Positions 1-36,508 of a stretch of DNA of 36,508 nt are shown piece by piece. The stretch is from Clostridia bacterium (lineage in GTDB: Bacteria; Bacillota; Clostridia; Acetivibrionales; STF1-152), in NCBI GenBank assembly GCA_028280575.1, contig JANQLN010000126.1, positions 1 through 36,508 on the forward strand, given 5' to 3'. The notes beneath the pieces are model-generated. The model searched no databases and was not told where the DNA came from. It saw only the letters and a program-made list of their open reading frames with translations. The translations under genes were made by a program, and so were the position numbers. How positions within the stretch are numbered: position 1 is the stretch's first letter; each line of letters begins with the position of its first letter.

Positions 1-530
1 ACTAGCAGCCACCTAAAACTTCCTCCGTCCAGTAATGGCGACTCTTTGATGCCGAATACACCCAATATTCCCGTTTGCGGCGATAAAAGTGTAAAAATTA
101 TCCCGGCCAATATGGCCCATGAAATAAAGTGGGGTAAATATATAATTGTCTGAACGACCCTCCTATAATATCTGTTGGCCAACTCATTCATCAGCAGGGC
201 CAAAATAATGGGTACGGGAAAGTAAAACAGCAGTTTCAGCATACTGATGATTAAAGTATTGGTAAATGCAGCAGCAAAGTCTCCATTTATAAATAGCATT
301 TCAAACCATTTCAGTCCGACCCATTCACTCCCCCATATGCCTTTATTAACATGATAATCCTTAAAGGCGATGATTAACCCTCCCATCGGAAGATATCTAT
401 AGGTGAACAGTATTAATAATCCCGGCAGGCCTATCGCATAATACCAGCCATATTTTTTTAGATTTTTGACAAATGCGAATGGCTTTTTGTGTACTGCTAT
501 AGAATGCTTTTTTAAAGATGCATCGTTCAT
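1..530 (-). CDS. LplB-type carbohydrate ABC transporter permease (3' part cut by window edge)
   Basis: This is an inner-membrane permease of a binding-protein-dependent carbohydrate importer of the LplB/YteP type. The visible N-terminal 176 residues have a Lys-rich cytoplasmic lead, a first membrane segment (YAIGLPGLLILF, about residues 30-42), and a second hydrophobic block followed by the family motif YLPHFISW near residue 135. The ATG at 530 follows AAGGAG about 17 bases upstream inside a purine-rich stretch. It lies 179 bases downstream of the solute-binding protein gene on the same strand, so the two form one transport operon. The second permease expected of this type, and the rest of this gene, lie beyond the left edge. 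The substrate cannot be told from sequence; oligosaccharides or uronides are typical. Confidence 0.9.
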   Translation of the reverse strand, partial: MNDASLKKHSIAVHKKPFAFVKNLKKYGWYYAIGLPGLLILFTYRYLPMGGLIIAFKDYHVNKGIWGSEWVGLKWFEMLFINGDFAAAFTNTLIISMLKLLFYFPVPIILALLMNELANRYYRRVVQTIIYLPHFISWAILAGIIFTLLSPQTGILGVFGIKESPLLDGGSFRWLL

Positions 531-667
531 TTTCTCTTCTCTTCTCTCCTTTCCTGCCGCCTTCTGACCTCCGACCTCAGGTTTATACGACTGCTTCCAT
601 ACAGATTATATTTCTAATGCTATTGCTTATGTAATTGGGCATCTTTATTGTCTCTTTACCGTAATTA

Positions 668-691
668 GGGGGCGGCCATAAACCGCTCCCC
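668..691 (-). promoter_or_regulatory. Intra-operon hairpin between binding-protein and permease genes
   Basis: On the minus strand GGGGAGCGG pairs with CCGCCCCC (one mismatch) around a short loop, just after the binding-protein stop. No T-run follows, so it is more likely an mRNA-stabilising or partial-termination hairpin that keeps binding-protein transcript above permease transcript than a full terminator. The role is inferred from position. Confidence 0.5.
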
Positions 692-709
692 AAAACAACG
701 ATATCCTAC

Positions 710-2308
710 TTATCTCCCTAATGCCTCATTCACTTCATCGGTTATTTGCTGTCCGCCCTGTTTATAAAATTTTTCTACATATTCGTCCCATTTATCCACA
801 GAGAATTCTCCGGTAACAATTCTTGAGAAATATTCGGGCCACAGCTTTTCAAATACGTCCGGATAATCCTTCATGGCCGGTACGGATTTATAGAATTCTG
901 AATGTATGATTTGCTCCGGATCATTAATAAGCATAATGTCCTTTACGCGTTCATCTGCCGGATCCATCCATCTTCTGTCCATAACATTAATGAATCTAAC
1001 AGGATTGTTAAATCCTTTGCCTCTTAAATCAGCGGTCTTTATGCGATCATAAATCAGCTGCTTCTCTTCATCAAACTTATAATCTTCCCCTTCAACACCA
1101 TAGGTCACAAGCATCATACCGCCGTTGTCAATATCACACGAGAAGTCAAGGAATTTGAATAGCCGCTGGGGATCTTTTTCAAGAGCCTTAGTGGATACCG
1201 CCATACCGCTGGTTCTAACCCCGGGGTGAGGTATTCCTTTTCCACCGGGCCCCTCAATGGCGGGAATCATCCCACAGACAATTTTATCATTTAAGCCCGA
1301 AACTTCTCCATCAACATTTTCCAGGGCACTTCTTGCAGTATGAAGTCTCCAAATCGTATCATCGGAATACAAACCGAATTTTGAAGCTGAGAATTTTTCC
1401 ACTGCTTGTTTGTCTCCGATAACAAACTTATCCGGATCTATAAGCCCTTCTTTATACCAATCCTGCAAAAGCTTTAATACTTCTTTTGTTCCCGGAAGGG
1501 TTGTGGAATGAACGACTTTGCCCGAACCATCTTCCATCCATGATCTGTATGGCGCGCCGTTGTGCATATAGATGCCATACGCTCCAAACAAGGGGTTGAA
1601 CCATTGGTTGGCAAAGCCGCCCAATCCATAAGTATCATCTTCACCATTTCCGTCAGGGTCGTCAGATTTAAATGCTTTTAAGACCGTATACACTTGGTCA
1701 ACTGTTTTCGGAACCTCAAGGCCTAAATTTTCAAGCCAGTCAAATCTTATGGCAATACCGTGCAAGTTTTTACCGTTAATCGGCTCCGGTCTAAACAGGT
1801 TTGGAAACGCATAAAGTTCACCTTCATAGGACAAAGCGTCCAAATCTCTTTCATCAGCTAATTTTTGATAGCCTGTCATTAAATGATAATACTCATCCAA
1901 CGGCGTTATAACACCCGCCGTAGAAAACTTTTCAATCTCATTGGAGTGAATCTGGAATACATCGGGCTGATCACCTGAGGCCACCAATACATTCAGCTTG
2001 GTTTTATAATCGGCGCCGCTTACAAATGTGGCCACGTAATCAACATTTTTAATGCCGGCTTCTGCCATTGCAGCAAGAATGATATCCTTTGCGGGCTGTC
2101 CATCCTTTGGGTACTCAGGACAACTCAGGTGTTTGAAAATCGTATATGTTACATGTTCTGGCTCGTTTTCTTCCTCTATTTGTTTTCCATTCTCTTGTGA
2201 ATCGGGCTCAGGACCTTTTACTTCATTTCTGCCACACCCAACAAAACTGCTTACCAACAATACCGTTACCATTAACATAATAAAAATTTTAAGCAAATTT
2301 TTACTCAT
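710..2308 (-). CDS. Extracellular solute-binding lipoprotein of a carbohydrate ABC importer (LplA type)
   Basis: This 532-residue lipoprotein captures the substrate for the LplB-type permease encoded next. The start at 2308 (MSKNLLKIF) is chosen because GGAGGAGGG lies 7 bases upstream; an in-frame upstream ATG at 2335 has no such site. The N-terminus has Lys residues, a hydrophobic core and a lipobox-like FVGC near residue 25, followed by an acidic, Glu/Asn-rich linker. The body shows the family 1-type fold signature, with a GDQPDVFQI strand, a DPDGNGEDDTYG loop (a possible calcium-type Asp-rich turn) and a late Trp/Tyr-rich C-terminal domain. Length over 500 residues matches LplA/YtcQ proteins, not the shorter maltose-type group. 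Substrate unknown. Confidence 0.9.
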   Translation of the reverse strand: MSKNLLKIFIMLMVTVLLVSSFVGCGRNEVKGPEPDSQENGKQIEEENEPEHVTYTIFKHLSCPEYPKDGQPAKDIILAAMAEAGIKNVDYVATFVSGADYKTKLNVLVASGDQPDVFQIHSNEIEKFSTAGVITPLDEYYHLMTGYQKLADERDLDALSYEGELYAFPNLFRPEPINGKNLHGIAIRFDWLENLGLEVPKTVDQVYTVLKAFKSDDPDGNGEDDTYGLGGFANQWFNPLFGAYGIYMHNGAPYRSWMEDGSGKVVHSTTLPGTKEVLKLLQDWYKEGLIDPDKFVIGDKQAVEKFSASKFGLYSDDTIWRLHTARSALENVDGEVSGLNDKIVCGMIPAIEGPGGKGIPHPGVRTSGMAVSTKALEKDPQRLFKFLDFSCDIDNGGMMLVTYGVEGEDYKFDEEKQLIYDRIKTADLRGKGFNNPVRFINVMDRRWMDPADERVKDIMLINDPEQIIHSEFYKSVPAMKDYPDVFEKLWPEYFSRIVTGEFSVDKWDEYVEKFYKQGGQQITDEVNEALGR

Positions 2309-2368
2309 TTTTGCAACCCTCCTCCATTTTCTCAAATTGCATGTAAGTTTTAGATTGCACCTTATTTT

Positions 2369-2382
2369 AAGCTACGTAGCTT
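2369..2382. repeat. Perfect 14-base palindrome in the binding-protein leader
   Basis: AAGCTACGTAGCTT is its own reverse complement and lies between the predicted promoter and the ribosome binding site of the solute-binding protein gene. It could be a protein site or a small RNA hairpin; nothing else in the sequence decides. Confidence 0.4.
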
Positions 2383-2390
2383 ATGCTTTT

Positions 2391-2420
2391 ATTATAATAA
2401 GTGACTATCCATTTAGTAAA
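2391..2420 (-). promoter_or_regulatory. Predicted promoter of the solute-binding protein operon
   Basis: On the minus strand TTTACT (2415-2420) and a perfect TATAAT (2391-2396) are separated by 18 bases. The -35 is weak (4 of 6), which suggests activator dependence. One copy of the ACTATCCAT motif (2404-2412) sits inside the spacer, so a bound protein would directly touch polymerase. Confidence 0.6.
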
Positions 2421-2502
2421 CGGCATATTTCCGATATGGATAGTACAAATACTGACAAAGTAAAAAAGTTGCGTACATCGGTAAAATATATGTACTATCC
2501 AT
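2404..2502. promoter_or_regulatory. Three ACTATCCAT boxes upstream of the solute-binding protein gene
   Basis: ACTATCCAT occurs at 2404-2412 and 2494-2502 on the plus strand and as its reverse complement at 2436-2444. The second and third copies share the longer GTACTATCCAT. The first overlaps the promoter spacer. Three copies in about 100 bases of a 300-base gene-free stretch suggest operators, perhaps for a regulator encoded beyond the window. They differ from the TTTGCATAT boxes near araC, so the local AraC protein is not an obvious reader. Confidence 0.5.
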
Positions 2503-2617
2503 TCCAATGGTTATGTGATTTACATTATTTCTTATTATTCAAGAAGAATTGATATTAATTTTGTAAAATTTTAAAAATATATTTGAAGATTACACGCAAA
2601 ATAAGGAGAGGTAACAG

Positions 2618-2783
2618 ATGGACACGAAGGATTTGATGTTTGCCCTCGATATTGGAACCAGGACAATTATCGGTATGTAGGAAAACAGGAAGAGGATACG
2701 TTTAACATACTTGCTGCACAAATCCAGTAGCAAAAAACAGGTCCATGCCGGACGGGCAGGTACACAATATTGAACAAGCTGCC
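2618..2783 (+). pseudogene. Remnant of an FtsA-like (actin-fold ATPase) gene
   Basis: A good ribosome binding site (AAGGAG, 8 bases upstream) precedes an ATG at 2618 that opens MDTKDLMFALDIGTRTIIG, a match to the N-terminal phosphate-1 region of clostridial FtsA-like proteins. The frame then breaks at TAG 2678. The similarity continues from 2677 in another frame (VGKQEEDTFNILAAQIQ), stops again at TAG, and resumes in a further frame as KNRSMPDGQVHNIEQAA up to about 2783. So at least two frameshifts and a 3' truncation are visible. What remains is less than a sixth of a normal gene. It points at, and is cut off by, the 3' end of the URO-D gene. Recognised from memory of the family, not by search. 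Confidence 0.75.
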
Positions 2784-2789
2784 CCCCAA

Positions 2790-2827
2790 CACAAAGAACG
2801 CATGTTGTCAAACCTGTGTTCTTTGTG
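2790..2827. repeat. 10-base inverted repeat at the 3' end of the URO-D gene
   Basis: CACAAAGAAC (2790-2799) and GTTCTTTGTG (2818-2827) form perfect 10-base arms around an 18-base loop that contains the URO-D gene stop codon (2808-2810). There is no T-run, so it is not a standard terminator. It marks the junction between the FtsA-like relic and the URO-D gene and may be a recombination scar. Confidence 0.5.
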
Positions 2828-3974
2828 AAGAAGTGTACCCTATCCAGGATTCTTTTATTTTGTTGTGGTTATTTGAATTGCAGTTGTATTGGAGCAAAAG
2901 CCAATATACTCCATCATTTTGGGAAGCATTCAGATATCTTTTGAAATACTGCTCGTATGTTTCACCTTCTTTTCCGGGTATTAAGCCATAGTAAACCTTT
3001 TTATTTTTTGCACATCCGCAAACTATTTCTTCCATGTCGTGCATCTCAGGATTTCCCAAATTCAACCCTAAAGCAAGCGGTTCATTCATTATTGCATTTA
3101 ACAAGTGGTCATTTCTTCCACAATAATGTATATATCCTCCTCCAAAATGCTTGAGTATCCTTCTTGTGTAGGGTATAACAAACTCTTCAATTTGCTCCTT
3201 TGAAATAAGGGTAGAGGTATCTTCACTTATTTTTATACCTCCTTTGTCTGCAGGAATTACCAGGTCATTATAGTGTGCAACCATATTTTCTGAGCCCGGA
3301 ATTAAATTAAGGCATGCCTCCATTCCCATAATTATTGCATGACAGCTTAAATCCAAAACATGGTGCACAAACTCCGGGTCATCATACATATCATAGAATA
3401 TATTATCTCCATAAACCAGATGGGCCATATCATATGGACCCTGTAAATCCATTGGGAAAATCAGGCAGCCTGTTCCTTCAAGTTTATCTGCCATATAATC
3501 CATATGCTCCAGACCTTTTTTAAATTGATCCCCGGGTTTTAAGTCTTCAGGAACCATATTCATTATTTCTTCTTTTGTAAGTTTTTGTGACAGCCACGGC
3601 ATTTTGTCCTCAAATAAATCCTGTTCCAACCCGAAAAAATTAGCAAAAATGCCGCATCCCATATTTGCCCGTACCGAAGGTACCGCTTCACAATTTCCTT
3701 CCACTGCGTACATTGCCTGTTTTAAACCGAAAAGCAGCATTTTTTGACTATCATAGTGTATTTCCTTGTAATTATAATCCGGTATCTTATTTTTTAAATC
3801 CCCATTGAGTTCACATTTTAGCAAAAGAGGATGTCCGGCTGCCCTTTTTCCATTCCAGACATCCATCTGCAGCTTTACTGCTTTTTCATATCTTTGTTTA
3901 CCTTGCTTTATTTTCTCACAATAGAAGTTAATAATATTTTCCATGACTTTGCCGAGCAGACACTCGACTTTCAC
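2808..3974 (-). CDS. URO-D superfamily protein (uroporphyrinogen decarboxylase / MtaA-CmuA methyltransferase-like)
   Basis: A 388-residue protein of the URO-D TIM-barrel superfamily. Members outside haem synthesis often are corrinoid- or coenzyme-dependent methyltransferases. Visible features are a Cys/Gly segment MGCGIFANFFG (about 105-115), a FPMDLQGPYD stretch (about 178) typical of the group, and HYCGRNDHLL (about 292), in which His and Cys resemble the zinc site of MtaA-type enzymes. No corrinoid protein gene lies nearby, so haem-type decarboxylation is unlikely and the substrate is unknown. The reading frame opens with GTG at 3974, directly abutting a GAGAG; ATG at 3944 (residue 11) is an alternative start. 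It is divergent from the AraC-type gene, which probably controls it. Confidence 0.75.
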   Translation of the reverse strand: MKVECLLGKVMENIINFYCEKIKQGKQRYEKAVKLQMDVWNGKRAAGHPLLLKCELNGDLKNKIPDYNYKEIHYDSQKMLLFGLKQAMYAVEGNCEAVPSVRANMGCGIFANFFGLEQDLFEDKMPWLSQKLTKEEIMNMVPEDLKPGDQFKKGLEHMDYMADKLEGTGCLIFPMDLQGPYDMAHLVYGDNIFYDMYDDPEFVHHVLDLSCHAIIMGMEACLNLIPGSENMVAHYNDLVIPADKGGIKISEDTSTLISKEQIEEFVIPYTRRILKHFGGGYIHYCGRNDHLLNAIMNEPLALGLNLGNPEMHDMEEIVCGCAKNKKVYYGLIPGKEGETYEQYFKRYLNASQNDGVYWLLLQYNCNSNNHNKIKESWIGYTSSQRTQV

Positions 3975-4014
3975 CTCTCTTTAACTATTTTGTAAGGTTT
4001 GCCTCTTAAAAAAA

Positions 4015-4020
4015 ATTATA
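4015..4020 (-). promoter_or_regulatory. -10 element for the URO-D gene
   Basis: A perfect TATAAT on the minus strand at 4015-4020 has no good -35 at 16-18 bases (AGATTT at 17). The AraC-type TTTGCATAT boxes lie exactly where an activator would replace the -35. Activation by the divergent AraC protein is inferred. Confidence 0.6.
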
Positions 4021-4030
4021 CCATGAGCTT

Positions 4031-4072
4031 ATATGCAAAATCTTTGCATATTTAAAATAAAAATTTGCATAT
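4031..4072. promoter_or_regulatory. TTTGCATAT operator cluster between araC-type and URO-D genes
   Basis: TTTGCATAT occurs at 4043-4051 and 4064-4072 as a direct repeat with a 21-base period, and as its reverse complement ATATGCAAA at 4031-4039. A 21-base direct repeat, two helical turns, is the known half-site spacing of AraC-type regulators (araI1-araI2). The 4064-4072 copy contains the -35 of the araC-type gene and all copies lie upstream of the URO-D gene -10, so the layout predicts activation of one gene and autorepression of the other. Confidence 0.7.
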
Positions 4073-4093
4073 CCGGGGAATACTGTTTATAAT
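4065..4093 (+). promoter_or_regulatory. Sigma-A promoter of the AraC-type regulator gene
   Basis: TTGCAT (4065-4070) and TATAAT (4088-4093) are 17 bases apart, 36 bases before the ATG at 4129. The -35 is embedded in one TTTGCATAT box, which implies autorepression. Confidence 0.75.
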
Positions 4094-4128
4094 TTATTTA
4101 TAATTATTTTGTTTAAAGGAAAAGCTGG

Positions 4129-4980
4129 ATGGAAAGTAAAAGAACAAGTATAAAAGCCAATTTCAATACGGAATTTAAAATATCCCATAATGTTACAACC
4201 CGGTGGCATATGGAAGATTTTCATTTTCATGATTTATATGAAATATATTACGCTATGAGCGATGGTGTAAAATATTTCGTAGAAGATAGTGTATATGAGG
4301 TTGAAAAAGGAAATATTTTTATTTTCAACAGTATGGAAATACATAAAACAATTATACCTCCCAGCATAAATTACGAACGTTGCATTATTTTGTTCAAGCC
4401 AGATTTTATAGAAGGCCTGTCAACCATGAATACCGATATATTAAATTGCTTTTTGAATAGGAAACCCGGACATTTTAACAAAATCAGCACTGATAATAGA
4501 AATTCACAATTATTTTGTGAACTCATAAAAAAAACCCAAAAGTATATGCAGTCAAACTGTTATGGATCTGATATATACAGAAAGATATATCTTGCCGAAA
4601 TACTTCTTATGGTAAACTCACTGTATAATTTATCAACAACAGAGTGCGGTATCAATATGGAAAAGTTTGAATATGCACGAGTAAAGCCTGTAATTCGTTA
4701 TATAAGAAACAACCTTAATGAAAATCTGTCATTGGATAAATTAGCAATGAAGTTTTATATAAGCAGATACCATATGGGTTATTTATTTAAAAAAGCTACA
4801 GGCTTTACAATAAACAATTATATAATCAACTTAAGAATTATTGAGGCAAAAAAACTTTTACGCGAAGGATATTCGGTTTCTTCCGTATGTGAAACGGTAG
4901 GGTTTGGAAATGTTTCACATTTTATCAGGACATTCAAAAAATATACCGGAACTTCTCCAAAGCAGTATGCAAAAGTTTAA
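4129..4980 (+). CDS. AraC-family transcriptional regulator with cupin-type sensor domain
   Basis: A 283-residue one-component regulator. The N-terminal half is a cupin-like sugar-sensing domain: HMEDFHFHDLYEI (about 27-39) and a following beta-rich segment with GNIFIFNSMEIH are typical. The C-terminal 100 residues hold two helix-turn-helix units: LSLDKLAMKFYISRYHMGYLF (about 200-220) and the second helix region ending SVCETVGFGNVSHFIRTFKKYTGTSPKQY, the hallmark of the family. The start has AAAGGA upstream. It is transcribed away from the URO-D gene and probably senses the ligand linked to that gene and/or the Lpl-type transporter. It ends 5 bases before a MITE-like element. Confidence 0.93.
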   Translation: MESKRTSIKANFNTEFKISHNVTTRWHMEDFHFHDLYEIYYAMSDGVKYFVEDSVYEVEKGNIFIFNSMEIHKTIIPPSINYERCIILFKPDFIEGLSTMNTDILNCFLNRKPGHFNKISTDNRNSQLFCELIKKTQKYMQSNCYGSDIYRKIYLAEILLMVNSLYNLSTTECGINMEKFEYARVKPVIRYIRNNLNENLSLDKLAMKFYISRYHMGYLFKKATGFTINNYIINLRIIEAKKLLREGYSVSSVCETVGFGNVSHFIRTFKKYTGTSPKQYAKV

Positions 4981-4985
4981 TATCC

Positions 4986-5162
4986 CTAGTGGCCTGTTAA
5001 GCTTATAATTCATAGTAAATTGCAGCATATTTTTCCACATTACAGCGTTGTCGTCGGATTATCCGGCACTTACATGTAAGTGCCGGACGCACCTCCTCCG
5101 CCTTGTACTACGAAAAAATCTACTGCAATTCAACCACAAATTATAACTTAACAGACCACTAG
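4986..5162. mobile_element. MITE-like inverted-repeat element filling the araC-rpsI intergenic
   Basis: The two ends, 4986-5010 and 5139-5162, are inverted copies matching at 23 of 25 positions and beginning CTAGTGG. A second inner pair (5019-5035 and 5111-5130, both AATTGCAG...ATTTTT) and a perfect 26-base palindrome at 5062-5087 (half: TCCGGCACTTACA) follow inwards. There is no coding frame. TA sits just outside GTGG at both ends, which would fit a TA target duplication of Tc1/mariner-IS630 type, but this is inference. Its 17-base core TTGCAGCATATTTTTCC (5020-5036) recurs exactly at 32706-32722. It lies between convergent genes, so its hairpins may also act as a two-way transcription stop. 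Confidence 0.65.
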
Positions 5163-5164
5163 TC

Positions 5165-5557
5165 TTAACGCTTGGAAAACTGTGGTGCTCTCCTTGCTTT
5201 TTTTAATCCATACTTTTTTCTTTCCTTCATTCTTGGGTCTCTTGTCAGATATCCTGCTTTTTTAAGTGAAGGCCTCAATTCCTCGTCAGCCTTTATAAGT
5301 GCCCTTGCTATTCCATGTCTTATTGCTCCCGCCTGTCCTGTAAATCCTCCGCCAACAACTTTCCCGATAACATCGAACTTGTTTAAAGTTTCGGTAAGTG
5401 CCAGGGGCTGTCTCACAATAACCTTCAGAGTTTCCAGACCAAAGTAATCGTCAATAGACCTGCCGTTTATTTTTATATTCCCGTTTCCAGGTACCAGTCT
5501 CATTCTTGCTATCGCTTTTTTTCTTCTGCCTGTTCCATAATACTGTACTTTAGACAT
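5165..5557 (-). CDS. rpsI: 30S ribosomal protein S9
   Basis: The 130-residue protein has the S9 hallmarks: the N-terminal [14 protein letters not shown], the middle [19 protein letters not shown] (about 68-86), and the C-terminal [16 protein letters not shown], whose last Lys-Arg reaches into the P-site tRNA in the 30S subunit. The ATG at 5557 follows GGGAGG. It is the last gene of the supercluster, 24 bases after rplM, and the pair is co-transcribed as in other Firmicutes. The stop codon lies 3 bases from the MITE-like element. Confidence 0.98.
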
Positions 5558-5581
5558 ATCAAAATAACCTCCCTTCGATTA

Positions 5582-6016
5582 TTATATGCTGATCTCAAGC
5601 TTTTCAGGCATTTGGGCCTGGTGCTTATGCTCCGAACCCCTGTAAACCTTAAGCTTTTTACCCATAGCTCTTCCAAGGCTGTTTTTAGGAAGCATTCCCT
5701 TAACAGCTTTTTCAATTGCTCTTTCAGGCTTATCATGAAGGAATTTTCTATACTTTACTTCCTTAAGTCCGCCCGGATACCCGGAATGATGCCTGTAATA
5801 CTTCTGGTCAAGCTTCTTACCCGTAAGAACTACCTTGTCGGCATTTAATACAATAACAAAATCTCCAACATCCACATGAGGAGTAAACTGTGGTTTGTGC
5901 TTTCCTCTTATAATTTTTGCTACTTCACTGGCAAGTCTTCCCAATGGCTTGCCTTCGGCATCTACAACATACCATTTTCTCTTAATATCACTTGCTTTGG
6001 CCATATATGTTTTCAT
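5582..6016 (-). CDS. rplM: 50S ribosomal protein L13
   Basis: A 144-residue L13. The start ATG at 6016 ([20 protein letters not shown]) is set by GGGAGG 7 bases upstream; an in-frame ATG at 6049 lies in the leader. The body has the conserved [21 protein letters not shown] and the HHSGYPGG loop (about 78-85), with [12 protein letters not shown] towards the end. L13 is an early 50S assembly protein and, in Bacillus, controls its own leader. It has its own sigma-A promoter (6125-6153), so rplM-rpsI can be made apart from the upstream genes. Confidence 0.98.
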
Positions 6017-6117
6017 CTGGTTACCTCCCTGAAACAATATCTTATTCATTAAACGTATATAAAACCTTACTTACCTCTTATTTTTATCCCATAATTTATT
6101 CATACCCAAATTTGACA
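6017..6117 (-). promoter_or_regulatory. rplM-rpsI leader, possible L13 autoregulatory element
   Basis: About 100 bases separate the predicted start of transcription from the rplM start codon. In Bacillus and relatives a structured leader here binds L13. I see the position and length but no unambiguous conserved fold, so this is only a candidate. Confidence 0.35.
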
Positions 6118-6124
6118 CTATAAC

Positions 6125-6153
6125 ATTTTAATACAGCTAAAATGATGTGTCAA
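6125..6153 (-). promoter_or_regulatory. Sigma-A promoter of rplM-rpsI
   Basis: A perfect TTGACA (6148-6153, minus strand) and TAAAAT (6125-6130) are separated by exactly 17 bases. It lies in the 226-base gap between truA and rplM and starts transcription about 100 bases before rplM. Confidence 0.85.
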
Positions 6154-6242
6154 GAATATTTTGCAATTATTTTAATTTAACGCGTATTTTCTTCTATTTC
6201 TTTCATATATGTAATGATAGCACTGAATAAGTCAAGTTTCAT

Positions 6243-7004
6243 TTATTTATATTTTCCAGGATAGAATACCTCAACTAAATATAAACCATGCGGCGGAGCA
6301 GTCTTTCCTGCATTATTTCTGTTCCTGCTTTCAATAATTCCGATAATATCTTCGGGCGATATTTTTCCAACCCCAACCTCTACAAGGGTACCGGCTATAA
6401 TACGTACCATTTTATATAAAAAACCATTTCCTGTAATTTCAAATTTAACTAATCCATTATTTACTTCTAAATCAGTATTTGTAATATTCCGGACATTATT
6501 TATTATGGAGCTTCCTGCGGACTTAAAAGCCGAAAAATCATATTCCCCGACAAAACAGCCCGCAGCTTCCTTCATTGCTTTTATATCAAGAGGTTTGCTT
6601 ACATGCCATGCTCTGTTTCTGAGTAAGGCCGACGGCTGTTCATTGTTATGTATAAGGTACCTGTATTTTTTAGCCAGGGCAGAGCACCTGGAATGAAATT
6701 CACTGTCAGCATCACTTGAGCCTTTAACTACAATGTCATCAGGAAGAACTGAATTTAATGCATAGGAAAACTTTTCACCAGGTATGGGTGATACGGTTTT
6801 AAAATTTGCCGTATAACCAAAAGCATGAACTCCGGCATCTGTTCTGCTGGAGCCAGTCAGCTTGCACTCATCACCGGTGACCTTATGAATAGCAGCGGCA
6901 ATAACATCCTGAACAGCCTTTGCATTTATCTGGCTTTGCCATCCATTGTAGAAAGTACCGTCAAATTCAATTATGAGCTTTATATTCCTCATCATATCAA
7001 CCAT
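6243..7004 (-). CDS. truA: tRNA pseudouridine synthase A (positions 38-40)
   Basis: TruA isomerises uridines 38, 39 and 40 in the tRNA anticodon stem. The frame is 253 residues; the true start may be MRNIKL at residue 5, which gives the usual length. The catalytic Asp lies in GSSRTDAGVHAFG (about 52-64), with LIIEFDGTFYNGWQSQ near the N-terminus and the RIIAGTLVEVG stretch (about 201-211) in the second half. No strong ribosome binding site precedes it. In Firmicutes truA normally follows ecfT directly; here a ROK kinase gene is in between. It ends 226 bases before rplM. Confidence 0.96.
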   Translation of the reverse strand: MVDMMRNIKLIIEFDGTFYNGWQSQINAKAVQDVIAAAIHKVTGDECKLTGSSRTDAGVHAFGYTANFKTVSPIPGEKFSYALNSVLPDDIVVKGSSDADSEFHSRCSALAKKYRYLIHNNEQPSALLRNRAWHVSKPLDIKAMKEAAGCFVGEYDFSAFKSAGSSIINNVRNITNTDLEVNNGLVKFEITGNGFLYKMVRIIAGTLVEVGVGKISPEDIIGIIESRNRNNAGKTAPPHGLYLVEVFYPGKYK

Positions 7005-7041
7005 AATTCAGTGCGACAGGGGACAGTCCTCTTTGCCGCAT

Positions 7042-7989
7042 TTATTTTCCGAGCATCGCAGCTCCTATTATTCCTGCATCATTTCCCATTTGGGCTTTAA
7101 CAATTTTCGTATGCGGGACTTCTTCACGGGCATATTGTTTTTCATCCGCGTACCTTCTTAAAGGCTCCAGCAGGTATTCACCCTCTTTGCTTACTCCTCC
7201 GCCAATGACAAACACCTCTGGCTGGAACATATTTATAATATTTGTAATACCCTCACCAAGATATTTTATATACCAGTCTACAATTCTCCTGCCCTCTTCA
7301 TCATCCTGCTTTGCCGCATCAAATGCTGTCTTTGCATCAATCCTGTCCAAGTCTCCCTCAACCAGCTTGTTTATTATTGACTTATTGTTATCGGCGGCTG
7401 CTTTTCTGGTTTCTCTGATTATTGCGGTAGCTGATGCATAAGCTTCCCAGCATCCCAATCTTCCACATGTGCAGTATTCTCCATCTGCAACAATTACCAT
7501 ATGTCCCATTTCGGGACCGGCAAAATTAAAGCCGCTGTATATCTTTCCATTAATTATGGCTCCCCCGCCTACTCCTGTTCCCAGGGTAATTGTTATAGAG
7601 CTGTCAGCACCTTTTGCCGCACCTGCCACACTTTCTGCCAATGCCGCACAGTTAGCGTCATTTTCAATAAATACCGGAAAATTTATGTACTTTTGCATTT
7701 CCGCTCTCATTGGTACGTTCCTGAAATTAATATTGTTTGTATAAACAAGTACGCCTTCCTTATTATTGGGAGTTCCGGGACTTCCAATTCCTATTGACTT
7801 AACCTCTTTTATGTCCGCTCCCCCATCCTTAACTGCCTTTGCAGCCAGCATGGCCATATCCTTAATAATTTCAGCATAATGCCTTCCTGCACCTGTAGGT
7901 ATGCTGTTTTTACAAATCAGTCTGCCATTTTCATCAACCAGCCCTGCCTTTATGCCCGTACCTCCTAAATCAACACCTATGTAATACAT
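7042..7989 (-). CDS. ROK-family sugar kinase (glucokinase-like)
   Basis: A 315-residue ROK kinase that likely phosphorylates glucose or a related hexose with ATP in the cytoplasm. The start ATG at 7989 follows GGAGGAAA. Visible are the N-terminal phosphate loop IGVDLGGTGIKAGLVD, the catalytic Asp in ENDANCAALAE (about 105), the GTGVGGGAII loop, and the zinc motif GHMVIVADGEYCTCGRLGC with one His and three Cys (about 156-174), followed by a Glu. These are diagnostic of ROK glucokinases rather than ROK repressors, since no helix-turn-helix domain is present. It begins 11 bases after ecfT, so it is co-transcribed with the ECF genes. This position is not usual. Confidence 0.92.
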   Translation of the reverse strand: MYYIGVDLGGTGIKAGLVDENGRLICKNSIPTGAGRHYAEIIKDMAMLAAKAVKDGGADIKEVKSIGIGSPGTPNNKEGVLVYTNNINFRNVPMRAEMQKYINFPVFIENDANCAALAESVAGAAKGADSSITITLGTGVGGGAIINGKIYSGFNFAGPEMGHMVIVADGEYCTCGRLGCWEAYASATAIIRETRKAAADNNKSIINKLVEGDLDRIDAKTAFDAAKQDDEEGRRIVDWYIKYLGEGITNIINMFQPEVFVIGGGVSKEGEYLLEPLRRYADEKQYAREEVPHTKIVKAQMGNDAGIIGAAMLGK

Positions 7990-8000
7990 ATATTTCCTCC

Positions 8001-8801
8001 TCAAACAAAATATTCAATGGCTATTAAAAAACAAATGAATAAAAGCATTGCAATTCCTATTTTTAAATCCACGATACTCATCTTCAATTGCTTCATTCTT
8101 GTCCTTCCTTCACTTCCTCTATAACACCTGGACTCCATTGCTGTTGCAAGCTCGTCTGCTCTTCTGAACGCACTTACAAAAAGCGGCACCAGTACAGGTA
8201 TAAATGACTTTGCTCTCTGAATCAGGTTTCCGGTGTCAAAATCTGCTCCCCTTGCTGCCTGAGCTTTCATAATCTTATCCGTTTCCTCCAGCAAGGTAGG
8301 TATAAACCTTAGTGCTATGGTCATCATCATAGCAATCTCATGGGTCGGCAATCCTATTCTTTTAAGGGGCTCCATTAGCTTCTCCAATCCATCGGTAAGC
8401 AGTATGGGAGTAGTTGTTAGCGTTAAAAGTGAAGCAGAGACTATGAGTAAAACCAGCCTTAGAGACATTTTGATTGCAAGGAGTATACCCTCATATGTAA
8501 TGCGAATGAAGCCGTACTCAAAAACAGGTGTTCCATCTGCAGTAAAAAGATTTATTGCAGCAACAAACAAAAGGATAAATAGTATTGGCTTAAGACTTCT
8601 TAAAGTATACTTTAAAGGTATATCGGAGATAATTATTGTTATAAGTGTAAAAGCAGCAACCATACCATATCCTGTAAATGTTTTTACCATAAAAATAACT
8701 ATCATATATACAAATGTAATAACTATTTTTATACGCGGGTCCGCTTTATGTATTATTGACTGCGCAGGATAGTACTGGCCGAGAGTTATATCTCTAAGCA
8801 T
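8001..8801 (-). CDS. ecfT: ECF transporter transmembrane component EcfT
   Basis: The 266-residue membrane scaffold of the energy-coupling factor complex joins the two ATPases to interchangeable substrate-binding S proteins for vitamins or metals. It has five to six hydrophobic segments and the two cytoplasmic coupling-helix motifs: AARGADF (about 185-191), a standard Ala-Arg-Gly, and ESRCYRG (about 224-230), a Ser-Arg-Cys variant of the second. The start at 8801 lies 8 bases after ecfA2. No S-component gene is beside it, so this is a group II (shared) module. Substrates depend on S proteins elsewhere. Confidence 0.95.
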   Translation of the reverse strand: MLRDITLGQYYPAQSIIHKADPRIKIVITFVYMIVIFMVKTFTGYGMVAAFTLITIIISDIPLKYTLRSLKPILFILLFVAAINLFTADGTPVFEYGFIRITYEGILLAIKMSLRLVLLIVSASLLTLTTTPILLTDGLEKLMEPLKRIGLPTHEIAMMMTIALRFIPTLLEETDKIMKAQAARGADFDTGNLIQRAKSFIPVLVPLFVSAFRRADELATAMESRCYRGSEGRTRMKQLKMSIVDLKIGIAMLLFICFLIAIEYFV

Positions 8802-8809
8802 ATTAGCTA

Positions 8810-9655
8810 TTAATCCTTTCTTATAAACTTGATTATTTCATTTTTAGCATCCTTTAACGTATATATTTCATCATCTATTTGGGGTATTATCTTTTTAAGC
8901 TTCCTCATTAAATAGGATACTTGTGGAGCGGACAATCCAAGGCTTTCAAGATGGTCAATATTTTTGAAAACATCCTTTATGCTTCCGTCCATATCAATTT
9001 TTCCGTTATCCATCACTATCACTCTGTTTACAAGTCTTGCTATGTCGTCCATACTATGTGAGACAAGTATGACTGTCACTCCTGTCTCAAAATGGTGCTT
9101 TTTCATATAGTCATAAATCTCATTTCTGCCCCTGGGGTCCAAGCCTGCCGCCGGCTCGTCCAAGACAAGAATATCAGGGTCCATGACAATTACTCCCGCA
9201 ATAGCAACACGCCTTTTTTGCCCTCCCGACAGTTCAAATGGAGATTTTAAAAGTATGTCTTCACTTAAACCGACTGTGTTAATTGCCCTGTATATGCTGT
9301 TATCTATTTCATCCTTTGATAAACCCATCTTTTGAAGGCCAAAAGCAATATCCTTATATACCGTTTCCTCAAAAAGCTGATGCTCGGGATATTGGAATAC
9401 AATACCAACCTGTCTTCTCAATTCCTTCAAATTCCTGTTTGAAACGTTAAGATTATTAACTGTTACACTTCCGCTGGTAGGCTTCAACAATCCGTTCAAA
9501 TGCTGCACAAGAGTTGATTTTCCCGATCCTGTATGTCCAATTATACCCACAAATTCACCTTTGTCAATATTTAAATTAACTTTATCCAAAGCCTTTTTTT
9601 CAAATGGACTGCCTTTCATATAAATATATGATAGGTTTTCAATTACAATTGACAT
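8810..9655 (-). CDS. ecfA2: ECF transporter ATPase A2
   Basis: A 281-residue ABC ATPase pairing with EcfA1 to power the ECF importer. From the start at 9655 (MSIVIENLSY, with GGAGGGG 4 bases before) the Walker A GHTGSGKST is at about 40-48, the signature LSGGQKRR and Walker B ILVLDEPAAGLDP come mid-protein, and the switch His is in ILVSHSM. The Q-loop region FQYPEHQLFEETVY is typical of EcfA2. It sits between ecfA1 and ecfT with short gaps. Confidence 0.96.
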   Translation of the reverse strand: MSIVIENLSYIYMKGSPFEKKALDKVNLNIDKGEFVGIIGHTGSGKSTLVQHLNGLLKPTSGSVTVNNLNVSNRNLKELRRQVGIVFQYPEHQLFEETVYKDIAFGLQKMGLSKDEIDNSIYRAINTVGLSEDILLKSPFELSGGQKRRVAIAGVIVMDPDILVLDEPAAGLDPRGRNEIYDYMKKHHFETGVTVILVSHSMDDIARLVNRVIVMDNGKIDMDGSIKDVFKNIDHLESLGLSAPQVSYLMRKLKKIIPQIDDEIYTLKDAKNEIIKFIRKD

Positions 9656-9684
9656 TTTCCCCTCCAAAACAATACGGCTTAACC

Positions 9685-10536
9685 TTATTTTAATCTCTTA
9701 ACAATTGCCTTATATGCTTCATCAATGTCTATTACGCTTAACGGCAGATCAAATCCTTCCATATTAATATCATAAAAAAGCTCAGTTACCTGAGGTACCT
9801 CCAATCCAAGCTGTTTAATTATTTTCACCCTGGAAAAAACCTCTTTTGGGCAGCCGTCAAGGACCAGCTTACCCTTGTCAAATATAATTACCCTGTCTGC
9901 AATTGCAGCTTCTTCCATATGATGAGTTATGTGGATTATAGTGATTTTTTCCTCCTCGTTAAGTCTTTTCAGGACTTTTATTACTTCTTTTCTACCTATC
10001 GGATCAAGCATGGATGTGGCTTCATCCGTTACGATACATTTAGGCTTCATGGACAGTATTCCGGCAATTGCTACACGCTGTTTCTGTCCTCCTGATAAAA
10101 GATGAGGTGCGTTTTTTACAAAGCTTCCCATATCTACGGTTTCTATGGCAGCATCAACACGCTGCCTTATCTCCATGGGTGGTATACCAAGATTTTCAGG
10201 ACCAAATGCCACATCCTCTTCTACTGTGGTACCAACTATTTGATTATCGGGATTTTGAAAAATTATTCCTACATTTCTCCTTATATCCCAGATATAATCT
10301 TCCTGGCCGGTTTCAATATTATCTACAAAAACAACACCTTCAACCGGTATAAGCAGAGCATTCAAAAGTCTGGCAAAAGTAGATTTGCCTGAACCGTTCC
10401 TTCCAAGTACTGCTGTAAAGCTGCCCTCGTGGAATTCGACGGTGACATCATCCACGGCTGTTACATCTCCATGCTCAATACTTGAAGCTTTATATACATA
10501 TTTAGCTTTTTTTGTTTTTATTATATCTCTATTCAT
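9685..10536 (-). CDS. ecfA1: ECF transporter ATPase A1
   Basis: A 283-residue ABC ATPase, partner of EcfA2. Walker A GRNGSGKST is at about 45-53, the Q loop FQNPDNQIVGTTVEEDVAFG identifies EcfA1, followed by LSGGQKQR and Walker B CIVTDEATSMLDP. The switch His is in IHITHHM. The gene opens the ECF block 227 bases after rplQ, the order conserved in Bacillus and other Firmicutes. The ribosome binding site is weak (AAGGATTTTTCTAA before ATG). Confidence 0.96.
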   Translation of the reverse strand: MNRDIIKTKKAKYVYKASSIEHGDVTAVDDVTVEFHEGSFTAVLGRNGSGKSTFARLLNALLIPVEGVVFVDNIETGQEDYIWDIRRNVGIIFQNPDNQIVGTTVEEDVAFGPENLGIPPMEIRQRVDAAIETVDMGSFVKNAPHLLSGGQKQRVAIAGILSMKPKCIVTDEATSMLDPIGRKEVIKVLKRLNEEEKITIIHITHHMEEAAIADRVIIFDKGKLVLDGCPKEVFSRVKIIKQLGLEVPQVTELFYDINMEGFDLPLSVIDIDEAYKAIVKRLK

Positions 10537-10630
10537 TTAGAAAAATCCTTAATTTTATAAAAAAGAGACTAAGCTTTATATCGTAATATATAACCTAATC
10601 CCGCACCAGCTATTCTTATATAAAGCAATT

Positions 10631-10712
10631 TGCTCCTTGACCGGTTTTAAAATAAGGAGCATGCTAAATTTTGTATAGCCTGTTATTCATACTGCTGAAT
10701 TTAATATGCTCC
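10631..10712 (-). promoter_or_regulatory. Alternative hairpins between rplQ and ecfA1
   Basis: Two inverted repeats share a strand segment. GGAGCATgcTAAATT at 10656-10670 pairs with 10698-10712 (13 of 15), while AAGGAGCA at 10654-10661 pairs perfectly with TGCTCCTT at 10631-10638. They cannot form together. Neither is followed by a T-run. They lie in the 227-base gap where ribosomal and transporter genes could be uncoupled, but the function is a guess. Confidence 0.4.
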
Positions 10713-10763
10713 GCTTAAAAAAATCAAACACAGGCAAATTGCTCATATAACTGTCCACTGCTT

Positions 10764-11288
10764 TTATAAAAGCTCTAGAATAACCATCTCGGCAGCATCT
10801 CCTCTTCTAGGGCCTAATTTGTATATTCTAGTGTATCCACCATTTTTCTCCTTATATTTTGGAGCCAATTCATTAAATATTTTATCAACCAGATTCTTAT
10901 TAACACCTTTTTCATCTTTAAATCTGTAAATCCATTTGATAATCTGCCTTCTGGCATGAAGCCTGGACGGGCTGTCTACAGTTTTCATATCTGTAGATTC
11001 CTCTCTTTCCACTACTTCATACTTTCTATTATTTTTGGATGTTTTACTTATTGTTATTTTTCTTCCTCCGCTATCCACTCTGGCTTTTGAAACCTTTACC
11101 TGTTTGGAAGTAAAATTGTCCGCTTCACGAACTGCAAGATTAATGAGCTTTTCCGCAATTTTTCTAACTTCCTTTGCCCTGGTTTCAGTAGTCTCTATTT
11201 TACCATTATCAATAAGAGAAGTTACCAGCCCTTTCAGCATGGCTTTCCTCTGGGATGAAACACGTCCCAGCTTTCTATACGCAGGCAT
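10764..11288 (-). CDS. rplQ: 50S ribosomal protein L17 with internal insertion
   Basis: L17 sits at the exit of the peptide tunnel. The start ([21 protein letters not shown]) and the end ([22 protein letters not shown]) are canonical. At 174 residues it is about 50 longer than Bacillus or E. coli L17 (about 120-127). The extra segment lies at about residues 56-105, is rich in Lys, Arg, Ser and Glu ([20 protein letters not shown]), and interrupts the usual core before [17 protein letters not shown]. It is in frame and shows no decay. It closes the alpha operon, 34 bases after rpoA. Confidence 0.97.
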
Positions 11289-11322
11289 TCTTAAAACCTC
11301 CTTTATGCTTAAATCGCACCGA

Positions 11323-12270
11323 TTATTCCTCTGAAGGCTTTAGTGCCAATCCAAGAGCCTTCATTTTTTGTAATACTTCATCCAATGATTTTCTGCCAAG
11401 GTTTCTTACTTTCATCATATCATCTTCCGTCCGGTTCGTAAGGTCTTCAACAGTGTTAATACCGGCCCTTTTAAGGCAATTATATGACCTGACCGAGAGA
11501 TCCAGCTCCTCTATTGTCATTTCAAGCACTTTTTCCTTCTTAGTCTCTTCTTTTTCTACCATAATTTCAGTATTCTTAGCCTGGTCTGAAAGGTCAATAA
11601 ACAAATTAAGGTGCTCACTCATAATTTTAGCTCCAAGGCTAATTGCTTCGTCAGGCTTTATGCTGCCGTCGGTCCAAACCTCAAAGGTAAGCTTATCCCA
11701 GTCAGTTGCCTGTCCTACACGAGTATTTTCTACCGTATAGTTAACTTTCTTCACCGGGGTATATATGGAGTCTACCGGTATAATTCCAATAGGCTGCCCT
11801 TGCTGCTTGTTTTTTTCAGCCGCTACATAGCCCCTGCCTTTATTAATAGTAAGCTCCATATAAAATCTGCTTTCACCGTTTAATGTAGCTATATGCAAAT
11901 CAGTATTGAGTATTTCAACATCAGCATCAGCCTTTATGTCTCCCGCTGTTACAGCACCTTCACCTTCAGCGTCGATATAAACTATTTTTTGTCCTTCACT
12001 GTGAAGCATAAGAGACAATTCCTTTATGTTTAACATGATTTCAGTAACATCTTCAATTACACCCGGAACAGTTGAAAATTCATGTAAAACACCATCAATC
12101 TTTATGTTAGTCACCGCAACTCCGGGAAGTGAAGACAAAAGTATTCTCCTCAATGAATTACCTAAAGTGGTACCATATCCCCGTTCCAGAGGCTCAACTA
12201 CAAACTTTCCATAAGTATTGTCATCACTTGTTTCAATACACTCAATTTTTGGTTTTTCTATTTCAATCAT
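11323..12270 (-). CDS. rpoA: DNA-directed RNA polymerase subunit alpha
   Basis: The 315-residue alpha subunit. The N-terminal assembly domain has the [25 protein letters not shown] motif (about 28-52) that dimerises alpha and binds beta and beta'. After a Glu/Lys-rich linker the C-terminal domain has [22 protein letters not shown] and [14 protein letters not shown], which contact UP elements and activators. The ATG at 12270 follows GGGAGGG. It lies between rpsD and rplQ, as in all Firmicute alpha operons. Confidence 0.98.
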
Positions 12271-12373
12271 ACTTAAACCCTCCCTTGTTATCTGGTAGCT
12301 TTTATGAGGGCAACCGATTCATCAGCAAAACCTCAATACCCAAACTATATTCTTCAAGGCTTAAAATATTTTA

Positions 12374-13000
12374 TTATTTAGAGTACAGCTCTACTATCAA
12401 GTGTTCCTGCAGAGGAAGATCAATATCCTCTCTTTTTGGCAGCCCAATAACCCTGCCAACCAAATTTTCCTTATCTAAATCAAGCCATTCAGGTATCACT
12501 TTGCTTCCAAGAGCTTCTGCCAGCTCTTTAATCTTGGGAGAATTTTTACTCTTCTCCTTTACAGTTATCACATCACCCTGTTTTACCAGATATGATGGAA
12601 TATCAACTTTTCCGCCGTTAACGGTGAAATGACCATGTGTCACCAATTGTCTTGCTTCTGATCTCGAAAAAGCCAGTCCCAGCCTGTAAATTACATTGTC
12701 AAATCTGCTCTCCAGTATCTGAAGAAGAGTTTCACCGGTAATACCCTTTTTCTTGGCAGCCATTTCAAAATATTTTCTGAATTGTCCCTCCAAAACCCCG
12801 TAAAATCTTCTTGCTTTCTGCTTTTCGCGCAGCTGTACTCCGTATTCCGACAGTTTTTTTCTTTGCTGCCCGTGCTGTCCAGGAGCATAAGCTCTTCTAC
12901 CAATTGAGCATTTATGTGTATAGCATCTTTCACCTTTCAGAAAAAGCTTTTCACCTTCCCTGCGGCAAAGCTTGCAAGATGCACCTGTATATCTTGCCAT
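12374..13000 (-). CDS. rpsD: 30S ribosomal protein S4 (zinc-binding type)
   Basis: A 208-residue S4, a primary 16S rRNA binder and usually the regulator of its own operon. The N-terminal zinc knuckle is intact: four Cys in [11 protein letters not shown]...CYTHKC (about 9-31). The S4 RNA-binding domain is seen in [38 protein letters not shown] (about 98-135). The start at 13000 follows GGAGG. Here rpsD lies inside the alpha operon, as in Clostridia, unlike B. subtilis where it is separate. Confidence 0.98.
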
Positions 13001-13019
13001 TCCTATTTACACCTCCGAT

Positions 13020-13127
13020 AAAAATTTCTTTGAAATTTTTAGAAAACAGATTACCAGAAATCAGTTTAAAAGCCTGGCTTCGCAGCCGCTTATCAGGAAT
13101 ATCCAGCCTCTGCTCCCTAACCTGATA
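13020..13127 (-). promoter_or_regulatory. Structured leader before rpsD, candidate S4 control site
   Basis: The 144-base rpsK-rpsD gap contains, in transcript order, TATCAGG/CCTGATA (13121-13127 with 13091-13097), a GGCT-GCGA-AGCC hairpin with a GNRA-type tetraloop (13076-13087), and a perfect AAAAATTTC/GAAATTTTT hairpin (13020-13040) just upstream of the rpsD ribosome binding site. Such structure is unusual in a tightly packed operon. S4 autoregulation is an inference. Confidence 0.45.
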
Positions 13128-13144
13128 TCTTTCTGTTCCCTATA

Positions 13145-13540
13145 TTACACCCTTCTCCTCTTAGGCGGTCTGCATCCGTTATGAGGAATGGGTGTTACGT
13201 CTTTAATCATACTCACTTCCAAACCGGCTGCCTGAAGCGCCCTAATAGCTGCTTCCCTGCCTGCCCCCGGACCCTTTACAAAAACTTCCACTATCTTCAT
13301 TCCATGTTCCATAGCTGCTTTTGCCGCTGTCTCAGCAGCCATTTGAGCTGCAAAAGGGGTACTCTTTCTGGAACCTCTGAAACCCAATCCACCTGCGCTC
13401 GCCCAGGATATGGCATTTCCTGCGGTATCGGTAACCGTTACTATTGTATTGTTAAATGTGGAACGGATATGTGCCGCACCACGTTCAATATTTTTGCGTT
13501 CTCTTCTTCTTCTGGCACCTCTTCTGGTTTTTGCCGCCAT
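13145..13540 (-). CDS. rpsK: 30S ribosomal protein S11
   Basis: The 131-residue S11 of the 30S platform. Typical segments are [22 protein letters not shown] (about 21-42), [18 protein letters not shown] and the C-terminus [18 protein letters not shown]. The ATG at 13540 follows an AAGGAGG site. It lies 28 bases after rpsM and is co-transcribed with it. Confidence 0.98.
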
Positions 13541-13568
13541 TAACTATTCAACCTCCTTCTCTTTGAGA

Positions 13569-13937
13569 CTACTTCTTTCTTGCACCGACTGTTTTACTTG
13601 GTCCCTTGCGGGTACGTGCATTGGTTTTTGTCCTTTGCCCACGTACAGGCAATCCTGATCTGTGTCTTCTGCCTCTGTAACAGCCTATTTCTACAAGTCT
13701 TTTAATATTAAGTGAAATTTCTCTACGCAGATCGCCTTCTACAATGAATTCCTTTTCAATAACTTCTCTTAACTTGCTTATTTCATCATCAGTCAAATCT
13801 CTGGTTCTGGTATCGGGATCAATACCCGTTTTAGTTAAAACTTCCTTTGCTTTTGTTCTACCTATTCCAAAAATGTATGTCAAAGCTATTTCAACACGTT
13901 TTTCCCTGGGTAAATCCACTCCTGCAATTCGAGCCAT
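13569..13937 (-). CDS. rpsM: 30S ribosomal protein S13
   Basis: S13 sits at the head of the 30S subunit and contacts 50S and P-site tRNA. Of 122 residues, [22 protein letters not shown], the helix-hairpin-helix [10 protein letters not shown] and the basic tail [24 protein letters not shown] are diagnostic. The ATG at 13937 follows GGAGG. It is the first gene after a strong internal promoter, so it begins the separately transcribed alpha operon. Confidence 0.98.
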
Positions 13938-14117
13938 AAACTTTCACACCTCCGTTAAATTCTTATTCAAGGTTCGATCTAAAGCTTATAATGACCTTTT
14001 ACTAAGCTTATCCTTATTTATAAACCATCATCCGGAATTCACAATATAAAACTGTGCAGCCGCATTCCCGATGTAATTTCCATTTAAACCCAAACAATTG
14101 TAAGCTTTTATTTCCAA
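13938..14117 (-). promoter_or_regulatory. Long leader of the alpha operon, upstream of rpsM
   Basis: About 180 bases lie between the predicted transcription start and rpsM. Inverted segments such as AAGCTT at both ends of a 25-base stretch (around 13980-14010) are visible but no single fold is compelling. In several bacteria S4 represses the alpha operon through a leader at this place. I see no coding frame with a ribosome binding site. Confidence 0.4.
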
Positions 14118-14123
14118 CTATTT

Positions 14124-14152
14124 ATTATCTATTATAAGCCTCCAATTGTCAA
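14124..14152 (-). promoter_or_regulatory. Sigma-A promoter of the alpha operon (rpsM-rpsK-rpsD-rpoA-rplQ)
   Basis: On the minus strand TTGACA (14147-14152) and GATAAT (14124-14129) are exactly 17 bases apart, in the 240-base gap between rpmJ and rpsM. This would uncouple rpoA and its neighbours from the upstream spc operon. Confidence 0.8.
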
Positions 14153-14157
14153 CTGCC

Positions 14158-14184
14158 AGGATAGATTGTTTCAAAATCTATCCT
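14158..14184 (-). terminator. Hairpin after rpmJ, possible partial terminator
   Basis: AGGATAGATT (14158-14167) and AATCTATCCT (14175-14184) form a perfect 10-base stem with a 7-base loop that includes the rpmJ stop codon. It lacks a T-run, so it may slow or process rather than end transcription. It sits immediately upstream of the alpha-operon promoter, separating the spc and alpha units. Confidence 0.45.
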
Positions 14185-14291
14185 TGTTTTTGCTTATGTT
14201 TTGGATTTTGGCATATTACCATTACCTTGCCTTTTCTCCTGATAATCTTGCACTTTTCGCATATAGCCTTTACTGACGGTTTTACCTTCAT
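14178..14291 (-). CDS. rpmJ: 50S ribosomal protein L36 (zinc-binding type)
   Basis: A 37-residue L36. [20 protein letters not shown] continues to a second Cys and His (CQNPKH), giving the Cys-x2-Cys-x12-Cys-x4-His zinc ribbon of the zinc-dependent form. The ATG at 14291 has AAGGAGG 9 bases upstream. It lies between infA and rpsM, its conserved place. Confidence 0.97.
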
Positions 14292-14410
14292 TTTTTAAGA
14301 CCTCCTTACTTGTTACTTTACCTTGGATAATCAATACCCTGCTCGAATATTAATTTCCCCTGAACCAAAAATACTTCGCGCTGTTTACCAAAATCAATAT
14401 CAAATGCAGG

Positions 14411-14629
14411 TCATTTAGCCCTCCATGTGATCCTGCCCCTTGTAAGGTCATAAGGGGATAGTTCCAATGTTACCTTATCTCCAGGAAGAATTTTAATAAA
14501 ATTCATCCTTAGTTTTCCTGAAATATGCGCCAGTACCTTATGCCCATTTTCCAATTCAACCTGGAACATGGCATTTGGCAGCGCTTCCAATACCGTACCT
14601 TCAACTTCAATTACATCTTCCTTTGGCAA
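14411..14629 (-). CDS. infA: Translation initiation factor IF-1
   Basis: IF-1 binds the 30S A site during initiation. The best start is TTG at 14629, since AAGGAGG lies 8 bases upstream and gives exactly 72 residues ([21 protein letters not shown] after Met), the universal IF-1 length. The OB-fold marks are [16 protein letters not shown] (about 25-40) and the end [15 protein letters not shown]. An in-frame ATG at 14659 is inside the preceding gene and is rejected as start. Confidence 0.96.
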
Positions 14630-14655
14630 ATCCAAAACCTCCTTATTCTTACAAA

Positions 14656-14937
14656 TCACATCTGACCTTCCAATCCGGTAAAATAAACAGCCAGTATTTT
14701 CTTCATCTCAGAATTTGATATTCTGCCGTACCCTTCAAGCTTTTCTTTTACATGCTTTACTACTTGCCCGGTTGCTTCAAGATGCTTGATTTTTTTCTTT
14801 TTAGGATTTTCAAGCTTTCTTAAATCTCCGTCAACTATCAAAACATAATTGTCATCAATTATACTTCTTACAAAAAAGTATCTTCCTTCATCTCTACCAG
14901 CTTTTGAGCGAACAATCTCGCCAACTGACACATCCAT
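14656..14937 (-). CDS. KOW-domain RNA-binding protein (L14e/L6e-like)
   Basis: A 93-residue protein with an N-terminal KOW fold ([24 protein letters not shown], about 3-26) like eukaryotic/archaeal L14e, then a basic loop [20 protein letters not shown]. It probably binds ribosomal RNA or the ribosome. It lies between map and infA, a position kept in many Clostridia. The ATG at 14937 begins MDVSVGEIV, and the gene ends 27 bases before the infA start codon, so the infA ribosome binding site lies in the gap. The exact role is not established. Confidence 0.85.
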
Positions 14938-15059
14938 CCGTCACACCCCGGCTTACTCTTGCTTTTCAAATCTATTTCCATGAAACAAGTTCACGGATAT
15001 TTACTGAAACTGCTTCCCAGGCACTTGCAGAATCCTTTTCACATAACTATCAATTGCCG

Positions 15060-15827
15060 TCAATTTAACCTGGTAAGTATAACAGGCTCACCATCTGTTA
15101 TTGCTATAGTATTTTCATAGTGAGCCGACAAGCCTCCGTCATCAGTTACCACAGTCCATTGATTTTTATTCAGGGATACCATATACCCCTTTTCATTAAC
15201 CATAGGCTCAACAGCCAATGTCATGCCGGGCTGCAGTCTCGGCCCTCTTTCCTTTGTCTTGTAATTGGGTATCTGCGGTGCTTCATGCATCTGGCTGCCT
15301 ATACCATGCCCCACAAAATCCCTGACTATGGAAAAACCGTTTTTCTCAACATGTTCTTGTATAGCTGTCGATATATCAACAATCCTGTTATCATTCACCG
15401 CTTTTTTTATACCCTCATAAAAGCTTTCCCTTGTTACTCGTATAAGCTTTTTGGCAATTTCACTTGCTTCTCCTACAATATAGGTTCTAGCGGCGTCTCC
15501 GTGGAAACCCTTGTAAAAAGCGCCTATATCTATACTTATAATATCACCATTTTTAAGCTTTCTTAAACCAGGTATACCATGTATTACCTCTTCATTAACG
15601 GAAGCACATATGCTGGCCGGATAATCATGAGCGCCTGTGTAGCTTTTGTAACCTTTAAATGATGGAATAGCATCATTTTTTCCTATAAGCTCTTCGGCTG
15701 CGCGGTCAAGTTCAAGGGTTGTAATACCCGGTGCTATTATTTCCTTGAGCTTCTTGTGGGCCAAAGCTACAATCTCTCCCGCTTTTTTCATTAAATCAAT
15801 TTCTTTTTTTGACTTTATTGTCATCAT
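15060..15827 (-). CDS. map: Methionine aminopeptidase, type I
   Basis: It removes the initiator Met from new proteins. The 255-residue length fits type Ia. The di-metal ligands are visible: two Asp in SIDIGAFYKGFHGDAART (about 94-111), His in GHGIGSQMHEAP, Glu in LAVEPMVN, and the last Glu in AHYENTIAIT. The start ATG at 15827 overlaps the adk stop by 4 bases (ATGA), so the two are translationally coupled. There is no N-terminal zinc-finger extension. Confidence 0.97.
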   Translation of the reverse strand: MMTIKSKKEIDLMKKAGEIVALAHKKLKEIIAPGITTLELDRAAEELIGKNDAIPSFKGYKSYTGAHDYPASICASVNEEVIHGIPGLRKLKNGDIISIDIGAFYKGFHGDAARTYIVGEASEIAKKLIRVTRESFYEGIKKAVNDNRIVDISTAIQEHVEKNGFSIVRDFVGHGIGSQMHEAPQIPNYKTKERGPRLQPGMTLAVEPMVNEKGYMVSLNKNQWTVVTDDGGLSAHYENTIAITDGEPVILTRLN

Positions 15828-16474
15828 TCATTAACACCCAGCATCTTTTTTAAGCTTTCAAAGGTGCCTTCAATGCTTCCCTGTCCGTCAACTTCTTTTA
15901 ATATGCCCATTTCCCTGTAGTAACCTATAAGGGGTTTGGTTTGCCTGTGATAATTGTTAAGCCGCTCCCTTATGGTTTCAACCCTGTCATCTTTGCGCTG
16001 GATGAGCCCATCATCGCATAAGTCGCACAAACCATCTTTTTCGGGCGGGCTGTAGCTCATATGATAGGTTTTTCCACAGTGCTTGCACACCCTTCTTCCT
16101 GATAGCCTTTTGACTATTTTTTCATCAGGTATTTCAATATTAAGAACACAATCAATCCTGTCCCCCGATTTTTCTAAAATCCTATCCAGGTTTTCTGCCT
16201 GTTTTACAGTTCTAGGAAAACCATCAAGTATGAATCCGGCACTGCAATCATCTTCCTTGATTCTGTTTTCAACAAGGCCAATTGTTACATTGTCAGGTAC
16301 CAAATCTCCTCTGTCCATAAATTCCTTGGCTTTTTTCCCTAACTCGGTACCCTTTTTAATATTGTCCCTGAATATCTCCCCTGTCGAAATATGCGGAACT
16401 TTCAGTTCCTCCTTAAGCATTTGGGCCTGTGTACCCTTTCCTGCTCCCGGGGCACCCATTAAAACAAGCTTCAT
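15824..16474 (-). CDS. adk: Adenylate kinase (zinc-binding lid)
   Basis: It interconverts ATP, AMP and ADP. The start ATG at 16474 (MKLVLMGAPGAGKGTQAQ) has GGAGG 6 bases upstream and gives 216 residues. The P-loop is GAPGAGKGT (7-15), the AMP site shows ISTGEIFRDNI and GFPRTVKQAE, and the lid has four Cys in a Cys-x2-Cys and Cys-x2-Cys pair (CKHC and CDLC, about 130-153) that bind zinc, as in Gram-positive long-form enzymes. It lies between secY and map in the spc operon. Confidence 0.97.
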   Translation of the reverse strand: MKLVLMGAPGAGKGTQAQMLKEELKVPHISTGEIFRDNIKKGTELGKKAKEFMDRGDLVPDNVTIGLVENRIKEDDCSAGFILDGFPRTVKQAENLDRILEKSGDRIDCVLNIEIPDEKIVKRLSGRRVCKHCGKTYHMSYSPPEKDGLCDLCDDGLIQRKDDRVETIRERLNNYHRQTKPLIGYYREMGILKEVDGQGSIEGTFESLKKMLGVNE

Positions 16475-16589
16475 TATATCCTCCATTTTTTACCTGCTCC
16501 AATCAAATTATTTCTAAAAAACTATAATTATTTCCGCTCCTGCTTTTTTCCTAAAAAAGCTCTAAAAATATACCACCTGCAAAAACGTA

Positions 16590-17879
16590 TTACTCTAAAA
16601 ATCCTTTATAGTGCCTCATCAGCATCTGGGATTCCATCTGTTTTATTGTATCCAGCGCAACGCCGACTAAAATAAGCAACGCCGTGCCTCCAAACCATAA
16701 ATTATCCATACCGGTAATCATTTGAATTATTGTAGGCAGTATGGTTATTGTTGCCAGAAAAAGTCCTCCAAACCAGGTTAACCTGTTGAGCACCTTTGAT
16801 ATATAATCCGATGTAGGCTTTCCGGGTCTTATACCAGGTATGAAACCTCCATTTTTCTTCATATTGTTAGCGATTTCAACGGGATTAAATTGTATAATCG
16901 TATAAAAAAATGTAAAAAACATTATCAGCATGGCACGTAGCAAAGCGCCCACCCATGAACCCTGGCCGTCCCTAAGAGCAATCAATATTTCATTCTCCGT
17001 ATTGGGAGCTACAAAACCTATTACTGTTGAAGGAAAAGCCATTATCGACATGGCAAATATTATTGGAATAACACCTGCCAGGTTTACCTTTATTGGCAAA
17101 TGCGTACTCTGGCCTCCGTACATTTTTCTCCCAACAACCCTTTTGGCATATTGTATCGGAATACGCCTTTCAGCCTGCTGTACCCATATAACTCCGGCTA
17201 TAAGCGCTACAAACAGGGCAAGTATGGCAAGTACTACGAAAAAACCAACAAACTTGGGTCCGAAGTTGCCAAGGTCCCAATTTGTATATAAGGCTGCCGC
17301 TCCATTTGGTCCTCTGGATACTATACCGGCAAAAATTATAAGGGATATACCATTTCCTATACCTTTTTCTGTTATTTGCTCACCAAGCCACATAAGGAAT
17401 GCGGTACCTGCTGTAAATGTCAAAGTAATTGTAATATAATTCCAGGTGTTTCCTCCTCCTACTACTGCACCTTTCATTCCCCAGTAAAGACCTGATGCCT
17501 GAAGGAAACCAAGAATAACTGTTCCATATCTTGTGTATTGAGCAATTTTCTTTCTTCCTTCTTCCCCTTCCTTGGCCAGTCTTTCAAGACTGGGTATAGC
17601 CACAGTTAGAAGGTTCATTATAATTGATGCATTAATATAGGGGGTTATACTCATGGCAAAAATGGTTGCAAGCCTGAAAGCACCGCCCGTTACTATATCA
17701 AGAAAGCCGAAAAGGCCTCCTTGGCCAACCAGCTTCTCAAACTCCCCGGGATCAAGTCCGGGCACAGGTATATGTGATCCTATCCTGTAAACAATAAGCA
17801 TGGCAACCGTGAAAAGTAATTTTTTCCTGAGGTCCTTTATTTTCCAGGCGTTTCTCAGTATCTCAAGCATACCGCCCAT
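16590..17879 (-). CDS. secY: Protein translocase subunit SecY
   Basis: The central pore of the Sec translocon. The 429-residue protein has ten hydrophobic segments. Signature stretches include LFGFLDIVTGGAFRLATIFAM (plug and second helix, about 55-75), INASIIMNLL, WLGEQITEKGIGNGISLIIFAG (about 164-185), and the C-terminal RPGKPTSDYISKVLNRLT. The ATG at 17879 directly follows the rplO stop (no spacer), with AGAGGTGG inside the end of rplO; ATG at residue 4 is an alternative. Confidence 0.98.
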   Translation of the reverse strand: MGGMLEILRNAWKIKDLRKKLLFTVAMLIVYRIGSHIPVPGLDPGEFEKLVGQGGLFGFLDIVTGGAFRLATIFAMSITPYINASIIMNLLTVAIPSLERLAKEGEEGRKKIAQYTRYGTVILGFLQASGLYWGMKGAVVGGGNTWNYITITLTFTAGTAFLMWLGEQITEKGIGNGISLIIFAGIVSRGPNGAAALYTNWDLGNFGPKFVGFFVVLAILALFVALIAGVIWVQQAERRIPIQYAKRVVGRKMYGGQSTHLPIKVNLAGVIPIIFAMSIMAFPSTVIGFVAPNTENEILIALRDGQGSWVGALLRAMLIMFFTFFYTIIQFNPVEIANNMKKNGGFIPGIRPGKPTSDYISKVLNRLTWFGGLFLATITILPTIIQMITGMDNLWFGGTALLILVGVALDTIKQMESQMLMRHYKGFLE

Positions 17880-18323
17880 TTATACCACCTCTGCCTTTCC
17901 TCCTGCGGCCTCTATCTTCCTTGAAGCCGATGCGGAAAATCTTGCAGCTTTAACAGTAAGCTTTTTGTTTATTTCACCATTGCCCAAAACAACCACGCCG
18001 TCCAGCAGCTTTTTAAGCAAGCCGGATTCCAATAAAAGCTCCGGTGTAACAACTGTTCCCTCATCAAACATATTAAGCTGCCCAACATTTATCTCAGCAA
18101 AAATTGTTGCAAACCTTTTATTGTTAAATCCCCTCTTTGGCATTCTCCTGTAAAGGGGCATCTGCCCGCCTTCAAAGCCTAGCCTTACTCCTCCGCCTGC
18201 GCGTGAGTTTTGTCCGTTCTGACCTCTGCCGGCAGTTTTACCATTCCCTGAACCATGACCCCTGCCCTTTCTTTTAGGTGCCTTTTTTGACCCGGGTGCA
18301 GCTTTAAGTTCATTTAGCTTCAA
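17880..18323 (-). CDS. rplO: 50S ribosomal protein L15
   Basis: A 147-residue L15. The start is TTG at 18323 ([20 protein letters not shown]), because GAGGAGGT lies 8 bases upstream, overlapping the end of rpmD; an ATG at 18353 lacks a site. The Gly-rich N-terminal tail [19 protein letters not shown] and the core [18 protein letters not shown] are diagnostic. The stop abuts the secY start. Confidence 0.97.
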
Positions 18324-18336
18324 TCTACACACCTCC

Positions 18337-18516
18337 TCATATTTCTTCCACACTTACCAAGTGACTTACTTTTTTTATCATACCTCTTGTTTGAGGATTA
18401 TCCTGCTGCTCCACAAAGCTTCCTATCTTCTTCAAACCAAGGGCCCTTACAGTGGCTGCCTGTTTTTCCCTTGCCTTGATAGTACTTTTAACCAAAGTTA
18501 TTTTTAATTTAGCCAC
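18337..18516 (-). CDS. rpmD: 50S ribosomal protein L30
   Basis: A 59-residue L30 between rpsE and rplO, its conserved place. The start is GTG at 18516 with GGAGGGAG about 6 bases upstream, just inside the gap after rpsE. The protein reads [20 protein letters not shown] after Met and carries the core [20 protein letters not shown] followed by [12 protein letters not shown]. It ends with TGA at 18337-18339, and the rplO ribosome binding site overlaps this stop. Confidence 0.96.
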
Positions 18517-18532
18517 TTACGCTCCCTCCATT

Positions 18533-19033
18533 CTATCCTGATATTTCTTCAACCGTCTTACCTCTGAGCCTCGCCACATCTTCAATGGTTTTTAACTGGG
18601 ACAGCCCTGTTATTGTTGCATTAACCATGTTAATAGGATTGTTAGACCCTAGAGACTTTGTTCTTATATCTCTTACTCCTGCAAGCTCAAGTACCGCTCT
18701 CACAGGTCCCCCTGCAATAACTCCCGTACCAGGTCCGGCAGGTTTCAAAAGAACCGTTCCCGCTCCGTAAATTCCGGTTATCTCATGGGGAATAGAAGTT
18801 TCTACTATAGGTACTTTTATAAGGTTCTTTTTGGCTTCTTCTATGCCTTTTCTTATTGCATCAGGAATTTCAGTGGCTTTACCTATCCCACATCCAACAT
18901 GACCGTTTTCATCTCCAACCACTACCAGCGCGCTGAAACGAAAATTACGTCCACCCTTAACAACTTTAGTTACACGACCTATGTTAACAACCTTTTCTTT
19001 AAGATCCAAAGTGCTGCCATCAATGCGTTGCAA
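18533..19033 (-). CDS. rpsE: 30S ribosomal protein S5
   Basis: A 166-residue S5, part of the decoding-fidelity centre. The start codon is TTG at 19033 with GGAGGG 8 bases upstream. The S5 signature [21 protein letters not shown] (about 24-44) and [19 protein letters not shown] are clear, with the C-terminal domain [15 protein letters not shown]. Gene spacing to rplR is 15 bases. Confidence 0.98.
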
Positions 19034-19048
19034 TTTGTTTTCCCTCCT

Positions 19049-19417
19049 CTAAAAATCAAGCCCGGCTTCTCTTGCACCATCGGCAAGTTCCTTGATTCTT
19101 CCATGATAAATATTTCCTCCGCGGTCAAAAACAACTTTTGTAATTCCCTTATCTTTAGCCTTTTGACCAATAAGCTTCCCGACTTCCTTTGCGGCTTCCT
19201 TATTTCCAGCCGACTTTATCTTACTCTTTAAAGCTCCGTCAAGAGTAGACGCCGAAACCAGAGTTACTTCCTTAACATCATCTATAATTTGAGCATATAT
19301 GTTGGTTATACTTTTGTAGACACTAAGCCTGGGACGCTCTTCGGTTCCTTTTATCCTTTGGCGGATTCTCATATGTCTTCTCTGCCTTATGCTCTTTCTG
19401 TCAACCTTTTTTACCAT
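19049..19417 (-). CDS. rplR: 50S ribosomal protein L18
   Basis: A 122-residue L18 that carries 5S rRNA into the 50S subunit with L5. The N-terminal basic arm ([26 protein letters not shown]) and the C-terminal [26 protein letters not shown] are canonical. GGAGATGTTATA precedes the ATG at 19417. Confidence 0.98.
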
Positions 19418-19481
19418 TATAACATCTCCTTCCTGCTTCTTCTCATACAGGATTACAATTTAATACAAAAAAGCCATAGTA

Positions 19482-20024
19482 CTACTTGGCGCCTGCTTTA
19501 CCTTCCTTGAGCCTTATAACCTCATTTTCATATCTTATACCTTTGCCTTTGTAAACATCAGGTTTTCTTTTGCCTCTTATCTTTGCCGCAAATTCTCCCA
19601 CCTTCTGCTTATCAATACCTTTTACAACTATCCTGTTTGCTGCAGGCACTTCAAAGACTATGTCCTCAGGCTGCTCCATTTCAACAGGATGGGAATACCC
19701 AAGATTCATAACAAGCTTTTTGCCCTGCATTTGAGCCCTGTATCCTACACCATTTATTACCAGGGTTTTTTCATATCCTTTGGTTACACCTTCAACCATG
19801 TTATTTATCAAGCTTCTCGTAAGTCCATGCAGTGATTTATGCATTTTATTTTCAGATGGTCTTTTTACAGTTATTGTTCCATTCTCTATTTCAATTATCA
19901 TTTCTTTATGCAGCATTCTTTCAAGAGTTCCGCCTTTTCCCTTTACTATGATTTTATTAGCTTTATCAACTTTTACATCAACTCCCGCCGGAATTTTTAC
20001 CGGCATCCTTCCAATACGAGACAT
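19482..20024 (-). CDS. rplF: 50S ribosomal protein L6
   Basis: A 180-residue L6 near the factor-binding centre. [19 protein letters not shown] opens it, followed by duplicated beta-sheet domains, and ending with [29 protein letters not shown]. The ATG at 20024 follows AGGAGG. A 119-base gap separates it from rpsH upstream, larger than usual in this operon, with no feature I can name. Confidence 0.98.
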
Positions 20025-20143
20025 TTTCCATCCTCCTGTTCTTTACATTGTGAGTCCATAACTGCCAACTCTTTTCAGAAACATATTACTTATTCTATAT
20101 AAAAGTACTGTCAATTACAAGATTTTTCGGCAATTTCTTGTCC

Positions 20144-20542
20144 TTACCATACAAATGCCAGTACTTCACCGCCTACTTTCTCCTTACGCGCTTTATTATC
20201 TGTCATAACTCCTTTTGATGTCGACATTATTGCAATTCCCAATCCACCCAGTACTTTAGGTATTTCATCCTTGCCCGCATATACTCTAAGACCAGGCTTG
20301 CTTATCCTTTTAATTCCCGTTATAACATTTTTTTTGTTGGCCGTATATTTCAAAGTAACTCTGATTATTCCCTGCTTTCCGTCATCAAACTGATTCATAT
20401 TCCGTATATATCCTTCATCTTTAAGAATTTGCGCAATTGCCTTCTTCATATTGGATGCAGGTATATCTACCGTATCATGCTTTGCCGATACAGCATTTCT
20501 AATCCTTGTCAACATATCCGCAATAGTATCTGTAACTTGCAT
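20144..20542 (-). CDS. rpsH: 30S ribosomal protein S8
   Basis: A 132-residue S8, a primary 16S binder and in E. coli the repressor of the spc operon. The start at 20542 ([22 protein letters not shown]) is favoured over an in-frame ATG at 20557 by GGAGGT 7 bases upstream. The C-terminal [24 protein letters not shown] is typical. Confidence 0.97.
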
Positions 20543-20573
20543 GTGTCTAACCTCCATTTCCTAAAAGCCGGAT

Positions 20574-20759
20574 TTACCAGCTTGACTTTTTGATACCCGG
20601 TATCTGTCCCTTATAGGCTAACTCCCTGAAACACAGGCGACATATACCGAATTTCCTGATATACGCGTGCGGTCTACCACAAAGCTTACATCTATTGTAC
20701 TTCCTTGTGTTGAATTTTGGTTCCCTTTTCTGCTTAGCTATCATTGACTTTTTAGCCAC
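20574..20759 (-). CDS. rpsN: 30S ribosomal protein S14, zinc-binding type Z
   Basis: The short 61-residue form. The start is GTG at 20759 with AAGGAGG upstream. Two Cys-x2-Cys pairs ([20 protein letters not shown], about 24-43) form the zinc finger, and it ends in the conserved [10 protein letters not shown]. Its presence in the spc operon means zinc-replete growth relies on this form. Confidence 0.98.
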
Positions 20760-20785
20760 TAACCTTACCTCCTTTTCAGCTTCTG

Positions 20786-21325
20786 TTACTTAAACGGCAT
20801 TCCCAAAAGCTTAAGAAGCTCCCTGGCTTCTTCATCAGTCTTTGCAGTGGTAACAAATGTAATATTCATTCCCCTAACCCTGTCAACCTTATCATAATTG
20901 ATCTCCGGAAATATAAGCTGTTCCCTGACTCCCATGGAATAGTTTCCCCTTCCGTCAAAAGCATTCACCGAAACACCTCTAAAATCTCTTACCCTGGGCA
21001 GGGCGATACTAAAAAGCTTGTCAATAAAATTGTACATTCTTACTCCTCTGAGAGTTACCTTACAGCCTATTTCCATTCCTGCTCTGAGCTTAAAGTTAGC
21101 TACGGATTTTTTTGCTTTAGTTATTATAGGCTTCTGTCCCGATATCGTCATAAGATCATCTACGGCAGAATTCATAGCTTTAGGGTTTTCCCTAATTTCG
21201 TTTCCGACCCCCATACTGATAATAATTTTTTCCATTTTGGGAATCTCCATCGGGCTCTTATATTTAAATTTATCTTTTAATGCAGGAACAACTTCTTCAA
21301 TATACCTGTCTTTCATTCTGGACAT
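20786..21325 (-). CDS. rplE: 50S ribosomal protein L5
   Basis: A 179-residue L5 that binds 5S rRNA with L18. The start ATG at 21325 ([20 protein letters not shown]) is set by AAAGGAGG 9 bases upstream and by family length. Core motifs are [21 protein letters not shown] and [22 protein letters not shown]. The frame stays open upstream to an ATG at 21421, which would add 32 residues read from an interspersed repeat (21370-21450). That extension is not expected to be used. Confidence 0.97.
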
Positions 21326-21369
21326 CCTAAAAAGCCTCCTTTCCTCTTTCTCGTATACATATGCAGCAT

Positions 21370-21450
21370 CTTTAATTTTTACAATACGGCCTTTTGTAAT
21401 ATACAAGATTTCTAAAGTCATATTGCATAGAAATCAGACGTCACATACAG
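21370..21450. repeat. 81-base interspersed repeat, copy A (rplX-rplE gap)
   Basis: This segment aligns along its whole length with 35344-35424 in the same orientation at roughly three quarters identity with a few one- or two-base gaps. Shared blocks include CTTTAATTTT at the start, AAAGT then ATATT near the middle, and ATACAG at the end. Read on the minus strand both copies encode a similar peptide ([17 protein letters not shown] here, TLEIVYFKSHIAKIKD there) in one frame. It occupies most of the 130-base gap between rplX and rplE. Confidence 0.6.
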
Positions 21451-21455
21451 CACAT

Positions 21456-21809
21456 TTATTCCTTGTCTTCTTTTGCTTCTCTTGCGATGTCCACTACCTC
21501 ATTGCATTTTTTGCATTTTCTGACCTTTTGGCCATTGCCAGTAATCTCTTTTGCAATTTTAGTAGGTACCCCGCATCTTGAGCAAACCAGCATAACATTT
21601 GAAACGTGTATCGGGGATTCCTGTTCAATAATCCCGCCCTGCTGTGTTCTGCTTCTTGGTTTTTTGTGCTTCTTGGATACATTAACACCTTCCACAATTA
21701 CCTGTTGCTTTGATGGGTATACATGCAGTATCTTACCTTTGCTTCCGGCATCCTTACCGGCAAGCACATATACCGTATCTCCTTTTTTTACATGAATTTT
21801 ATTTGCCAA
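21456..21809 (-). CDS. rplX: 50S ribosomal protein L24 with zinc-ribbon cysteines
   Basis: A 117-residue L24, an assembly initiator of the 50S subunit. The KOW domain is at the start ([23 protein letters not shown]), and [23 protein letters not shown] follows. Two Cys-x2-Cys pairs (CSRCGVPTK and RKCKKCNEV, about 77-105) suggest a zinc ribbon, and a short acidic tail follows. Slightly longer than the usual 103-105. Confidence 0.97.
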
Positions 21810-21865
21810 GTTAACTCCTCCTCCCGTTATAGCTCTAAACAGTTAAAACTTCAACCCAAAGCATT

Positions 21866-22234
21866 TCATAAAACTTCAGGCGCCAGCGAAAGGATTTTCA
21901 TATAATCCTTGTCTCTTAACTCTCTCGCAACAGGTCCAAAAATACGGGTTCCCCTTGGGTTTTTGTCTTCTTTTATAATAACTGCTGCGTTTTCATCAAA
22001 TTTAATGTATGATCCATCGGGTCTTCTGACTCCACGTTTTGTTCGGACAACTACACATCTTACTACCTCGCCCTTTTTTACAACTCCGCCTGGCGTTGCA
22101 TTTTTAACAGAAGCCACTACGACATCTCCAATATTAGCATATTTTCTGCGGGAGCCTCCAAGTACCTTGATGCACATTAATTCCTTCGCACCGGTATTAT
22201 CGGCTGACTTAAGCATCGTTTGTGCTTGTATCAT
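21866..22234 (-). CDS. rplN: 50S ribosomal protein L14
   Basis: A 122-residue L14 on the 50S interface. [40 protein letters not shown] and [21 protein letters not shown] are all canonical. GGAGGTACCACA precedes the ATG at 22234. Confidence 0.98.
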
Positions 22235-22263
22235 TGTGGTACCTCCTTCTTAAAAAGACCAGA

Positions 22264-22521
22264 TTATTTAGCCTTTTCTAATATTTGAACCAGCCTCCAT
22301 CTTTTTTCCTTACTTAACGGACGGGTTTCCATGACTTTAACAGTATCCCCTATCCTGCAATCATTGCTTTCGTCGTGTGCCTTAAGCTTATATGTCCTTT
22401 TAACAATCTTCTTATATAGAGGGTGTTTTACGCTTCCTTCAACTGCAACGACAACTGTCTTATCCATTTTGTCACTTACCACTTTTCCCACTCTTGTTTT
22501 CCTTAAATTTCTATCGGACAT
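22264..22521 (-). CDS. rpsQ: 30S ribosomal protein S17
   Basis: An 85-residue S17, an OB-fold 16S rRNA binder needed for early 30S assembly. Signature parts are [21 protein letters not shown] (about 8-28), [19 protein letters not shown] and the C-terminal [18 protein letters not shown]. The ATG at 22521 follows GGAGGGAGGT. A 141-base gap lies upstream. Confidence 0.98.
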
Positions 22522-22572
22522 TTGCTACCTCCCTCCTCAAGCCTTTATAAGGATGAATATTTTAAATTCTCA

Positions 22573-22617
22573 AATATAATATATTTCCAATTATCTATTG
22601 CTTCAAAGCCTCTTACA
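22573..22617 (-). promoter_or_regulatory. Possible weak internal promoter between rpmC and rpsQ
   Basis: Within the 141-base rpmC-rpsQ gap, the minus strand has TTGAAG followed after 17 bases by TATATT. Both hexamers are 4 of 6 or better. The gap is unusually long for this operon, which is the main reason to mention it; the match could be chance in AT-rich DNA. Confidence 0.3.
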
Positions 22618-22662
22618 AAGCCATTCTTAAGTCTGTTTTCCGACTATCTTTTCTCTGCCTTT

Positions 22663-22866
22663 TCAGCTTCTGCTTAAGTTTAACTCCCTTTCCCTTAATA
22701 CCGTTTTTACCCTTGCAATATTTCTCTTAACCTCTTTCAGCTTCATAGGATTATCCAGCTGATTTGTTGCCAGCTGGAACCTTAATTTGAATAGCTCGGA
22801 TTTAAGTTCAATTAATTCATTTTCCAGTTCCTGTTCTGTTTTCTCCCTTATTTCATTAGCTTTCAT
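22663..22866 (-). CDS. rpmC: 50S ribosomal protein L29
   Basis: A 67-residue helical L29 at the tunnel exit, a docking site for signal recognition particle and trigger factor. Start at 22866 ([21 protein letters not shown]) gives the family length; a GTG at 22875 is an in-frame alternative. [22 protein letters not shown] (about 30-51) is the family signature, followed by [11 protein letters not shown]. It overlaps the end of rplP. Confidence 0.97.
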
Positions 22867-23293
22867 TAACTTCACCGCCTAATTCTTCGCCGCGGGCAAC
22901 GAATTTACATTTAACCGGAAGCTTATGGATGGCAAGCCTTAATGCCTCCCTTGCAACATCTTCCGATACTCCCGCAATTTCAAAGAGTATTCTACCGGGT
23001 TTTACTACCGCTACCCAATATTCAGGTGCTCCTTTACCGCTTCCCATACGGGTTTCAGCCGGCTTTTGAGTAACCGGTTTGTCCGGAAATATTTTTATCC
23101 AGACCTGGCCGCCCCTTTTTATTGAGCGAGTCATGGCTACCCTGGCAGCTTCAATTTGATTGCTTGTTATCCAGGCAGGCTCTAAAGCCTTTATTCCATA
23201 TTCACCGTTAGTTATTTTGTTTCCCCTTAAAGCCTTGCCTTTCATTCTGCCTCTGTGAACTCTTCTTCTTTTAACTCTCTTTGGCATTAACAT
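22856..23293 (-). CDS. rplP: 50S ribosomal protein L16
   Basis: A 145-residue L16 near the A-site tRNA elbow. [19 protein letters not shown] opens the protein; GGGGGAG 7 bases before ATG 23293 supports this start. The central [19 protein letters not shown] (about 82-100) and [11 protein letters not shown] are diagnostic. The start overlaps the rpsC stop by one base (TAATG), so they are coupled. Confidence 0.98.
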
Positions 23294-23961
23294 TATCTAA
23301 CTCCCCCTTCCGACTTATTGTCACTGTCGACAGCAGGAAGAACTTCTCCTTTGTATATCCATACCTTAACTCCTATTTTTCCATAGGTTGTGTCAGCCTC
23401 GGCAAATCCATAATCTATATCTGCTCTTAAAGTCTGTAACGGTATGTTTCCTTCATTATAATGCTCTGTTCTGGCAATTTCTGCTCCGTTTAACCGGCCC
23501 GACACCTGGGTTTTTATACCCTTTCCGCCCATTTTCATTGTTCTTTGCATTGCCTGTTTCATTGCTCTTCTGTAAGATATTCTTTTTTCCAGCTGTGACG
23601 CTATATTTTCTGCAACAAGCTGCGCATTTATTTCAGGCATCTTAATTTCCGTAATATTAATAAGAACATTCTTACCTGTCATCTTTTCAATACTCTTTCT
23701 GAGTTCTTCTATTCCGGAGCCGCCCTTTCCGATAACAAGTCCGGGTTTTGCAGTATGGACATTTATTTTGAGCTTGTTGGCAGCCCTTTCAATTTCGATT
23801 CTTGCAATACCTGCAATAAAAAGCTTCTTTTTGATAAAATTCCTGACTTCAACATCCTCTATCAGGTATTCACTGAAATCAGAGTTATCAGCATACCATT
23901 TGGTATCCCAATCCTTTATAATTCCAATACGTAGACCGTGGGGGTTTACTTTTTGGCCCAT
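23293..23961 (-). CDS. rpsC: 30S ribosomal protein S3
   Basis: A 222-residue S3 lining the mRNA entry channel. The N-terminus [22 protein letters not shown] and the KH domain [19 protein letters not shown] (about 74-92) are clear. The C-terminal domain has [22 protein letters not shown] and [19 protein letters not shown] precedes the ATG at 23961. Confidence 0.98.
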
Positions 23962-23980
23962 TCTTCAACCTCCTTAATGG

Positions 23981-24463
23981 CTAATTTGCCTTCCTTTCCT
24001 TAACAACCAATGTTATATGGCTGGTCCTCTTCCTGATTCTGTCTGCACTACCCCTGGCTCTTGGCATAATCCTTTTTAAGGTGGGACCTTGATTTGCATA
24101 TGCTTCTGCTACATAAAGACTATCCCTGTCAAGTTCATTGTTATTAACTGCATTTGATTCTGCGGATTTTAAAAGCTTTATTAAAACTTCAGATGCTGCT
24201 TTCGGAGTATATTTTATAATAGCGTAGGCTTCGTCAATGTCTTTTCCCCTTATAAGATCAAGTACTATCTTGACCTTCCTTGCTGAAATTCTTACATATT
24301 TTGCCGTAGCCTTACCAATATCCTTACCTATCCCAAGTGCTCTTTTTTCCTTTTTAGCCAGGAGCTGCACCTTTTTGTTTTTGGGCTGGGTAGAGTAATA
24401 CGATTTTATCAATTGATCCTTGTTTTCCATAAGCTCTTCTTTGGATTTAACTCTCTTCTCCAA
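23981..24463 (-). CDS. rplV: 50S ribosomal protein L22 with N-terminal extension
   Basis: L22 lines the peptide tunnel. The core ([21 protein letters not shown] through [17 protein letters not shown] and THITLVV-like end) starts near residue 51, so about 50 extra residues precede it; ordinary L22 is about 110 residues and this is 160. The extension is charged, Lys- and Glu-rich ([18 protein letters not shown]). It looks translated: the TTG at 24463 has AAGGAGG about 9 bases upstream, while no good site lies before the core. The extension would protrude from the outer tunnel end. Confidence 0.95.
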
Positions 24464-24497
24464 TTCCCAACTCCTCCTTTCTGCTTACCTATAGTCC

Positions 24498-24782
24498 CTA
24501 TCTTAAAGATGACGACCTTTCACTGTTCCTTGAATGTCCCTTAAATGTTCTGGTAGGAGCGAATTCACCTAGCTTATGCCCAACCATGTCTTCCGATATA
24601 TACACTGGAACATGCTTTCTTCCATCGTGAACAGCAATTGTATGTCCAACCATTTGGGGGAATATTGTTGATGCTCTCGACCACGTTTTTAATACTTTCT
24701 TTGTATTGGTCTTGTTCATTTCCTCTATTCTTTTTAATAATTTGGGGCTCACAAAGGGCCCTTTTTTAACTGACCTGCTCAT
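24498..24782 (-). CDS. rpsS: 30S ribosomal protein S19
   Basis: A 94-residue S19 at the 30S head. [22 protein letters not shown] and the signature [21 protein letters not shown] are canonical, with [19 protein letters not shown] near the end. GGAGGATT precedes the ATG at 24782. 17 bases separate it from rplB. Confidence 0.98.
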
Positions 24783-24799
24783 AAAACAATCCTCCTCTC

Positions 24800-25630
24800 T
24801 TAACCTTTCCTCTTTTTAACAATGAACCTGTCGGATTGTTTACGTTTCTTCCTGGTTTTGTATCCCAATGTAGGTTTGCCCCATGGTGTTACAGGGCCAG
24901 GCTTTCCTATGGGAGACTTACCTTCACCACCACCGTGGGGATGATCAACAGGGTTCATAACTACTCCACGTACTGTAGGCCTAATACCCATCCATCTTTT
25001 TCTTCCGGCTTTTCCGATATTGATATTTTCATTTTCAAAATTACTTAGCTGTCCTATTGATGCTTTGCAATCCATACCTATATATCGTACTTCGCCTGAA
25101 GGAAGTCTTACCTGGGCATATTTTCCTTCCTTGGCCATAAGCTGAGCTGAACTGCCTGCGGCTCTGACCAGCTGCCCTCCCTTTCCAGGTTTCAACTCAA
25201 TATTGTGTATCTGGGTACCCAGTGGAATATCTGAAAGCCTTAGCGCATTGCCGGGTTTTATATCTGCGTTGGTTCCTGCTTCAACCATATCACCCACTTT
25301 AAGGTCAAGCGGTGCAAGAATATACCTCTTTTCACCGTCGACATAGTAAAGCAATGCTATATAAGCAGATCTGTTGGGATCATACTCTATAGACGCTACC
25401 TTTGCAGGTATTCCTTCCTTATCTCTTTTAAAATCAATAATTCTATATTTCTGTTTAGCCCCGCCACCTCTGTGCCTGACGGTTATTCTTCCATATGAAT
25501 TTCTTCCACCCGTTTTTTTCTTGGGCCTTAATAACGACTTTTCAGGTTTCTTTTTAACTGCATTTTCATTTATTGAGACAGTCATAAACCTTCTGGCCGG
25601 AGATGTCGGCTTAAACTTTTTAACAGCCAT
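24800..25630 (-). CDS. rplB: 50S ribosomal protein L2
   Basis: A 276-residue L2, needed for subunit joining and peptidyl transfer. [18 protein letters not shown] opens it; [20 protein letters not shown] (about 53-72) and the C-terminal [17 protein letters not shown], with the conserved His of the peptidyl-transferase region, are diagnostic. ATG 25630 is preceded by GGGAGTGAGAGGATT. Confidence 0.98.
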
Positions 25631-25671
25631 AATCCTCTCACTCCCTGCTATATTAATACGGAACCTTAATC

Positions 25672-26025
25672 CTACTCAGTAGCCCCAAATTGTTCAATAC
25701 TAGTTTTATATTTCCTGTTAGCTGCAACTTCCTTACCTTTAGCTTCATGATAAATTTCTTCTCCAGGCTCCATGTCAATTTTAACAACTGCCTTTTTCCA
25801 GTTGGGTCTGGGTCCACGGTGTACACCCATTCTCTTAATCTTGCCTTTAAAGTTTGCAGTATTTACTTTCAAAACCTTTACATTAAATAACTGCTCAACT
25901 GCCATACGTATTTCAGTTTTTGTAGCCTTGGGTGCAACAATAAAGGTGTACTTACCATTTGCAATTTCCTCATTACTTTTTTCAGTAATATACGGCTTAA
26001 TAATAACATCCTGCGCAAGCTTCAC
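25672..26025 (-). CDS. rplW: 50S ribosomal protein L23
   Basis: A 117-residue L23, the main tunnel-exit docking site for trigger factor and [26 protein letters not shown] (about 6-28) and [21 protein letters not shown] are the family marks. About 20 residues ([21 protein letters not shown]) extend beyond the usual 95-97. It overlaps the rplD stop by one base. Confidence 0.97.
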
Positions 26026-26648
26026 TATGCGTACACCTCCTCAATTTTTGCTACTGCCTCCCTGGTTGTAATAAACTTATCATATTTTAATATGTCATAT
26101 GTGTTTATTGTATTAACCAATGCAGTCTTAACTCCCTGAATGTTTCTTGCCGATTTGCTCAGAATCTCATCACTGTTATCCAGAACAATGAGCACTGACG
26201 TATCAACATTAAGATTTTCAAGAAGCTCTACGACCTGCTTTGTTTTTATGCTTTCATACTTAAGGTCATCTATTACAAATAGATTCTCATCTTCGACCTT
26301 AGAAGTGAGGGCCGACTTAAGGGCAATTCTTTTCATTTTCCTGGGAATGGCATATTTATAGCTTCTTGGCTTTGGTCCATGTGCAATACCACCCTTTACC
26401 CAGTGGGAAGCTCGAATGCTACCGGTCCTGGCCCTACCGGTTCCCTTCTGTCTCCAAGGCTTTCTACCTCCGCCGCGTACCTCGCTTCTTGTCTTGGTTG
26501 ATTGGGTACCTTGCCTTTTATTTGCAAGCTGATTCAAAACTGCAGCATGCATACTGCTTTCGTTTATATCAACAGCAAAAACATTTTCATTGAGCTCCAG
26601 TTCCCCTACTACCTTTCCGCCTTTATCATATATATTAACATTTGGCAT
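26025..26648 (-). CDS. rplD: 50S ribosomal protein L4
   Basis: A 207-residue L4, a tunnel constriction protein and, in E. coli, repressor of the S10 operon. The extended loop TKTRSEVRGGGRKPWRQKGTGRARTGS (about 50-76) is the L4 signature, followed by HGPKPRSYKYAIPRKMKR. GGAGGATA before ATG at 26648. It would be the likely regulator of any S10 leader here. Confidence 0.98.
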   Translation of the reverse strand: MPNVNIYDKGGKVVGELELNENVFAVDINESSMHAAVLNQLANKRQGTQSTKTRSEVRGGGRKPWRQKGTGRARTGSIRASHWVKGGIAHGPKPRSYKYAIPRKMKRIALKSALTSKVEDENLFVIDDLKYESIKTKQVVELLENLNVDTSVLIVLDNSDEILSKSARNIQGVKTALVNTINTYDILKYDKFITTREAVAKIEEVYA

Positions 26649-26673
26649 ATTTTATCCTCCTCTCTTTGTTGTT

Positions 26674-27306
26674 TCAGGCTTTCACCGTTTCCCTTATTAC
26701 AAGGAATCCACCTCTTACTCCGGGAACAGCACCCTTAACAATAAGAAGGTTTCTTTCTTCGTCAACTCTGACTACATCCAGGTTTTGAACCGTAACATTA
26801 TCTACACCCATATGTCCGGGAAGCTTTTTACCCTTGAAAACTCTTGAAGGGCTTGAACCTCCTCCCATTGAGCCTACTCTCCTGTGGTATTTGGAACCAT
26901 GTGACATTCTTCCGATTCTGGTGTTGAATCTTTTGGTTGTTCCCGCAAATCCTTTACCTTTTGAAACCCCTGAAATGTCAACTTTATCTCCGGCCCGGAA
27001 CATTTCGCTAACCTTTATTTCCTGCCCTATTTCATACTTTTCAACATCTTCTACACGAAACTCTTTGAGGCGCTTTTTGTAGCCTGACTTTATCTTGTCA
27101 AATTGTCCCTTGTCAGGTTTGTTAAGCTTTTTAGCTTCCACATCTTCGTATCCGACTTTAAGCGCATCATAACCATCACTCTCAACAGTCTTTTTTTGCA
27201 CAACCGTACAAGGTCCTGCTTCAATAACTGTTACAGGTATGCTTAAACCTTCTCCATCGAACAACTGGGTCATTCCCACTTTTTTTCCCAATATAAAATT
27301 CTTCAT
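26674..27306 (-). CDS. rplC: 50S ribosomal protein L3
   Basis: A 210-residue L3 close to the peptidyl-transferase centre. [28 protein letters not shown] at the start, [26 protein letters not shown] (about 112-137) and [23 protein letters not shown] make it certain. AGGAGGT lies about 12 bases before ATG 27306, a slightly long spacing. Confidence 0.98.
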
Positions 27307-27364
27307 CTTTTTTTAAGTACCTCCTGCCATTGGTTCACTTATCTTTAAAGCGAACTTAACATAT

Positions 27365-27676
27365 TTAAAGTTTTATTTCTATATCCACACCTGCCGGCAA
27401 ATCCAATCTCATCAATGCATCAACCGTCTTAGGCGTTGGCAACAGTATGTCTATCAATCTTTTATGTGTGCGCATTTCAAACTGCTCACGTGAGTCTTTA
27501 TACTTGTGCGGTGCCCTTAAAATAGTTATAACTTCCTTTTTTGTAGGAAGGGGAATAGGACCCGATACTCTGGCACCAGTCCTTTTCGCTGTTTCAACAA
27601 TCTTTTCGGCCGACTGGTCAAGGATTTGATGATCAAATGCCTTCAACCTTATCCTAATCTTCTGTTTGTTTGCCAT
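27365..27676 (-). CDS. rpsJ: 30S ribosomal protein S10
   Basis: A 103-residue S10, also the NusB partner in antitermination. The start ATG at 27676 ([21 protein letters not shown]) has AAGGAGG 8 bases upstream. [37 protein letters not shown] (about 38-74) is the family signature. It is the first gene of the S10 operon. The usual upstream fusA-tuf block of Firmicutes is missing here and a sugar-acid gene island lies upstream instead. Confidence 0.98.
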
Positions 27677-27938
27677 ACATAAAACCTCCTTAAACTTGAC
27701 GTGCAACAAGCTTTTTACTGTACACTATGCCGGGTGTTTCATTCCTTCTCATTTTAAAACCCAGGTCATATTGAGCCTGATAAGGCATAACTCACCTGGG
27801 CAAGTAATTGTATAGGAAATATTCCCATATTGATAATATACAGTGACTTGCAGCCCGGTTTCTGGAATCGGACATTCTCCATGGAAATTACCTATAGCTA
27901 GTAGCAACCTTCCATTTCATTGTTTGTCACGTCACAGC
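27677..27938 (-). promoter_or_regulatory. S10 operon leader with terminator-like hairpin
   Basis: About 260 bases separate the predicted start of transcription and rpsJ. Near the end, CCCAGGT and ACCTGGG (27794-27800 with 27760-27766) enclose GCCT-TATC-AGGC (27775-27786). The outer stem is followed on the minus strand by TTTTAAAATG. This looks like an attenuator. In other bacteria L4 controls the S10 leader; here that is inference. The leader has no convincing small coding frame. Confidence 0.5.
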
Positions 27939-27945
27939 ACCCACT

Positions 27946-27974
27946 ATTCTACTATAGAAAAAATACGAATGCAA
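27946..27974 (-). promoter_or_regulatory. Sigma-A promoter of the S10 operon
   Basis: On the minus strand TTGCAT (27969-27974) and TAGAAT (27946-27951) are exactly 17 bases apart, followed by the leader of rpsJ. This is the only strong promoter-like pair I found between the SDR gene and rpsJ. Confidence 0.75.
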
Positions 27975-28087
27975 GCCTTTTTTTAATATTTGCAAAAGTT
28001 TTTCATAATTGCCGTTACTATTCAGGGGGTAACAGAAAGCATGAAGTTTTCTTTTTATACACCCTAAATGAAACATTATGTTCCGTC

Positions 28088-28855
28088 TTATACTGCAGTA
28101 AGGCCTCCGTCGATTACCAGTGTAGTCCCTGTAACAAATGATGCTTCGTCCGAAGCAAGATAAAGCGCTCCATAGGCCATATCCTCAGGTGTTCCTACCC
28201 TTCCCAGAGGATGCATCCCTACTATTTCATCCCACTTATGCCCATCCTTCCTTGCTTCTTTAAAAATTTCTTCATTTATTTTCGTGTCATCTACATATCC
28301 CGGACAGATACAATTCGCCCGTATTTTGTATTCTGCATAATCAAGGGCAATATTCTTTGCAAGTAATATACTTGAAGCTTTCGAAGCATTATATATCCCT
28401 GTAGCTCTTTGTCCGACAATTCCAGACATGGACGCAGTACATACAATACTTCCGCTGCCATTTTTTATCATTTCAGGTAAGCAGTATTTGGCGCAGAGAA
28501 ACTGGCCTCTCACATTTACGGCAAAAGTCTTCTCAAACTGCTCTTCTTCCACATCCCCCACCCTGCACTGGGTAATAAATATTCCTGCATTATTTATTAA
28601 AATATCAATTTTTTTATAAGTGCTAACTGCTAAATTAACCATCTTTTTAACATGCCCTGCTTGAGACACATCTATATGAAGAGATAATGCTTCTCCACCT
28701 TCTGCTTTAATACTTTCAACGGCTTTATTGCATCCTTCCATATCAATATCAGCTGCAACAATTTTTGCGCCTTCCCTGGCAAAAATTATTGCAGCTGCCT
28801 TACCTATTCCCGAGGCTGCGCCGGTAATTATTGCAACCTTATCCTTAAGTCTCAT
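28088..28855 (-). CDS. SDR-family NAD(P)-dependent dehydrogenase
   Basis: A classical short-chain dehydrogenase of 255 residues. From the start at 28855 (MRLKDKVAIITG, GGGAGTG 8 bases before) the cofactor loop is TGAASGIG (11-18), Asp36 at the end of the second strand suggests NAD preference, then NNAG (88-91), N114, S142 and Y155-x3-K159 form the catalytic tetrad. It ends VTGTTLVIDGGLTAV. In this operon it probably oxidises the sugar (or a later keto-deoxy acid). It is the last gene of the sugar-acid unit. Substrate not resolved; glucose, fucose, galactose or arabinose dehydrogenase are all possible. Confidence 0.9.
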   Translation of the reverse strand: MRLKDKVAIITGAASGIGKAAAIIFAREGAKIVAADIDMEGCNKAVESIKAEGGEALSLHIDVSQAGHVKKMVNLAVSTYKKIDILINNAGIFITQCRVGDVEEEQFEKTFAVNVRGQFLCAKYCLPEMIKNGSGSIVCTASMSGIVGQRATGIYNASKASSILLAKNIALDYAEYKIRANCICPGYVDDTKINEEIFKEARKDGHKWDEIVGMHPLGRVGTPEDMAYGALYLASDEASFVTGTTLVIDGGLTAV

Positions 28856-28919
28856 AAAATTCACTCCCATTTTCATATATTGTTTGTCCAGTTATTAAAT
28901 ACTGTATTTTATAAAAAAA

Positions 28920-29810
28920 TCACTTTATTCCGGGCATAAGAAGCTCCACACTGTAAAGGGAAGTGCGCGCAGTGAGGAAGAGCGTTTTCATATCCTCGCC
29001 TCCAAATGTACAGTTTGCAGGGGATTCGTCTCCAGGCATTTGTATCAGACCAATATACTCTCCGGAATTACTAAATACCTGGATCCCTGAAAATGTAGTA
29101 ATATAAAGATTTCCTCCGGAATCTACATCCATTCCGTCAGCCTCTCCGGCAGCTTGCAGCGGATTTTTTATTTTTAAATGATCAGGAGGAATAACTTCAC
29201 AAAATTTTCTGCCCTTGGAAAGGCTTCCGTCTTTATTTACATCATAGGCCCAAACCGTAACATTTACCGTGTCATTAATATATAAAACCTTTCCGTCAGG
29301 TGATAAGACTAATCCATTCGGCTTTGAGGAATCCTGCGCCACACAAAAAACTTCTCCGTACAAGTTTAAGTAATAGCTGGCCTCAACGTCTTGGTCCCTT
29401 GGTCCAACGTCAAAATAGGGATCAGTAAAATACAACCCGCCTCTACCGTCAAATACAAGATCATTCGTAGCATTAAACCGTTTTCCTTTATAAGTATCAA
29501 CAACTATGCCCAAAACTTCGCCGGTAACAGGACTTACTTTTACTATTCTGCCTTCAGACATTTCACAGGTTAATATGTTTCCATTTTTATCTAACACCTG
29601 ACCGTTTCCATGCATTGTGTTCTCTCTTACTACCCCAAACTTTCCCTCCGCAGACATTTTATAAGTTTTACATCCTGAAACATCGGAAAAATAGAGTGTA
29701 TCTTTTTTATCCCAGACGGGTCCCTCAAGAAATGCAAAAGGTTTTGTATTAAGTTTTTTAACCGTATAATCCTCAGGTAAAATATCAAATATTTTTTTAT
29801 AACTATCCAT
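28920..29810 (-). CDS. SMP-30/gluconolactonase-family sugar lactonase
   Basis: A 296-residue six-bladed propeller hydrolase that opens sugar lactones to aldonic acids. The metal ligands of the family are all present: Glu29 in LEGPVW, Asn116 in RFNATNDL, Asn165 in SKPNGLVLSPDGK, and Asp225 in EADGMDVD. GGAGGAGAATTAT precedes ATG 29810. There is no signal peptide, so it acts in the cytoplasm. It lies between the Rbs-type permease and the SDR gene and fits the middle step of an oxidative sugar pathway. Confidence 0.92.
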   Translation of the reverse strand: MDSYKKIFDILPEDYTVKKLNTKPFAFLEGPVWDKKDTLYFSDVSGCKTYKMSAEGKFGVVRENTMHGNGQVLDKNGNILTCEMSEGRIVKVSPVTGEVLGIVVDTYKGKRFNATNDLVFDGRGGLYFTDPYFDVGPRDQDVEASYYLNLYGEVFCVAQDSSKPNGLVLSPDGKVLYINDTVNVTVWAYDVNKDGSLSKGRKFCEVIPPDHLKIKNPLQAAGEADGMDVDSGGNLYITTFSGIQVFSNSGEYIGLIQMPGDESPANCTFGGEDMKTLFLTARTSLYSVELLMPGIK

Positions 29811-29866
29811 ATAATTCTCCTCCTTTAAATTATTATATATAATTTATTTTTGCAAGCAGGTTGGTT

Positions 29867-30871
29867 TTACCTGGCACCGATGCTTTTCTTCCTGGTTGAC
29901 ATCTTACGTCTTGAGGTAACAACATCAAGCAGCACCGCAAACAAAAGGGTCAATCCCATAATCATTTGCTGCCAATAAACAGAAACCCCAAGGAGGTTCA
30001 ATGCGTTCCCAATGAAAGCAATAAGCAGGCATCCCAGGAAAGACCCCAGAATTGAACCCTCACCTCCATTTAGGCTTGCACCACCGATTATCACCGCTGC
30101 CAAAACGTTCATCTCAAGGTTAGTACCTGATGTGGTAGAAAAGCTTCCTAAACGGGCAGTCATTAATATACCGGATAAAGCAGCAAGAACTCCACTTATC
30201 ATATAATCAAGGATTTTTATCTTGTTAACTTTAAAGCCTGAGAACAATGCTGCTTTTTCATTGCTTCCCAAATAATAATTATAGCGGAAAAAGACATGTT
30301 TTCTAAGTAAAATTTCAAATATAATAACCAATGCTGCCATAATCCAGATAAGGGATTGGATTCCCAGCAACTTGGCCTGTCCCAAAACATTGAAGCCCTG
30401 GGGAAGAGAGGATATTCCAATACCTTTACATATAAGCAGTACCAGCCCCCGGATTACTATCATAGTTCCTAGAGTGGTTATGAAAGGATTCACCCCTACC
30501 TTTGCTATAATAAAACCATTGACAAACCCGAATAATGCACCAGATAATAATCCTATTAGAATTGAAACAAGTACCGGTATTCCTGCCTTCAAACTCATTG
30601 CTGTAATCATGCTGCTAAAGGCTAATACCGAACCTACAGATAAATCAAGGCCCTTTGATATTATGACAATTGTCATTCCAATTGCAACTATAGCTTGTAT
30701 GGTAAGCCCCATAAGCATGCTTAAGAGATTTCCTCTGCTTAAAAAAGTCGGGGATATTAAAGACATTACTATTAAGCCCATAATTATCATAGCAACAAGA
30801 AAAAACTCCCGAAGTTGAAAAATTCTAACTATACCTGATTTTATATTAATATTGGTCATAACTTTAGCCAA
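29867..30871 (-). CDS. Sugar ABC transporter permease (RbsC/BPD_transp_2 family)
   Basis: A 334-residue inner-membrane permease with about 8-10 hydrophobic helices. The family mark IISKGLDLSVGSVLAFSSM (about 70-88) and AAVIIGGASLNGGEGSILGSFLG (about 260-282) are clear, with the C-terminus cytoplasmic and Arg/Lys-rich. The start is probably TTG at 30871, with AAGGGGG 7 bases upstream. It follows the ATPase gene after 12 bases, so the two are one operon with the binding protein upstream. Confidence 0.93.
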   Translation of the reverse strand: MAKVMTNINIKSGIVRIFQLREFFLVAMIIMGLIVMSLISPTFLSRGNLLSMLMGLTIQAIVAIGMTIVIISKGLDLSVGSVLAFSSMITAMSLKAGIPVLVSILIGLLSGALFGFVNGFIIAKVGVNPFITTLGTMIVIRGLVLLICKGIGISSLPQGFNVLGQAKLLGIQSLIWIMAALVIIFEILLRKHVFFRYNYYLGSNEKAALFSGFKVNKIKILDYMISGVLAALSGILMTARLGSFSTTSGTNLEMNVLAAVIIGGASLNGGEGSILGSFLGCLLIAFIGNALNLLGVSVYWQQMIMGLTLLFAVLLDVVTSRRKMSTRKKSIGAR

Positions 30872-30883
30872 TTGTATTCCCCC

Positions 30884-32386
30884 TTATATTGCTACCCCGG
30901 TAGCACTTGCAATTATTTTTTCCTCCGTAGCCTCGTCCCTTAAAAACTCTTTTACAATCCTTCTGTCTTTCATAACAATAATTCTGTCACTTAAAATCAA
31001 ACTTTCCGGCAAATCCGAAGTAATAATAATTACTCCCTTTCCTTCTTGTGCCATATTTCTAATTAGATTATATATTTCGTTTCTAGCACCAATATCAACG
31101 CCTCTTGTCGGTTCATCTATAATGAGTATTAATGGGTCAATTTGAAACCAGGCTGCTAAAAGCAGCTTTTGCTGGTTTCCCCCGGATAATGTAGCAGCCG
31201 GTTGTTTTGCACTAAAACACTTTATCTTTGTCAAACCGATATACTTCTCAGCCATTTTTTTAACCTGCCCATCATCCATCCATCCCATTTTCTGATAGCT
31301 ATAAAGCTTTGAAGAAACAACGTTATCTTGAATTGTTTTTTCAAGGTACAGGCCGCTCTCTTTCCTGTCCTCGCTGACATATGCAATTCTATTTTTTACT
31401 GCCATTGCAGGATTTTTAATTTTAACTTCACTGCCATTTAAAAACATTTGTCCCTGTTCTATGGGATCCAAGCCAAAAATCGCTTTTGCCAATTCCGTCC
31501 TTCCGGCTCCAACAAGTCCATATATGCTCAATATTTCGCCTTTTTTTACATTAAATTTAATATTTTTAATCTTTTTAGAGCTAATATTATCTACTATAAA
31601 GTATTCTTTTGAAGAAATATTATTATATCCCATATAAAAAGTCTTTATTTCACGGCCTACCATCTTTGTTACAAGCTGCTGCTCTTTAACCTCACCAATT
31701 TTGTTTGTGCATATATCTTTTCCATCTCTAAACACAGTTACTCTATCGGCAATTTCAAAAATTTCTCTTAAGTGATGTGATATATATATAATACTCGTTC
31801 CCTTTTTTTTAAATTGCCTTATTAAATAAAACAGTTTATCCACCTCCAACCGGCTAAGAGAAGAGGTGGGCTCGTCGAGTATAAGTATTCTCGGTTCCGA
31901 CGAAACGGCTTTCAATATCTCAACCACCTGTTTTTCAGCTAATGAAAGCTCTTTAACCAGGGTTTTAGGTTTTAAATCTTTCTTATCGAAAAGCTTTAAT
32001 AAATTATCACATCGTTTATACATAGTTTCCCAATCAACAAAGCCAAACCTTTTTAAAGGTTTCTGGTAAGTAATTATATTTTCAGCTATTGATAAAGAAT
32101 CTGCAAGGCTTAATTCCTGATATACGGTGCTGATACCATTAACCTTAGCCATGTAAGGATTTTCAACTTTTAATTCGCTGCAGGATAAAGATATTTTCCC
32201 TTCATCAGGATGTAAAATACCTGATAATATATTCATTAATGTACTTTTTCCGGCACCATTTTCACCCACAATTGCATGTACTTCTCCTTTAAAAAGTTCA
32301 AAATTAACTTTATTTAAAGCAAGTACGCCTGGAAATTTTTTTGTAATGCCCTCTACCTTCAATAACACTTCCTTCACTGCATACAT
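30884..32386 (-). CDS. Sugar ABC transporter ATPase (RbsA/MglA type, two ABC domains)
   Basis: A 500-residue fused ATPase. Domain 1 has Walker A GENGAGKST (41-49), LSLAEKQ signature and Walker B ILILDEPTSSLS. Domain 2 has a degenerate Walker A (GLVGAGRTEL) and a clear signature LSGGNQQK followed by ILIIDEPTRGVD. This asymmetry is normal for ribose/galactose transporters. GTG at 32377, with AAAGG about 8 bases before, is a better-placed start than the ATG at 32386. Nearby gap upstream is 505 bases and contains repeats. Confidence 0.94.
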   Translation of the reverse strand: MYAVKEVLLKVEGITKKFPGVLALNKVNFELFKGEVHAIVGENGAGKSTLMNILSGILHPDEGKISLSCSELKVENPYMAKVNGISTVYQELSLADSLSIAENIITYQKPLKRFGFVDWETMYKRCDNLLKLFDKKDLKPKTLVKELSLAEKQVVEILKAVSSEPRILILDEPTSSLSRLEVDKLFYLIRQFKKKGTSIIYISHHLREIFEIADRVTVFRDGKDICTNKIGEVKEQQLVTKMVGREIKTFYMGYNNISSKEYFIVDNISSKKIKNIKFNVKKGEILSIYGLVGAGRTELAKAIFGLDPIEQGQMFLNGSEVKIKNPAMAVKNRIAYVSEDRKESGLYLEKTIQDNVVSSKLYSYQKMGWMDDGQVKKMAEKYIGLTKIKCFSAKQPAATLSGGNQQKLLLAAWFQIDPLILIIDEPTRGVDIGARNEIYNLIRNMAQEGKGVIIITSDLPESLILSDRIIVMKDRRIVKEFLRDEATEEKIIASATGVAI

Positions 32387-32603
32387 CCTTTCATTTTAAC
32401 CAAAGCTCCATCTTTTAAAGATGGGATTTGACCAGGAATCCTCTAAGAAAATAATACAGGCTACCGATGTAATACCCTGGCTTTATGCTTTTCTTATATA
32501 CCCATAAACAGGTTTTTAATTAATTTCAAAAATCATTTTATTTATATGAATTCCATCACATAGCCTGGGTTATCAATTGTTCCAAATATACATTAAATTT
32601 ATT
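32387..32603. other. Gene-free stretch before the RbsA-type gene
   Basis: Part of a 505-base gap between the binding protein and ATPase genes. The only structure I see is a small hairpin (CCATCTTT/AAAGATGG, 32409-32425) just upstream of the ATPase start. No promoter with good spacing and no reading frame with a ribosome binding site is visible. The rest of the gap is occupied by the repeat at 32604-32832. Confidence 0.5.
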
Positions 32604-32832
32604 AGTCCGGCACTTACTTGCATTTTATGGGAAAATTAGTAAGAATTTAATGCCCAGGTGCCGGACTTCGATGTAACTTATTGTAACACATAAAATTAAG
32701 GTAACTTGCAGCATATTTTTCCGTATTGCTTAATGAGTCGCTGTCGCTCCACAAAAACCAAGGTACATGATTTTTAAAATAATGTCTCTTTGATTTTGTG
32801 GTATAAAGCGAGTCATCCGGCAATACGGAAAA
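32604..32832. mobile_element. Inverted-repeat element related to the 4986-5162 element
   Basis: Two nested structures are seen. AGTCCGGCAC (32604-32613) pairs perfectly with 32658-32667. Then a long imperfect inverted repeat has arms 32717-32756 and 32794-32832: TTTTCCGTATTGC matches perfectly, ATGAGTCGCT at 9 of 10, and CCACAAAA perfectly. It shares exact 17-base TTGCAGCATATTTTTCC and 12-base TCCGGCACTTAC with the element at 4986-5162, and AAATTATAACT on its right side. A predicted 68-residue frame inside is not supported. It splits the binding-protein and ATPase genes by 505 bases. Confidence 0.55.
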
Positions 32833-32891
32833 CCAGAGCTTAAGGCGGCTCAAAAAATTATAACTCTTTATAAGTTTTTTTAGCTGTAGTC

Positions 32892-33920
32892 TTAGTTATT
32901 TCTTACAAAATACTCAAAATTATTCTTGTCTACAATTACAGTACCTGTATCAACACTATAAGGAGCACCGGTAATACCGGCTTTCTTATTGTCAGAAGAA
33001 ATCGGCATTGCATTATGTTTTAAGTTCCTCATTATTTGTACTGCATAAAATGGCATTAGCTGCGTCTGCTGAACAACAGTAGCATCTATGACGCCATCCT
33101 TTATAGCAGAGAGAACCTGGGTAGACCTATCCATTGCCACAACCTTTACCTTTCCAACCTTTCCTGCTTCCTTCAATGCGGTCTGAATACCAATTCCGCC
33201 TGCTGCTTCAACACTTGCCACTCCTGATAAATCAGGATATTTCTGTAAAATTTCTGCCGTTGTTTTTACTGCCTGGATTTCATCATTTTTTGTATCACCT
33301 ATTTGTACAATTTCAATATCCGGGTATTTGCTGAGAGCATCCCTATAACCCTGGACTCTTGGCTCTAAATTCGGTTGACCGGGAATGGTAAGAATAGCAA
33401 CCTTTCCTTTTTTACCAATTAATTCAGCCAGTTTTTCTCCACCTGTAAGTCCTGCATTATAATTTCCGGTACCAACATATGTTGTCCTTTTTGATTTCGG
33501 AATATCAGCATCAACCGTTACTACAGGAATGCCTTCGTCAATAGCTTTATTTATAACGGGAATTAAACCGTCATCAGAGCCAAAAGTTATTATCCCGCTA
33601 GGCTTTTTTGCAATTGCCTGTTCCAACTGTTCAACCTGCTTATTTACATCTAATCCCGGCTGGCTTATATATTCTGTCTTAACACCAAAAGCTTTACCCG
33701 CAAGTTCAAGTCCCAACCTATGGTCATAGAAATATTCCAGGTTGTCCAACACTGAAACATATATATATATTTCATTTTCCGTAGAATTATTGCTTGTTTC
33801 CTTATCAATACCTTTGCTGGAATTAGTGCCGGTGCTCTGATTTTCTTTTTTTTCATTTGAACACGCGAAGAACGAAAACATCAGCACAAGACACATAATA
33901 CACAATAGAATTTTTTTCAT
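32892..33920 (-). CDS. Periplasmic-type sugar-binding lipoprotein (RbsB family)
   Basis: A 342-residue substrate-binding protein, anchored by lipid. The start ATG at 33920 has GGGGAGGA about 7 bases upstream. Signal peptide MKKILLCIMCLVLMFSFFACS with the lipobox FFAC (Cys at about 20), followed by a Ser/Asn/Lys-rich linker. Two alpha/beta domains typical of the peripla_4/LacI fold: KKPSGIITFGSDDGLIPVINKAIDEGIPVVTVDAD (about 88-122) and VGTGNYNAGLTGGEKLAEL. It is between the dehydratase gene and the ATPase/permease pair of the same unit. A pentose or deoxyhexose ligand is plausible. Confidence 0.92.
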   Translation of the reverse strand: MKKILLCIMCLVLMFSFFACSNEKKENQSTGTNSSKGIDKETSNNSTENEIYIYVSVLDNLEYFYDHRLGLELAGKAFGVKTEYISQPGLDVNKQVEQLEQAIAKKPSGIITFGSDDGLIPVINKAIDEGIPVVTVDADIPKSKRTTYVGTGNYNAGLTGGEKLAELIGKKGKVAILTIPGQPNLEPRVQGYRDALSKYPDIEIVQIGDTKNDEIQAVKTTAEILQKYPDLSGVASVEAAGGIGIQTALKEAGKVGKVKVVAMDRSTQVLSAIKDGVIDATVVQQTQLMPFYAVQIMRNLKHNAMPISSDNKKAGITGAPYSVDTGTVIVDKNNFEYFVRNN

Positions 33921-34099
33921 GATATTCCTCCCCAATTTAAATAAAAATTTTAGATAACATACTAATTAAATTATATCTCCCCCCTTTCATATTAAGCCAC
34001 ATGAGCCAGCCCACAAATTAAACTCTACTAAAAATCTGTCTGAAATCACCTCCAATTTTTCTAAGTGTGGTTCCATAGTTTTTTCTTCTCATTTACTTA

Positions 34100-35290
34100 T
34101 TATTCTTCATTCTCAGTATCTTTAACCAGGTACTTATCAACTATATCCTCGTTCAATTCAATACCCAGTCCGGGACGGTCAGGTACCTTTACAAATCCAT
34201 CCTTGTCAATAAATAAAGGTTCTTTTAAAATTTTCTCACGTAAATCGTTTGGATTGCGGTCAAACTCCAGCATTCCACCATTGGGTATTGCACAGAGGAA
34301 ATGTAGTGATGACATGAGAAGTACTGCGGAAGAGAAGCAGTGAGGCGCAAACTCCTTATGATAAGTATACGCCAGATTGGCTATTTTCCTGCATTCTGTT
34401 ATTCCTCCCGCCCACGATAAGTCTGGCTGTACTACATCTATACAGTGGTTTGTTATAAGTCTTGCAAAGTTAAATACAAGCTGTTCGGTTTCATAACCTG
34501 CAACCTTAAGGTCAAGTGCGGCAGCCAGCCGGGCACTTCCATCCATATTATCGGTACATACCGGCTCTTCTATCAAATATACTCCCAGCCTGTCAAAGTG
34601 CCGACCCATTACAATGGCGGTATGTAAGTCCCATGCGGTATTTGCATCAACCAATAATCTAATACCGGGTCCTATTTCCCTGCATACCGATTCAACCCTC
34701 TCCAGATCTTCCTCAACTGTGAAGTTATATTCAGAGTCAGGCATTACATCAATGGGATTAAGTGAGGTCAGATTTCTTCCCACCTTCATCTTAACTGCCG
34801 TAAACCCCTGTTCTAAATAGGACTTAATTTCCTCAGTTATCTCTTTAGTGCCTTTTCCCTGAGAGTAAAATCCTCCGCTTGCATATGCCCTGACTTTATC
34901 CGTATAGCCTCCCAGAAGCTTGTACACCGGAGTATTTAAAGCTTTGCCAATGATATCCCAAAGTGCAATATCAATACCACTTAAAGCACATATTACTATA
35001 CCACCCCTGGCGTGCTGAAAGGAATTATAATACACTTTCTTCCATATTCTTTCCACATTAAACGGATCCTCCCCTATAATTCTTGGAGCAATCTCCTTTT
35101 CTATCACTGTTTTAGTACTTTCAAGGGGACCACCAAAAGAAGCTGCCTCACCAACACCATATACATTATTGTTATCTGTATATACCTTTACCAGCAGCGC
35201 CTGTCTGTGAGATGCCTTAAAAATGGCATCATATATTGGCTTTTCATAGGGATAAATCAAAGGCAAACATTCTACCCGGGTAATTTTCAT
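34100..35290 (-). CDS. Enolase-superfamily sugar-acid dehydratase (mandelate racemase type)
   Basis: A 396-residue enzyme that abstracts the alpha proton of an aldonic acid and expels water to give a 2-keto-3-deoxy acid. N-terminal capping domain to about 125, then a TIM barrel. Visible active-site residues: Lys-x-Lys 167/169 in TAVKMKVGR, metal ligands Asp215 (LLVDAN), Glu241/242 (LIEEPV), Glu267 (AGYETEQ), the Asp290-His317 dyad (VQPDLSWAGG, FAPHCFSS) and Glu342 in GMLEFD. The His-Asp pair places it in the mandelate racemase group, with candidates galactonate, fuconate, rhamnonate or arabinonate. GGAGG precedes ATG 35290. First gene of the unit. Confidence 0.9.
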   Translation of the reverse strand: MKITRVECLPLIYPYEKPIYDAIFKASHRQALLVKVYTDNNNVYGVGEAASFGGPLESTKTVIEKEIAPRIIGEDPFNVERIWKKVYYNSFQHARGGIVICALSGIDIALWDIIGKALNTPVYKLLGGYTDKVRAYASGGFYSQGKGTKEITEEIKSYLEQGFTAVKMKVGRNLTSLNPIDVMPDSEYNFTVEEDLERVESVCREIGPGIRLLVDANTAWDLHTAIVMGRHFDRLGVYLIEEPVCTDNMDGSARLAAALDLKVAGYETEQLVFNFARLITNHCIDVVQPDLSWAGGITECRKIANLAYTYHKEFAPHCFSSAVLLMSSLHFLCAIPNGGMLEFDRNPNDLREKILKEPLFIDKDGFVKVPDRPGLGIELNEDIVDKYLVKDTENEE

Positions 35291-35343
35291 AATAAAATCC
35301 TCCTGTTGTTATTGTATATAATCTTTGTTTCTATATGGACAGT

Positions 35344-35424
35344 CTTTAATTTTAGCAATATGGCTTTTGAAATACACAATTTCCAAAGTAATATTACATA
35401 AATTATGACATTACACATATACAG
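35344..35424. repeat. 81-base interspersed repeat, copy B (dehydratase leader)
   Basis: The partner of 21370-21450 in the same strand orientation. It lies in the 165-base leader between the predicted promoter and the dehydratase start. See the other copy for the alignment blocks. On the minus strand it encodes TLEIVYFKSHIAKIKDCPYR without a start codon or ribosome binding site. Confidence 0.6.
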
Positions 35425-35461
35425 ATTTAACTAATAAACAATCCTTTTAAAATCAGCTCTT

Positions 35462-35490
35462 TTTATATGTTCCATCTTAAAGCCGGTAAA
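35462..35490 (-). promoter_or_regulatory. Predicted promoter of the dehydratase-transporter unit
   Basis: On the minus strand TTTACC (35485-35490) and TATAAA (35462-35467) lie 17 bases apart, about 170 bases before the dehydratase start. Two TGTATA-type operator boxes lie directly upstream. Confidence 0.5.
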
Positions 35491-35502
35491 TAAATAATAA
35501 TT

Positions 35503-35522
35503 TGTATATATTATTGTATACA
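35503..35522. promoter_or_regulatory. GntR-type operator boxes upstream of the dehydratase promoter
   Basis: TGTATACA (35515-35522, a perfect 8-base palindrome) and a degenerate TGTATATA (35503-35510) lie in tandem with a 12-base period. The same core lies in the promoter of the adjacent gntR-type gene. GTATAC is the known core of UxuR/ExuR-like FCD regulators. Confidence 0.55.
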
Positions 35523-35593
35523 TTTAATAACATATTTCTGCTTTATATACTTCATTTTATATGTGCTGGTTGTACTTAAAATTAATTTTACTA

Positions 35594-36283
35594 TTACCTT
35601 ATCAAAAAAGATTTCCCGAAGAAATTTTTGTTTGTATCTTCAAACATAGCTTTCAAGCCCTCTTTAACATTAGATAAATGTTTTTGCAGTACATTTTTTG
35701 CACCTTCACCATCATTGTTTTTTAAGCATTCCAAAATTTGCGTATGCTCTACTACACTATCCTCAGGTCTTTTATTTATGTTTACTGTTAAATACCTTAT
35801 TCTCTGCACCTTATCATTTAGTTGCTTCATAAGCGTTTTAAGGATTTTATTGCCACAGGCTTCAATAATATAGTTATGGAAATTAGAATCCTGTTCAAAA
35901 AATGAATCGTAGTTTTTATTCTCCAGTGCAACTTTCATTTTAGCAAGTATATTCTTTAAATGGTTCATCTGGGTTTTTGTTACAATCTCACTAACACGTC
36001 CAATAGCAAGACTTTCCAGGCACTCTCTAATATCATATATTTCAATAATTGTATCTAAAGTCAGCTCACATACCTTAAACTTTCTTCCCTCTGCCGATTC
36101 CACGAGCCCCTCATTTTTTAAGCGCACAAGTGCTTCTCTTACGGGTGTACGACTAATGCCCAATTTTCTGGACAACTGCTGCACCATAATTATTTCACCA
36201 GGACGTAAATGTAAATCGATAATCTGATGTTTAATTGTATCGTAAGCTTCTGTAGTAAGAGGAACTTTATTATTCTCTATCAT
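35594..36283 (-). CDS. GntR-family regulator with FCD sensor domain (FadR subfamily)
   Basis: A 229-residue repressor-type protein. The winged helix-turn-helix is at about 8-75, with QQLSRKLGISRTPVREALVRL (36-56) as the recognition region. The C-terminal FCD domain has the Asp-x2-Arg-x3-Glu pattern in IYDIRECLESLAI (about 80-92) and the metal-site residues FHNYIIEACGNKIL and VVEHTQIL. Such regulators sense sugar acids or their products. GAGGT lies 7 bases before ATG 36283. It lies immediately upstream of the dehydratase unit and carries TGTATACA boxes, so it likely controls itself and that unit. Confidence 0.93.
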   Translation of the reverse strand: MIENNKVPLTTEAYDTIKHQIIDLHLRPGEIIMVQQLSRKLGISRTPVREALVRLKNEGLVESAEGRKFKVCELTLDTIIEIYDIRECLESLAIGRVSEIVTKTQMNHLKNILAKMKVALENKNYDSFFEQDSNFHNYIIEACGNKILKTLMKQLNDKVQRIRYLTVNINKRPEDSVVEHTQILECLKNNDGEGAKNVLQKHLSNVKEGLKAMFEDTNKNFFGKSFLIR

Positions 36284-36315
36284 TTTTATACCTCATAAAA
36301 TATTTGAATTTAATT

Positions 36316-36352
36316 ATGTATACATTTTATAATACAATAATGTATTTGTCAA
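36316..36352 (-). promoter_or_regulatory. Promoter and operator of the GntR-type gene
   Basis: TTGACA (36347-36352, minus strand) and TAAAAT (36324-36329) are 17 bases apart. A perfect palindrome ATGTATACAT (36316-36325) overlaps the -10 and an AATACA-ttat-TGTATT inverted repeat lies in the spacer. A repressor bound here would block polymerase, so negative autoregulation is likely. Confidence 0.7.
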
Positions 36353-36371
36353 CAACAATTTGCAAAAAAGT

Positions 36372-36400
36372 TTTTATGATTAATTACATTAATCATAAAA
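36372..36400. terminator. Perfect AT-rich hairpin, possible second terminator of the rRNA operon
   Basis: TTTTATGATTAAT (36372-36384) and ATTAATCATAAAA (36388-36400) are perfect 13-base arms with a 3-base loop. It lies downstream of the 5S terminator on the same strand and is followed by CTTTTTT on the minus strand. It may be a backup terminator or insulator against the strong rRNA transcription. Confidence 0.5.
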
Positions 36401-36412
36401 TTTGATTATAAA

Positions 36413-36444
36413 GAACCCCCAATGCCAGAAAGCATTGGGGGTTC
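36413..36444 (-). terminator. Intrinsic terminator after 5S rRNA
   Basis: GAACCCCCAATGC (36413-36425) and GCATTGGGGGTTC (36432-36444) form a perfect 13-base GC-rich stem with a 6-base loop, 8 bases past the 5S 3' end, with TTTATAAT after it on the minus strand. Confidence 0.85.
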
Positions 36445-36451
36445 ATATAAA

Positions 36452-36508
36452 ACTGGCAGCGACCTACTTTCCCGGGACGTCCCCGTCCAAGTATCATCAG
36501 CACTGAGA
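36452..36508 (-). rRNA. 5S ribosomal RNA, 3' part (gene continues past window edge)
   Basis: On the minus strand the sequence ends GGGAAAGTAGGTCGCTGCCAG, the conserved 3' part of clostridial 5S rRNA, whose 3' terminal strand pairs with the 5' end. The preceding bases CAGTGCTGATGATACTTGGA match the helix III-IV region. Only about 57 of about 117 bases are in the window. The rest of the rRNA operon would lie to the right. Confidence 0.9.

Follow-up and report, generated by a model that had tools for sequence, protein, structure and literature searches.

A palindromic, MITE-like interspersed element between rplX and rplE in a clostridial spc operon

Why should some 80 bp of the spc operon, between the genes for ribosomal proteins L24 and L5, recur elsewhere on the same contig? 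A preliminary description of this DNA (the whole stretch of 36,508 nt, hereafter the window) had reported that 21370-21450 resembles 35344-35424 beyond chance, with both segments oriented alike toward their downstream gene, and had proposed either a family of small interspersed elements or a regulatory RNA motif. The similarity is real: on the minus strand, local alignment joins 21321-21465 to 35295-35445 with a score of 75, whereas dinucleotide shuffles (n=1000) do not exceed 34, and both copies do share their orientation relative to a downstream minus-strand gene. The repeat itself thus stands, but the length of 81 bp given for it does not, as the true extent of both copies is slightly longer (Table 1). 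The profile of the family described below matches the rplE copy at 21359-21449 (70.5 bits, E 3e-21) and the second copy at 35332-35419 (68.6 bits, E 1e-20). That the second copy encodes a similar peptide follows from the similarity of the two copies as DNA.

Table 1. Features of the two element copies and their surroundings; the outer limits of the copies are approximate.
Feature	Coordinates	Strand	Location or basis
Palindromic interspersed element (rplE copy)	21358..21450	-	rplX-rplE intercistronic gap, spc operon
Second element copy	35331..35420	-	5' intergenic region of minus-strand gene 34100-35290
A arm (inverted-repeat arm) of rplE copy	21358..21399	+	Consensus CTATATGRAACGTCTTTAATTCTTGCAWTATGGCYTTTGAAA; alignments and direct sequence reading
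B arm (other inverted arm) of rplE copy	21409..21450	+	Consensus TTTCAAAGRYCATAWTGCWTAGAATTATGACGTTACATATAG; alignments
rplX (ribosomal protein L24)	21456..21809	-	ORF list; stop precedes the element by about 5 nt
rplE (ribosomal protein L5)	20786..21325	-	Start ATG 21325-21323; homology
Shine-Dalgarno sequence AAAGGAGG of rplE, intact despite the insertion	21335..21342	-	Motif of relatives

The two copies are members of a small interspersed family, as the first of the two proposals had it. With the rplE copy as query, 43 BLAST matches are found in its own genome (4.35 Mb, 143 contigs), and a profile built from 23 BLAST-matched copies recovers at least 110 distinct loci in that genome at E<0.01, a lower bound reached among 150 scored candidates by hand count after strand merging. 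A 31-nt arm pattern allowing up to three mismatches gives 47 matches in the same genome, and the reversed control pattern gives 0. The resemblance was to be dismissed as chance if the genome held no more copies and shuffled sequences aligned equally well, and neither proved to be the case. At one copy per about 38 kb, the presence of two in the 36.5-kb window is therefore unremarkable. No family match at E<=1e-8 was detected in the 57 other genomes of the order, which leaves the source genome as the only positive among 58; no exact 24-mer match occurs elsewhere among the genomes of 84,980 species (GTDB r220), and the viral contigs and plasmids searched contain no element copies; records of this genome or of a close neighbour may be missing from these collections. 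Among the genomes searched, the family is lineage-restricted and confined to its own genome, where, the genus being represented by this single genome, restriction to the species is indistinguishable from restriction to the genus. A literature search of partial coverage yielded no description of this palindromic family.

Aligned, oriented copies give the consensus palindrome CTATATGRAACGTCTTTAATTCTTGCAWTATGGYCTTTGAAATACACAAAGGTTTTAGTGGATTTCAAAGGYCATAWTGCWTAGAATTATGACGTTACATATAG. The element is a non-coding, imperfect palindrome of about 85-106 bp with two inverted arms of about 41 nt and the ends CTATATG...CATATAG; the arms A and B are complementary and non-identical, which gives every copy a direction. 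Copies of full length measure 104-106 bp, many others have a shortened middle (85-95 bp), and two sequence variants, GCAATATGGC and GCATTATGGTC, are recognizable. Identity ranges from identical copies down to about 74% of the consensus, with a mean of 74% between pairs of copies and a median of 83% to the consensus. At one end, contigs C72 and C131 carry the same 98 bases of the GCATTATGGTC variant behind different flanks, and the end of contig C27 has the same sequence; these identical copies suggest recent spread, and since the three contigs end inside them, young copies evidently break the draft assembly. About two dozen copies belong to a uniform short form of 43-44 bp that has kept only the ends and a loop of a few bases, with its junction at a short direct repeat, ATTATG, found in both arms. 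From its sequence, the short form could have arisen by slippage across the hairpin or could itself be mobile. Its loci include L123:3006-3044, L257, L128, L136 and L258, among others, and some are near-perfect palindromes (TATATGTAACGTCATAATTCTAAGCATTATGACGTTACATATA).

Comparison with relatives shows what the rplE copy has done to the operon. In 29 of 29 relatives from the same order, all of which have the site empty, 26-52 nt (median 30) separate the rplX stop from the rplE start, and 11-40 nt do so in 75 of 80 wider relatives. The gap of 130 nt in the present operon would shrink to about 37 nt if the 93-bp element were removed. The difference is therefore due to an insertion that lies between the rplX stop and the Shine-Dalgarno sequence, directly ahead of the rplE ribosome-binding site. 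The rplE gene is recovered by homology in 53 of the 58 genomes of the order, mostly aligning from residue 1, and the same-order relatives displayed carry a AAAGGAGG- or GAAGGGAGG-type motif at the corresponding place. The insertion was presumably tolerated because this ribosome-binding site and both reading frames were left intact. Wide gaps also occur elsewhere: a distant clostridial relative (L217) has an apparent rplX-rplE gap of 316 nt, and the gaps in L202 and L153 measure 90 and 101 nt; these may be due to other insertions.

The preliminary description had also pointed out that an open frame runs through the rplE copy into L5, and the ORF list confirms this from ATG 21421 onward; the L5 open frame amounts to 215 aa in all. 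A translated N-terminal extension of L5, resembling the in-frame insertions of palindromic elements in Rickettsia, would agree with this open frame and with the 28 of 65 copies in which the homologous frame is open, but we regard it as extremely improbable. The homologous frame is closed by stops in the other 37 copies, and that of the second copy terminates ahead of its downstream gene; no Shine-Dalgarno-like sequence precedes ATG 21421, whereas ATG 21325 has a strong one; and the relatives, with L5 open frames of 180-193 aa, begin the protein at the same place behind their Shine-Dalgarno sequence and lack the extension. Rickettsia palindromic elements (RPEs) are likewise palindromic and can share an open frame with a gene, but they are translated within genes, whereas the copies here are mostly intergenic and the L5 frame is unused in relatives. 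The in-frame extension is coincidental, a by-product of the insertion, and the suggestion of coding use is not borne out; caution is needed in annotation, where the 32-residue N-terminal extension of L5 should not be included.

The proposal of a regulatory RNA deserves closer consideration, since both copies in the window are predicted to fold better than shuffled sequences: the rplE copy on the mRNA strand forms a hairpin of -24.3 kcal/mol (z -2.1) and the second copy one of -20.4 kcal/mol (z -2.4), while the full consensus reaches -41.7 kcal/mol (z -12.5). Over 65 copies, 83% of the 2379 pair cells of the named hairpin are paired, against 36-43% when the pairing is slid, and covariation exceeds that of shuffles. 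The folding of the two window copies and the covariation would fit a conserved regulatory RNA, such as a ribosomal-protein autoregulatory site, shared by the spc transcript and other genes. The covariation excess, however, is concentrated in the column pairs 30/100 and 38/90, which hold 34 of the 73 doubly changed cells and largely reflect the split between the sequence variants, and pairs with double changes are no more numerous than in shuffles (71/500; 65 copies). RNAalifold on the 23-copy alignment finds no consensus pair, and pairing within copies (0.834) exceeds pairing between copies (0.811) only slightly. Moreover, the copies occur in both orientations relative to co-directional genes (26:21, i.e., without bias), and relatives lack the element between rplX and rplE. 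Within the window, matches to Rfam families all stay below the gathering score, and for two copies of the element there are only generic hairpin matches far below those scores. In our reading, the pairing pattern comes from the decay of an ancestral palindrome and not from maintenance of an RNA fold, and the regulatory RNA motif, for which these results speak poorly, is very unlikely. The right end of the window (36455-36508) looks, by eye, like a portion of a 5S rRNA gene; it has no Rfam match, perhaps because of truncation.

The genomic placement of the family is mainly intergenic. As many as 78 of the 98 copies fetched fall outside naive ORFs, in DNA that is 83% ORF. In a domain scan of ten overlapped ORFs, three have no domain, and in seven out of seven with Pfam domains the element lies upstream of the first domain, such that the overlaps of these seven look like over-long start choices.

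Taken together with the evidence of movement, namely the empty site in relatives and the identical copies behind different flanks, the repeat is, with high probability, a non-autonomous, MITE-like element that has spread through this lineage. We infer transposition by a transposase, which presumably acted in trans and recognized the ends CTATATGNAACG...; the copies would have inserted mostly between genes and later decayed. In the flanks, no k-mer of 2-10 bp is duplicated clearly above the pairing expectation, and an invariant TA duplication would be indistinguishable from the end sequence of the element itself. A CTAG/TA target model was rejected, since the flanking C and G were found not to co-occur (18/17/13/12, p=1). 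An autonomous parent was sought in the 143-contig draft through DDE_3, DDE_Tnp_1 and Y1_Tnp loci and through pairs of end motifs, and no candidate with element ends emerged: there is no DDE_3/IS630 domain, the four DDE_Tnp_1 loci (IS4/IS5) all lack the ends, and no pair of terminal motifs lies at insertion-sequence distance. The parent may have died out, may be missing from the assembly, or may belong to a transposase family other than these three.

The Y1 search did return one transposase remnant, a 35-residue match in a 56-aa frame, and this bears on a different kind of mover. A REP-like palindrome mobilized by a single-strand transposase (HUH/Y1, RAYT-type) would explain the hairpin shape, the 43-bp short form, itself hairpin-shaped, and the absence of target-site duplication from the flanks. 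The remnant, however, is a single match whose position on its contig is far from the copies detected there, the 41-nt arms and the 100-bp length exceed those of REPs, and the GTAG/GGAG-type signature of REPs is not seen; we consider this route unlikely. Similarly low is the probability that the 43-44-bp form moves by itself through a transposase that leaves no target duplication, or that the rplX-rplE copy was recruited for control of the spc operon at a spot of the S8 type. In E. coli, S8 acts at the matching spot of this operon. If true, an independently moving 43-44-bp form would be among the smallest mobile DNA units known.

Returning to the preferred reading of a non-autonomous element moved in trans, the copies are best regarded as a new lineage-restricted MITE-like family. 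An autonomous partner is common in published MITE families and is not required; because neither a partner transposase nor a target-site duplication was found, membership is incomplete and we use the label "MITE-like". According to the published description, prokaryotic MITEs are shorter than 500 bp, AT-rich and intergenic, with inverted termini and stem-loop transcripts, and their direct repeats are reported to fade with age (PMC10969869). The structural features of the present family agree with this: the length of 85-106 bp combined with a frame that is closed in the majority of copies (37/65), the arms of about 41 nt whose consensus folds at -41.7 kcal/mol, and the dispersal over at least 110 mostly intergenic loci.

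In size, copy number, folding and location, no described element comes closer than RUP of S. pneumoniae, which is about 107 bp long, non-coding and tightly folded with paired termini, and is present in about 110 copies in one genome (PMC3049150). The resemblance to our family (85-106 bp, at least 110 loci) is one of description. RUP has a partner, IS630-Spn1, with similar ends, whereas the genome here is without a DDE_3 domain. Correia/NEMIS elements of Neisseria also combine high copy number with inverted termini and hairpins that are possible inside transcripts (PMC10969869); they have termini of about 26 bp and internal sequence of up to about 156 bp (PMC3049150). Correia elements undergo RNase III cleavage and can contain promoters, activities that are not known for the present family. 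By analogy, the hairpin in the rplX-rplE gap may change processing of the spc transcript through RNase III cleavage, or may change its coupling by separating rplX from rplE. ERIC and RU-1 resemble the family as palindromic, intergenic, lineage-restricted elements of roughly the 100-bp class, but they are enterobacterial and not clostridial. QMITE1 of Coxiella (39-400 bp), with its many truncated or short members, recalls the 43-44-bp form (PMC10969869), whereas QMITE2 of Coxiella has direct repeats of 7-9 bp and none were detected here.

A family of small lineage-specific elements, one of which inserted here, fully accounts for the repeat, and the rplX-rplE gap is an unusual location for an ordinary kind of element. 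The insertion is a natural example of how two essential ribosomal-protein genes can tolerate a hairpin-forming element between them, and the family profile can be used for annotating this genome. Elsewhere in the genome, copies also adjoin one another: head-to-tail tandem copies are found at C34:37794-37990 (L069) and C82:4606-4804 (L113). The tandem copies are joined as ...TTACATATATGRAACG..., with the terminal bases shared. At L118:1574-1678 (C8), a short-form copy is followed directly by a B-arm fragment of a second copy, in a composite or nested insertion.
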